Below, one piece after another: positions 1 to 64,000 of a DNA stretch of 64,000 bases (position 1 is the first letter of the stretch; each line of letters opens with the position of its first letter). The notes under the pieces are model-generated. The model saw only the letters and a list, made by a program, of their open reading frames with translations, made no database searches and was not told the origin of the DNA. The stretch spans positions 27,375,666-27,439,665 of the forward strand of contig OX485807.1 of NCBI GenBank assembly GCA_950295325.1, written 5' to 3'. The position numbers and the translations under genes were made by a program. The DNA comes from Polytrichum commune (lineage: Eukaryota > Streptophyta > Polytrichopsida > Polytrichales > Polytrichaceae).

Positions 1-185
1 CCAAATAGACCAAGACCTAGTAACGTATAACTATAGTTAACATCCACATTAAAATAGAATAGAGCAAAAATATAAAAGACCAAATAGACCAATAACTAGT
101 AACGCATAACTACAGTTAACATCCACATTAACATAGAATGGACCAAAGATAAAACCAAATACACCCAAGAACTAGTAACGTTCAA
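1..185. repeat. Tandem repeat, ~75-80 bp unit, 2.4 copies
   Basis: A unit beginning CCAAATAGACC starts at 1, about 80 and about 154. Each copy carries the same ordered words (CTAGTAACG, TAACTA, AGTTAACATCCACATT, ATAGAAT). The third copy is cut off after CTAGTAACG. No coding potential is seen. Positions 186-564 hold nothing I recognise. Confidence 0.8.
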
Positions 186-564
186 GTGTGAACGCAAAGT
201 GGTTAGGAAATTTGCTCTTGAAACAACGAACTTAATGCATAGTCTCTGATAACATCCTCCCTCAACCAACCGAGGAAACATGACTTGGCAAACACCAACG
301 CCACAAAATCACACCTTATAACACCAACAAAACAACAGTAAACGACTGCCAGCTGCAGCTAGCTTTCTTTATTCGGTTTTTAACTACTATAGTGTCCATC
401 CTCGAAAGGGAAGAGTAGTATAGCCCCAATTCCCTTTGTCATGTGGGCATCGGGTTATTGGCATTACGAATGGACAATTTATTCACGCCGGCCCCTACCC
501 CAGGGACCGGAGTTTCTATATGATATTTGGTTTTATTAATTCTAAGTGTCTTGCTCAAACTTTG

Positions 565-866
565 GTGTAGTGTCACCAATACTAAATGTTAACCTAACAT
601 TAATTGTCATTCCTTGTAAAAAAATTAATAGATTATAGATTTACAATGTTGCAATTACTATCACTTACCAAGTGTTTTTTCATCCAAATTTCAATCATCC
701 ATGACAATATTTTATCACAAGAGAAAGTAGGGTGTTGGTCAATGGATGAACTCATCCATCATCTATGTCAATCTTTATTCCCTTATACATAAGAAGTGTC
801 ATCCGAAAAGTTACCAAAGTGACATAAAATGCCATATGACACCAAATATCATGTTTAGTGCAGCTC
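565..866. repeat. Dispersed repeat, copy 1 of 2 (partner at 12.9 kb)
   Basis: This stretch is repeated in the same orientation at about 12891-13264. Shared words include TTTCAATCATCCATGACAAT, GGATGAACTCATCCATCATC and AAGAAGTGTCATCC. The partner carries small insertions, among them a (TTTA)n run and a G-rich run. Neither copy encodes a credible protein. Positions 867-1283 hold no gene. Confidence 0.75.
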
Positions 867-1283
867 TACCATGTAGGAGAGAGACCTAGGGGCGGTCTTT
901 GAATTGGACCAAAGTTTGGCAACCAACCATAACCGGTCACATATGATATTAGAAGCTCAATTTTCAAGTGGAGTCCAATTACAAGTGACCATTGATGTGA
1001 AGTGGTCTCTAAAGTGAGCCAAAGTTTGGTCGGACAATTGATTAAAAACTAGCCACATGCTCAAGATAATATTAGGGAAGAACACCGTTGCGACTAGCTG
1101 TTTGTTATCATGAAACTGATTCTTCAAAGTGAACATGTAGGGGACATTTTTCACCGCCCCACTTGTAAATTGGCGACCACATTTGATGAAGGGGTGGATA
1201 ACCAAACACTTAATACCTCAATATATGCAAGAGAAAACAATTTCACCTTTCATCCCTTAGTTGATGATGAAGGGTTTGCCTTA

Positions 1284-2007
1284 AGGCCACTTCACACACG
1301 AGATTGAGAGCTCATGACCATTACACTTCAAGCACTCTCATTGGTGGAAAAGGCGGAGCCGGTCCAAGTTCACTTCACACTGCGCTTGAGGGACCAACGG
1401 AGTATGTGAATGTAAGATGGATGTAAAGTCTACATGGACTCCTACATGGCACCGAATGGATCATGTTTCATGTTCACTTGGACTATTTTCAAAAACCACC
1501 TCTTGGAGGTAGGCCTAACACAAAACCGGGAGACCACGGCACTCCGAACGCTCACCACCGTTGGTTTATTCTACTTTATCATGTGTGAGGACCCGCGTGA
1601 ATAGAAATTCATTGAAATAACGTTTGGTTGAGGGCCTGGTCACATATGACTTCACACTACACTCAAGGGTCCGTGACCACACTACGTGATTGTGGAGGTG
1701 TGTTGGGACGACGACCTTTGGACACTTTTCTTTTGGGCTCTCACAATCTCATGGTCACGGCTCTTGGCTCGTGTGTGAAGTGGCCCTTATTCTATTTGAT
1801 CATGTGTGAGGACCCGCATGAATAGAAATTCATTGAAATAGCATTTGGTTGAGGGCCTGGTCACATATGACTTCACACTACACTTAAGGGTCCATGACCA
1901 CACGACATGATTTTGGAGGTGTGTTGGGACGATGGCCTTTGGACACTTTTCTTTTGGGCTCTCACAATTTCATGGTCACGGCTCTTGGCTCGTGTGTGAA
2001 GTGGCCC
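1284..2007. mobile_element. MITE A, GGGCC-end family, TTA target duplication
   Basis: The left end reads (A/G)GGCCACTTCACACACGAG directly after TTA (1281-1283). The right end is its reverse complement, CGTGTGTGAAGTGGCCC, directly followed by TTA (2008-2010). Terminal inverted repeats with a 3-bp TTA duplication fit Tourist/PIF-Harbinger-type MITEs. The inside contains a tandem duplication of about 221 bp (1569-1789 and 1790-2007) that copied one terminal repeat into the middle, at 1781-1789. There is no transposase, so the element is non-autonomous. Its right half is found inverted inside the element at 11.7-12.9 kb. Confidence 0.75.
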
Positions 2008-2354
2008 TTATTATTTGATGAAGTAAGGACGAAAAGCTTTGCCTAAACTAACGTAACCCAACGTCGTCCACGTCACGCTCCCTTACAAGCCTCCAGATGG
2101 CCCAAAACAGAGCGGATAGCTGCTGACGTGACAAATGAAACGAATGAAGAATTTGGATGGAATGAGAAGTGGATGAAAGTGGATGAACGTGGGAGGCCAT
2201 GGCGGGGAATCCCAAGGGGGCGAAGACGAGGATCGGAGGAGAGAAGAAGCTTTTGCCAAATCGCCTAATTGCGACTCTGTATCGACAATTGTAGACTCAT
2301 CGGCACTGAAGAGATCGGACAATCGTCGGTTCTTATACCTAAGCAGCTGTGGCG

Positions 2355-5300
2355 ATGATGGCGATGAAGGCTGCATCCTGCACTAAAGTCTTGACCGCTA
2401 CTCCGAGCAGCAGCTGGCTGTGTGCCTCTCACACTAAGGTGCGGCTTCCTTCCCTCCCCCATTGATTGCATGCTCGGGGTTAAATTTGGGTTATAACATC
2501 CATCACTCACCAACATTGGCGTAGGTAATTCGGGTAGGGTTTGATTACCTGTCTGGGTGGCAGATGGTTCTTTTTTGCTTTGAGTACTGGTATCTGGTTT
2601 TTCGGGGTAAGCCGCTTCATTGAATTTCAACAAGGAATCCATCGTGGTGGGCGCATTTTGAGTCGGAGATAAGAGATAGTGCCCTCCACCCGAAGTTTCT
2701 TAGGGTGAGCTGCACATTCAAACACAATTTCCTCGTTCATTAAGTAAGAGTCATAGTATGATCTAGGAGATGTTACGAAGTGCTTCAACGCTGCGTATAA
2801 TCTCTTCCCCATGCAAAGTACATTAGATTATGGCCATTGAGTGAATCCTGCGAGCGGGGTATGGTTACCTAGCTGGTTGGATGTCATATAGTTTTTTGCA
2901 GCATTGAGTGGTATTTTGGGGGTAAGCTGCGTCGTCGAATCCATAGTGATTGGTGCATATTGAGTAGAATGTAATCTTGATCGGTAAGAGAGATTTCTCC
3001 CTCTCTATGTAAAGTTTCCGAGGCTGAAACTTCATACATCCAAACATATCCACCTCATTCAGAAAGTGCCGTATGGTCCAGGAGGTTGTTGTCAAAGTTC
3101 TTCAGTGATGTGCATAATTTCTTCCTTATGCGAATATCCTTAGATGATGGCCATAGAAAATGGAAATAGGCAATTGAGTGGATCCGGTTTGCAGCCACCC
3201 ACCACTCGCTGGGGTCCACCCAATGGCCATTTTCTACTACTTAAATCGAGTGATCAAGGATATGATGGGTATAGTGTCACAGCAATTGGAGGCCATTTAC
3301 CAAGGGGAAAGCAAAAGGAAGTGTGATTGAGCTCAGTGGCATTCTCCGGTGTAGAGGCAGGGGAGTATCCTATTTGCCAGGATTTTGTATTTCATAAGAG
3401 CAGGATTAAATAACCTGCTCTTCTGAGCTGAATTTGTCTGAGAATCGGTTGCAAATTTATGAGAGGAAAATGCACAGTTGCGTTGTTATGGGTGACTTGA
3501 CTGACTGATATCATCAGATCAATGAACAACAGATCCCCTTGGCTGCTATCTTTATCACATGCCCAACACTCATCAATAGTGAGCCATGTTTTTACTGCCT
3601 TTTTTCTTCTTGTAGCCGGTGTGGCAGTAGTACATGTATGGATGTAATAGTAGACAATCTTGTCACAACATGTGGTTGTGATCATAATATGGTAACTTTT
3701 CCTTCCAAAATCTGGTTACCATAATGAATGTCATGTAGAATGTTAGCTCCTGTGTTTTTCATGTCACCTCTAGTTAGAGCCTCGTCAAAAGGATTGCAGC
3801 CACTGAACAAACGAAGTGCACATTGTCGTTTTTGAACCGATTACCTCCTGGTGAGGAGAGGTTTTGTGGGTATTTGTGAGGATTTCTGTTTGCGTTGCAA
3901 ACTGCTGCAGCAATCAACTGTACTGCAAATGATTTATGAAGTTGGTTTGTTGGGTTGTGTGCTGCAGCAGTCCCAGGTATGTCATTCCGTCGGTACCAGG
4001 TTTCCAGTATTACAATGGAAAGGAAAGTCAGGCAAGAACACTGTGCAACATCGGATGGCCATCGATGTCAGGGCCAGTGTGAGTACCGGTATGTATTCAA
4101 ACATAGAGTTTCATTCGATTGGAACATGGAATGAGCAAACTATTGATGTTTGACTCACCTATGACTTGTCCATCTGTATCCGTAGTTGAAGGCACGGAGC
4201 TGGATGCAATCTCAAAGTACAGTGAAGTGGTGCCTGATACTGTCATATTTGATGATTTTGAACGGTAAGTGATTGATCATTTTGAAATTTTTGCTGATGA
4301 TTATATTGGGTAGTGTTGGGATATAAATTGCTATTCTTGACCCAGACAATCGTACGATTGTGTTGTAATTTGATACAAAGTACAGATGTTGCAATCTTCC
4401 AGGTTCAACCTTGAATCCATCTTACTAAAGTGCACTTGACAGCAATGTTGAGGTTTTCAGCAGCTTTTTAATTCTGCTCCTGTGACTTCAGTAGAATTGA
4501 TCATTGTGGATTTGAGCATATCCATCCTAAGTCACTATAATTTGGTGAACCAGGTTTCCTCCCACAGCTGCCACTGTGAGCTCTTCGCTGCTTCTTGGAA
4601 TAACCAGTGTTCCAAAGGGGGCATACAATGTAAGATATAAAATCATTTCAGTTTGTATTCAATTGTCTTCCTAGATTCTGAGCCGATTAAGTGAATGGTG
4701 ACTCTTATCTTATAAGTTGTAGGAATTTTCATTAATAGTATCTACTGGAGTTAGGGTTGCTCTTTGTAAGTCATTTTTTAACAGTGGAATATACTTCTCT
4801 TTAGACATGCAACAGTAGTATGTGTATGAACGTTGTGTTGACAGAGTGCTCGTGTATTCAGAGTGCCATTGACAGTGCATTGGCGTACGAAAAATGCTAC
4901 CTGGAAAAGAATAGTGGGGACCGGCTTTCTTGTTTCCTGAATAAGGTGACTTTTTTTGCTGCAGTGTTTTTGTACCATGAAAGGCTTCTTTTGCAACAGG
5001 CTTGCAGAGTGCCCAATTGTAGTTTAGTTGTGGGGCCTACATTGCTGGCTTTGTATCTGTCTATGTATTGGTACAATACTGTGTAGCTTATGGTGAACTG
5101 CATGAATTGTTACAAAACTGGGAAACTTGATGGAGACTACATGTAGTAATTTGAAGAATTTTTATTACAATGTATTAAAGCTGGAGAATGAAGCATGATT
5201 TTGCACCCTATTTAGGACGAAGGTTTGTCTATTTTTGGCAGAGCCATTACAAAATATGCCGCTTGCTGACTTCAGTTAGGTTTGCTCTTTTAATGCACAT

Positions 5301-8300
5301 GCATGCATCTTGAGAGTAGATTATTTATTGAGGTTGGAGCAGGCACTTGTCAATGTGGGAGCTGAGCTAGTGAAGTCGGTTCCAGGTCGAGTTTCCACAG
5401 AGGTGGATGCTCGTCTGAGCTATGACACTCAAGGCATTATCAATGAGGCAAGGCTCTTATTTTTTGTGTTCTTGGATTTTCACTTGAAAAGCATGTGGAG
5501 GAGTTGTCTTCTGCCTTCCTTGCAAATACACCAATGTTGGACCATTATATTGGTGAATGCATGGTATCAGTTCACAACATGAGTAGTGGTATATAAGAGC
5601 CTTCCCAACTGGAATAATAATTATAATACTCATCAGATACTCATACTTGGTGGGCATCACAAGATGAGAGAATCTTTGTCTTCATGAGGTGAGAGAATCT
5701 CAAGTCATTATCTGGGTCAATACCATCCTAATACTATACTGATACTAGGATGATTTTACCTAGGTATGGAGGTTTATTACAGACCCGAATGTATCAAAAA
5801 CAAAAGTGTATTTGTATCAAGAAATGTTAAAAGCTGATATATACCAAAAGGTGGTATAATAAAAGTTGATACCAGTCTAAACACTGGAATATGTCATCAG
5901 CCTCATAATTTAAGTTTTCTCCAAGTCAATGGCAACCTTTCTCAATAGAAGCAGAAAAACAAAGAGGGAGAGAGATGCGGGTTCTTTGATATTCATAATT
6001 AAAAAGGGTCATGGTAATGAGAGCATATGATGGCATGGCAGGTCCATAATCTCCTTGCTCTCTACGATGAAGTTGAGGTCCCAAGGGACAGACTGCTCTT
6101 CAAAATACCTGCTACTTGGCAGGTATGTTTCATCTTGAATGGTATTTATAAACATATCTTTGTAGTGCACGACTGGTGCAGAGATTCAATTTCTTCTGAA
6201 GGTTATGCATTTTGGTGGCAATTTTTACAAGTAGGGTGTTGCAGGGGATCGAGGCAACAAGGCAACTAGAAGCTGAAGGCATACAGATACACGTCAGCCT
6301 AGTTTACAGGTATTATTTCCTTGTTGAATCCTTATGTCAAGATGATGCATGTAAGTAAGGTATACGGGCCGTAGTGGTCACTGTCCTTCATCTAATTTCT
6401 ACATGTGAGTGGTATTTGGCAAGCCTTATTCTTAAGAATGGACACCAAAAAGACATCGTTTGTCATGTCAAGATCGGGCTATGTGCTCAAAATATAGACA
6501 CCATTCTTGGTTCAATACTCAACACAAATGGGAGTGCCTATGTGACCACTTAAAGGGAAAGTGAATCTTCACTTCGACAACCTATAATTTTTGCATCTCA
6601 ACTCAGGTCCTGAAACTTGAAACGACAGTTTGCATGATTCATTGCAATTGGTAACTGGATGAGAGGATTATCTGATCCAACGGCCAAAATCATCTGTGGA
6701 GTCGGAAGTGCCCACAGTAGGGCCACATACACCTTATTAGGGGTTGCAGTCTTTATGGGAGTCCTTTGATTAGACATTATTTGTCTGCAAATTGCAGAAC
6801 AAACTAACAGATTTCAATACTACTCATGAGATTATTCTGACAGTACATATCACCTGCATTGCAATCTTGCAATTTCTTGAGTGCTGAGTTTCTCTTGCAG
6901 CTTTGCTCAAGCCTCTGCTGCAGCCCAAGCAGGTGCATCCGTGATTCAAATCTTTGTTGGACGAATTCGGGTGAGTGGTTTAGTTGATGAGATCTCGAGA
7001 GTTTAATTCTTGTCAGCAACCAAGCCATCTTAAAGGGTCACCAATGCTGCTGCCGATGCAGAACAGACTTTTATCGGCCTTGTTGTGACTGCCATATTCT
7101 CTTCTGCTGCTATAAGTAATTTGTGCTTTGATGTGACAGGACTGGGCTCGAACACACTCAAGTGACAAACATGTGGATGCAGCCCTAATGGAGGGGGGAG
7201 ATCCTGGGATCTCACTGGTAAGCTTCTCTGATCTTTCACAAAGGCAAGAGGTGGAACGAATTTAGATTATTTTGATAAAAGAATTATGGGATTTTCGATA
7301 CTGCAACTCCAGAGTTGTCCTGCATTATTTACAGCTAGGTAGCTTTGAAGCTAGGAAATAAGTCTGTAGTTTATACATATTTTGTAGTGCCTGACTTTTT
7401 AAGTGCATGATGATTTGGGCTTTACATAGGTTACCAAGGCATACAACTATATCCATAAATATGGGCACAAGTCCAAGCTCATGGCAGCTGCAGTGCGAAA
7501 TAAGCAAGACGTGTTCAGCTTGCTGGGGTATGTGAATTACCCTCCCAAAAAAAAAAAAAACTTTTGAAGATTTAGAATTGCTGTGCCTGGAGGAGTGACC
7601 ATCACTTTGCAATTTATATACTGATAGAAGTCAGAAAGAGTCCAGAAATTAATTGCTTAAAAAGGTGGTCAACATAAACAAGATTTGTAGTGGTGAGAAT
7701 TACCCTTTCCTTGCCTTTACTTGGTAACTAAACTATGTGTTGAAAACAACACTTTGTTCCTGACTATTGGCACTTTGGGACGGATGGTGTAGAATTGATT
7801 ACTTAATTGTGCCTGTCAAAGTGCTACAATCTCTTAAGGAATCAAAAGCTGATGTGGAGGATAAGTACGCATTCGTAAGACGCCTCAGCCCATCTACTTC
7901 ACAGGCTGCAAACTTCTCTGATGATGAGGTACCCTTTTGCAAACTTTCATTTGTGTTGTCTGTATTGGATTGGTCTGGCTTTTTGGTGAGCTTCAGAAGG
8001 TAAGTGGGCCTAAAATGGACACTTTTAACTTTGCACCCACTTCTTTAGGATTGTAGGGTCATTAGTACGACCTGATTAGCAAATCCAAACTGAGGCCATA
8101 GCCACGGTCCTCATAATGTTTGGAGCTCGTATCAACATCTTATTCATTACCAAAGTGAAGATTTTCTCTCTTGTTAAATGGTCATATGGGTCCCCCATGT
8201 ATGTTGAATATTGACCTTAGAATAGGTTAACAAATACTGAGCATGTAGTCCAATCTCCTTTTAAAGACATGTCTTCATGCGTCCTTTCTTAGATGCACAC

Positions 8301-8662
8301 CTAAGTACATGCCACTCAAATATAGGTGTCTATTACGATAAGTAACCAACTTAAGCCTTCTTACCTTAATTAGCAGTGATGTCTGTGATCAGCTGTAATC
8401 TCCACTGCCATATACCTATGGCTTTGTTAATTTCACTACATGTGGCCTGGTATGCTATGAAATTGAAATGCCACCATTGCTGAAGTGTGTAAAATTTGAT
8501 GGGGGGAAATTGCAGCTCTTGAAGTGGGATCAAGGCACTTTTGCCAAGGCACTTGGCCCTTTAGCTGAAGAACTACTCGAACAAGGTCTTGATGGATACA
8601 TTAACAACACTCTGCGGTTGGAGGAGCACTTCACCAAGATCTGGCCCCCTCCTAATGTTTAG
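2355..8662 (+). CDS. Plastid transaldolase, 13 exons, 411 aa
   Basis: Transaldolase moves a dihydroxyacetone unit from sedoheptulose 7-phosphate to glyceraldehyde 3-phosphate in the pentose phosphate pathway. Exons: 2355-2438, 3971-4088, 4186-4264, 4554-4629, 4847-4945, 5343-5447, 6042-6122, 6245-6309, 6901-6970, 7140-7217, 7430-7527, 7793-7928, 8516-8662. The phases join without a break. Residues 1 to about 65 are Ser/Arg-rich and end in DVRAS, like a chloroplast transit peptide. The mature part follows plant transaldolase throughout: [39 protein letters not shown] (Lys208, the expected Schiff-base lysine), [29 protein letters not shown] and the C-terminus KIWPPPNV. The first of three close in-frame ATGs (2355, 2358, 2364) is taken. 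Exon 2 is the least certain. The exon 6 donor is GC rather than GT. Confidence 0.93.
2527..3160. repeat. Diverged tandem duplication inside transaldolase intron 1
   Basis: Two units of about 310 bp (about 2527-2841 and 2856-3160) share the same order of words: GGTTACCTG/GGTTACCTA, GGGGTAAGC, GAATCCATxGTG, GTAAGAGAGATTT-like, AAGTTTC, then GCxTAATxTCTTCC and TTAGATxATGGCCAT. Identity looks moderate, so the duplication is old. It lies wholly within the 1532-bp first intron. Short open frames here are not coding. Confidence 0.65.
5448..6041 (+). other. GC-AG intron 6 of transaldolase
   Basis: Exon 6 ends ATC AAT GAG and is followed by gcaagg, not GT. The acceptor is ggcatggcag. Only this break gives the expected protein join [15 protein letters not shown]; a GT donor nearby would shift or lengthen the frame. 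GC donors with strong flanking match (G before, AAG after) are a known minor class. Confidence 0.75.
6430..6510 (-). repeat. Dispersed repeat family R, inverted copy in transaldolase intron 8
   Basis: The core (genomic words GGACACCAAAAAGAC ... GGCTATGTGCTCA) is the reverse complement of a sequence also seen at 8237-8305 and 60120-60190 in direct orientation. Further inverted copies are near 17585-17660 and 32185-32280. No protein is encoded. The following 6590-6700 shares words with 35345-35410 (CTCAACTCAG, GAAACTTGAAA, GACA). Confidence 0.5.
8100..8375 (+). repeat. Dispersed repeat family R, copy in transaldolase intron 12
   Basis: Shares the ordered words TTTGGAG, ATCTTATTCATT, CCAAAGT, GAGATT/GAAGATT, ACATGGTCAT/AAATGGTCAT, GTCCAA and AAGTAACC with 59984-60240. 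The distance between words is conserved, so the copies are homologous rather than chance matches. Confidence 0.6.
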
Positions 8663-10301
8663 ACTGGTCAAAAACCTTTTCCAATGTGGGTTGACGTTCC
8701 TACCCCAAAACGCTTTCCAGTTGAACAATGCTACCGCATACTTATCTTTTAACTCTAGCATGGTACATGACTGAAGGCTATTGTCACAATAGAACTGATG
8801 AAGTGCATCATACGCTTGTCTATTTGTACATTTGAGCAGGGTGGAGGATGCTCTTCCGTGACCTAGAATGTTTGGAAACATTTGTGTAGGTCAATTTCTT
8901 TGTGTGTTGAGAGTCACCTAATATTCAATCGTCACTGAAAAGCATGGAGTTTTTTTTTTGGGTTTTTGAAGAAGTCTGGTTTGTATGGAAACTCCGACAT
9001 GCTTTTGAGAGACAGTGTGTTCTATCACTCCATAATGTCGGCTTTGTAAATTATGAACATCAAAATTGGATAATTATAATAACATATGCAAATCCAACAG
9101 GTGCTTCTTTGGTAAAAACACCTTACACATATGGAACAAGGCTTGAAAAGTTTTAGTTGTTATTGCCCCTTTAGCACAAGCTTTGGATTTGAAGGTCCCC
9201 AAAAGCTCTTCATGTACTCTTAGTAGAATCTGACATGAATAGATACAACATGTTTGTTTGATGTAATTGAATGTGTGATTGATCTTCAAGATTCCATAGT
9301 AATGTCTAATTTTAGTGATTTTAATTTTAGTATTAGTTCATTTTCATTTTCATCAAAAACATTGTCTTGTGACCAAGGATTTAAAAAAGTGGTGTGAATT
9401 TCTGGTGATCATGGTCGTCCAGTGTAAAAATGGCCCTTAAAGAGGAAATGATGTGGGTTTCTCTTGGTCAAGATGTTCAGATACCTGTGGTATTGAGGCC
9501 TTAAAATGATAGTTTAAGAAAATTTGCTATTTCAAGAAGGTTAAGTAGCTTGGAATTTTTTCAATTTTTTTTTGTAGATCAGCAAATATACATAGAGGGT
9601 ACAAAGAAAAACTCAAAAATATCAATATGTAACCTACATAAATTTGCAAAGTCATCTTAAGGAAAGAGCCTTTTACTCTCCAATAGTAAGGGGGTCTATT
9701 GATGTTGAATTGCTAAGTGAGAATCACCACGAAACTAGCTATATTGCAAGTGAGGATCTTCTATTAAATGAAGGTGTTGTCCCCTTTTTGTGGATCACTT
9801 CTTACACCGCCTCATTGAGCATATAGATCCTTGATTGACCATTAAGACTCGCCAAAGTTGGTGCTCTTCTAAAAATGTTCATGCATCCTTTTTACATCGC
9901 TATTACGAATGGTTGAAGTGGAGCTATTCTATACTTAATGCCACACATGATTAATCACTTTCAACAACGATGTACTTGATGGCACCAATGCGCTCACTTG
10001 TTGATGGCTTAAGGATTAAAAATAGTTGTCACGAAAAGGAAGGCGACGCTTTAAGGCCTCAATGCCTTATGTTTAAATCGTATAGTTTGATGTGACTCCA
10101 AGAATAGATTCCAAAAAGATACGTGTTTTTAAAAAGCTTCAATAGTATGCTAAAATTATGATAACCATTCCAAGCTCAAAAGTCAACATAAACATGACCA
10201 TTTGATGAGCACGAGAATACTCATCTTGCTAGTGAATAAGATATTCATACGAGCTATGGCCTCGATATGGATCCGGTAGCCACCTCACACTAGGTAACTT
10301 A
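8663..10301. other. No gene recognised
   Basis: This is the 3' flank of transaldolase followed by AT-rich intergenic DNA. Only short chance open frames are present and none shows a recognisable domain or splice-linked continuation. A typical plant polyadenylation region may lie in 8700-9300 but no single signal stands out. Confidence 0.6.
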
Positions 10302-10824
10302 GGGCCACTTCACACCATGGCCATCCAAGTTGGGAGGCCGTGGGATTGAATGGCCAAACTTTGTTGAGGGTCCAAAGAAATGGGCTGAAAATAGCCAATA
10401 ATATATAGGAATTGGAGCCTTTCGGCCAGGCATAGTGTGAAGCCTCCAAAGGCCAAGCCCAAAGTCCAAAGAAAGAAAGAGTGTCCCACTTTATTCCCTG
10501 CCTAAAAACAACCCCTCCAATCTAACGCCCAAGATCTTATCAAAAAAATTTATTTTTAATTTTAATTTTTTAATTTTTAATTATGGAAAAAATCGACGAC
10601 CTCTCAACCATAGTTTGGGTTTCCATTCCTGTTCAACCCAAACTTCCTTCGGGAGTCCGTCGCCTTGGTCAAAAAATATTGCCATGTAGACATGTTGAAG
10701 AGCGACAACCTTTGGACTTTGGCCTCTAGTGTGAAAGGTCGAGAGGTTGAATTCTTGGTTTCTTGCAATCTGATTGGTAGAAATCGACAGCCTCTCAACC
10801 TTCGGCCATAGTGTGATGCGGCCC
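10302..10824. mobile_element. MITE B, GGGCC-end family, TTA target duplication
   Basis: The left end GGGCCACTTCACACCATGG follows TTA (10299-10301). The right end CATAGTGTGATGCGGCCC precedes TTA (10825-10827). Near both ends the words CCATGGCCA and TTCGGCCATAG recur, and FTLEA-like open frames inside are chance. Length is 523 bp with no transposase. Confidence 0.7.
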
Positions 10825-10827
10825 TTA

Positions 10828-11711
10828 CTCGTGTGTTTCATATCGTAGGAGAAGTGAGCTAGTTGGGAAAAATGGGAAAAATGGGGAAAAATGGGGAAAA
10901 AAAAAAAACTTTCAAGACCCATCTACCTTATTTTAAAACGTATTAAAACTCATGAACCCTCCCTACTGCTGCCCTCAGTTCCGAAATTTTTAAACCTAAA
11001 TTAGTAATCAACCATTCATTTCCAAGTAGAAGCCGATCGCTTATTTTGCTACTCAAACGAAATGAAATCCAAGGTCACACAGGAGCTAATTCACACCACG
11101 AAACAGTGAAGGAAAGCATATTCTTAAAACAAACGTTGAGTCTCTTATCGGGAATAACCCAAAAAAAAACAAAAAAAAAACAACCCCACTGCAGATGCTA
11201 CACTAAACATGACATTTAATGTCACTTACAATTTGGAATCACGCGATGCTATAACTCTTCATGTCTCTCACTCTTCAATCAACAAAAGTTCAAATTGGTT
11301 TGTTCCAATATTCCACCACATTAATACCTTTACTTGATGAAAAAATCACATAAATTGGAATATACATATATACATACATATTTAGAACTGTGTAGTTCCA
11401 AATACTGAGTGAAACTAAACATCCTATTTAGTGTAGTAAAGTACATGACACTGTGAGTCACTGTAATAAGCAGCACCACCGAATTAATGGGAACTTATTG
11501 AGGCTGCCTCCTAGGACCAAATTTGGCCCCCCACACACACTAACTTAAAATAGTGTGGTTTATTTTAAAGGGATTTGGCATCATGTGGGAATAGTGGGTT
11601 TGATGCACCTGTGACTCTGCATTTAGCAGCCTCATGTGGCTTGTGTGTGCATCTGCTTCCTTTTTTGGCCTTGTCAACACATATCAACAAGTACCACACT
11701 AATTATGGTGT
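10828..11711. other. No gene recognised
   Basis: AT-rich intergenic DNA with A-runs near 10899-10909 and 11161-11180. No open frame, RNA gene or repeat of note was seen between the two MITEs. Confidence 0.55.
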
Positions 11712-11714
11712 TTA

Positions 11715-12886
11715 GGGCCACTTCACACCAGAGTTGGGGAAGTTTTGGAAGCCTTTAGTGGCTAATTGCCGGTAGTTGCTACAAAGGGTCGGATTTTTTC
11801 CAATTTACATCGGCAACAGCCGGTCTTTTGTAAAATCAATCGGCCAATTGCCTATATTTTCATACTTTCATTGGCCAATATCCGATTACATGGAATTCAT
11901 GTCAGCACTAATTGTTTAAAAAATGTATGAAAAGTTATTAGAAATCATTTCTTAGTACAAAATCTTGAATAAGTGAAAAGAAAGGCATGTTCAAAACTTT
12001 AAATTTGAAGAGTTGATATCCTTGGCAGGAATTGAACCTAGCAATGCCTTCACCGCTTGAAGGCCAATGCTTCATAGAAGCAATTGGATTTGGTCATGGA
12101 AAGGTTGCATAATTCAAAAAGTTTAAGGTTTAGGGTACTTCCTCAAGTGCATCATCAGATGCTCCAGACAAATAGCGCTCTAGATGCTTCCGACTGAAAT
12201 CCAGTAACTCACAAGAAGAATCGGCTACATTTCCGGGACATTTTCTGGTCCATTGGCTAATTGCCGGAGGATTGAAATTACAGTTGGATTGCCATCCGAT
12301 GGTTGGAAATTTGGACCGGCCATGAGGGGAAATCCATCGGCTGATAATGAACTAGCTGTCAGTTCTCCCCGAACATAGCTTCACACATGAGCCAAGAGCC
12401 ATGACCATGAAATTGTGGGAGCCCATTGGCAAAAGAAAGTGAGTGTTCAAAGGCCATCGTCCCAACACACCTCCTACATCATTGAGTTTGGTCACGGACC
12501 CTCGAGTGTAGTGTGAAGTTGCATGTGACCGGGCCCTCAACCAAATGCTATTTCAATGAATTTTTTTATCCATACGGGTCCTCACACACGATGAAATAGA
12601 ATAAACCAATGGTTGTGAGCGTTCGGAGTGCCGTGGTCTCCCGGTTTTGTGTTAGACCTACCTCCAAGAGGTGGTTTTTGAAAGTAGTCCAAGTGACCAT
12701 GAAACACGATCCATTCGATGCCATGTAGGACTCCATGTGGACTTTACATCCATCTTGCATTCACATGCTCCGTTGGTCCCTCAAGCGCAGTGTGAAGCGA
12801 ACTTGGACCGGCTCCGCCTTTTCCACCAATGAGAGTGCTTGAAGTGTAATGGTCACGGGCTCTCAGTCTCGTGTGTGAAGTGACCC
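11715..12886. mobile_element. MITE C (composite), GGGCC-end family, TTA target duplication
   Basis: The left end GGGCCACTTCACACCAGAG follows TTA (11712-11714). The right end CTCGTGTGTGAAGTGACCC precedes TTA (12887-12889). The right half, 12350-12886, is a reverse-complement copy of MITE A (1284 to about 1990), sharing for example CCTCCAAGAGGTGGTTTTTG and TCCCGGTTTTGTGTTAG. The left half has TCGGCCAAT-type words absent from A. At about 12020-12085 (minus) there is a GGTTCAATTCC motif resembling a tRNA T-arm. Confidence 0.6.
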
Positions 12887-12890
12887 TTAG

Positions 12891-13264
12891 CGTCACCAAC
12901 TCGAATGGTATTGCTCCATGCCTAATTGCAAACCCACACTAAATGATAACCCAACAATATTTTTCATTCCTTGTGATTTTATTTATTTATTTATTTGGGC
13001 AGGGGGGAGGGGGGTTATAGATTTAGAGTGTTGCAATTATTGTCACATATAAAGTGATTTTTCATCCAAGTTTCAATCATCCATGACAATATTTCATCAC
13101 AAGTTGGTGACAAGCGAAGGTAGGGTTTTACCCCAATGGATGAACTCATCCATCATCCAGCACAATATTTGTTCACTTTTTCATAAGAAGTGTCATCCTA
13201 AACCCTAAAAATCACTACCGTGACATAAAAAATACCATGTGACACTAAATATCACATTTAGTGT
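12891..13264. repeat. Dispersed repeat, copy 2 of 2 (partner at 0.57 kb)
   Basis: Direct-orientation partner of 565-866, with extra TTTA and G-rich insertions near 12979-13014. It begins within a few bases of the right end of MITE C. This suggests repeated insertion into the same repeat family or joint mobilisation. Confidence 0.7.
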
Positions 13265-13611
13265 ATTTGTTTTCTTCAAGTGAGGGGTTGAACCCCCCCC
13301 CACCCCCACTTCTTCTGCCACCTCTATTACTTTACAATGTGACTGGTAGTACAAGGAACCAGAACCTCTTAAGACGTGCATTAGTAAACCTTGGGGGGGG
13401 GGGGGGGGAGGAAAAAAAAACTAAAAAAAAACTACATTCAATTAACAATATGTTCTACAAATCCAAGCCACAAAAACGAGATTAAGATTACGAAACCTCA
13501 AATTGTGACAAGCTTTCCAAAATCGTGCATTCTTCTCACGTAGTAACCTAGGTGTGCATGAAGTAGTTGATGTTGAGGCCCTGGGCTAGATCACATCTTC
13601 ACAATATGAGA
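13265..13611. other. Low-complexity stretch, no gene
   Basis: Contains a C-run near 13290 and a G-run at about 13395-13411 followed by A-runs. The open frame across it is a product of these runs and has no recognisable domain. Confidence 0.5.
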
Positions 13612-14138
13612 TGTTATTCCAAAGATCGATATGGAATATCATGTGTTGGCATTCAGGATAAGCAAGAAGTCAATGTTGAATACTCTGTCAACATCGCCCT
13701 TGGGCTAGATCACATCTTCATTCGGCTGGGGCCTGCCCCTCCCACGCCTCCTCCACTGCCCAATCGTCTTGCTTGCCCCTGCGTGGGAACTCTTCCTCGT
13801 TGGGAAACCAATGTGACAATACCCGGTCACTTAAACCACTAAGCTCCTTTGACATGTGAAGGAAGTCCGTCAATTAACTTGGGAATACGGAAAGGGATGT
13901 CAACTTGAATATTTGTAATTCTGACCTGGTATTTGTCACATTGGTTCCCAACAAGGAGGAGTTCCCACGCAGGTACAAGCATGACGACTGGGCAGTGGAG
14001 GAGGCGTGGGAGGGGCGGGCCCCAGCCGAACGAAGATGTGATCTAGCCCAGGGGCGATGTTGAGAGAGTATCGAGCATTGACTTCTTGCTTATCCCGAAT
14101 GCCAACACATGATATTCCATGTCGGTCTTTGGAATATT
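13612..14138. repeat. Large foldback: ~219-bp arms around a ~90-bp loop
   Basis: Left arm 13612-13830 and right arm 13921-14138 are near-perfect reverse complements. They share GGCATTC(A/G)GGATAAGCAAGAAG, GGGCTAGATCACATCTTC, GTGGGAACTC and CCAATGTGACAAAT/CAATGTGACAATAC. The arms end in unrelated flanks. A transcript would fold into a hairpin of over 200 bp. The left arm repeats GGGCTAGATCACATCTTC a second time just outside (13580-13600). No TIR with target duplication was identified. Confidence 0.85.
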
Positions 14139-14522
14139 ACCAAAACCGTCCAATTGAGGACTCATTTTGAACCACTTTGCACCCAAAAGTAGGTGTTTGA
14201 ATAAAGATGTACGTGACTTAGCTTCTTTATTATTCATTTCCGAGTCTCGTTTGGTACTTGAATAGGATACGACATGCTTCACACATGATGGGGGTTTGTG
14301 TTCTAAATTCTAATTTACCCGCAAGCTCGGAGTGGTGCCTTAAATTTGTAAAGTGGTTTTTATGGGAGGCTCAATACATTATCGACATACATGTGGACTA
14401 GATCATGTCGAAGGGGGGTAATATTTACCCGTCCCAATTGTACCTATCCGGTAGCCTTTAAGGAAATTGGGGGGGGGGGGCTTATGGACACAATTTTTAA
14501 GGCCAAAAGTAAGTGGGGTTTA

Positions 14523-14780
14523 GGGCCACTTTACACTAGAGCTTGAGGGCCCTTGGAACCATAATATACAAATCATGAGTTGGTCAAGAAGTTGGAGATG
14601 GTTCAAGTTCATTTTATACAAGATCACGAAGGCACGAGGGACCGAAAGAAATTCAAACAGATGAAAAATCAACATGGCGTCCTACATGGCAGCAAGTGGA
14701 GAATGTTTCACGGTCTATCGGATGGTTATGTTAGGCCCATCAACAAGAGGTGGTTTTTCATGCAACACTCGGGACCGTGA
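14523..14780. mobile_element. MITE D, left end only, GGGCC-end family
   Basis: GGGCCACTTTACACTAGAG follows TTA at 14520-14522, the same end as MITEs A-C. A clear right end is not found. MITE E begins 110 bp further on and could be nested in it, with a possible remnant end near 15340-15355 (GTGTGTAAAGTGGC). Confidence 0.45.
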
Positions 14781-14890
14781 CAATCATTAAATTATGATTG
14801 GCTTCTAGAAGTAGTATATTTATATGGTCGGATTTGGACACGGATGCATGTTGCGGTCTCTTAGCATGGTCCACTTTCTCTTTACAATAA

Positions 14891-15224
14891 GGGCCACTTC
14901 ACAAACGAGATTGGAGGGATGTGACCATTGCATTCTAAGATCTCTCATCGGTCGAAAAGGCCGAGGCCGTCCAATTTCACTTCACACCTGAAGATAAAGG
15001 CCTAAAGGTCCCAAAGAAATGGTCATGAATGAAACGTCCACATAGATTCCTACATGGCATATTATGGATGATGTTTCATGGTTTGCCGGGATTTGCATCA
15101 GACCTACCTCCATAAGCTTGGCTTGACGCAAATTCCGGCCGATCGTGTCAGTTGAACTTTGGATGAGAGTCGAGGGCCCTCACAACTACACGGTCACGGC
15201 CCTTGGCTCGTGTGTGAAGTGGCC
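14891..15224. mobile_element. MITE E, GGGCC-end family, TAA target duplication
   Basis: GGGCCACTTCACAAACGAG follows TAA (14888-14890). The right end GGCTCGTGTGTGAAGTGGCC precedes TAA (15225-15227). Length is 334 bp. Inside are words shared with MITEs A and C (CGGTCACGGC, CTACATGGCA). No protein. Confidence 0.75.
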
Positions 15225-15563
15225 TAAGGTTGAGGGCCCTTTCGTTGGAAAAAAAAATGGGTTTCAATTTCCCACGGTACGGCCTTTGGATGATTGAGTT
15301 TGGAGGGGCCTTTGGATGATTTTCATCCACCATGGCTCTTGGTCCGTGTGTAAAGTGGCATCATCCTTAATGCACAGCTTTCTTTGCTTTGACCTTAATT
15401 TTGCGGGTTTTAGGCCATTACGGACAACAAATTCATCCTTAATTGGGAGTGTATAGGCCATTACATCCAAAATTGTCCCTTTGCTCTTTAATCGGGGTGT
15501 CTGGCTTGAAGCACATGTTGCATGCTGAGCTGAATTTGAAGATGTTTGTGCAGGGTTTATTAA

Positions 15564-15964
15564 GGGCCAGTTCACATGGGAACCCAAGTCCCAAGTCCCA
15601 AGTCTCACTTATGTTAGCAAGTCCCAAAATGGAGACGAAGTTCCAATATTTGAGCCCTCCATAAACTATTAAAATATGATTAATTTATCATTAAAGTCCG
15701 GTCGGGATTATTTCATGCAAAAAATATTTATGGGACTTGTGTTGAGAGTTGGGTCTGGTTTTGTGCTCAACCCAACTCTCAACACAAGTCCCGAGCCTCA
15801 CCTCCAAAAAACGTTGCCATGTGGACATCCATGTCATACTTGGGGGCTTAGGACTTGGGACCCTATGTGAGGTGGTAAGTCCCAATTTCCATGCTCTCGA
15901 CGGCTAAGATTGCATAGATTGACCTCAAGTGACTTAGGACTTGGGATTCCGTGTGAACCAACCC
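15564..15964. mobile_element. MITE F, GGGCC-end subfamily with AAGTCCCAAGTCCC ends, TAA target duplication
   Basis: The left end GGGCCAGTTCACATGGGAA follows TAA (15561-15563). The right end ATTCCGTGTGAACCAACCC precedes TAA (15965-15967). The terminal repeats extend inward as CCCAAGTCCCAAGTC / GACTTAGGACTTGGG. At 15731-15793 there is a second, internal hairpin: a perfect 23-bp stem starting GGGACTTGTGTTGAGAG with a loop of about 15 nt. Confidence 0.75.
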
Positions 15965-15967
15965 TAA

Positions 15968-17445
15968 TTTATGTCTTGTAGGATAATAGACTTGTTGTAA
16001 AATGCAGTATTTAGTTATGAACGATTAGTTTGTAACTTGTTGATTTAATATGCAAACAATTCAAATAACAACCTTGTCTAGGTACCTATGTTGGTACAAC
16101 CACAATTTTTCTCATGTTGTAAGAATTTGTGGGTTGTGGCCAAGAATTTGTGGCAACCATATACGTTGAAGGTGAGAACCTTGAGTTGGAAACCCTTTTT
16201 GGTTTAAAATCTGAATATTTTAAAAGTGTTTTTTAACCTTGAAATTAGCATCAGGGAGTTTGAATCAGTCTAGTGAGATTGAGTTGGGTGGAATCAACCT
16301 TACACATGTACTAGGAAAGAAACAACTTGGAGATGGTTATCCAATAGAGTTAGTTGTAGAGTAAAGTGGACGAAGCCGTGGATTAAGTCCTAAACCACGA
16401 GTTTATGAGGATTAACACAAAGTCACCCAAGTTTTCCTAATGCTTAAATTATCGTACACAAAGAGTGGTGTCGGGCTACTAAAAACCGGTTTTCTAGTTT
16501 ATCCTTCTATGATGGGTGGGCCAAGCTAAGTTTGCATAGGCTGATCATGAATTTAGGACAACACATCCCATGCACATACCATGTTGTAGATCCTTAAATG
16601 GTTTTTTCAGATGGCAAGAGGAGGTCCCATACATATCACCCAACTTCCAAAATAGGTTCCGATACACAATGATCCAACAAGCTCTTAATGAAAGAGTTTT
16701 CTCAACAAGGATAAAAAACCCACAATTTCATCCCATTCTCGAGGGACTTTATGGTTAACTCTAATACGAAAGCCTATGTTTAAGTCTTCGATCTCATCAT
16801 ACAAACATGTTTTTTATCATACACATGAGGATCGTTGGTTAATTACAACTCTTGTTTAAGTAACATTGGACATGTATTGGTTAAGTAACCCCCGAATCTA
16901 TGGCTCGGTGGATGCATCAATGCACTTTCAATATTTCTAAACTCCACATGGTTAAATGTTGTGTGACTCAAAATATCAAAGCATGGGGTCATTTCATTCT
17001 CGGTGTTGGCTTATTTTGCCTTGCGTTTCAATGTGTTCCATTGATAAAGTATAAGAAAACGAGATCAAAGCATCCATTCGAATACTTATGCTAATCATGT
17101 ATGCATGGGCACTTGTGTTGGAAGATTTTTTTATCATACAACTCAAACATGTTGTAATTATGCTCTATTGGGGCTTGGCCTATATTTTACATAATAAAAC
17201 TTATGCCAACCATGGAGTAAGGTATGTGGACCTTATGTCATCACTCTGCTTGGTTGGATAATTATAAATAAATAAATAACCAACATTGAGCAATTCTTTA
17301 TGAATTTAAGTTTGTCGGCCCTACCTTGTTCAAGAATCCTCTTGATGCAAGGTGGGGTTTACTACTTACCTTGCGGTGGATGGGCTCTTGGCTTTCTACT
17401 TATCTAGCTAGTTTTTTTCTGACAAGTAAAGAGAAGATTTCACAA
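15968..17445. other. No gene recognised
   Basis: AT-rich intergenic DNA. Short open frames (for example 16570-16758 and 16900-17094) have no domain, no splice context and no continuation. Confidence 0.55.
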
Positions 17446-17510
17446 TGGGAATCGAACCGCCAACCACTCCATTCGGAAATGAGTACCTCTTCACTATCAC
17501 CCGGTAGTTT
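17446..17510 (-). mobile_element. tRNA-derived SINE-like fragment
   Basis: On the minus strand the motif GGCGGTTCGATTCCC (17447-17461) matches a Pol III B box / T-arm. Before it lies ACTCAT-TTCCGAA-TGGAGT, which resembles an anticodon arm, and AGTGAAGAGGTAC, which resembles a D-arm/A-box region. Complete cloverleaf stems cannot be formed, so a functional tRNA gene is unlikely. A tRNA-derived SINE head is the best reading. I found no clear poly(A) tail or target duplication. Confidence 0.35.
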
Positions 17511-17741
17511 AGGGTCGTCTTGGATCGCTGGACACTTATATATTGAATGGTGTGTATGACAAGGTTTCTATAGTAAATACATCAAGAAAACACCAAACAG
17601 ACGTGTTGTAAAAAACACACGTTGTAGAAAGTTGGACTATGCACTCGAAACACATACACCATTCTAGGTTCAACAACTAACACAATTGAAAAGGATAAAG
17701 ATGGGAAAACAATGTAGAACGTGAAAACCCACAATCTAATC

Positions 17742-18122
17742 TTACATAAAATTTCCATGCGAACTCCCAACTCTAGGTAAAACTTCAAATGGCGATCTTT
17801 GTGATTTGCAATTGCTTATAAGTGGATGAAACGATTCCCGATTCGATGCAAATGATTTAATTTCGTCCGTGGAGTTTGAGGTGCATACATCAATTAATAG
17901 GGTCATCAGGTCGTTTAAAGTGGCATCATCAAAACACTTCCCAATATGGGTTCCTGTATTGAAGGATAACCATGCATTAACTTTGTAAAAAGTTATGCAC
18001 TCGATATCTTCCCTATGAATTGGGGTCAACATTGCATCATAAATACTCGAGCCTTTGATTTGTGGAGTCGAGGTCGAGGTTTCAAAGAGATGAGATAGGA
18101 TGCATGTTTTTTCATTTAGTCC
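17742..18122 (-). CDS. Unrecognised open reading frame, doubtful
   Basis: An uninterrupted minus-strand frame of about 127 codons from the first ATG (near 18122). A longer version would need a GTG start. The composition is protein-like (KVNAWLSFNTGTHIG, FDDATLNDLMTLLIDVC) but I recognise no family, and no intron signals link it to other frames. It lies in repeat-rich DNA. Most likely a remnant of an element or chance. Confidence 0.15.
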   Translation of the reverse strand, partial: GLNEKTCILSHLFETSTSTPQIKGSSIYDAMLTPIHREDIECITFYKVNAWLSFNTGTHIGKCFDDATLNDLMTLLIDVCTSNSTDEIKSFASNRESFHPLISNCKSQRSPFEVLPRVGSSHGNFM

Positions 18123-18791
18123 CATTTTGAAATGTGTGGAGGAGGCTATGAACACTTTACAAAGTATGCATGAACGATATTTGGTAGGACCTATAAGGTA
18201 GAAGCATGATTCACACTTACCACGGAGACTCTTTGAGCATTATGGTCCTTCAACTAAACCAAACAATTTACATAGTATTTCAGGTGGATCAAGTAATTAC
18301 GTTATGAGCATAATGACACTAAGACTGCACCCGCCTTATACTTCTCCAAGTTTTGCGTAAAATCTCTTAGGCGATCGCTTATAGGCTCCTCTACTATAAT
18401 GTTATCATGAACAATATTTTCAATGAACGATGTCGAGATGAAGAGTGCTTCCTAAACCTTTTGGTGACACTAATTTTGTAATGTAAAAAAATTGAGTATC
18501 ACCTTCACTCCTTTCCCACATGCACTATTAACCCTCCCTCATTAATAGGGAAAAATCATGTCCCTACTAGTATATATCCCTAGTAATATGTACTATGTTA
18601 ATAAGAACGATATTAGTACTAAGAAATTATAGCATTATAGCAAGTTTCACTAACAACCATAAGAAGTGTAGACCTTATAGGACACTAATAAAGGACTCCA
18701 ATGGACGAGTACAAGGAGTAAATAGTACTAAAGTGGCATTGAAGAATGTTGTAAGACTCCCTTTTGATATTGTACGGGCACGAGTAAAAGA

Positions 18792-19041
18792 CTACAGTTG
18801 TTTTGTCTAATTAGTGCGGGTGGGAATCTCATGTTGGTTGGAATTTAGTGTGGCCCACGTTAATTTTATACTACTTGCCTTGCCTTGCCTTGGTTTTCAT
18901 CCAAATATGTAGATGAAAACACTCACACTAAATTTTCACATTGGAAATTGCGATGGGCCACTTCAAATTATAATAAAAAAAGAAGTGGTGTGGGTAACTG
19001 GGAATGAGTGTGGCCTGAACTAATTAGACAAAACAATGTAG
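18792..19041. mobile_element. Small TIR element, 250 bp
   Basis: The left end CTACAGTTGTTTTGTCTAAT continues ...TAG (18792-18814), and the right end CTAATTAGACAAAACAATGT continues ...AG (19020-19041). They are inverted repeats differing by one gap. The interior repeats the word pair AGTGTGGCCCACG / TGTGGGT and is AT-rich. Similar internal words recur at 34725-34990. No open frame. The target duplication is not clear. Confidence 0.6.
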
Positions 19042-21219
19042 TTTTGGCACGCAAACATAGCCGTTTTCACTCAACGTTTTGTAGATGTATGCACGATGGT
19101 TGTTGTCCCTCAACAATATCAATATGTCCACATTGAGAACATCAAAATGGCATTTTCCCCGACATATCATCATTTTATAATTACATTGTTTATGGTATAT
19201 AGTTATTGTTGAATTTACACAATGTTATTACGTTTTGCTATACATATCATTTTGTTACCAACAAATGTCAATTAAGTTGCATGGACAATGTAGAACATAT
19301 ACATCCTTACTTGATCCAAAAAGCCATTACAAGTAAGAAGTTATAGTGCACTGTGACATTGAATACCCTAAACTTGTAGTGTAGTTGTTTCTATTTTTTG
19401 ATTCATACTCTATAAATAACATCAAAGACCTTAAATTAGTATAGTGAAGTCTAGTCTGAATGAATCGGCCATCAACCTCATAAGGGTTTTTTTTAGAAAC
19501 TAGAGCCCCACATTTATGCCTGAGGGCATTTTTACACGAAATCCACTAGGCCATAGCTTTTAAAGTTGAGAATCCTTGAATTCTCATTGGTTGAGAGTGT
19601 CATAGGTCCCTGCTCTAGGTTTACATGATGGTAATTTTTAACCACATCCCATGACATCTTTAGTGGTTGAAAAAATGTTCATGGAATCCCACATGGCAAG
19701 TATGGATGAAGCTAGTTGGGAGTTTGGTCGGGACAACTCTTGAAAGTAGGCCTAACGAAATTTGCATCATGAAATTGGATTTACATTAAGGGCTTGAGCA
19801 ATTTGAAAGGGTTTCACAAATCACATGATGACACATGACAATTTTTATTTTTTATTTTTTATTTTTAGTTAGCAGATGCCGAATGAAACCCACACATAAG
19901 GTAGAGGGTGCTAAAACCACTACCCCCCCACCCACCCACCCAAAACCAACACCTATAAATGCCTCCCAATCACCAACACTCTACTACCTTGAAGTGTTTC
20001 CCATGGTGTAGGAGTGTATGGGCCCACGGACTGAAGCTTTTAGGTGCCATTAGTGGTGTCACCTCATAGCAACCTCCACTACCTCCATGTAGGGTAGGTA
20101 ATGGGCTTCACTCTATCTCGGGTTGGTTCAAGGTGGGTTTAGGGTGGCTGCTTGTCAATGCCAATTCTAGCCATTCTATACATTGCAGGGAGGGGGGGGG
20201 GGGGGTTATAACCATTACATTCACAAAGTCACAGAGGTAGGCTCACAAAGCACAAAGGGGGTTGGTACCCATAATGCAAGGTGATGATTTTGCAAGCGAA
20301 CTGGGTGAGATCACGAAGGTGGCCATATGGCATTGCACACGGTTACTAGCTGGGCTATGATCTAGCTTGGGTCTAGTACCCAACTATGTTGTGTTGGTTC
20401 TAGGCAATGAAGGTGGGGGTCCTCATCATATCCAAGGTCGTCATACATGGGGGCTGTATATTGGTTTAAGGAAACTAGTGGTTTTGACTTTGAATATTCA
20501 TCAAATATCTAATTGAGTCTAAAAATAAATTTCTTCCTTTATACCTATGTTTAGAACAAAGGCTAATATGATTACATATTGTTTTTATATCAACCATGTA
20601 GCCATATGTATGTGCAATAGCTTAAAAGTGTTGGGTTCAAGCACCCTCTACCTCAGGTTATTTGACCCAAGGCTATGGCGGTTCGTCGAAAACATTCTTC
20701 ATGGCAATGGAGGATTTGTTTCGGAAGGAGCTTGCGAGCAGATGGACTCATTGCGCCGCAAAGCTTTCAATGTGTTCAAGAACTTTGAGGTGGTCATGAG
20801 GAGCTGATCTTGCGAGTGACCGGAAGCGACGTTTTTGTAAATAAGCTTATTATTCTCCTGAAATTTGGAGCAAATTTCCCGGGAGATGCGGGGCGAATAT
20901 ACATACGAATTAACTCGCTCGAACTCACCGGGCGGGAGGCGGCATCTTGAAATCACCAGAGCCCGGGAAATCCGCATCGGTGGAAGTTGTGAAGGAAGTA
21001 CATAGAGAAGTAGTTTACTGCACATCGGATGGCGTGAGATTCGACGGGAAAACCTGGTGGAGGACTAACTTAAGTTAACTTAGAGACTGACTTAACTTAA
21101 CTTAGAGGCGCCGCGCGCGGGAATGAACAGGAAATCAAGCCCGGCAGAGAGAGTTAAAACGGAGAACGGGAGATCCGGATGCAATTACTAAATGGAGGTC
21201 TGACACTGGCAGGCAGGCT
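19042..21219. other. No gene recognised
   Basis: Contains a C-rich run (19922-19942), a G-run near 20190-20203 and a short repeated motif AACTTAAC(T)TTAACTTAGAG at 21064-21107. An open frame at 20640-20805 (FVSEGACEQMDSLRRKAFN) is protein-like but unsupported. GC content rises from about 20.7 kb toward the polygalacturonase gene. Confidence 0.5.
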
Positions 21220-22413
21220 TATCTCACTGTTCACGAATTGCGAGGATGTTGTGTGACAGTTGCTTGCTAGGGAGATGCTTTGAGTTTGCTTTACTTTGCG
21301 GAGTTCAATATACATCGGACTTATTGCAGCGGGACCGATTGACATGCATGCAGTTAATGATTTGCCGATTGAACGTCATGAGTGAGGAAGGCCAAATCTG
21401 GACTGTGATGTGAACGTGAGGAGAGTGCCGGCCTACACACACAAGGTTGATGCTGAATTATAGAGGATGAAATGCAATGAAAATGATTTCAAAGTCCGGG
21501 AAATTGAATTGCTTCTGGGACTAACCATACAACAATCAAGATGGTGTCGAAATGGAGCGGAGTGCGGTGGCCTCCGTCAGATAGAGGATAATATTAATTT
21601 TGATGGTCCAATTGGAAGAAAGACTTGAATAATAGGAAAGGAAGCTAATCTGTAAGGGAGTTGTAGAAGGGACACTGCGCCTCATTTTCAACTAAATTGT
21701 AAGACCAATATATTACGTGTAGGATTGGGATCCACCGCCGAATTTCATCGGTTCCACTCTATAGCAAGAAAGGCCTCTTTGAGAGCATCAAATATATATA
21801 TATATTTTACCGATGTCGCAATTGAACTGCCACTATCTCACACCAATCACGAGGATGTTATTTAACTGTTGCTTGCTAGGGAGATGCTTAACTTATTTGC
21901 TTTGCTCTGCGGAGATATAGCGGAGTTCTTGCGGGACAGTGATATCATGCAGCTAATTCCCCGGTTGAACTTCCTGAGAGGAGGAGGCCGAACTTGGACT
22001 ATGATGTATGAACACGAGGAGAGTACCGCTGGCCTGCAGAATGTCTATTTGGTTCTTAATTCATCTTGGCGTTGGCTTATTGGCCTTCTGTCTCAGAAAA
22101 AGGAAAAACAAGAAGAAGGTAAGTTGATGGTGCAATTTAACGGATGCAATGGAGGCTGCAGCCTGTGGCGATTAATTACCGATGTCGTGATCAATTACCA
22201 ATATCTCACTGTTCACGAATCACGAGGATGTTCATGTGTTAACAGTTGCCTGCTAGGAAGATGCTTATTATTTGCTTAAGCTTTGCGGGGATATATCCGA
22301 GTTCCTTCGGGACATTGATTATATGCATGCAGCTAATTTCGCGATTGAACCTCCTGATGAGTGGAGGAGGCCGAACCTGGAGTCTGACTACAGCAAAGTG
22401 CCGACCTGCAGAG
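21220..22413. repeat. Three-copy direct repeat upstream of the polygalacturonase gene
   Basis: Copies at about 21220-21437, 21834-22039 and 22202-22413 share TATCTCAC, ACGAGGATGTT, TTGC(C/T)TGCTAGG(G/A)AGATGCTT, TTTGC(G/T)GAG, ATGCAGCTAAT, GATTGAAC and GGAGGCCGAAC. A linked word CCGATGTCG(C/T) occurs at about 21810, 22179 and 22482. The spacing is unequal (614 and 368 bp). Open frames across it are interrupted in every copy, so it is not an intact coding repeat. It lies in the presumed promoter region of the downstream gene. Confidence 0.75.
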
Positions 22414-22869
22414 GGTTGATGCCGCAATATAGACGCCAGAGGATGCATTCGAGGCAGCCTGTTGCTTGTGACAATTAATTTCCGATGTCGCAATTTTTTG
22501 TATGGAGCCGAATAGAAAGGTATGGAGAATGTTCCATAAAGAAGGAGGCACATGCAGCGTCTTTTGCGCCAAGGAGGTTGGACTGTAGCCCGGGTGGCCT
22601 CGTGTGGCTGTTTCTGGAATGCGGGCCAGAGCTCGTGCTGCTCGGCGTGGCGCGCCAACGAGGATATCGGAGAAGGTGCTTTTCTGTGAGTCTCAAAGCC
22701 AAATACCTCACTTGTTGTTCGGAGGCAGCACAAAGTTTCTCAGTGGCCAGCTCACGCAGGTCATGTGGTGTGCGCTTTGTCCAGGGATGTCGAGTAGTAC
22801 TACTCGTCCGCAGCTCGAGATCTGATCGCTTTGTCAAACCATACCGTCAAAGCTTTCCTGCAGGCTACA

Positions 22870-25800
22870 ATGTCTCACCGGTCAGCAGCAGCGGCAGGAG
22901 CTGGATCTGGGGGCGGCCGACAATGTGTGAGATGTCTGTACTTGATTTTTGTTCTCTGGTCGATCCTTTGCGTTTCATCGCAAGTTGAGGCCACGAAGAA
23001 ATCGAATTTCAAGAAGAGTCACCACAAGACCACGCACTCGGCTCCCGTCCCTTCCCCAAGCCCGCGTCCTTCCCCCGCGCCTGGCTCTTCCCCGAGCCCG
23101 TCTCCTCCCCCCGGCTCCTCTCATCAAACTGTCTTCGATATTCGAAAGACAGGTGCTGTATGCAATGGTGTTCAAGACGACACGCAGGTAATCCGTTTTT
23201 TCTCAGCTTGTGCAAGCTCAATGCCACATTCTTCTCTACCTCGACCTCAAAAAGTACAGGCGAAATCCGCAAGTACAACATTCTTGCCTTGATCTCCACT
23301 TTGATAAGCATCGAAGCTCAGCGTTCAGCTCTCCTTCCGTGGGCCCTTAGAATATGACAGTGAGATGCTCGAAGTCTGCCCCAGGAGACTCAGATTCAGA
23401 CTGAACTCCCAGCATCTCACTGTTATATTGAGGGCCCACGTCGCTGAGTAATGTTATGCTCCAGTCTAGATCGGTTTATATGTGGGATATGATCAGTGCT
23501 TTTCTTTGTCTGCATTCCAATGTCACTGTTTAAAATTGGCTTCCATCTACTTCCCTTGCTCATTCTACAGCAAGTCTTTAGACGTTATTGTACAAACTGA
23601 GATGTAGAGATCTGCGCAATTTTAAGCACGTTTAGGAACCGTCGACTTCTACAGAATGATCATCGATTATTGTGACTCTTGCTCACTAATGTCGAAGCTG
23701 GGATTCTCGTTCTCAAGATGAGAATGTAGTGCCACGATGATGTAAAACGAAATGCGACTGTACTAGATTTATTGAAAGTTTATTAGGAAGAAATTTATTA
23801 CACAGTGTGACGAGTGTGACATGTAGGTGCCTGGTGAAAGGACTTGAAACTCTTGATCGTGGTAGGGATGACATAGGACTTAGGAATCTTGCGTTCCGTT
23901 ATTTGTCCCTGTGGTGGTCACTATCTTTTTGTTGTTGGAACATGTTCATTGAAGTCAATCTAGCAGATTGATGCAGAGGAATTGGAATGTGATTGCAAAC
24001 ACAAACCAATTGCAAAATGCAGTGGATGTAGGTGTGGTGTAAATCATTTTTGTTCGTAGACACTGGACGGGGAATGAAGGGTGCTTCACTGTGTCGTTGC
24101 AGGCGATTCTCAAAGCGTGGAATCTGGCCTGTGGCTGTACTGGTGTGGCCGTCGTGTATATCCCTGCTGGTGTTACATGTGTTCTAATGTCAAACACCGC
24201 ATTCGTTGGGACAAGTTGCTCTGCTCGCATGATCTTCCAGGTGCTATTGCAAGTTGTTTTCAAATTTTTTTGAATGTGGTTTCGATTATTGCTCGCCTTG
24301 TTATAGTTTTTTTTGCAGAACTGCCTTAACGAGGTCTATATGGAAGTGCTTATCCGAGTGCTTAAATTCGCATGCAGGTTGACGGATTACTCCTGGGACC
24401 AAAGGATAAGGGTAGTTGGACAAACGCAGGGTCGACGACCGCTCACTGGATCCAATTTACAGGCTGTTCGAACTTTGCATTACAAGGAAAGGGCACTTTA
24501 GATGCTCGGGGACAGGGTTTCTGGGCAAATGGAGGGGGAGGGCCCACGGTGGGTGCCTCGATTGAGTCCTTGCAGTCCATCTCTGAATTTTCACTCCGAT
24601 TGTTCATTGACTAGCCAGCTAGCTAGTCTATATTGGATCAGTTAAATTAGAGATTATCAATCGCGTAGCTATTCAAATGCTTCGTGCATGTGCTTGTCAA
24701 TAGTTTCTTATGAAGGTGCAAATATCTGCAGGCAATTCGATTTCTGAAAGGCACAAACGTGGCTGTTCTGGGTATCACAGTTCAAAACTCGCCACAAGTC
24801 AACCTAAAGTTCAACTGGTGCACAGGAGGTCTTGTAAAGGGGGTAACCATTCTCTGTCCTGGAAACAGCCCGAATACCGATGGCATTCATTTACAGACCT
24901 CGGTGTACAATTTTGTAATTGAAGACTGTGTTATTGAGTCAGGTAAACATTACAACAAATGAAATATTCTTCTTGCAGCATGCTTCATTTCTTTATAAAG
25001 ATTTCCAAACTCATAAATACCGCCTGCCATGTGGTGATCAAGGTTGATCCTTGACATTTTGACGTAGACTTCCGATTGTTTTGTTCAGCCCTGCGAAGTT
25101 GCTTGGTTTCATGTTCTACTAACTGACATCTCTATTGTGATAACTCTGCAGGTGATGATTGCATTTCTATCCAGCAGGGTACATATAATCTTGTTGTTAA
25201 AAATATCAAATGTGGACCAGGCCATGGTATCAGGTATGTGCAGAAGTCCTGTCCAACGTCCTTGATCATCCAGTCTTGGTTTGATGTAACTTATCTTCTA
25301 TGCATTCTACAGATCTGCATATGTTCAAGATAGCAATGCAACTTCATTCCAAGATCGAATGGAATGCTAATTTTGGTTGTCCATCCATTGCGATGTCGTC
25401 TCTCACAGTATCGGAGCTCTTGGAAACAAGGGTGTGGCGTGTGTTTCAAATATCGACATATCTGATGTGATATTTACCAACACTCTTGCTGGTGGCCGCA
25501 TCAAGTCTTGGCCTGTAAGTTTCGCTTCTTTGGTGCGACTGATTACCTGTCAACCTTCGAGGTTGACTGGGCATTTCAGAACCTTTTAGTTCAATCTTCT
25601 TCTGAGTGTAACTCTATGATATCGGCAACATAATGTCCTGTTGTGTTTTGTGGCTCCACTAAACTTGGCGCTCTTTCCTGATGGATTGATTTAGGGAATT
25701 TATTTCTGTGTTCCGGAATTGTTAACTGATTCTAGGATTAGATTTCTTATTTGCCTTTATTCATAGACACAGTGCCTGATTCTTGCTATTTTATTCACAT

Positions 25801-26529
25801 CATTTGCAGAATGGGCTGGGCTGTGCGAAAGATGTTTCATACCGCAACATCACAGTCAATAATGTCCAGCAGCCTATCCTCGTCGACCAGTATTATAACG
25901 GAGGTTCTGGAGGGGTAAGTTGAACTGACTTGAGACTCAGTTCGGTTACTGATATTCCTAGAATTGACAAGAGACCTAAATAATTGATATTGTGAAATAC
26001 AGTTTGCCATAATAAATATTTATCTAGTTAAAGCGCGCGGACATCAGGGCTATCCTTTAGTTCAAACCTCCAGAGTAGCTCGAAGCTCCGTAAAACTACC
26101 GAGCATAGGAGGTGTTGTTTGCAAAAGAGCCAACTCCCGACTTAAAGTCATGTTGAGATAGACGATAGATCTATTAGGTTGGCCGAATTGGCATTCGACG
26201 TCCCTGGTTTGTCGTGGGTTCTGATATGATACTATGTCTGAAATTGATCATGTGCACACCAGTCACACGGCGTGTACCTGGACAACATCACCTTCTCAGA
26301 CTTCCGAGGGACAGCCTCCCCAAACTCGCAATATGCAGTAGCACTCAAGTGTTCACCACAGGGTTGCAACGACGTTCGAATGAGCAACATTCACATTACG
26401 CGACCAGGTGGTTCACCTGCGAGTGCATATTGCGAGCGAGCATACGGAGCGACAGCAGGCACCATGAACCCAAGTTCGTGTCTCCAATACGGACGCCTTT
26501 CTACCACCAGCGCAAGCCAAGGTTGCTGA
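22870..26529 (+). CDS. Secreted polygalacturonase (GH28), 8 exons, 465 aa
   Basis: Hydrolyses alpha-1,4-galacturonan of pectin in the cell wall. Exons: 22870-23187, 24103-24240, 24378-24548, 24732-24942, 25152-25233, 25409-25514, 25810-25914, 26263-26529; all phases agree. Residues 19-36 form a hydrophobic signal segment (CVRCLYLIFVLWSILCVSS). A Ser/Pro linker spans about 50-82, followed by the GH28 start TVFDIRKTGAVCNG. The four GH28 signatures are intact: NTDG (257-260), GDDC (280-283), GHGI (303-306) and RIK (337-339), so the enzyme should be active. Cysteines near the C-terminus match the family. An in-frame TTG upstream was not used; ATG at 22870 gives the signal peptide. Exo or endo mode cannot be told from sequence. 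Confidence 0.93.
23339..23439 (+). other. Hairpin in polygalacturonase intron 1
   Basis: 23339-23369 (GTGGGCCCTTAGAATATGAC continuing into AGTGAGATGCT) pairs with 23411-23439 (AGCATCTCACTGTTATATTG, then AGGGCCCAC) with two or three mismatches. An inner pair AGTCTG / CAGACT extends the stem. The size and the near-complete long stem resemble a small-RNA precursor or a tiny foldback element. No expression evidence. Confidence 0.55.
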
Positions 26530-29500
26530 TAATATTGTTGAAGCCAGCAATTATGTAGAGCTCGCTCAAAATGCAGAGCAACATCCTGTCTCTACTGATT
26601 GTCGTCACAGCGGGAGTTGAGAATCATCCCTGCACTAATACGGTAGCCATTTAAAAAAACATTTATTTTCTATTCTAAAATCCTTGTGTCAGGACATGGA
26701 GCCTTAGAAACATTCATTTCTTGCCATCTTGCCCGCATCAGATGCGCAGCGTTCAATAGTAGGGTGGGGGGAGAGGGGCAGTATTTGTCAATACTCACCC
26801 TTGTGGATGGGGGAAAGGCAGCAGGATGATTCATCAAGACTGGAGGATTCATTCACCTAATTCTTGTCGGACTGCTGAAGCTTTCTACGTCCCCAAGAAT
26901 GGAATTGGTGGGCTGATGATGGGTAGGAAGGCTGATTTTACAATTCAAGAGCAATAAGAGATTTCATGTCATGTTTGTGGACAACTGTCGATGAAGATCT
27001 CTTAGACCAGTTTAGTGCCTGAGGTGGCTCCAAAGGCCGCCTTTTGGCTGGACTACCAAGATTTCTCAGAGAGGTGTGTCTCATTTGGCGCCCTAAGTTT
27101 TCTTTGGTTGTATTCTATATATAGGTGTTAACCATTTGATTGATCACCGTTGATGATGAGTCTCTCTGTGTATGTGCAACTATCACAACAGAATCCAGTG
27201 CATTTACCAGTCGCAACTTGCATATCAATACTCATAGCGCTTAGAATGTTTGTATGTGTAATTTCCATGTGACACACCCAATCCACTATTATCTAGAATG
27301 ATTTGGGCGAATCAACCCCTGCACTCGCTCCTTGTTGGATGCCTAAACCCTTGCTTCCAAGGAACTGGTGTGTGGGCCAGTGGCCTACATGGAAACTCAC
27401 CTTGAATGCTAACCACAATCACAACCATCCTCTACCCCATCATCTCCACTATTCTGGTGACTGGTGTTCATGTGGCACCAATGAAATGACATTGATTTCT
27501 AAGTTCGGGAAGCTGGGGAGGCTAAAATGATTGAAAGTACATCATGATGGTTTTAGACCAGTTAATTCTCTAGAGTGGTGGAGTGTGCTATCCGCTGTGA
27601 GATGGAGGCTAATGTTAACTTGGTGGTTTACTTGAAATGACTTGATGGGCCCTGGAACTTTGCTCTCATAGTGATGGAAACTTGTCTCTAATGGGGTTTG
27701 TGTAGGGTACATTCCAACGCGAAATGTGCCTCATTTTTGACTTCATTGTAGGAGTGAAAGTGGCATAGTCTAGTATCATTAAAGATAGGGATACTCGTGC
27801 ATTGTCCAGTTTCAATGGCAAGTCTGGTTTGAGGTGCGGTAGACGTTGTGGTGGACTCAAATGGTTGCTTCAAGTGCAACTCACATTCGCAATCGAGCTT
27901 CTTCCCAGAAAGATGGAAAGAGATGCACAAGAATATTGATGAACAAGAAGTTCCTCGATACCAAGAAGATATGTTGTTTTTGATGTGGTTGGGTTGTCAT
28001 GGGTTTCCCAATGAAATAAACCCCATGATGCCTTCCACATGGCTATCGAATTATAACAAGTGTTGAATTCTTGTTTGGCCAGGTGTTGGGCTGTGAGGCT
28101 GCTTTATGGACTAGTCAAGAGGGAGATAGGGGGAAAGAGGTCAATCAATAGAGAGCTTTAAGGTCGAGATCTGCTAACAAAGTCGGGGATAAACCTACAA
28201 TGCAACAAGGATAATAATCACTTCAATTTCTTTAATTATATAAGGAAGCAAGGGGCAAAATTGCGATTTGGAAGACCAACCAGTACGATGTTTCGAACCT
28301 TAGAAGTGGATGGAAAAAAATTCTTGTAAGGCAAGGTAGACGTGAATTTCACTTTCAAAATTTTCAGAGGTCACATGAACAAGTGATTTGTTATCAGAGT
28401 GAAGAGTCTATCCTATTTGAGTGATAACATATATAGGTCATTGTTAATATGCAGTCAAGATGTTACTGTGTTTAGTTGATTTGACACCGGAATCAACTTT
28501 GACCTTGGTGTAGTCTAGTCCAAGTCATTTGAGATGAATTTGTTAAATAGGGGATCAAGTTTTCTTTCCGTGTTGGACGGATGAGACATATGTTTGTATG
28601 TGATAATTCCCTCTCCCCCAAAATGACTCCATCAAGTGGTTTGAGAGTCTTCACTTGACTATGGTCGAATGTCTTTATTTGAATGGCAAAAGATGTTGCA
28701 AGATTTCGTTGAAGCACCAAATGTTGGATTTCGAGATGTCTTTGATGAATTCAATTTAGCATGGTGTGTGAAAGGTCTTATTGTTACTAGAAGCAATCTT
28801 GAGGTTACTTGGAAGATTAGGCCCCAAATGGGTCCCATTACTTGATTCCCCTATAGTAGCGGTTTCGGGTCCCATTGGTGGTTGTATTTGTAATCTTGCT
28901 GCAATTAAGTGCGCTCAATTTAAAGCCCCCCAAAAAAGGAAAAAAAAAAGACCTTGTCAACAATCTAATTCAATTATCACTTGCATTCTTCCAATCATAG
29001 CATCCATCCGCATAGGTAGAAGAAAATAGAAGAAAACGTGCATCACTATAAATGACCTACATTCAAATACACCATTTACTTAGACCCCATTTACTTAGAC
29101 TGTACTTTCATATCCTCTTTGTATCAATGGCTAAGGTGGATGGGTCTTGAGCGCCTCAAGGTTTTCTTAATCGGACCCCCTAGATTTGATTGGTATGTTG
29201 TTCGGTGAGGATCAAAGAGCAAACATCAATTTGACACATGTTCAAAAGAGATTACTCTATGTCTTCAAATATTAGTAACTACTCTACATGCAATAGTGAA
29301 CACAGTTGGGAGGATCTATGTATCCAGTTAAGGAGGTCATCAACAAACATGCACTTCCAATAAACATAACTAAATTAGAGGAGGTTGTCAATTAGATTTG
29401 TCAATCCGGTTTTTGCAGATGTTTCATCGTAGATTTGCTGATGCAACACGAGTTTTGTTGTGTAAATCTAATCGGTAGAAGTTGGAAAAAATGAAAAACA

Positions 29501-29633
29501 GAGCAAACAACACCCACATACCTTAGACCTAACAACCATAATAGGAAAATCAGAAAGCTTTGAATGAGCACACAAATTGAATTTTATAAGATATAAAAGC
29601 ACAGACAAAATCCTGTGAAGAAGAAACTCGTAC
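26530..29633. other. Intergenic, no intact gene
   Basis: The 3' flank of the polygalacturonase gene, then AT-rich DNA. Open frames at 27690-27930 (minus), 27848-28066 (plus) and 28493-28720 (minus) are short and unlinked. They might be eroded retroelement pieces but show no diagnostic motif. Nothing else was seen. Confidence 0.5.
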
Positions 29634-32600
29634 TCAAGCAACATTGAGACAATTTTGCACCCCCTGCTCGAAAGAATTGAGCGCCACCATTGCCTCATTT
29701 AAAGCACCCATGACATCCTCCCTGCACACAACACCAGCTCAATTCATTAGAAAAGAAAAACTTCACAATCACACCACAAGCCAACAAGATGACACAGTCT
29801 AGAGTAGATGAATACAAAGCAGGGAAGTAGGTCTGAAAGGAGGTGTGAAAGGTTTTGTACTTTTGATTCGCAGCACTAGCTCCACCTTTTGCAAGCATTC
29901 CATCTACGACGATGAAAGATCTGCACCAACCCAACAAAATCCTTTGAGCAATACATACAATTGTAGGAGGGGAAAAAAAAGGGAAAGTGCTTAGTTAGTA
30001 GGTGTTTCCACAATGCTAGAGCCTTGGAATTTCTGAAATGAGGGCACTAGAACTGGAGGAAAAATAAAATATAAAATCACTCCTACTGGTCATCATTTCA
30101 TTTCTTCGTGTGAACCATGGAGAGGAAGAACCCACTTGCAGATGAACTTAAATTGACATGCGGATAGTTGCCTATTGCGATTAGGAAAAATGATACCCAA
30201 GTAAGTTTGTCACCACAACATTTAGATGCTTGAGAAATGGAAGGTGGTTGTATGCACACATATAAGAGAAAAACTTCTTCAAGAGAACAGACATTTCCTT
30301 TGTACTAGTGCAATCAAAAGTTTGCACTTGAGCGATGTGGGCAGGACATATCTCCCTTTTGTCATGACACCGATTTTCATGAGGAACTTCACAATCTCTA
30401 AGCTCACCATTTAAGCATAATCCCACAAATCCAACATATGATGGCGGCATGAAGTGTACATGGCATTCAATATAATAGGGTTTGGTGCCTCTTTGAAAGA
30501 CTTTTCAGTTAAGAGCTTATTAGAGCATCTTGTGTTAGAGCCAAATTTTGAAAGTTGAGTGAAACTCCGTGGACCTCCTTTTTCAATCCAAAAAACTTTG
30601 AGAGAACTTTAGTATCTAAAATAGGGTCCAACCCATGGGACCCTATGAACCTCAAATCCCGGATCAGCCTATGCAAGGCTAACTTGGCTCACTAGTCTTA
30701 GTATGACAAGTTGAAAAGCTAGTTCTTTTATAACCCCGTCCCGTTCTTAATCTAAACCTCAATAAAACTTGGGTCATTTTATGCATAAGCTCTCAAACTC
30801 ACCTTTTAGCCAACTCACCTAAAGTTTGACCTGGTGACTTTACAAATGACTCCATTAGAATCAACTGTAAAGTTACCAACAATGGGGACCAAATCCTCAA
30901 TCTTGAAGGAATCTCCCAAATTATTCACTTCCAACACTTGTGTCAGTGACCTGAAAACCTAAAAATAAACTAGGGGTGGAAATCCTTTTGCTCTATTCCG
31001 AAGCTACAAAACTTTGAGAAACTTTTGATGATTTTTTTTGAGTTGGAATCTATTTGGGGAGTATGCAAATGGCGAGGAGCAAAGCCATGTCATTATAGGT
31101 GGCAAAAGCAAAAGGGAGATTCTTAATTATATAAATACGAAACATGTCAGCACCGAAAAATCAAAGCAACCCTCCAGAACGTTCCGGTTACACTCCAAAT
31201 GGTAGAATCCATCTTAAATTCCTCCAAATTCATCCCTTTACTTTACGGTTATCTCCAATCTCTAGAGAAAATCATAATACACCATCAAGCAAGTGGCGAG
31301 CACATCCTCTTCACTCAAATATCAGGTTTATACATTGAAGGAGGTTGTGTTAGGAACTCAGATCAAGAAATGGTAGTCTACTGTGAGTCACTGGATTACG
31401 GAAGTACCTGATAAGATTATCCAGAGCAGCTGTAGCTTCCAACTTCACAGGGTCATCATTTTCCAGCAATGATGCAGCGTTTTTAAGCACCAACCGAAAT
31501 GTGCACACCTGCAATGTTTTCGTCAGCATTTCCATTAATTATGAAATGCGTGTAGAGACATAAGTGTTTCCCTCAAGTTAAAAAAGAAGCAGATGAAGAC
31601 CTGGAGCATTACGTCCAGAAAGCCTTTCAAGCCATTTGATGTCCAAAGTTGCAGAACCTCTTGAAACTTCTCCAGATGCCCTAGTGACAGATTATCCTGA
31701 AGTGTGACTAAAAAAATGTTACCTGAACTATGGTAAGTGAAAATACCAAAGACGAATCTTTGTGGCCATGGTTTGTACAGCAGCGTGTAAAGGCTAATTA
31801 AGACGTTTCCTTTGACCTGATTTCATACTCTTCATGTATGGTAACTTTGTTGAACAAGAGACCATGAAACAAACCTCTACACCGGTCCGAGATTGAAATT
31901 CAATGATGGAACCTGACTCTGCGGGCATACAATCGCGAGCAGCAACTTTCACCAATTTTCCAGCCTCCTCATAATTTTCAAAAGATGAACCATCTGCTGA
32001 AGCTGCCATTGAGAAGAGAGCCCACAATTTACAACTCAGGAAATCCCAGATCCGCAAGGATCAACGATCAAAAAACAGGCTATCAAGGAGTTCATAATTT
32101 GAATTTGTGTCTACAATGATCATACATCCAGTTTTGGGTTCAAGAAATAGAATTTATCCAATGAGTCGAATAGAGCTGCCTACGTTGGAGTGATGGGTGG
32201 TTAGGTGCACATCTAGGAACGGACACTAAAAAGACCTGTGTTTTTTAAGAGATTGGACTATGTGTTTGTTGACCATTCCAGGGCCTATGTGGCCTTCTTA
32301 TGGCTAACATAGTTCATAATTCTTATCTCGATGGACGTTGATAATTCATAACCATTCGAGATTAGCTCCAAAAATTTCTGGGATTGATCCAGGCTTCTTC
32401 ACATACATTTGCAGAAGCACAGAAACTTCAACCTCGCAAATCCGAGTAGTATAAGGTAGCATAAAACAAATTGTAACCGAACAAGGCTCATCTACCTTAC
32501 CTACCAAAAACATCCACCAACACTACCCGAGGTAAACATTTGTTCTGTGTTTGACATGAGCACATAGGTTTTCCCAGAAGCACCCTGGCTTCCGACAACT

Positions 32601-34064
32601 GGAACAATGTATGGATGGAAAGACACCTTCAACCCTAACCACTGCCATATCTATTGATATGTTATTTACCATTCTACAATAAGCTCAAATATAACACATG
32701 CAGTAATCCATCCCACCTCATGGGATTTTAGAGGTCCAGATAGGCAAAACTTACAAAGAAGGAGCACAGCTGAATTGAGGTGGTTGCGTGAGGCTTCAAT
32801 GGGGTTTAGGAGAAACTGGACTGTCTTCCGCTTCTGTGCCTTCAACCAGTCCTTTGGACCCGCTGTTTCGGCCATCACAATTTACACAAACTTACATCAG
32901 AGACTAGTTTCCATGCAGCAAGGTCTAAGATAAAACCCAAAACTTATCTGACATAGTGAACTCCAGTGTAATATTCCTTACCTTTATCATGGCTTGTTAC
33001 AAGTCGGGTATAAACATGAAATCCTCTACTTCATGCTATCCACCAGGAGAAGACCTAGCAATAAAATGCCATATTTTTAAGGATGGAGCAGTCTATGTCA
33101 TTAATAAAAGCAAACACCTCAACCTCATTGTCTTTGTAACTGGAACAACCAGGGCATTTACCCTCAAAGTACGAGGAGTACCATAGAGTGTTGGGAAGTC
33201 ATAGACTTTATATCTTCTTCAAGTGATGGAATTCTCCAAATGTCATTTGAGATGTGAGCACTTCTTGAAGTATAGAGGATAAGCATTCATGAGATCTTAC
33301 GGTCAAGCCTTAGGAGGTGAAACAAAACTGCAAAACTACGTTCTGGGGATTATATTTTGATTTTGTTTTCTTAAGAACACTAATTCTTTTTAGCAAGATT
33401 CAATCATCTGAAATTGGGAGTCCCAGTTTTGGAACGTTTAGACCATCATGAGTCAAGTTAAGTAAAGACTGTACTCTGCATTTTGCTGAAAACAATTCCT
33501 GTGCCAAAGATGAAATCTCTAGATAACGTCATAGTGTTATGAGAATTTCCACTTGTCTACCTACATCTTTCATTCAACACCTCCTTGCAAATTTCACTGC
33601 ACATAGTGCCTACTAAACCCCTGATAAACCCTCGTGTAACCTGAAGACCCGCAATCCGTATCCCCACAAAACACAGGAAACACACACACACATTTTTCAA
33701 GAATAAAAAAAAGTACCACTTTGCAACCATGATGAGTCAATCCGACCTTACAAATTCCAAGGCTGAACGCCTGCGCGGGCTCGCAACTCCAACTGACCGA
33801 ACCAGCAAGCGCTGCCACCACCGAAGCTCCCACGATTCCCCTCCTGCTCCACACAAAATCTCCATCTTCATTTTCGTCGCCCTCAGCAAATTCCCTTTCC
33901 GATTGAGCTGCGCGTTCGGTCGCAGCAGCCTCGCCGCCGCGATTTCGCACAGCGGCCATTGCGAATTGCGCAGCGGATGCTGATGCTGGGTGTGCATTGC
34001 GTGGGGCGCATGGGAGAGTGAAGGGTGTTGACGTTGGCAGCAGTGCCATGGCTATGGCGGCCAT
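29634..34064 (-). CDS. Thylakoid-lumen protein of unknown function, 6 exons, 265 aa
   Basis: Exons in transcript order: 34064-33752, 32862-32755, 32002-31875, 31508-31408, 29920-29861, 29721-29634; phases join exactly. Residues 1 to about 70 are Ala/Arg-rich like a stromal transit peptide. SRRGIVGASVVAALAGSVSW (73-92) and AQA (97-99) then form a bipartite lumen signal with a twin-arginine, suggesting Tat import. The mature part starts FSLGISGPKDWLKAQKRK and contains PIEASRNHLNSAV, VKVAARDCMP, GVEVCTFRLVLKNAASLL and SFEQGVQNCLNVA. From memory it resembles a small plant family annotated only as lumenal; I assign no enzyme activity. The ATG at 34064 is preferred over an upstream in-frame ATG at 34253, whose extra 63 residues do not look like a transit peptide. 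Confidence 0.85.
32185..32280 (-). repeat. Dispersed repeat family R, inverted copy in lumen-protein intron 2
   Basis: Reverse complement of the core at 8237-8305: TAGTCCAATCTC, an AAAGACATG-like stretch, then TAGATG(T/C)(G/A)CACCTAA. It sits in the intron between exons 2 and 3 of the lumen-protein gene. Confidence 0.6.
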
Positions 34065-37000
34065 GCCTCTCCCGTTTCTTGCAACGCTCGGAGAATTCGA
34101 AAACGCAAGACGAGTGAGGTTGGGGTGTGTGTGTGGAGGGGAGGAGCTTTCAAGGATTTCATCCAATTTTGGGGCAAATATTTTTGTCAAGGTCAATAGA
34201 GTTATCCCCTTCAACTCCTCAAATGTGTTTGGAGTTTCGAGTTTGGAGCCCAATTTGGACGGCTAGGGATTTGTGATGTCTATGTAAACTCATCCATTAG
34301 GAAGGTGGAAACGCAACGAAATGTTTCAAACTTCGTTCCACAATGAATTGTTTTAAGAACAATTGACACCGGAAATAGTATCAGAGACCATGTTTTAGTC
34401 TCGTGGTCTCCAGCTGGTCTGAATCAACTTTCAGCCTTGACAGACACGACTTGTTTTTTCCCTTCTTACTAGAGCTCTTTCATCCACAAAATGAATAAGT
34501 TTACTTAGACGCCATGAACCCTAGGCCACTTTGGACCTCTCATCACATACGGAATTTTTAAACTATACAATGTGAATTTAGATTGTGATGTGACCTTTGG
34601 GTAGATAGTGATAGTTTGTTGTCTTGCAAAGGTTTATTTTTTTAATTTAATTTAATTTTTTGGTCTTTTTGTTTTGTTTTGGACACATGGACACAAACTA
34701 CACTAAATAGTCTTGTTATTGTGGGCCACAGTAATTTTCTAGAGCCCATGCTAATTTTCATAATGAGAGTTAATGTGGACCACATTGATTGTTTTTTTTT
34801 TCTTTCTAGAAAACCAATGTGGGTGATTATTTTGTTTTGTGCTACTTTTGTCCTATAATTAATATTCATTGTGTTGGTTGGAGGTCTTCATGAAGCCTTA
34901 GGGGAAGACTTGGGGTCTTGGACCCACATTATTTCCACCTTGACTAGAAAATTAGTGTGGCCCAAGCTAATTTTCCACCCACACTAATTAGATTATTTAG
35001 TGTACTTAACTTGAAAAGAGTATGATGAAGATCTCATATCATCTTTATAAAGAAATAATATTATATAAGTTTAAACATGATAAAAACGTCTAGGAGCTTT
35101 GACAACTTGGGAGTTTTGGTCAAGAGTTGAGTTAGTTGTTTTGCAGAAACACCTGCCATGTTCGGTAAGTTTTTTGTGCATTCTCAATGGGTACACCAAC
35201 ATCACTCATTACTGTGGGTGATATTAGTTCGAGTGAAGGGTAGGGCCGCGCCAGTAGAAAATATTGTGGCCTATTAAATTTAGTTATGAGTAAGTTGAAG
35301 ATTAGGATGGCCCACAATAATTTTGAGCTTGAGGTTATGAAATTTACAGCTCAACTCAGATTTTGAAACTTGAAATGACAATCTTCACAATTTGGAGTTG
35401 CTTTTTGGATGGGAGTCAAGGCAATTCTAGATACAATCCAATTCATGGCCATATGAAGCTAGAAGTGCTAGGGTCATCAAATAGGTCTTTATAGGCTTAG
35501 GAAAGTCTCATTCGAAGGCAAGCTAAGCTAGTAAAGCAACTTGACACGGCATCCACGAATACATGCACCATATTCTTAGCTCAACTTGCTCTTGGGGGCT
35601 CTTGGGCCACAATCTAAAAGACTAGCCCCTTCTATGTGGCTCTTATATATTAAGTATGCATTGTTGACTTGGAGGGCCCTAGTAACCAAGGTGCCAAACT
35701 ATTTGAAGTTGCTAAAATGCTCACGGCACCCTTGGTGAGGCACACATAGTCAAAATGCTTCAAGACATGGACGAGTTTGTTGTTCATCCACGCGTTGGTG
35801 TAGGGAAAAAACGGGTTCAAAAATAAGGGAAACAACTCTTTTTTATTAAGTCATACGATTCGTGAAAGTCAAGATGCTCATCAATTCGCCTTGAATAGAG
35901 AGGGGCACATGAAATCAAGAGTCCCAAGCAGGTTTCAAGTAGTTGACTTTGGTCCATTTACCTTGACAAATTTGGGTAACAATGACGGTTATAGGATGTT
36001 GAAGAAAGAATCACTTCCTTATAGGTACCCATTTTATGCCGGCCACAATTGTCCTTTATACTTGCCCACAAATTAAAGTAATGAAATTAGTTGATCATTG
36101 GAACCTATCGAGATGGCAAATTTGATGATGTATTATGAATCATAATCGAACTAGGAATTAAGTAAATTGGGATTTATTCATAAATTTTGTACCAATATGA
36201 TATATACTGAATTGTAAAATTACACAAATGTGGTGGTTGGCAAACAAGAAATACAAACATTCAAAGTTGTGGTTGTTACTTTTGAGGTTGTTGTTTGATT
36301 TTTCCCCCCACAAATGCACATCTCTTATTAATTGTGGACGAGTGATTTGTCCAAATATAGTTAAAATGTCAGTTATTACACCTTAATGATGATAGATGCG
36401 AAGGTTCAAGTATCCATATTTTCCATTCTTTTGTGCAGAGCATGTCCAACAATCAAAGTAAAATGACTCCCAAGTTAACAATTGGCTATTTGAAAATTGT
36501 GGGTCATTAGTGCAACATGCTTATTTCACCCATAAAGTCCATGTATTTCATAAGTTGGATTTAATTGGTCTGAATTGGTTGTTGAGCAAGAGAGAACCTT
36601 CTAGAGTTTTTAGTCACTCAATTTTCAAGGGTCAATGATGATTTCACATGTACGGCATTGCTCTTGATAAAGTCCACAAAGCTTATTATTAAGAGAATCA
36701 ATTTACAGTGATTGTTGGAGACATTGTTGCAAGATATATGTTTGATCCAACATATGGCATCGAGATTCATCATTTGTATGTGCCACCCGTTCATCTTGAA
36801 GGAAATTTTGTCTCGTTGAGCCTCAAAAAAACTTATAAGAGCAAATTCTTAAGCATACATATTTGTGGTAACACTTCCACTTAGGACGACATGCACAATT
36901 TGTACCAAAACTCAAATTAATGTAAATTTTGTCATCATTATATGTCTTGATCAAGTGCTGCACCAAGTCACACAATTTATGTACAATGTTTGGACTTTTA

Positions 37001-37197
37001 ATCAACATTTAAGCAAGTTCCATTTAGCAGAATTCATAATATTGCACAATGTCATACATTGCACTTTGGAGTTCCAATAGGTTCAAATGGTTGAGTGAAA
37101 TATGATGGGTGATAGGTCATAAGAAAGCACTTGGAAGATGAGCAAAGATAAACTACTCAACATTTGTAGCAACATGGGGGCGACATGTGTAACATAA
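34065..37197. other. Intergenic, no gene recognised
   Basis: The promoter side of the lumen-protein gene, then AT-rich DNA. 34725-34990 repeats words such as TTAGTGTGGCCCAAGCTAAT shared with the 18.8 kb TIR element. 35345-35410 shares CTCAACTCAG and GAAACTTGAAA with 6590-6660. No open frame above 75 codons makes sense. Confidence 0.5.
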
Positions 37198-37343
37198 CAT
37201 TATTCAAATCCATAACAGTGTTTTGTGGGACTAACATTATTCCAGGGAATATTCCTAGATATTCCCCACATCCAGACCGAATGTGAGAATATTCCATGGA
37301 ATAATGTCAGTCCCATAAAAAGTTGTTATGGATTTGAATAATG
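37198..37343. mobile_element. Foldback MITE, 146 bp, ~57-bp arms
   Basis: Left arm 37198-37254 (CATTATTCAAATCCATAAC ... GGGACTAACATTATTCC) and right arm 37288-37343 (GGAATAATGTCAGTCCC ... GTTATGGATTTGAATAATG) are nearly perfect inverted repeats with a loop of about 33 bp. It can form a precursor-like hairpin if transcribed. Confidence 0.75.
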
Positions 37344-37832
37344 GTATGAATAAATTATGCGAGATTCAAACTTAGTTTAAGTATGTCATGTCACATCTTT
37401 AATTTAATTAAGTCGATTCATTGCATCACCAAGTCAACAATCTATACGTGTAGAAGGTCAATATTATGGACTTTTGAACTAGATTTGAGCGAGTTATAGC
37501 AACAAAAACATATTTAAGTAAAATTGAACTAAGTCCAAATCCAAAATTATAACATGTTGAATTCTAACATAGGATCTTACAATGGGATTGTATCATAAAA
37601 TTCTCTAGTAGAATATGCAGAGTTGATTATGATAATATCATAGCAGTTGTTTGCATTGTATTTTCACTAATCAACATTTATTTTAATATAACACTATATT
37701 CGTTAAATTGAGACTTTTTGGGCATTTTGAGACAATCACAGAAATAAGAACAAGGATAAATGGAACACATATTGGAGAAAGTTGTAAGATGCGAACACTT
37801 TGAAGCGGGTGTTTAGAACAAGAACCCCATTA

Positions 37833-38100
37833 ATAACTCATATTTGGGATTGTTTAGGGTGGGCAATCCAAACCTTAGGCCAAGTTGAAGGGGAAATCTT
37901 AAAACATTTATATTATCGCACAAAAACTTGTATGAATATGGTTTAGGTAGCGCAATCCAAACCATAGATCATATTGAAGGGGAAATATGTGAACCAATAT
38001 AATATAACATACAAAATATTCCAAACTCATATTTGTGATGGTTTAGGTAGGGCAATCCAAACCTTAGACCATATGGAAGGGGAAATCATGTGACACTTAT
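37833..38100. repeat. Three copies of a ~95-bp repeat with a 22-bp GTTTAGG...CCAAAC core
   Basis: 22-bp cores at 37852-37873, 37941-37962 and 38041-38062 read GTTTAGG(G/T)-(8-9 nt)-CCAAAC. Each is followed by CC(T/A)TAG, a CATAT(G/T)GAAGGGGAAAT-type word and a TATTAT/AATATAAT word. The core has the same length and outer bases as the 22-bp palindrome that fills 40-50 kb and may be a degenerate relative. Confidence 0.6.
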
Positions 38101-38228
38101 ATTATTGCAAAAAAAAACATACAAAGTGTGGCATGTAAAATGCATAGCATGCTAACACAACACATCCATTGGATAGTGCGACCCAAAATGTTCTTGCCTA
38201 TGGCCCAAAACCCTACGCCTACTATGGC

Positions 38229-39018
38229 CTATCTAGCCTCGCAGACTACCTCTTTTTCTTTTGCTTCATTTTCTTTTGCTTTTTTTTCTTTTGCCTCTTT
38301 TTCTTTTGCTCGCATTGCTTCAACATTCTTGAAAATCTCCGCCCCGCGACTATAGCCATTCTTGGGGTGACCGCCATCAATAACACATTTTGGATTCCGT
38401 CGGCCGCCCGAATTATACGACGAAGAATTCGAATACGATGAAGTGGACTGTCTTGCATTTCTGGTCATGGAGTAGAAACGCTCCAACTCGACGGACGTAC
38501 TAGCCCGCATAGGTTTACGGGTGGGAGCAACCTGCAACGTGTGAATGCAAGAACACACGTGTTAGTTTAGGGAGGAAGACCCAAATGTGTCACACGTTCA
38601 TTTTTTAAGTGCCGGATGATTGTAATGCGCGGTTAACCATGTTTTGGGGGGGGGGGGGGGTTCACCTTGTCACCGGGGGCGTTCCCGTCGGAGTTGGCGA
38701 GGAGGGGCAATGCGTCCCGCAAAGGAATAGGAAGGGTGCCACTCTTCGTAGGCCGAGCGTCCATCCGCAGCCGCCGTTGAGGTGTACTACTGCCGCCGGG
38801 CCGAGAGGGGGACGTCCGGACGCATTTGCGATTTATGCCCTTGAGCGGCGACGGGGACGGAGATCGCCGGAAGATTTGCTTGGGTGGGGGGCTATCGACG
38901 ACGCCGGCGTCAAGAGGCTCCTTGGAGTAGTTGATGGTGGACGCGGCATCGTAGACGGTCTCGTAGAAGAAGCTCCCCAAGTTTGATTCGCTGACGATGT
39001 CAATCGAGGCTCCAAACG
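38229..39018 (-). CDS. Two-exon C-terminal coding fragment, lysine/glutamate-rich tail
   Basis: Exons 39018-38666 (acceptor cccatcag, donor AAG|gtgaac) and 38531-38229 (acceptor cgttgcag) join in phase to about 217 codons. The first is Ser/Pro-rich (SNLGSFFYETVYDAAS, PPPKQIFRRSPSPSP). The second contains VAPTRKPMRAS, an Asn/Ser stretch, and ends in a KEKEAKEKKAKENEAKEKE tail. That tail is encoded by a pyrimidine microsatellite on the plus strand (38249-38311). A 5' exon with one leftover base is required but not identified. It may be the 3' end of the HAD-type gene just upstream by alternative splicing, or a separate element gene. No function is assigned. Confidence 0.45.
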
Positions 39019-39128
39019 CTGATGGGAAAATTAAAACAAACAAAACCCAAGGGGAGGGGGGAGCATGTGAAAATCGATATACAATTGAGGCATAATATAT
39101 CACACACAATGGCACACCATGTAGTATC

Positions 39129-41491
39129 TCAAATGAGTTTATTATATTTTGCGTGAGAGTACAACTCTCTGTACATATAGTCCTTCGGATCCATGTATCT
39201 TTCGCCTATCGGATTACAACTAAGGAACCGGGGCACGGGTAGTCCGCTCCCCACGAGCGTTTGAAGGTACTTAAGTAGGTCTAACAAAAAGCGGTCTCGG
39301 ACCTTCTCGACCGTCCACGTGGGGCAAACTATGAAGTTCGAGGTCGGGTTCAAAATGTTCTTGGAAGCGCTGTCGTCCACCATCAACGTGTTGTCACGGG
39401 TGGGACGAACGTCGTAGGGACAGCCGACCATGGTCGGACGCTGGTCCCATACGACTGGCTTCAAGACCTTAAGAAATTGGTTTACGGCGGGGTTGTTGGG
39501 CTTCTTCACAACCCTGCCCTCGGGGGTGTATAATGTTTTACAAGAATCTTGTCCTAGGACCAAGCACGGGGGTTGGAGTCCCTTGAAGATGAACTCCACG
39601 ACGGCCTGGGTGTTCTCGGACTTCATGGAGCTCCACACGATCACCCACCATTTGGATAGGGCGACCTGCAGGAAGCGCCGAAGCCACGGGCGGAGGTACA
39701 CTAGCTTGCTTTTGATGTACGCGGGGGGACCATCGTAGTTCCCGTCCTCGGGCTTGCAGAAAGGCACCGTGGGGACCTTGGGACAGTGCACGCACTGGAC
39801 GAGGACCCCGTTGAGGTCTAGCACCAGGAACCGTGTCTTGGGCGGCGGAGACGGGGAGGGCAAAATCGGGGGGACCACCGCGCTGTCCTCCACGCTCCTC
39901 GGGGAGGACCGGTGGGGAGCCACGACGCTATGCTCCGATCCCTGCGGCGACGAGCGAGAGAAGGCGGCGAGGACTATGTTATGCTATGTTTAATTCAAGC
40001 AGAACGGAAATTTTGTGCAAACACAAGAAGAATTGGACCATTGGTGGCAACAAAAATATACAAGGGGAACAACATACATTGGGACACGGATGCTAACATA
40101 TGGGCGCCAAAAATAATAATTTTATTGTTACAAATCTCTATGTACAATTTGAGGGGGGGGGGGCGCGGTGAACGAGGGCATTCACACTATCCTAATTGTA
40201 CATCTACAAAATTGGTTGCGCGCCGCCAAGGTTGAGCGTAGTCGAGTGAGGTGAGACGAAGGGGATCGCGGGGGGAGCACGTTGTTGGGTGCGTCGGGGG
40301 GTGTAGTTCCTCATAGCTAGGGGGGACAAGACCACGCCAACAAGACAATGACCAAGGAGGTTTGGGTCGGTCGACCCAAACTGGGAGGGCTCAGTGTGTT
40401 ACCTCGCCCTGGTCATGTCTCGACGATGTGGATGCCTCCACCGTCCCCGGTGCCCCATCTCTCTCGCCACCGCCTTCTCCGCCTACGTCAGGGACCTTGT
40501 CCTGCAAAGGTTGAGCATCAGGCCCTTGTCCTAAACCAATCTCCGCATATGCATCATGCATGGGTTCATCGATTTGGTTAGGATTAGAGGTATCACCAGG
40601 CCCTTGGAGGCCTTCAACATCTAACATGGTTGTGTCTCTTTGAGACACAAGTTCGTCAAGGGAGGATTGAGCTGCTCCGGGGTTTGGGTCGGGCGACCCA
40701 AACTGTCCTACATCGGGGGAGGCGCCTTGGGGCACTACAGTCGAGGGTGGGTTTGGGTCGGTCGACCCAAACATCCTGGGATCGTCCGGCTGGTGAGGGG
40801 GCGCCATCACTATGGGGGGTCGTAGTGGTGGAGGGCCCAACGGGGAGGAGGCTCCAGATACGCGCCAGATGTTGGGATCGTCCACTTGTTGGACCGGCGC
40901 GTACAGAACATGGGGCGGCCGCATCATGTGCTGGAAGCTGAATGACCCTTGCGACACTGGGTGCTGAGGGATGCTCTGCGCTGGGAAACCGGGGGGCAAG
41001 TGCGGAAACGAGCTGGATGGAGCCACCACCAATCCTTGCGCCCACATCCCTTGTATGACTTGCGATATCAAGTCGGCGCTGGATGGAGGTTGGGCCATCG
41101 CCCTTAGTCTTTCTTGTTCCAAGAGGAGAGCCCTCAGCTCTGCGACCTCGTTTCGCACGGAGGGTTCTTCCGCGGCAGCCCTCTGCAGGCGGACGCGCTG
41201 CTCCTCGTTGGCTTCCTCCACAGTGAGGACTTCGGGTTTCACCCTAACCATGCCTGCGAACGCTGTCGGGGAGGGGGGATCCGATCTGAGCCGTTTGGCA
41301 AGCTCAATGTCGTCGTCGTCCTCGCTGCTAATGGCAATGGTCTCCTCCAATGCGTAATCGCCATAGAGCTTCTTTCCCTTTAATTTCCTCCTCTCCCGGA
41401 ACGTGGCAGTCGCGTCCCTGGAGTACATGTCCCTCGCATCGTCCACCGTAAGGACGGGCATCATCTTACTCTGCGGGGTTGCCACACGCAT
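39129..41491 (-). CDS. Proline-rich linker plus FCP1/NLI-type HAD phosphatase-like domain
   Basis: Exons 41491-40403 (or an extension upstream, see the stop codon entry) and 39941-39129, joined in phase 0 across a 461-bp intron: about 633 codons. The first exon has a coiled-coil-like stretch (NEEQRVRLQRAAAEE) and a long Pro/Gln-rich part. In it two 22-bp palindromes are translated as FGSTDPN and FGSPDPN. The second exon is HAD-like: motif I FLVLDLNGVLV, motif II VIVWSSMKSENT, then VVWDQRP and motif IV NTLMVDDSASKNILNP. The second motif I Asp is Asn (DxN), as I recall for a plant NLI-interacting-factor subfamily, so phosphatase activity is uncertain. The intron holds a palindrome at 40360-40381. 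Confidence 0.6.
40360..40772. repeat. 22-bp palindromes, three copies (one intronic, two in coding sequence)
   Basis: 40360-40381 (centre GT), 40682-40703 (centre GG) and 40751-40772 (centre GT). Each has arm GTTTGGGTCG and complementary arm CGACCCAAAC. The first lies in the intron before the HAD exon. The other two lie inside the proline-rich exon and are read in frame without a stop. Confidence 0.9.
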
Positions 41492-41503
41492 AGCCTTCTT
41501 CCT

Positions 41504-41506
41504 CTA
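41504..41506 (-). other. In-frame TAG between the two minus-strand gene segments
   Basis: The upstream frame ends ...QESEAP, TAG, and the same frame runs on as RKKAMRVATP for another 370 codons. Only this one codon separates the segments. One base change from AAG would give PKRKK, a nuclear-localisation-like cluster. So this is probably a recent nonsense change in one long protein of roughly 1645 residues. An intron acceptor at the same place (ccccttag) is the alternative. Confidence 0.6.
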
Positions 41507-44500
41507 AGGGGCTTCGGATTCTTGCGTGAATCCCGTTGCCCCTTCCTCCACATCCCCCTCCTTTTCCTCCTCTCCGTGTTCTTCTTCTTCCTCCTCCTCT
41601 TCCACCTCTCCACCTCCTGTACGGGACGGATTGCCCGGATGCAACCCGACTAGAGGTTCGGGTAATTGGGTTGTTGCCCTCATCGCAATTTCTTCCGGGT
41701 TGATCTGCCTCGCCCTATCAAGAGGGTTCTCACCCCCCTCAACAACCTCGTCCACGTAGCTTCCCGGGATCCAATCGAGGATATCCATCTTCTTTGCCAG
41801 CGATTTCTGCGTCCTGTAAAATTGCAGATCGCTATCCTCTATGTACGAGTAGATGTTCAACCCCAACATCTACACAATCCAAGTTATATAGAAATTAGAA
41901 TTTGCAAGACAAAAAACAAGACCAAAAACAATATCTAGTTTGGGTCGACCGACCCAAACCAAGAGAGAGACTAGTTTGGGTCGACCGACCCAAACTGCGC
42001 AAGAGCTAAAGAATGTAACTTACCATGGCAGCATAGAGGGGTTTCGAGCCCCCGAACACGTTGAAGATACAGTCCCCTCTCCTAGTCAGCGTCCTCAGCA
42101 TCCGCATGTAGAATTCCATCCGCAGCTCATCTGCAGGATAGTTTGCGTATTTGGCCTCGTCGTATAGGCATTTGCTGGAACCTAACCCATCTGGAACTTG
42201 GAAGAGCTTGTCCATCCGGGATATAGGGTGGTTCGGCACCTTCAACAACTCCGCTTTGTACACGAAGTACAAACACAGGACGTTGACGACCTTGGTCTTC
42301 TTGTCCTTCAACGACGTGTAGGCCCCCTCCGCCGGTGCGGCGATGTAGTGAGACTTGGAGACTGCATACTCCGGCTGCAATTTCCGGACAAGGTCGTACA
42401 CCTGCTCCGCCCTCCTATCCTCGACTATCCATAGCCAGACATCAACCTCCCTGAACTTAGGACTCGCATAATCAACGAACTTAGATAGGAAGGGGTCGTA
42501 AAACAGTGTGCTCATCGTACCCTCAAATGAGCTTCCAGGAATGTTCCTGAAATCTATCATTCCGAATGGGAAACGCCCCCCTGCTTTCGTCCTTATCGCC
42601 ATTCTGGCGTCTTGACCTGGCCAGCCCTGAATTTTCAAAGGCTCGAAGGTGACAAGGTTGAAGTAAGCGTCCCCTTCAAACTGGACAATCTTCTTCTCCT
42701 TGATGAAATTCGAGAACGCACGCGCTGTGTGATCCGGAAGCGCCCGGTTCTTCCCACCCTTCACCATCTTGGCCCGCAAGAAGTCATCCCCCGCTTCCCT
42801 TATTAGAGCCGCCATGGAGGCACTGGTGAACTTATATTCAGCTTTAAATGCTCTCCAGTTAGCCTCATGAACCTCGCCGTCCACGACAATATTCCTCTCC
42901 GGCACCAATTTATGCAGCTCCTGCACTATAGTTGTCTTCTTTTTCCTATTCTCCGTCCATTCCTTCATGGTGTAGCATGAAGGGACGAAGGATTTGGGCT
43001 TTAAGAAGACAATCTTCGGGTGCACCCAGCACCTTTTCGCCGTGGGCGTGAAATGCAGGATGTACGCCGCCGCCTTCTCCATCTCCGTCTCGGAAAGGCC
43101 TTGAAGAGTTCTAAAGAACTCTTTCACGAGAGGCTTCATTTGTTTGAAGCGCGTGGTTTGGTTGAAGAAAATTCCTGTGTCCAGGTCGATGAGCTCACCC
43201 GTCTCATGCTTCTCAAATACACTCTTCCACTTCATCCAAACGGAGTCGGATGCTGTTATTAAATAAATCTCCCCTCTAAGCTCGTTGTATTTCTTCTGTT
43301 TGTGACTAGCATTATCAATGGAGGAGAATTTATTTATCATTTGGTATTTGAAGTCCTGCATGTGATCAAAACAATCATTTGAATGCATATTAGATATGAA
43401 CATGTGATTTCCAAAACATATCATGACCAGTGTCTGCACCAAGAGTTTGGGTCGATCGACCCAAACTAAAAAAACATGACTGCAACAAGAGTTTGGGTCG
43501 ATCGACCCAAACTAAAAAAACATGACTGCAACAAGACTTTGGGTCGAGTGACCCAAAGTACACAAATAAAGCTGCAAAAGGAGTTTGGGTCGATCGATCC
43601 AAACAATACTCACCTCCCACTTGGGATTCTTGTCCTTTGCATTCTCCCTCTCCTTGGGAGGCCTACCATAGAACTCCCACACCTCCCGCGAGGCCATGAT
43701 ATTCCTTATCCAGGAAGCTTGGTAGGCCCTTTTCTTATTCCCCATGTTAAAGTAACGGGAGATATCGCTCAATCGGGTCTCATCGTCAGACCACACCACT
43801 AGTGCCTTCCACACCTTCAACTTCTCCTTCTGATGGTTGGGATCGTCCCACTCAGTCATCAGTTGGATTTTCTTGGAAGCCTCAACACTGTGTTGGCCGT
43901 CTATGAGCCAAAAATCGCCTTTCTGAATTGTCGCCCACATTTCAGGGGTAGGCATTCTCTTCAGTCCCTGGGGCATCACTACAATGGTTTGCCTGTCCTC
44001 TTTGAATTGTTCGCTAACGATCTGCGCGATTATCCAATCGACGTAGGCGTTTTCTTTTGCCCGGACACATTTTTCTGGTGGCGCGAGATGACACTGACTG
44101 ATGTTCACGTCGAATTTGAAATCCCTGCCCATGAAAAAGCAATGGGAGCACTTGGTCGTGAAATTGTTCACGATTTTTTGGATCTCCCCTGCATCCACTT
44201 CCTGCCCTGGCTTCGGCATGCGCAATTCTGGAGAGACTGGCTCGTCAGTCATCACATATGACTCTCTCGCCCTCTTGGAAGGAGTTGTTTGGCGGCTGCC
44301 AGAAGGCGTAGGAGTCTGGCTATCCGCCGGTGTCTCCGATGGAGTGGTTCGTCTTGAGCTAGCCGGGACTGGTTGCGGCATCTTCACCGATTGAGGCCTT
44401 GACGACCCTGCACCTTCCTCAGTGGGTACCTTCCGCCTGACGGCTTGCTGAGACTTCGTTTTGCTCTGCAGGGCTTTGTTGAGCACGCTGATTGCATGCT

Positions 44501-44939
44501 TTAGTTTCGTAAACCGGCTCGAGACCTTTGTGTTCGATGTACTGGCATCGATGAAAATTGTCTCGGGTTTGATTACATCAGGTTCGACACATAACTCCCT
44601 TGCATATGTAGCGTCAAAGGGTTCGACGAACTGGTGCAGAAACATATGAGCATTCTGCACAGCGCTGTTCTCAAGGATGACGTCTGCGTAGTCTCCAAAA
44701 GACTGGACCGACGCCACCTCCCATCCCGTAAGAGTCGCCCAGGTATGTTTTTCCACGGTCCCTACTTTGACAACGAATATCAGTTTGTAAATGGAGGTTT
44801 TTACTACTTGAATTGACCAGGCGAGGACAAGCCCGTCCTTAGGGACATATGAGTCATCCTGAGGTGTTTCGTGCTCCTGCCATAACACGTCTGGCGCAAG
44901 CATGAACCACCTTTCTCCTGGTCTTTTCTTTGGGGCCAT
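41504..44939 (-). CDS. ParB-like domain fused to a methyltransferase-like region, 3 exons, 1007 aa
   Basis: Exons 44939-43614, 43355-42024 and 41869-41504, all phase 0. The ATG directly follows an acceptor (tttctttgcag), so a 5' leader intron is likely. Residues 1-240 are unrecognised and end in a Ser/Thr/Pro linker. About 272-365 look ParB/DGQHR-like: FDVNISQCHLAPPEKC, WIIAQI, then FWLIDGQHSVEASKKIQ. About 690-910 follow the order of a beta-class N4/N6 DNA methyltransferase: GMIDFRNIPG (709, where DPPY would stand), KFREVDVWLWIVED, SLKDKKTKVVNVLCLYF, then GDCIFNVFGGSKPLYAAM joined to MLGLNIYSYIEDSD, which matches the FxGxG...E.D motif I. The catalytic DPPY is absent, so activity is doubtful. 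The C-terminus is an acidic run. Introns hold four and two copies of the palindrome. Probably an element-borne gene. Confidence 0.65.
41938..41995. repeat. 22-bp palindromes, two copies in intron 2 of the ParB-like gene
   Basis: 41938-41959 and 41974-41995, both with centre AC and perfect 10-bp arms, 36 bp apart start to start. Nothing else fills this 154-bp intron except short AT-rich borders. Confidence 0.9.
43445..43604. repeat. 22-bp palindromes, four copies in intron 1 of the ParB-like gene
   Basis: 43445-43466 and 43491-43512 (centre AT, fully symmetric), 43536-43559 (variant ACTTTGGGTC with a 4-nt centre GAGT, but matching arms) and 43583-43604 (one mismatch). Spacing is 45-47 bp with a repeated ACATGACTGCAACAAGA spacer. 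The variant keeps pairing by matched changes in both arms. Confidence 0.9.
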
Positions 44940-44965
44940 CTGCAAAGAAAGAAGCAAGGATATTA

Positions 44966-45328
44966 GTTTCGGTCGTTCGACCCAAACTTCTTCACAATAG
45001 ATTAGATGTCACGTGATGGAAGGGAAATGTAATGCATCAACGCATTTATTTTTGGATTGTGTCTTGTTATTTTAGAACTTCATTTATATGTTTATATGGT
45101 ATTTCGTTATCTTGGGTGGATTTGCGTTTTATATTGTCATCAAGGATTTCTTGAAAAGTTTATACTGTAGAGGTTGCGTTTGGGTCGACCAACCCAAACA
45201 GCAGGATGTGCTTTGGGTCGATCGATCCAAACTATAGGCTGTGTTTAGGGTTTAGGGACCCAAAGCACATCGTGCTGTTTGGGTCGATCGACCCAAACTA
45301 TAGGCTGTGTTTGGGTCGTCTCCCCAAA
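44966..45328. repeat. 22-bp palindromes, four to five copies upstream of the ParB-like gene
   Basis: 44966-44987 (one mismatch, in the apparent leader intron), 45178-45199, 45211-45232, 45277-45298 (perfect, centre AT) and a degenerate copy at 45308-45328. The phrase AAACTATAGGCTGTGTTT recurs between copies. A degenerate GTTTAGGG...CCCAAAG copy lies at 45243-45265. Confidence 0.85.
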
Positions 45329-45780
45329 CTGTTCTATTTTAATATAGTTTTTTAAACTTGGCATGTAGCATATACAATGCTTATGCATTGTGTATGCTAC
45401 AACACTGTCAATTAAGAAACACATATTGGAACCCCTTGAAAAACAATACCTTTGCTGAGGGTTTCTGTTTTAGTCGTTGCAGATGGTTGCTTTTGAACAA
45501 GTGCTCTTCTTCGACTAAGACAGAATCAGTGAATTCCTATTCGCAGACACGCTAAAACTCACAAACAACTACCAAAGATTTCAAACCTTTCTTGAATCTC
45601 TCAATAAACCCACAATCTCTCACACAACTCCTGAGTCTCTTCATAATCACTCAAACAACAATTGTAACTCTCAAACAACAACTGAGTCTGTTAAAACAAC
45701 AACTAAATCTCTCAAAACAATAACTAAATCTCTGAAAGCACTTTTGTATCACTTTTGTATCTCTTATAGAACTTCCTAAT
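45329..45780. other. Upstream flank, no gene
   Basis: Contains repeated CTCTCAAACAAC/CTCTCAAAACAA words (45598-45740) grading into the CACTCACA tandem array. No credible coding sequence. Confidence 0.5.
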
Positions 45781-45965
45781 CTGACAACCACTCACAAGCA
45801 CTCACATGCACTCATAAGCACTCACATGCACTCACAAGCCCTCACATGCACTCACAAGCACTCACATGCACTCACAAGCACTCACATGTACTTACAAGCA
45901 CTCACATGCACTCACAAGCACTCACATGCACTCACAAGCACTCACATGCACTCATCCGCACTTCG
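45781..45965. repeat. 20-bp tandem array CACTCACAAG/CACTCACATG
   Basis: About nine alternating 10-bp half units (ACTCACAAGC, ACTCACATGC) run through 45790-45960. The His/Thr-rich open frame over the array is a consequence of the repeat. Positions 45966-46350 contain a purine-rich stretch (GAGAGAGAGAGAAAGGAGG) and no convincing gene. Confidence 0.85.
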
Positions 45966-46350
45966 AACTCTCGCAAGCACTGCCTAAAGCTCACACAGAA
46001 TGTTGGAAAACCCTTCAACAATCTGGAAAACACTTCAACAATGCTATATATTGCAACACTAGTGCAATCTCCCGCTACAGCAAGAGAAGGGAGGGAAGGA
46101 GAAGAAAAAAGGGTGGAGAAGGAATGTAAAGAAAAGCGCCACCCTGAATCGCCACGGCGCTTCAGGAGAGGCGGCGCTTCCACAAGAGGCGCGGAGCGAA
46201 AGGTTGGCGGGAGAGAGAGAGAGAAAGGAGGAGAATGCTTGGCGGCTGGGGTTTTGTTACCCTCGGGAATTGGCCCCCAACCGCGCGAATAGGGTGCCAA
46301 CGTGATTAGGGCAGCAACGGGAATAGGGTTACGGGGAACCCTAACTCCCA

Positions 46351-46834
46351 TCCCTCTAAGGAGTAAACCCTTAGCGGGTAGTACAATTTTGAATAGACTT
46401 TGGAGTAGCCTAAGGTATACATCAAATGAGGTATTCTAAAAAACTAAACCATTTATACAACTAATACATCTTTACAACGCAACTTTATGCTAACACTAAT
46501 ACTTAATTCCTACTTACATGACACCATTAACTAAATTTTCCAAACAAGTTGAAGTCATTGGTTTCTCGTTTGTTTGAGCACGTTATAAAAAAAATACAAT
46601 TACGTGCCAAATACAATAGACTTTACCATTGATGCCAACAACTCACACAATATGCAATGAATAAAAAAGACAATCCCCACCCCCCAACATGAAATTCGGA
46701 AATTGAGGATATTTGAATGTGGAGCCTAAATGAATACCTTCCCCAAGTGCATATTGTGAGGGTTTGGAATTGCATGATCTTTATTTCAAAATGCTAACAT
46801 GCTCAAGTTTTATAGGGTATCCCCTAGATATTCA
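46351..46834. other. No gene recognised
   Basis: AT-rich DNA with a C-run near 46677-46684. Nothing else was seen. Confidence 0.5.
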
Positions 46835-47665
46835 CTTTGATGAATCACATAGTCGCCAATAAACCATGGATCGTGATATATGTACTTGGAATGTGATATA
46901 AAAGCAAATCGGAGAACCACAACATCATATGAAGCCCTTCAAGCAATCATGTTGTTATTGAAGGTTCGCTCCAAGTATATTAGATAATGGCGCAAGACAA
47001 ACTTGATGTTGTTTGTATATGGAGGTAGCACTGAACAACTACAAGATTTGGGGTTTAGGGTTTAGGGTTTAGGGTTTAGAAGTCATGGTTATAACATATT
47101 AATCTATCCAATATTAACGTACAACATTGACTTACTGGTGAGAAGAGTCTTATAGGAAGGTTATAGTAAAGATGATGTTGAGTATGTTAAGTTGTTATTT
47201 GGGACGTTTAAACGTGATATACTAATTGGTCTTGTGTTTATTCAAATAGCATTTCATGTTGTGGATGTTATTAGGACTTAGGGGTCTAACTTTGGATGTT
47301 TTGCTCCCTTTGATGAATCACATAGTCGCCAATAAACTATGGTTCGTGATGTATTTAATATATGGAATGTGATATAAACGTAAATCGGTTAAGCACAACA
47401 TCAAATGAAGCCATGCAAGCAATCGTGTTGTTGTTCATTGTTCCCTCCACGTATATTAGATAATGGAGAAAGATATAAGAAATGTTGTTTATATATTAAG
47501 AAGAGTCTAATAGGAAGGTTATAGTGACCACAATCTTGATCATGTGAATATGTTATTTGGAACGTCTAAACATGATATACTAATTGGTGTATGGTTTAGT
47601 CAATACGTATAATTTCATGTTGTGGATGTTATAAGGGTTTAGGGTTCAACTTTGGATGTTTTGTT
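46835..47665. repeat. Tandem duplication, units ~473 and ~358 bp
   Basis: Unit 1 (46835-47307) and unit 2 (47308 to about 47665) both begin CTTTGATGAATCACATAGTC. They share GGAATGTGATATAAA, GTATATTAGATAATGG, AGAAGAGTCTxATAGGAAGG, GATATACTAATTGGT and TTTCATGTTGTGGATGTTAT. Unit 2 lacks the part that holds the TTTAGGG run in unit 1. Confidence 0.75.
47049..47078 (+). repeat. Interstitial telomere-type repeat (TTTAGGG)4
   Basis: Four perfect plant-type telomere heptamers lie within unit 1 of the tandem duplication. Two-heptamer versions occur at 47825-47841 and 48256-48272, each about 60 bp after the shared phrase CATTGCCACACTT(G/C)CATGCGAG. Confidence 0.85.
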
Positions 47666-48142
47666 CACACACATTAGTAAGCTTGAAGTGAACTTGAGGA
47701 TGGATTCAATTAGCATGGAAATATTGAACTAAAAAGCGACATTGGTAGTTAGTATCCCCTTATCGACGTCCACATACATTCGTCATTGCCACACTTGCAT
47801 GCGAGAGAAGAGGACAATATTGTAGGGTTTAGGGTTTAGGGATGACAACATATTATATATAAAAGCTCTTGTCACTTGCATTGTTGCAAATTCAGATTTG
47901 GAACAATAAATGAACTTTGTCATGACATAATTTGATTTCAAAATTAATAATTCCCCTTGCGAGGATCTTCATAACCACTTTAACTATTGTATTTAGTGAC
48001 TCTTACCATAAGGCGTTACACAATGTTTAGACTTCTTTTGTCTACATATTGGTTAATGCCATACCGTAATGTTTGAATTAAAGTAGATCAATATCATCAT
48101 TTAATATGTATATGATGCATTAGGGTGACATTGTAGAAGTTT

Positions 48143-48208
48143 TTGTTTGATCCATATATTAATTTGAGACTAGAGAAAGTCTGAATTTAACGAATATAGT
48201 GTTACATA
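48143..48208 (+). repeat. 66-bp direct repeat, left copy
   Basis: TTGTTTGATCCATATATTAA, then TTTGAGACTAGAGAAAGTCT and AATTTAACGAATATAGTGTT. It recurs at 53619-53684 with only one or two differences and the same orientation. The two copies bracket the palindrome array and the transposase-like gene. Confidence 0.85.
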
Positions 48209-48959
48209 CGTTTATCATTGCCACACTTCCATGCGAGATAATAGAGCAATGTTCTAGGGTTTAGGGTTTAGGGGAGACAAATAAATAATTTTATTCATCA
48301 TGACAATGGCCTCAAGCCTTGGAAACTCTCTCATAATTGCAGCCTCCAAATGGCCCCAACCCAACCGAAATAGGTTTGCACTTGAAAGCATTGAATGGAG
48401 TTGTGGTTGGGTATACATATTGGTTAAAATATACCGTTGTGACACTTGAAAAAATTAATGTGGCCGCCACCCTTCCTCCCAATGTCGTATGTCATATACA
48501 CACAAAACCAAAAAAAGATTAAATATCATAGACTAAATCATATGACGGCTGGGGTATGAGAGGGGCATTGAAAGATGCGCATTTTCTACAATAAACAGAA
48601 AACGGGGAATTCTGTCAGGAGGTTTGAAATAACAAGGCGGGAAAGGCATCCAATGAGGAAGTCGGGCAAGTGGAGGTGGATAGTATAAAGGGGCGCACCC
48701 CCCAAAAGTTGGTTTTTTTTTTGCTCTTCTCCCACTCCTGAATTTGTAGAGAGAACTCTTAGTCGGAGCTGTACTTCGAGGTTCGTTCATGCTGCTGTTC
48801 ATGAGGACCTATCCACAGCATGCAAGTCCGCAGTGAACTTTGCAATGAGCTGAAATTCCACACACCTCTCAATATCCGCTGCATTATACGCCGCATTATA
48901 CGTTGTATTATACGTCGATCGACACTAGTGTTGGCAGGTTCCAGTCTGACCCTTGTGAG

Positions 48960-49878
48960 GTTTGGGTCGGTCGACCCAAACCCCTCCAGTAGTGTGGGCG
49001 GGTTCTAGTCTCACCCTTGTGAGGTTTGGGTCGGTCGACCCAAACCCCTTCACTAGTGTTGGGGGGAGTCTACTCTGACCCTTGTGAGGTTTGGGTCGGT
49101 CGACCCAAACCCCTTCACTAGTGTTGGGGGGGGGTCTACTCTGACCCTTGTGAGGTTTGGGTCGGTCGACCCAAACCCCTTCACTAGTGTTGGGGGGGGG
49201 GTCTACTCTGACCCTTGTGAGGTTTGGGTCGGTCGACCCAAACCCCTTCACTAGTGTTGGGGGGGGGATCTACTCTGACCCTTGTGAGGTTTGGGTCGGT
49301 CGACCCAAACCCCTACCCCACTGTGGGCGTTTATCGTAAAACCTTTTAGAAGGTTTGGGTCGGTCGACCCAAACTTTTTCGCACATCGTGAACGAATTGT
49401 TAATGGCCCTTACCCAAGGTACTCAGAAGGTTTGGACGGACAGAGTAGGAACCTTATCCCATCATATGTAATGTTTGGGTCGAGCGACCCAAACCTCATC
49501 CCAGTGTGGGTGGATTTACACTGTGAAAGTTTGGGTCGACCGACCCAAACCCTTTCCCGGTGTGGGTGGACTTACCCTGTGAAAGTTTGGGTCGACCGAC
49601 CCAAACCCCTTCTGAGTGTGGGTGGGTTTACCCTGTGAAAGTTTGGGTCAGTCGACCCAAACCCCTTCCCCAGTTTCGGCGGTTGTAGTTGACCATGACA
49701 AGGATTGGGTCGGTCGACCCAAAGTTTTCCCCACAGTGTGATGGAATTCTAAATGGCCCTCAACCCATCATTGTACAAGGTTTGAGTCGGTCGACCGGAA
49801 CCCGACCCTATCCCACGGGCAAGGTGTGGATGGCCCTCAATCCCTGGTGCCACAGGGTTTAGGTCGGCCGACCCAAAC
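48960..49878. repeat. Palindrome-bearing satellite, 14 copies
   Basis: Palindromes start at 48960, 49024, 49089, 49155, 49222, 49289, 49353, 49473, 49529, 49585, 49641, 49703, 49780 and 49857 (22 bp each). The first seven are spaced 64-67 bp. Their spacer reads CCCTTCACTAGTGTTG, a G-run of growing length, then TCTACTCTGACCCTTGTGAG. Later copies have a 56-bp period with GTGTGGGTGGxTTTACxCTG spacers. The last three are degenerate. Centres are GT, AG and AC. Confidence 0.95.
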
Positions 49879-50078
49879 TCCCACCCAAAATATTTTGTGG
49901 AACATTTTGTGGACTGGCGCACAGTATTGGGAGCTCACATTGCATTTGTGTTGCAAATGTCTTGATCCTCAGTGTCCCCATTCATCGTGATGTTTTGCAT
50001 TTTCCAATATTTGATTCTTTTGGACCCTTACGTTGTGTCCATGTTTGTTGAGGTTTCATGTGCATGTGTGTAGGCGTA

Positions 50079-53000
50079 ATGGAGGGAGTTGGTGGAAGAG
50101 GGGATTCCTTCTCTGAAGACATGGGCAACACCCAATCTCTGTCTGGGGATGAGCTAGACATTGTCGGGGAGGATAGTTTTGATGACAGTGCAGATGAAGG
50201 TCATTTGGGGAGTCCTTCGCCATCTGACCCTTTTTGCCCCATTGTGGAATGTGCGGGGCTTTCACGAGCTTCATGGGTGAATTTGAATGTGGTACTTGTT
50301 AATGATAGTGGAGTTGTTGTGACGGAGGGTATTTGTCGTAACACACATCCACAAGATTGCATTGATGAACACCCCCTTGGCACCGAGGACGTTGGAGTTG
50401 TTATATTAGAATCACTCGTACATTCGGAAGTCAATCCAACTCATAGGTTCTCGTTGCGAAGGTGGCCGTTGAGGAATGTGACAATTGAGGGGGTTAGCTT
50501 GCGCGACCATGAGCGACAACACGTCCAAATCCAACAGGAGCTCCAAGCAAACATTCGGCCACGCAAAGGCCTTCGGAAGTACGAAACATTGACACGTCCT
50601 ACTCCGTCTGCAAATAAGTGTAAACGTCAAAGGTTGCTCTGTGAGGAGTCTATTAGAGAAGTTGCTACGAAGGATTGTTGTGTACATCGTTGTTGCCAAT
50701 TGTTCCCAAGAGATAAATTGAAGGCCATCCGTGAATAAATGTGGCTTGGAGATTTCCGTCTAAAATCCACCAAAAAATTTGATGTCCATAGGGCGATACA
50801 TGTGAACGGAGCGGGTCGCAAGGTCATCACCCTTGAGAGCATAGACGTGTGTTGTACGGCATGGTACACCATTCATGGTGTGTCGAAAGCGGAATTTTAT
50901 AGACAAGCCGCGTATGCCAATGAAGGCCGCCGTGCCCCTCACCATGGGAACATGGGCTTAAAGAAACCAAGAGAAGCAACGAGACAAGCAACAGCCACTT
51001 TGGCAACCATCATTGTCCCCCTTGCCGATGCAATGCCGCACAAAACACGCACACTCGCAACCGGTGAAAAGGTTGTGGAGAAGGTTCTTCCTACAGGCAC
51101 GAAATGGAAAGACATATTGTTGGACGTAAACGCAGTTGGCGAGAAGGCCGGGTTGGACCCAATTTCGTTGTCGAAACTGAGTGCTATAAAAAAATCTCAC
51201 TTTAGCGAATACATCACAAAAAGACGAGGCGACAAATTTGCCCGTTGTTCCAAATGCGAGAAGTTGAAACGCCTTCGAGATGCACACACGATGGGGACAG
51301 AGTCCTATGCCGCACATCAAATGAACTATTTCAAGCATATGAACATGCAAGAGGCACACCGTAATGATTACTACACAAATAGAGCTTTGTCCATCTCCAG
51401 GCCTTTGGAAGTCCTTACAATCATCTATGACAAGATGGACCATGCCAAAACAGCCTCACCATGTTTTGCAAATCGAATCAAAGCCACGGACGGCCTTTTT
51501 AAGCTTCCTGTTTCGGTTACAGGTGATTTTGATAACAATTGCATTGCATTACCTAAACACAAATTTGTGCGTTTAGGTTTGTACTTGGGGCCATACATGT
51601 ACACCATGTGAATTTTTTGGTGTTATAGTTGAATATTAAACCATTGGGTTGCCTTTGCAGGAATGATTGCACATGGGCATGGTGATGTCAAATATGCTCA
51701 TTATGCTCTTGATTTGTATCCGGCGGATTCAAACCACACGATAGGGTCATTTGCAAAGCTTTTATGTGATTTGGAGAAACCGCCGTCCTATTCATCAAGA
51801 TTGTTATTTGAAAACTCGGGATCAACACCTCTATATGAAGCGGTCTTGGATGGAAGAGATGTATGCGTGCATTCATTGCCGGAGCCACCAAGTGAAGATG
51901 TGATTGCCAAGAATTTGCCCCCAACTCTGCGTGTTCAATTGGACAATTGTACGAAGGACAATAAAAGTAGATATGTTTTTGCATATTGGTCGTTGTTGGT
52001 TGCGAAAGGCATTTTCAATGAGGTTTTTGTGTCCTTTCTATTGGTAGGCCACACGCACGATGATATTGATGCGTCCTTTGGACGGTGGAGCATGAAGTTG
52101 CGCGAGGAGGATTTTCCAACAATCCCATTGTTGATGAAGTCGTACATGGATTTGGAGAACATTCCCGTCATCCCCCATATGATCGAGGAGGTTCCAGACT
52201 TCAAGGCATTTATAGAACCGTATATTCGAAGCGGAGCTCACCGATTGATCGGGCATACGAAGGCACAACAATTTCGGTTCTACGTGCGTGACGATGGTGT
52301 CCCCGCCATGCAATACAAGTTGTTGTGCACATCACAAGACTGGAGCCCGCCGGAGGGTCTCCTTGTATGGCGTGTTGATGGGGAAAGAAGGACGATGTTG
52401 CTTGACGGAGAGCCTAAGCCTTGCAAACCAATACCCATGAAGAATTTAGAGGACATTTGTAAAGGCATATCAGGCTTCATACAATATTGGGAGAGTTTGA
52501 GGGTAGCGGATGTTGGTGGATCGTGTTGGCTTCGTTACGGAAGTTGGATACAATATTGGACACGTGTTCGTGGCGCTTTGGCAAACCTTCATCAAGATAC
52601 ACCCCTTACTTTAAGGCATGGGTTTTGGCCACAAACACGTGTCAATGTACAAGCTTCGGAGGCTAGTCTTTTGGGAAATGGAGAGGTTCGAGAGGAGTTT
52701 GATGTGGACGACCATTACGTGGGGCCTGCTAGTAGTCGTCCGCCACCATCTTTCCGCATTGCAGTGGATTGTCATGAAGGTTATATGCTCATTTTGCGTC
52801 CTGGAGATGAGACATATGCAAAGCCAGTGTGGGTGGCAAGAGCTTTGTCCAAACCAAATTTTGTAACTTCCAGCCCTCATTTTCGACAAATACAAGTAGA
52901 GTACTACCGACCGACAGCACGGAATGAAGATGTTGTTCGGCATTATACAGGCTGGGATACAAACCCTAACTTTCGGTGGAAGGTGGATTCTGAGCATGGT

Positions 53001-53147
53001 CCATCTTGGGTAGATACAGATTCCATATTCATAGCATGGAAACCACGGAAAAATCATAGTGGATCAGTGTCCATCCCTCAAAAGTACATAACTTTTGCAA
53101 AAGACAACCTTGCTCGGATCGCAGAAGAAGCAACCCACGTTGAATGA
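50079..53147 (+). pseudogene. Transposase-like protein (GHTHDDID type), two exons, one in-frame stop
   Basis: Exons 50079-51576 and 51661-53147 with an 84-bp intron. A TAA at 50736-50738 interrupts exon 1, but the same frame continues at once (MWLGDFRLKS) for a total near 995 codons. Order: acidic N-terminus (SGDELDIVGEDSFDD); Cys cluster DCCVHRCCQLFPRDKLKAIR; a second Cys pair ARCSKCEKLKRLRD; then TLRVQLDNCTKDNKSRYVF and FVSFLLVGHTHDDIDASFGR. The DN...GHTHDDID pattern is the signature I associate with DUF7869 proteins, an RNase-H-like transposase-type group spread as repeats in mosses and invertebrates. The stop lies within the zinc-binding part, so this copy is probably disabled unless read through. 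ATG at 50058 is also possible. The palindrome satellite lies just upstream. Confidence 0.65.
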
Positions 53148-53618
53148 GAAGTTGGTAGGATTGTGTTAGCATGATTATAGTGTAAACTGTAATTCGACGA
53201 ATATATATTACTCATATGTGTGCTCCTCAAACTTGGGGCAAAGTTTGGGTAGAACTTGCGAATGCTATATTGTTTGGGGTTGGATGAATATCCATTTACT
53301 ATATTTCAATACAGTTGTGAAGTTCATTTTTTTTATTAAGTTTGGGACTAAATTTTCCATTGAAGAAAAATGCATTTATTGCATGCACTTTGTATGTTGC
53401 AATGTCTATATTTGATTGACCATGCTAATAATAGAAATCATTTTATATGTTTCTTGGGTGAAACTAGTTTGGAGTGCTCTACCCAAAGTGTTTTTGTAGA
53501 TGAAGTTGGTGTTGAGTGCTCTACCACATGTGCTTATGTCCACACATAATAGATTTGGGATATTAGAACATATAATATATTTGAGATCGTTCTCAATATA
53601 GTTTCGGAACACGGAATG

Positions 53619-53684
53619 TTGTTTGATCCATATATTAATTTGAGACTAGAGAAAGTCTCAATTTAACGAATATAGTGTTATATA
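53619..53684 (+). repeat. 66-bp direct repeat, right copy
   Basis: Partner of 48143-48208; the match begins TTGTTTGATCC and ends GTGTTATATA. Flanks differ outside the 66 bp. The copy lies 470 bp beyond the end of the transposase-like gene. Confidence 0.85.
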
Positions 53685-54658
53685 TATTTGACATAAAAGA
53701 TATATTTTCTTTTATCATAAAATTTGATAGCATAAAAATCAAGTAATCATTAAGGATTCATGCATCTCACATAAAATTTAGATATATCATAAGTTTATTG
53801 TAAAATCCTATGATAAAATTGAAGCAATCAAAAAGTCTAGATCTTGAAAATATGCCCATATCTACTTAAATACAACATAACATTCATAGCAGTGCACATG
53901 CAAACTTTGGAGGTTCAATGGGTGATAGCTCGTTTGAAGGTTTTCCAAAGGGCAAGCCAAAGACATACTCCTCCTTTTGTAGCGAATTGAACATAGAAAA
54001 TTCAATTCAAGGCTGCCAATGTGTTGATATATCATATGCACTTCATGGACATCGCCATCATCACTTCATGTCACATCTTCTCGCGATCAATCGATCGATC
54101 ACAGCAGGTCAACAATCTGTGTATATTGTACATTGTTTATATCATGCAATTTTTTTGTTGTTGTAAATGTTTACACTCGACCCTGACATGAGGGTGCAAA
54201 TTTCTGCGTTGTATACTAAAATATCAGATCGTCATGCTTCAGTGCTGGAGCTTGAAATTCTCGAGATGGAGAATCTTCATAAATATATAGATTCACCAAA
54301 TGGATTCTCCTGCTTGTCAGCTAATTCGGCCGCATGATTATCGTAAGGAAACTAATTAACTATAATTAATGTACTGTATGTGTCAAGAATGTTCTTGTGA
54401 ATATTCCCCTACTCCATCCTCCTGCAGTGATCGGAAGGCGGTAGCCCTGAATCCATCAGAGTCTGAAACATGCTCAACTGATTCAGGTAAATGGGAGATT
54501 TGATCACAAGGTCACCAGATAAGAGAGCTCTCTAAGATAATTGGGTGAAGATGAATGCTTCAATCCAAGTCTGGTGCCTGGTACGCATGCACAAAACCTG
54601 CACTTGGATCTCGACTGTCCTGCTCCTTTGTATAAGTTAATAATCTGATCTACGGCCA
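53685..54658. other. No gene recognised
   Basis: AT-rich flank between the element region and the WRKY 3' flank. Contains the self-complementary run GATCAATCGATCGATC at 54087-54102. No convincing coding sequence. Confidence 0.5.
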
Positions 54659-55078
54659 TCCATGATCATGACCTAATCTTGGTCAAGCTTCCCGAGATGA
54701 TGAAACTCAGAGAATTCCGTTGAGCCGAGATCATCCGGGAGTGGTCAGATCCGCATGTCCTCCAACAAATCCTCATAATTTAAAAATCGGCTATGATCAT
54801 CCGAACCTAATCTTGTTTAACCTTCGCGAATTTTGGAAGTCAGAGAATTCGATCAGGCTCAGATCATCCGGGGCGAGGGATGGGAGGGCTCCCGGATCAG
54901 CATGCCGATCCTCCAAGAAACATATCCTCATAACTCAAAATCTGGCCATGATCATCAGCCTGACCTAATCTTGTTCAAGCTTCCGGAAGTGATGAAACTG
55001 AGAAGATTCGGTTGGGTCCAGATCATCACCAGAGCTGGACCGGAGCATGTCCTCCAACAAATCTTCATGTGAATTAGT
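54659..55078 (-). repeat. Three tandem copies of the WRKY C-terminal coding segment
   Basis: Units at 54659-54790, 54791-54944 and 54945-55078 each carry ATGATCAT, CCTAATCTTG(G/T)T, an AAGCTTCC or ACCTTCG word, GAxGxxCAGAGAATTC-like text, CAGATCATC, and CTCCAA(C/G)AAA(T/C)(A)TC(C/T)TCA. Only the unit at 54945-55078 is coding (the last ~38 residues, with stop at 54965). The other two lie beyond the stop codon in the transcript direction. Confidence 0.75.
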
Positions 55079-57910
55079 GACGATGGGGTCACTAGAGCTG
55101 GCCATGTGGTGAATACGACGATCCTGTGATGATTCTTGTCCTCCTGCAATCAGGTCAGAATTTGAAACTGTGTTTGCCCTCGGACCCCAAGACATGGCTT
55201 CCTGCAATTCTCGCAGCAGATGGTCACTGGTTTGGGAAATGTTGATGTTGCTGCTTGGATGAACCTGTGGCGGAGGTGGTGGTCGCAGGGGAGGATGATG
55301 ATGAGCTGGGCCTAAGATCTGCTCTCGTATCTGAACTGCGAGGTCGTAGTTGTTCTTGTTGTTGTTCTGAGCTGCCGGGGCCAAGGTGGATGCTGCGGCG
55401 CCGGGGAAGTTGATCTGGGAGGAAGTGATTCGATGATCCTCTGATCCGGGAGCGTGAACATCCCTACAAAGAGGATTATTGGAGCTGGATGTTGATCCAG
55501 CTGTGCTGGGATTCACATGTATGTGTGTGCCTTCGTAGGTTGTAATCACCAACCCTGGGTCGTCGAAGGATCTCTCCACGCGCTTCCGAACTGGGCACTT
55601 CTGGTTCGTGCATCGATAGTAGCTCCTGTAGTACATCACAAAGGATCAATTCTTGTCTTGGTGAGTTAATTTTAGTTTCGTCAGCTACTTCATCCTCAAA
55701 TTTAACTACCACCAAAAGAAATTAACCAAAGCATGCGGTTGAGTAGTAACACCCGCCCACGAAATTAGCATGAACAATTATTCTTCGCATGAATGTGACA
55801 AGAGACTTGTATGGGTAGAGGTTTGACATGTTCTGTAACACATGCTGGATGTAAAATAATAAATGGTATCCAAGGACACGATTGCAAGGTCGATACATTA
55901 TTATGAGAAGCTGTTGCATATATATATATATATATATACAGTTGTGACAAAACTTATCTTGTGCAAATTCCATTGTAGACACTTTGAAGAACCAAGGGTA
56001 TAAATTGAACTGGTGTTACAAAGTAGGGGGTGTTTGCAAAATGCTTAGATCGCTTTATATATGAGCGTTTGTTTGCTTGGCTGATGCCTTTGTCATGGGT
56101 TTGTGGGTAACGTTTTTTGGTCACTACACCAAGCCCGTTTATGGTATTTAGTGCCAACTTACTAATCAGAATTACGCAATACTATAACTTTTTGCTTGAT
56201 AAAATCTACAGTTAGATGTTATGGCTGATGGGTGGATGCTGATGAATGCTTCGAGAGATGCACAGAATTGGCGGTTTCTAATTGATTTGCAGGAGCTTGA
56301 TGATCAAGTACTACTGGTTGACAAAGAATCATAGAGTGTGGGATCGGGCGGAATTTCATACCGAGGGTTAGGGCTGTTTTTGACGGCTTTCTGGCCATAC
56401 TTGCGCCACTTGAATCCATCCTCCATGATCTCCACCTCGCTGCGTGTCTGGATGGCGAACCGCGGCTCCCTCACCCTCTTCGGCCCTTTCTGCCGCAGCT
56501 TGTTTATTCTGCAGACCCCACACATCAACACGATCGACTTGTAATCCAACTAGTATTTCCACAGCTAATTCAAGCATGTAGTATGTAACACAAGAGATTT
56601 CAACATCTAAAATTATCCTTCTCCGCTATGCATCCGATTCTTTGAGTGTCTCTTTCAGTACCTTTCAGCATCAGCCTAACACCAGGCACCACGAATCCTA
56701 ATCCCACTAAGCTATATATGGAGGGTGAAGGCGACTGGATATCGCGACGAAGATATGCTATGATGGTAATTTTTAGGCCTATGGGTTTATTCCACGAACC
56801 GGCAGCTGTAAAAAAATATAAATCAAATAAAATCAAATAAAATCAAAGAATGATGAATAAGGTGGGGGAATTAGCTCCGAAATTTGGAGTTTCCAATGCG
56901 GATTTAAACTTTGATATGACCAAACATGCACATGATTCACCCTCATGAATCCTGCCTCCTGCATCAAAGTTGCGGGGAGGAAGATGAATATTCTCATACA
57001 AAAATGAGGGGATTTGATTGAAAGCTTACGGTTTCTTGAGGTTAAGTGATTGGCCGATCTCTGCAGTTTCGTTCAACGCCCGGTCGGGTGTTTTCCGCTT
57101 GGCGCTGCCGCCCGCCGCATGAGTGGCCGCTTGCAATGGCCGCGGGCCGCCGCTGATCATCGCAACCTCATGATCCAGCTCCTCCGCCGCATTGTCGCTG
57201 CAACTCTGGTCGGAACTCATGGAAGAGGTAGTCGGGGTGCATGGCCGAGTGGAGGCGGCGGAGTTGAGCCCCCGCGACGGGGATAGGATCGAGGAGCTGT
57301 CGAAGGTGCTGGTCGCCCGCAACGACGTCGAGTCGACTCCCGAAGTCGAATGTGAAAGACTAGGGTTCACAAAACTGTGCGGATTGTCCATATTGGCCGG
57401 CACTGCATTGGGATCAGCTAATTGATGGCTAAACCATGGATACGCCGGCAGCGGGTCCGCGACGAATTGATGCGGCTGCAGGAACGTTGCAACTTCAGCT
57501 GCAACCGTCGACGGGGTTGCGGGAAGCTGATCAATTAACTCGGAAGGATGATCGGATGGTAAGCTGGTCATCCAGAGTGCGGTGGGGGAGGGCATGAATT
57601 GGAGAAGCTCCAGCATCTGGCTGTTGGGGGGACTAGTGAAGGCATTGCTGATCGGCGAGGTGAAAAAATCTAGGTTGGGTGTGGAGAAGATGGAGGTGTC
57701 GCGCGCCGGCGGCGACACTGTCAGTTGCCGCGGCGCCTGCGGCCGGTGGGGCTCAGTGGCGGCGGATATTAACGAGGTCGACATCAACACGTCCTCGCCG
57801 AACGTCCTCATTAAGCGTTCCAGATCGCCTATGGGGTGCACGCCGCCGCCGCTGTCATCTTCTTGCTGCTCCCGCTTCGGGCCTCGGCCAGCTGCCCTGA
57901 GCCCCGACAT
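54965..57910 (-). CDS. WRKY transcription factor, group IIc type, 3 exons, 562 aa
   Basis: DNA-binding regulator acting on W boxes (TTGAC). Exons 57910-57030, 56508-56362, 55625-54965; phases agree. A long low-complexity N-terminus (Ser/Pro/Thr-rich, with [11 protein letters not shown] and [14 protein letters not shown]) precedes a basic stretch ([17 protein letters not shown]) and one WRKY domain: [20 protein letters not shown], with WRKYGQK at 328-334. The zinc ligands are C348-X4-C353-X23-H377-X-H379 (C2H2). The intron splits the Arg codon after NSPNP, the conserved R-type position. KAVKNSP plus [19 protein letters not shown] fits group IIc. The C-terminus is Asn/Gln/His-rich. There is no second WRKY domain in the N-terminus. 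Confidence 0.95.
55917..55939. repeat. (TA)n microsatellite in WRKY intron 2
   Basis: About eleven TA dinucleotides in the 736-bp second intron of the WRKY gene. Likely polymorphic in length. Confidence 0.8.
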
Positions 57911-57934
57911 GCTTTCTGAAATTTTGAGGGCGAG

Positions 57935-57943
57935 GTTATATAG
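57935..57943 (-). promoter_or_regulatory. Possible TATA box of the WRKY gene
   Basis: CTATATAAC on the minus strand, about 25 bp before the chosen ATG. That leaves almost no 5' leader. Either transcription starts very near the ATG, or the true start codon is further in (next Met in [12 protein letters not shown]), or the match is chance. Confidence 0.3.
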
Positions 57944-58007
57944 ATTGTGTATAATTACCTAGATACTTGGAGCTGTTCGGGTGGGCTAGGAAAACTGCCG
58001 CCTGATG

Positions 58008-58089
58008 AGAATTTGAAGATTTAGACAGGATACGGAGAAATTCGAAGGTTTAGGCAGGGTTCGGATGAATTTAAAGATTTCGGCAGGTT
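58008..58089. repeat. Short three-copy repeat upstream of WRKY
   Basis: GAATTTGAAGATTTAGACAGG, AAATTCGAAGGTTTAGGCAG and GAATTTAAAGATTTCGGCAG follow one another with ~33-bp spacing. It lies about 100-180 bp upstream of the WRKY start. Confidence 0.7.
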
Positions 58090-59365
58090 TATTCGATTCG
58101 GACGGAATTTGGGGGCTTATTGGGTTGAGATGCCGCTTGGCGTTTTGGAAGCACATTTATGTACCTGATTCCTGGATGCAAATGGCTGCTCTGGTATTTC
58201 AAATTGCATAGGTTTCAGCTGTGATGTGGGCGTCGCAGGAAACTCCCGCAGCATTTACACTAGCTAGCCGACGAGTCTGAATAGGTACTTCTGAGATTGT
58301 CTAAATTGTCTTTGAATATAGCCAGGGGGTCTCCGAAATTCAGCTTCCTCGTACGTTATCCACTCTACGTGATGAAATATAGAATCTGCTAGCAAGATTG
58401 CACCAAGAGGTTCCATTAGATAAATCAGATATGGATAGGTACTTTAATTTGCAACATCATTCATACGACGAAGGCCGGCCCGGGAGGAAGTAGAATGTGA
58501 TGTGCGGTTTATGATCATCGGGGAGGAATCACACTCAGGCGCGCCGCCAGTTTCAATTCACAGATACTGCTTTTGTGTGTGGTAGATTTTCTGATGATGC
58601 GAGGATAGCAATATTTCCCAAGCTGGCACTACCTTAGCTAGTGGGTGGGCAACAAGAGTTTTGATTTCATCACGGTGCCCTACTAAAACCTCGGTTGTCA
58701 AACCCACAAAAATAGAATTTTCGAATCAGAGACGCCGTGCTGAAGTACGAAATTGAAGTGGAGGTGTTATAATCAACGACCCAGCTTTACCAATACCCTT
58801 CCTCACCCAAGCATGCCTTTCGGTGACATATATATTGCATTTAACTTCTGATAACGGCAACGCCTCTGACATGACGAACTCGCACAACAGATGCAAAGTG
58901 TAACTAACCCTTCACGGAATCCTCTAAACGTAGATTCAGATTCAAGGTGCAAGAAAGAAAAATCGACGACCTAATCTCTGTGCGAAAACAAGGGACTGAA
59001 AGCGGCGGAAGTGGAAGAAGGACGTCCCGACAGAGGTGAGATCCGCTACTTACTGGCGATGGCGGTGGTAAATGAAGCATGATTTCAGAGCAGGTTGAAG
59101 CTCCGTGATTGCCCCAGTTGTTGCAGGTTGAAGCCCCGAGGAGGGAGATTCAAACTCGTTACAAGGAGTGAAGGAGGCTGGAAAACTATATAGTAGTTAT
59201 GTTGTAACCCGTGACCTCAACTTACAATTCGAATTTGCAGTTGAACAATCGAGTCAACCACCATCGGACACCGCACACGCTCCCATCGAGGGCCGTTGTT
59301 GAGTCCTCGTTCCAACTTGAATTTTTTTTCTGGTTAATTCCTCACTCGGTTTCCCACGAGTCCTC
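58090..59365. other. WRKY upstream region, no gene
   Basis: Likely promoter and distal flank. No open frame of note. Nothing repetitive was recognised apart from the short repeat just proximal to it. Confidence 0.5.
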
Positions 59366-59380
59366 AGTCAAAGCTTGACC
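59366..59380. promoter_or_regulatory. Inverted W-box pair
   Basis: AGTCAAAGCTTGACC contains TTGAC on both strands around AAGCTT, the arrangement bound by WRKY proteins. It lies about 1.46 kb upstream of the WRKY start. Whether it acts on that gene is a guess. Confidence 0.25.
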
Positions 59381-59547
59381 AGCATGGCTCCAGAATGTGG
59401 ATGACATGGTCATTCTTCAGGGCCCATGGAGCCTCATGGAGGGACCCATCATCGTGCACACGGATTTCCTTCTTTCCTTCGCGTTTGCGACCCAATGTAT
59501 GACTGTGGTACATAGTGTTGGTTTTAGGCATTGTGCCTACATGATGC

Positions 59548-59866
59548 TCCCTTCCTGCCTAACTGTAGATTGGCCTAAGAATTCATTCTAAAAACACGGC
59601 TCTCACACCATTGACACGATCCAGTCCTGAGCCCAGTTGACAAATGACATGGCATGGTTTAAAAGTGCAGGTTGTAAACCTCAAGCACCGTACCAACCTC
59701 ATGCGCCCTTCCTACCTGACTTTAGATTAGCCTAATTTTTTTTTCTAAAAACATGGCCTTCACACCATGGACACGATCCAATCCTGAGCCCAGTTGGCAA
59801 ATGACATGGCATGGTTTAAAAGCGGAGGTTTTAAACCTCAAGCACTGACCCGCCCATCTGTACATA
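59548..59866. repeat. Tandem duplication, 157-bp unit
   Basis: 59548-59704 and 59705-59866 share CCCTTCCT(G/A)CCT, TTCTAAAAACA, GACACGATCCA, TCCTGAGCCCAGTTG, CAAATGACATGGCATGGTTT and AAACCTCAAGCAC. They look over 85% identical by eye. Confidence 0.85.
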
Positions 59867-59983
59867 GACATGAGGCAAGAGTGTAGGACCTTTAAAAGTG
59901 TTGCCTCCGGTCCTGTGATTGGTTGCTTTTTAGTCTTAGCTAGATGAGGGCACAAGGAGCTCCACTGACAAAAAACCGATGGT

Positions 59984-60240
59984 AAGATAAATGTTTGGAG
60001 TTAAATGAATATCTTATTCATTGCCAAAGTTGAGATTCGTGTTACTCGTTACATGGTCATGTAGGTCCTCCTAATTATGTTGACTATAGAGTCTCAAGTG
60101 ACAATAATAGTATATTGAACACGCAGTCCAAATACTTTAAACACATCGCTTTTACGTATCCATTCTTGGAGACCCACCAACTCAAACATCGGTATCCTAT
60201 TATTAAGTAACCGAATAAGGGTTGTCTACCTTGATATTTG
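59984..60240 (+). repeat. Dispersed repeat family R copy
   Basis: Homologous to 8100-8375 in word order (TTTGGAG, ATCTTATTCATTxCCAAAGT, CATGGTCAT, CAGTCCAA, AAGTAACC). It runs directly into the neighbouring CATGGTCATTC repeat. Confidence 0.6.
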
Positions 60241-61760
60241 TGTTCCTATTTGTTTTAATTGTCCAACTGCTACTAGTATAGTTATTTATTACAATCATGA
60301 TGTGGTCATTCCCTAGAGCTCATGGAGGGGCCCAAAGTACACACCGATTTCCATTCTTTCGTTCATGTTTGCAACTAAATGTATGACTATGGTACATAGT
60401 GTTGGTTTCAGTTGGCATGCCTACCTCATACATTTTGAAGTTCGAACCATCCAAATATAGAATTTGTGCTTTTGCTATTTTGTTTCACATGTCCAATAGG
60501 TATCCCTTATCATAACCAATGTTGAATCTATAGCAACACTAGGTATGTACTACAATTATGATAGGGTCATTCTCTAGACCTCATAGAGGAGCCCACCATG
60601 CGTATACGTTTGCAACTAGATATATGATTGTGGTAGTGTTGGTTTAGGCGTGACTACCTTATACATATTTAGGTTTGAGGGCGCAAGCATTGTCAAGTAC
60701 ACAACTCCATTACCCTTCATAGGTTTAAGTGAAAGTGATTCAAAACTATATGCTAACTTTGGATTTTATGAAGGAAAATTCATAAACATTTGATTAAAAA
60801 AAACATTAATCTACAAAGCCAGGAAATTTGTGTCAATAAATATAAATATAAATACAAATATAAATAAATCTACATATTTTAGACGATGGTGCAAGTAATG
60901 TGCAAGTAGATATATTGAACAAATAATTATCTAAAGTTTTACATTCTACATGATAAACAACATGATAAAATTACATTCTACAAATTTTTGTAATGGTGCC
61001 CTCAAGTTTATAATGAATTCAATCATCATGAAAAAAAATATTAAAATTAAAAAAAATCCAACTTCAAAATATTTAAGGTCATGAAATCTACATCTAAAAC
61101 CAGATTTAACCATTACCTTTTGAGCAATATTTCTAATGATGAGTTTTGAAGATCTCAACTTGATATTCTATATTTGAGTACTTAACACAACAATAAAGGT
61201 GACCATGAAAAAAAAAATTACAATTTAAACAATACTTTATAACTACTTTTAGGCGCTTGATAAAAAAAATTATGGTTTTAGCATTTTTCTGTATACTTGA
61301 CTATGCTTGCTCCCTTGAACCATCTTCACATGAAATTTATGCTCCTGGTGTTATTTTATAATTTGGCCAATTGCAACCCTATATCATAGCCAACATTGTT
61401 GAACTTAGAACCAATATTGTGTGCTACCATCATATAGATGTATGACGGACCGTGGTACAAACAAATTTGTTGGTGCTAGGAACTCCTAACTAAAGGGCAT
61501 AGTTGCTATCTAGACCTTTGATATACATGACTTTCCATGGCAGGCTACACTATGTGCACATGCATGTAGTTCCTTTCAAACTTGGCTTTTGCAACTAGAT
61601 GTATGATTATGGTACATAAGTGTTAGTTTGGATATGCCTAGGACCATATCTAGAAGTAGTGTTCAAGCCAAGCATTTTTTTGACATGTCTATTCTTGATT
61701 GAATACAAGGATGTAGTCTACTAACACTCATAATTGATGTTGTTGTCATTGACATTAAAC

Positions 61761-62117
61761 TGATGACAACATCCAACAATGGACACGTGTCACCTTGCAA
61801 TTAGTTGTGATAGAAACCTAGTAGTGGTTAGGCCAAACAAATTGAATTGGTTGACGTGTCTATTCATTATTGGATACGAATAGGCACAATCTCACTTGTA
61901 ATTGACTAGTATGGGTATGTGCCGTCTTGGCATGTTTCACCCATGATCTCCCATTTTTTTCAAACAGAGGATAATGGTACAAGGGAGCGGTGGAACAACA
62001 ATCTTAACATACATACACGTCCTTCATTGTATATTAGATGAACGATGCCATAGACAACTAACCACAACATCCAATAATGGAAATGTGTCACCTTACCATT
62101 GGCTATGATAGGCACCT
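61761..62117. repeat. Two ~55-bp direct repeats 300 bp apart
   Basis: 61761-61816 and 62059-62117 share ACAACATCCAA(C/T)AATGGA, TGTGTCACCTT, CATTGG/AATTAG and GTGATAG/ATGATAG. No element ends recognised. Confidence 0.5.
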
Positions 62118-62765
62118 TATACCTACCTCACTCTAACACATTGCAGCTTGATTAACAGTGACCAGGCTTCTCACATCCACTACCTAGTTCATATCTTCTA
62201 ACTAGATTAACATTAAGGGACACCGTAATGTTATCTAGATCACTATCAAGGCTTAAATTAAGGGTATCACCTTTAGGTACCCCATACTATGAGGAGTGCG
62301 CTTAAGAAGACTGATCAAACATAAAGCAATTTTCATCCGGACATTGATGTTTTTCACCAATTTGTAGAAACTGCAAGTCTAGTTCAATAAGACGCTCACA
62401 CTAATTTTGCAAGTGCAAATAGTTGTGGTCAATATCTTTCTGAGAGCAAAGCTATCATTCCTATTATAAATAGTCATTCATCATACTAATTTTATGCTCT
62501 TCAAGGTAGCATATAAGTGACTCTCTATAATCACCACCTGACCCTCCAACATACGTTGCCCCCTAGCCATAAAATAGCAAGGGTGCTCACGTTGTTGGGA
62601 ACCTGTCTAAAATCTCACATGGCATTGGGAATAATGAGATTAACGTGGTACTACCTCGTTGGAAACAGTGTCCGAGGGAAATTCTTAGGCATAATTGGTC
62701 GAGATCCTAATGTTTCCAAGTCCAACCAGTTACACATTAACATCTTTCGGTCTTTCTTTATGAAT
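62118..62765. other. No gene recognised
   Basis: An open frame of about 120 codons from 62517 begins with GTG and has no domain I recognise; treated as chance. Otherwise AT-rich intergenic DNA. Confidence 0.45.
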
Positions 62766-63110
62766 TTGAGGCCCTTGCCACACGAGAGGCAGAGAAAGTT
62801 TCACAACTTCCTCCAACATGGCACCTTGCCCAAGAAAAGTCTCCTTTTCCTCGTTTTTCTCCTTATATTGTGGACTTCCGGGCACTAGTGCCCAGTAGTT
62901 GCGAACTACATTTATTGTGCCATGTCACTCTACTTTATTGCCAAGTAGATCCCGAAGCAAGATCCAAAGCAAAATCCGAAGCTAAAAAGTCATTGTTGCC
63001 ACTCCCCATACTTCCTCTCATGTGGCAACCACTTGCTCATTTGAACCAATGCTATTCATCCAACTCACTACCGTTCATGCAAGTTTCCTCTCGTGTGGCA
63101 AGGGCCTCAA
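62766..63110. mobile_element. Possible TIR element with perfect 24-bp ends
   Basis: TTGAGGCCCTTGCCACACGA (continuing GAGG) at 62766-62789 is the exact reverse complement of 63087-63110. The enclosed length is 345 bp. A related word CTCTCATGTGGCA lies at 63016. No target duplication was confirmed. Confidence 0.45.
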
Positions 63111-63137
63111 GGTATGTTCTATAACCTCCTCTTGAAT

Positions 63138-63506
63138 GAATGATTGGTAATAATTTTCGTAAAGTCTGGAATTAAACTCGTTATTTCTTAAACTCAACCA
63201 GTTCATCTGTAACTAGTGGTCAACTCTCCCCATTCATTGGCACGAAACCATGGCCTCTCCTTCCAAAATCGACACATGCGTGTGCAGTCCAGAGCAAAGG
63301 TGACATATTAAGCATAAATGGCTCACACTTGATCCAAGACAACACCAACTCAAATACATGGTTTCCGTTTCCGACATGGTCATGTACGTGCTTGTCGATG
63401 AGATATATGATTGGGGAGAACTGGTAGTTAGTTACAGATGAACCGGTTGAGTTTGAGAAATAACCGGTTGAAGTTCAAGACTGCAGGAAGATTACCGATC
63501 ATTTTA
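63138..63506. mobile_element. MITE with ~75-bp inverted arms
   Basis: Left arm 63163-63237 (AACTCGTTATTTCT, AAACTCAACCAGTTCATCTG, TAACTAGT, CTCCCCA) pairs with 63407-63482 with few mismatches. Weaker pairing extends outward to TGATTGGTAAT / ATTACCGATCA. The internal part has no open frame. The last ~490 bp of the window hold only A/T-rich DNA. Confidence 0.7.
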
Positions 63507-64000
63507 GAAGAATCTATAGAAGAATGTACCCCAATTTAATAAAGGAAAACTGAAGGATGTCGCCAACATGTACCCAGTTGGACTTGCAAACACTCGGATC
63601 TCAACCGATCATGCCCAAAAATCTCCCCAATCACTGAATTAGACACCAACCAAAAAAAAATACACAACCCACAGCACAAAAGAGGATTTCCCCTTTTTCA
63701 TGGAGCAAGCAATATGTGCACTCTTTTTTTCCCAAATCCATCTGGTCAAGTTGTGCACATTCAACCGTCACCTTCTCCTAAGAGGAAAACTTCACCCAAA
63801 TTGGGCTTATATGTGAGAGATATTGGCTCCTAAATTTGGCTCCTACATTTGGGCAACACATGGAACCACCTCCCAAAACAAGCAATGCCAACTTAACAAA
63901 AAATTCTACATACTTGGAGCATGAGGTTTTTATGTGTTATTTTGGCCCACATGGTACTATAGCTCTCTAGCAGCTTGGGCAAAAAAAATTAATTAAAAGG

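Follow-up and report, generated by a model that had tools for sequence, protein, structure and literature searches.

Does the land plant Polytrichum commune possess a gene of its own in which a ParB-like domain is joined to a degenerate DNA-methyltransferase-like fold? Such a spliced plant gene had been read in the window analysed here, a stretch of 64,000 nucleotides. The peptides quoted in that preliminary description are indeed encoded at the place given, on the minus strand, and its three-exon structure is sound, with conserved donors and exon lengths and tblastn matches to all three exons. The reading as a host plant gene had to be given up: a repeat of about 16 kb, bounded by inverted ends and 4-bp target duplications, encloses the gene. 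It is a real but non-host gene, the accessory gene of a DNA transposon, and runs on the strand opposite the candidate transposase (Table 1).

The window element is flanked by ATAT target duplications (37686-37689 and 53680-53683), and a terminal inverted repeat (TIR) with a 4-bp duplication was present in all four copies tested. Copies are colinear over the stretches fetched, which for copy L005 reach only to 40331. The first 25 nt of the TIR occur exactly 676 times genome-wide (reversed-pattern control, 0), and among convergent end pairs less than 50 kb apart on contig C1, 21 of 35 are spaced 14-19 kb; the element is abundant and was apparently mobile until recently. This transposon context, with its hundreds of ends in the genome, had been missed in the preliminary description. 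The transposase is called from its DUF7869 domain, position and abundance. A second accessory frame, NIF/FCP1-like, shows a dN/dS of 0.12-0.23 in comparison with the six second-subfamily copies that are full-length.

Table 1. Features of the window element and its accessory gene (positions in the window).
Feature	Position	Strand	Basis
Whole DNA transposon copy, ~16 kb	37690..53679	.	copies colinear over fetched stretches; TIR and 4-bp duplication
Left terminal inverted repeat, 28 bp, AACACTATATTCGTTAAATTGAGACTTT	37690..37717	+	end comparison of copies
Second accessory ORF, NIF/FCP1-like phosphatase domain	39129..39983	-	Pfam PF03031, 3.3e-14
Palindromes inside and just beyond C-terminal coding frame	40361..40771	.	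palindrome scan
Exon 3 as continued in the other copies; C-terminal tail of low complexity, in part palindrome-encoded (FGSTDPN)	40391..41503	-	copy comparison
Exon 3 to stop of window copy (stop 41504-41506)	41504..41869	-	comparison with 16 other copies
Intron 2, contains two palindromes	41870..42023	-	donor comparison, palindrome scan
Palindromes, intron 2	41939..41994	.	palindrome scan
Exon 2, 444 aa, ending in the degenerate methyltransferase motif I (FNVFGGSKP)	42024..43355	-	copy alignment, profile comparison
Intron 1, GT-AG, contains palindromes	43356..43613	-	donor comparison
Palindromes, intron 1	43446..43603	.	palindrome scan
Exon 1, 442 aa; residues 343-358 form a ParB/DGQH-like motif (FWLIDGQHSVEASKKI)	43614..44939	-	copy alignment, profile comparison
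Palindromes directly upstream of accessory gene	44967..45297	.	palindrome scan
Biggest palindrome array, upstream of candidate transposase, 13 sites (<=1 mismatch), mostly 56-67 bp apart	48961..49877	.	palindrome scan
Candidate transposase gene with DUF7869 domain, in three ORF pieces	50052..53147	+	Pfam PF25273, 4.5e-41; colinear in other copies
Right terminal inverted repeat, 28 bp	53652..53679	-	end comparison of copies

Among the copies listed, with fragmentary ones excluded, the donor reads GTGAGT, GTAAGT or GTGAGC in 27 of 27 for intron 1 and GTAAGN in 23 of 24 for intron 2. Exon 1 has a constant length in all 16 further copies compared and exon 2 in 14 of them, and intron lengths vary. 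Of 14 loci retrieved for their divergence, 12 gave tblastn matches to all three exons, some being broken, and the full-length exon-1 matches (n = 8) show 77-84% identity. The end of the gene had been placed at 41504, but the stop there is missing from all 16 other copies; past it, eight of them reach a common end at 498-499 exon 3 residues, giving a protein of about 1,384 residues in total, and in the remaining eight exon 3 ends earlier, at 140-467 residues. Between subfamilies the accessory gene is under strong purifying selection, with dN/dS values against nine second-subfamily copies of 0.06-0.09 for exon 1, 0.08-0.12 for exon 2 and 0.09-0.19 for exon 3; values within the window's own subfamily are higher (0.15-0.57 for the first two exons, from a small number of changes). 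Among the genome matches listed, 71 of 96 for exon 1 and 75 of 95 for exon 2 are free of stops.

A 20-bp palindrome, TTTGGGTCG-NN-CGACCCAAA, accompanies the gene. It has 9,731 exact copies in the genome (control, 0), only 38 of them with a pyrimidine-purine centre, and these counts do not represent independent events, because related copies inherit their sites. The window holds 26 sites at up to two mismatches (0 in 100 shuffles), and all 50 of its half-sites fall inside the element. Intron 1 carries one or more exact sites in all 23 copies examined, and at least one exact site is present in 36 of the 37 sequences counted; the exact palindrome is absent from the viral contigs. The palindrome looks like a docking site for a protein.

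As the likeliest explanation we infer, tentatively and at slightly less than even likelihood, that the transposon encodes a sequence-specific DNA-binding protein, derived from a ParB and methyltransferase fusion, which binds the palindrome and keeps the copies expressed or mobile. The three-exon gene opposite the candidate transposase would have descended from such a fusion, and since its recognisable catalytic motifs have been lost, the methyltransferase half would more likely bind DNA than modify it. The accessory protein, or a complex containing it, would occupy the dimeric site in the introns and upstream of the transposase and so mark the element’s own copies. The simplest route to continued expression or mobility would be opposition to host silencing, and by analogy with VANC of the Arabidopsis VANDAL elements the protein is perhaps an anti-silencing factor.

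The palindromes might instead be bound by the transposase or another element protein, the ParB/methyltransferase-like protein having a different role, for instance in helping transposition or replication. We regard this as unlikely: the biggest array stands directly upstream of the candidate transposase gene, and in En/Spm elements repeated sites are bound by TnpA, but here the accessory gene has such sites in its introns and in its coding sequence as well. Moreover, two 9 kb pieces (L035 and L036) carry the palindrome with no relative of the window transposase in tblastn searches; the same searches found no relative of the accessory protein in them except for short stretches of its tail that palindromes encode (E 0.002-0.005), and the two pieces therefore discriminate only weakly between the two binders.

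The resemblance to ParB and methyltransferases could also be due to chance or be too remote to matter, the accessory protein being a lineage-specific transposon protein of some other fold. Pfam and NCBIfam are silent on the window protein, which has no credible match among PDB sequences either, and the AlphaFold2 models of exons 1 and 2 are both of low confidence (mean pLDDT 34.8 and 34.9). Exon 1 had no tblastn match at E up to 1 in phage and plasmid collections, and searches of viral contigs with two peptide patterns for each of exons 1 and 2 confirmed no relative. For the ParB-like part, no Pfam match to PF02195 (ParB N-terminal domain) was obtained in any of 12 aligned members, and a whole-genome scan gave four matches, all on small contigs (C10, C12 and C23). 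Profile comparison at the G-x-R/DGQH region nevertheless scores 18.3-18.8, equalled by 5 of 400 shuffles; WLIDGQH is present in 11 of 12 aligned copies and WLIDGQY in one.

Likewise, the methyltransferase half gave no Pfam match to PF01555 (N4/N6 DNA methyltransferase) in four spliced members, yet its motif I aligns at the correct place of a profile built from 12 N4/N6 methyltransferases of phages, viral contigs or contaminants. The score is 25.7 and the probability 6.6%, and 1 of 500 column shuffles did as well; an earlier comparison with three contaminant methyltransferases had given the same motif I alignment (score 18.2). Contrary to the earlier claim, this match does not depend on splicing, with exon 2 alone scoring 25.2. 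The FNVFGG core is kept in 10 of 11 aligned rows, the eleventh being cut; copy L025, outside that alignment, reads FNVFGR. The equivalent of DPPY that had been assigned to the IDFRN stretch was not borne out, as 75 of 100 shuffles match the DPPY half of methyltransferases equally well and catalytic motif IV, [DNS]PP[YFW], is absent from 15 of 15 copies. Some subfamilies show a loose STPF or GTPF near the place expected for motif IV. The silent databases, unrecognised DPPY half and poor models would suit an unrelated fold, but three observations make it a rather improbable explanation: both motifs are matched, in the order expected and at scores that few shuffles reach; the motif I core is conserved; and the repeated genes of the genome include a clear N4/N6 methyltransferase family. 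Both domain calls are probably right, if weakly supported for this family, and the ancestor of the gene was probably a protein of bacterial type that bound and methylated DNA.

Active methyltransferases have G-x-G in motif I. An active enzyme marking the element with N6-methyladenine or N4-methylcytosine, the ParB-like part acting as guide, is very improbable: strong purifying selection between subfamilies, the STPF/GTPF that the window copy lacks and the same proposal for an Ectocarpus protein (PMC12477816) would speak for it, against a motif I (FNVFGGSKP) without G-x-G, the missing motif IV and a profile comparison giving no support in the motif IV region.

The clearer methyltransferases of this genome include four other repeat-encoded proteins, which as a profile match the same reference methyltransferases at 98.15% (E 6e-14). 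One of them matches Pfam N6_N4_Mtase (PF01555) over profile positions 1-216 of 221 (1.1e-7), and for the repeated gene L042/L043 the matches to this family stand at 1.1e-7 and 1.5e-8. No alignment of the window protein to these clearer families was significant, and direct homology was rejected; the short fetched pieces of L042 and L043 hold no palindrome. The palindrome is shared by a different repeat family that encodes a DGNHR-motif protein, to which the window family has no significant alignment. By profile comparison the DGNHR protein has no significant match to ParB (54 of 100 shuffles as good). It is conceivable, if unlikely, that the two repeat families, one with a DUF7869 and the other with a MULE-like candidate transposase, share the 20-bp docking site as a portable self-recognition module similar to ParB-parS, each with a ParB-motif protein and a decayed methyltransferase (for the second family, judged from motifs alone). 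With this module, unrelated transposons would label copies of themselves and so evade silencing.

The element resembles CACTA (En/Spm) transposons in its ends, which read AACACTA, and in its repeated internal sites. Membership was rejected because the target duplication is 4 bp in every copy tested, whereas that of CACTA elements is 3 bp; the candidate transposase, moreover, matches only DUF7869. Sola elements have a 4-bp target duplication, which that seen here would fit. The order of ParB followed by N4/N6 methyltransferase is that of phage-type fusions (Desulfofustis phage WBK39746.1; contaminant ORF L045), though L045, unlike the window protein, is a single ORF with an intact DPPY and clear Pfam matches.

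A spliced plant ParB-methyltransferase had been thought unusual. No land-plant report of transposon-borne proteins of this kind was found in the literature, but similar ones are already reported from algae: Sola1-1_Ec32, a large DNA transposon of the brown alga Ectocarpus, has an accessory protein of 1,104 residues with ParB-like and N4/N6 methyltransferase-like parts, and related proteins of green and red algal transposons are cited in the same paper (PMC12477816). Its authors proposed that a protein of this type may bind the transposon which encodes it and modify that transposon epigenetically, in a passage that names no binding site (PMC12477816). As portrayed in that account, Sola1-1_Ec32 shares with the present element its large size, the accessory gene opposite the transposase, a similar protein length (1,104 vs about 1,384 residues) and, likened by description, the two domains; it differs from ours, which has a land-plant host, a far more degenerate methyltransferase, a documented palindrome array and a candidate transposase matching DUF7869. 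A proposal of the Ectocarpus type thereby gains an explicit candidate site, with almost ten thousand copies in one genome and a strict centre rule, and together with a strongly selected protein this opens it to ordinary binding and methylation assays.

In Arabidopsis, VANDAL elements encode VANC proteins, which act against silencing (PMC5735166; PMC10398659). Pfam scans found neither DUF1985 nor any other credible domain in the window protein, unlike VANC, and the site here is a 20-bp palindrome, whereas the VANC motif is YAGTATTAY. Both systems nevertheless pair a transposon accessory protein with a short motif repeated in the accessory-gene introns and upstream of the transposase, often in tandem arrays. 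If our reading is true, the ParB-methyltransferase class would extend from algae to land plants and be linked to anti-silencing of the VANC type.

The peptides quoted in the preliminary description are encoded on the minus strand at 41504-44939, and the gene itself stands. Its status as a plant host gene does not, since it lies inside a repeat with 28-bp inverted ends and 4-bp target duplications. A 301-base piece gave 40 scored matches of 389 candidates, at 91-100% identity, and colinearity with the window holds for ten stretches fetched from six places, as far as they extend; the exceptions are L005, whose match ends at 40331, and the L006/L010 copy, which is interrupted in places. All four copies with both ends read carry a 4-bp target duplication (ATAT in the window, TTAC, TCAT and AAGG). 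The first 25 nt of the element end occur genome-wide 333 times forward and 343 times in reverse (control 0); among 91 listed ends on contig C1, 35 convergent neighbours lie <50 kb apart, 21 of them at 14-19 kb.

Features of the element and of its accessory gene (window positions)
Feature	Position	Strand	Remarks
Shared unit (element)	37690-53679		28-bp inverted repeat AACACTATATTCGTTAAATTGAGACTTT
Phosphatase ORF, NIF/FCP1-like	39129-39983	minus	Pfam, 3.3e-14
Accessory gene, exon 3	from 41869; stop at 41504 in window copy	minus	
Accessory gene, exon 2	43355-42024	minus	444 residues
Accessory gene, exon 1	44939-43614	minus	442 residues
Tandem array upstream of accessory gene	45789-45954		10-bp unit (CTCACAAGCA / CTCACATGCA)
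66-bp right-end repeat, inner copy	48143-48208		within element; 97%, same orientation as outer copy
Candidate transposase	50052-53147	plus	Pfam DUF7869, 4.5e-41
66-bp right-end repeat, outer copy	53619-53684		

By position and abundance, the DUF7869 protein is the candidate transposase; the genome has 1,491 candidate places for it, of which 150 were scored, all above the cut-off, and there is no match in 14 control genomes. The phosphatase ORF is under purifying selection (dN/dS 0.12-0.23 against six full-length copies of a second subfamily). Its dS against these copies is 0.10-0.14, as against up to 0.76 for the accessory gene between subfamilies, and this lower divergence suggests module exchange. 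The inner 66-bp repeat, found again in copies L007, L008 and L009, may be left over from a fusion of elements. A WRKY gene is also present in the window.

The three-exon structure of the accessory gene recurs among its copies. All 27 copies listed have GTGAGT, GTAAGT or GTGAGC as the donor of intron 1, and 23 of 24 have GTAAGN as that of intron 2, fragmentary copies being excluded. Exon 1 has the same length in 16/16 further copies and exon 2 in 14/16, whereas the introns vary. Because the window copy's exon 3 stop is missing in all 16 other copies compared, and eight of the 16, read in their own frame, reach a common end at 498-499 residues (the remaining eight stop earlier, at 140-467), the full protein is predicted to have ~1,384 residues (442 + 444 + 498). 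By manual count, exon 1 is stop-free in 71 of 96 and exon 2 in 75 of 95 listed genome matches, these being the best of 1,135 and 1,227 candidates, respectively, with the others unscored; the gene is present genome-wide as both open and broken copies. A WLIDGQH codon pattern without the codons of the window's subfamily marks 190 genome places (control 0); the 14 loci fetched from this list are all relatives, 12 of which match all three exons, and the eight full-length exon-1 matches show 77-84% identity. Three copies (G000:C3:10601864, 10685639 and 10769481) lie ~84 kb apart, perhaps through segmental duplication; exon 2 contains a single TGA in each, and this codon is also a stop in the C4 copy (L003) and in L015.

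Codon substitutions, estimated by Nei-Gojobori between the window copy and nine second-subfamily copies (L006, L013-L020), indicate that the gene is kept by selection. dN/dS is 0.06-0.09, 0.08-0.12 and 0.09-0.19 for exons 1, 2 and 3, respectively (exon 1 dS 0.52-0.76), and looser (0.15-0.32) in the continuation ORF past the exon 3 stop, which has indels in some copies. Within the window's own subfamily (seven close copies) exon 1 gives 0.24-0.57 and exon 2 gives 0.15-0.34, higher values that rest on few changes.

The protein had been described as a ParB-like domain joined to a degenerate methyltransferase. It has no credible match among Pfam, NCBIfam or PDB sequences, and AlphaFold2 models are uninformative (mean pLDDT 34.8 for exon 1, 12 aligned copies; 34.9 for exon 2, 11). 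When profiles were compared with 12 N4/N6 methyltransferases from phages, viral contigs or contaminants, the end of exon 2 with exon 3 aligned to their motif I region (score 25.7, probability 6.6%; YANYP...RRGDCIFNVFGGSKPLYAAMMLGLNIYSYIED against HPTGKP...), a score equalled by column shuffles in 0/100 and 1/400 runs. Exon 2 alone already reaches 25.2, contrary to the claim that motif I appears only after splicing. Nor is IDFRN supported as the DPPY equivalent: for the region before motif I against the DPPY half, 75/100 shuffles were as good. [DNS]PP[YFW] is missing in 15/15 copies, although a loose STPF or GTPF occurs in some. At motif I, 14 of the 15 have FNVFGG and L025 has FNVFGR. Compared with ten ParB domains from phages, viral contigs or contaminants, exon 1 residues 240-442 place DFWLIDGQHSVEASKKI on the G-x-R motif and align onwards to the ENI motif (scores 18.8 for the whole target and 18.3 cut, reached by 1/100 and 4/300 shuffles). 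What stands of both assignments is a putative resemblance, weak but non-random and in the expected order.

Other methyltransferase-like repeats exist in the genome. L036 (G000:C1:2153000-2161999) and L037, with L035, form a separate repeat family that shares the element's palindrome. The L036/L037 gene has an exon with FFIWDGNHRFFAWKNYI, then exons with VDLVFLQFPDG and VVDLTCSTGASILATRACGRHLLAFEGD, combining DGNHR with degenerate methyltransferase motifs; its pieces have no Pfam match, and the family's transposase looks MULE-like by eye, Pfam being silent. A 577-residue repeated ORF matches Pfam N6_N4_Mtase (L042:1427-3160, 1.1e-7, profile 1-216 of 221; L043:1579-3312, 1.5e-8, best stretch 163-216). 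Its motif IV is VDIPYG or VDIPDG; because of the Pfam match and DIPY in one copy, it is possibly an active methyltransferase. DIPY also occurs in two phage methyltransferases fetched for comparison. A profile of L042, L043, L037 and L044 matches phage methyltransferases (98.15%, E 6e-14). The window family gives no significant alignment to these families, and common descent is thus unsupported. Genome-wide, N6_N4_Mtase has 118 matches with E no higher than 10, and small contaminant-like contigs account for some of them. The small contigs C10, C12 and C23, with bacterial or phage-like genes, are apparent assembly contamination; among their genes, L045 fuses ParB to a methyltransferase and L047 is a methyltransferase ORF broken by an apparent intein.

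The palindrome TTTGGGTCG-NN-CGACCCAAA occurs in the window 18 times exactly and 26 times at <=2 mismatches (0 in 100 shuffles), with 50/50 half-sites inside the element. The sites are spread over the two introns, the stretch just before the accessory gene, the final portion of that gene's coding sequence, and an array located upstream of the candidate transposase. The whole genome has 9,731 exact copies, as against 0 for the reversed pattern. By manual count of the first 100 listed, 81 lie in three window-type elements (two with both ends exact, the third with a single exact end), 14 in L035/L036 and 5 elsewhere. Intron 1 holds at least one exact site in 23/23 copies examined (1 to 6 apiece); one or more are present in 36 of 37 sequences counted, L026 having none. 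Pyrimidine-purine centres are found in 0/304 exact sites of those 37 sequences and 38/9,731 genome-wide, every one CA/TG, counts that are not a probability, the sites being related by descent. Since such centres are near-absent while many others occur (AT, GT/AC, AG/CT, TT/AA, GG/CC and GC), the pattern points to a structural rule governing the dyad of a putative dimeric binding site. The palindrome recurs in L035 and L036 (9 kb each), and tblastn found in them no relative of the DUF7869 protein, nor any of the accessory protein beyond palindrome-encoded tail bits (E 0.002-0.005). L036 has a second palindrome array, CCCTGTGCGTTAACGCACAGGG; no such palindrome occurs in the short fetched pieces L037-L044.

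An element-encoded, selected protein with decayed catalytic motifs, together with thousands of putative dimeric sites in the regulatory DNA of the element, would be best explained by self-recognition, the accessory protein rather than another element protein being the putative binder. Anti-silencing would be its most economical purpose, with transposition control next.

Among the top-ranked results, mainly open-access literature, we found no report of a transposon-borne ParB-methyltransferase protein in land plants. The P. commune element looks like the same kind of thing as Ectocarpus Sola1-1_Ec32, here in a land plant host; that element spans 21.5 kb, and its 1,104-residue protein, ParB-like plus N4/N6 methyltransferase, is encoded on the opposite strand to the transposase; similar proteins are cited there from green and red algal transposons (PMC12477816). 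The palindrome layout, in introns and upstream of the candidate transposase gene, is the same as that of the VANC21 target motifs, which occur, frequently in tandem, within VANC21 and VANB21 introns and also upstream of VANA21 (PMC5735166).
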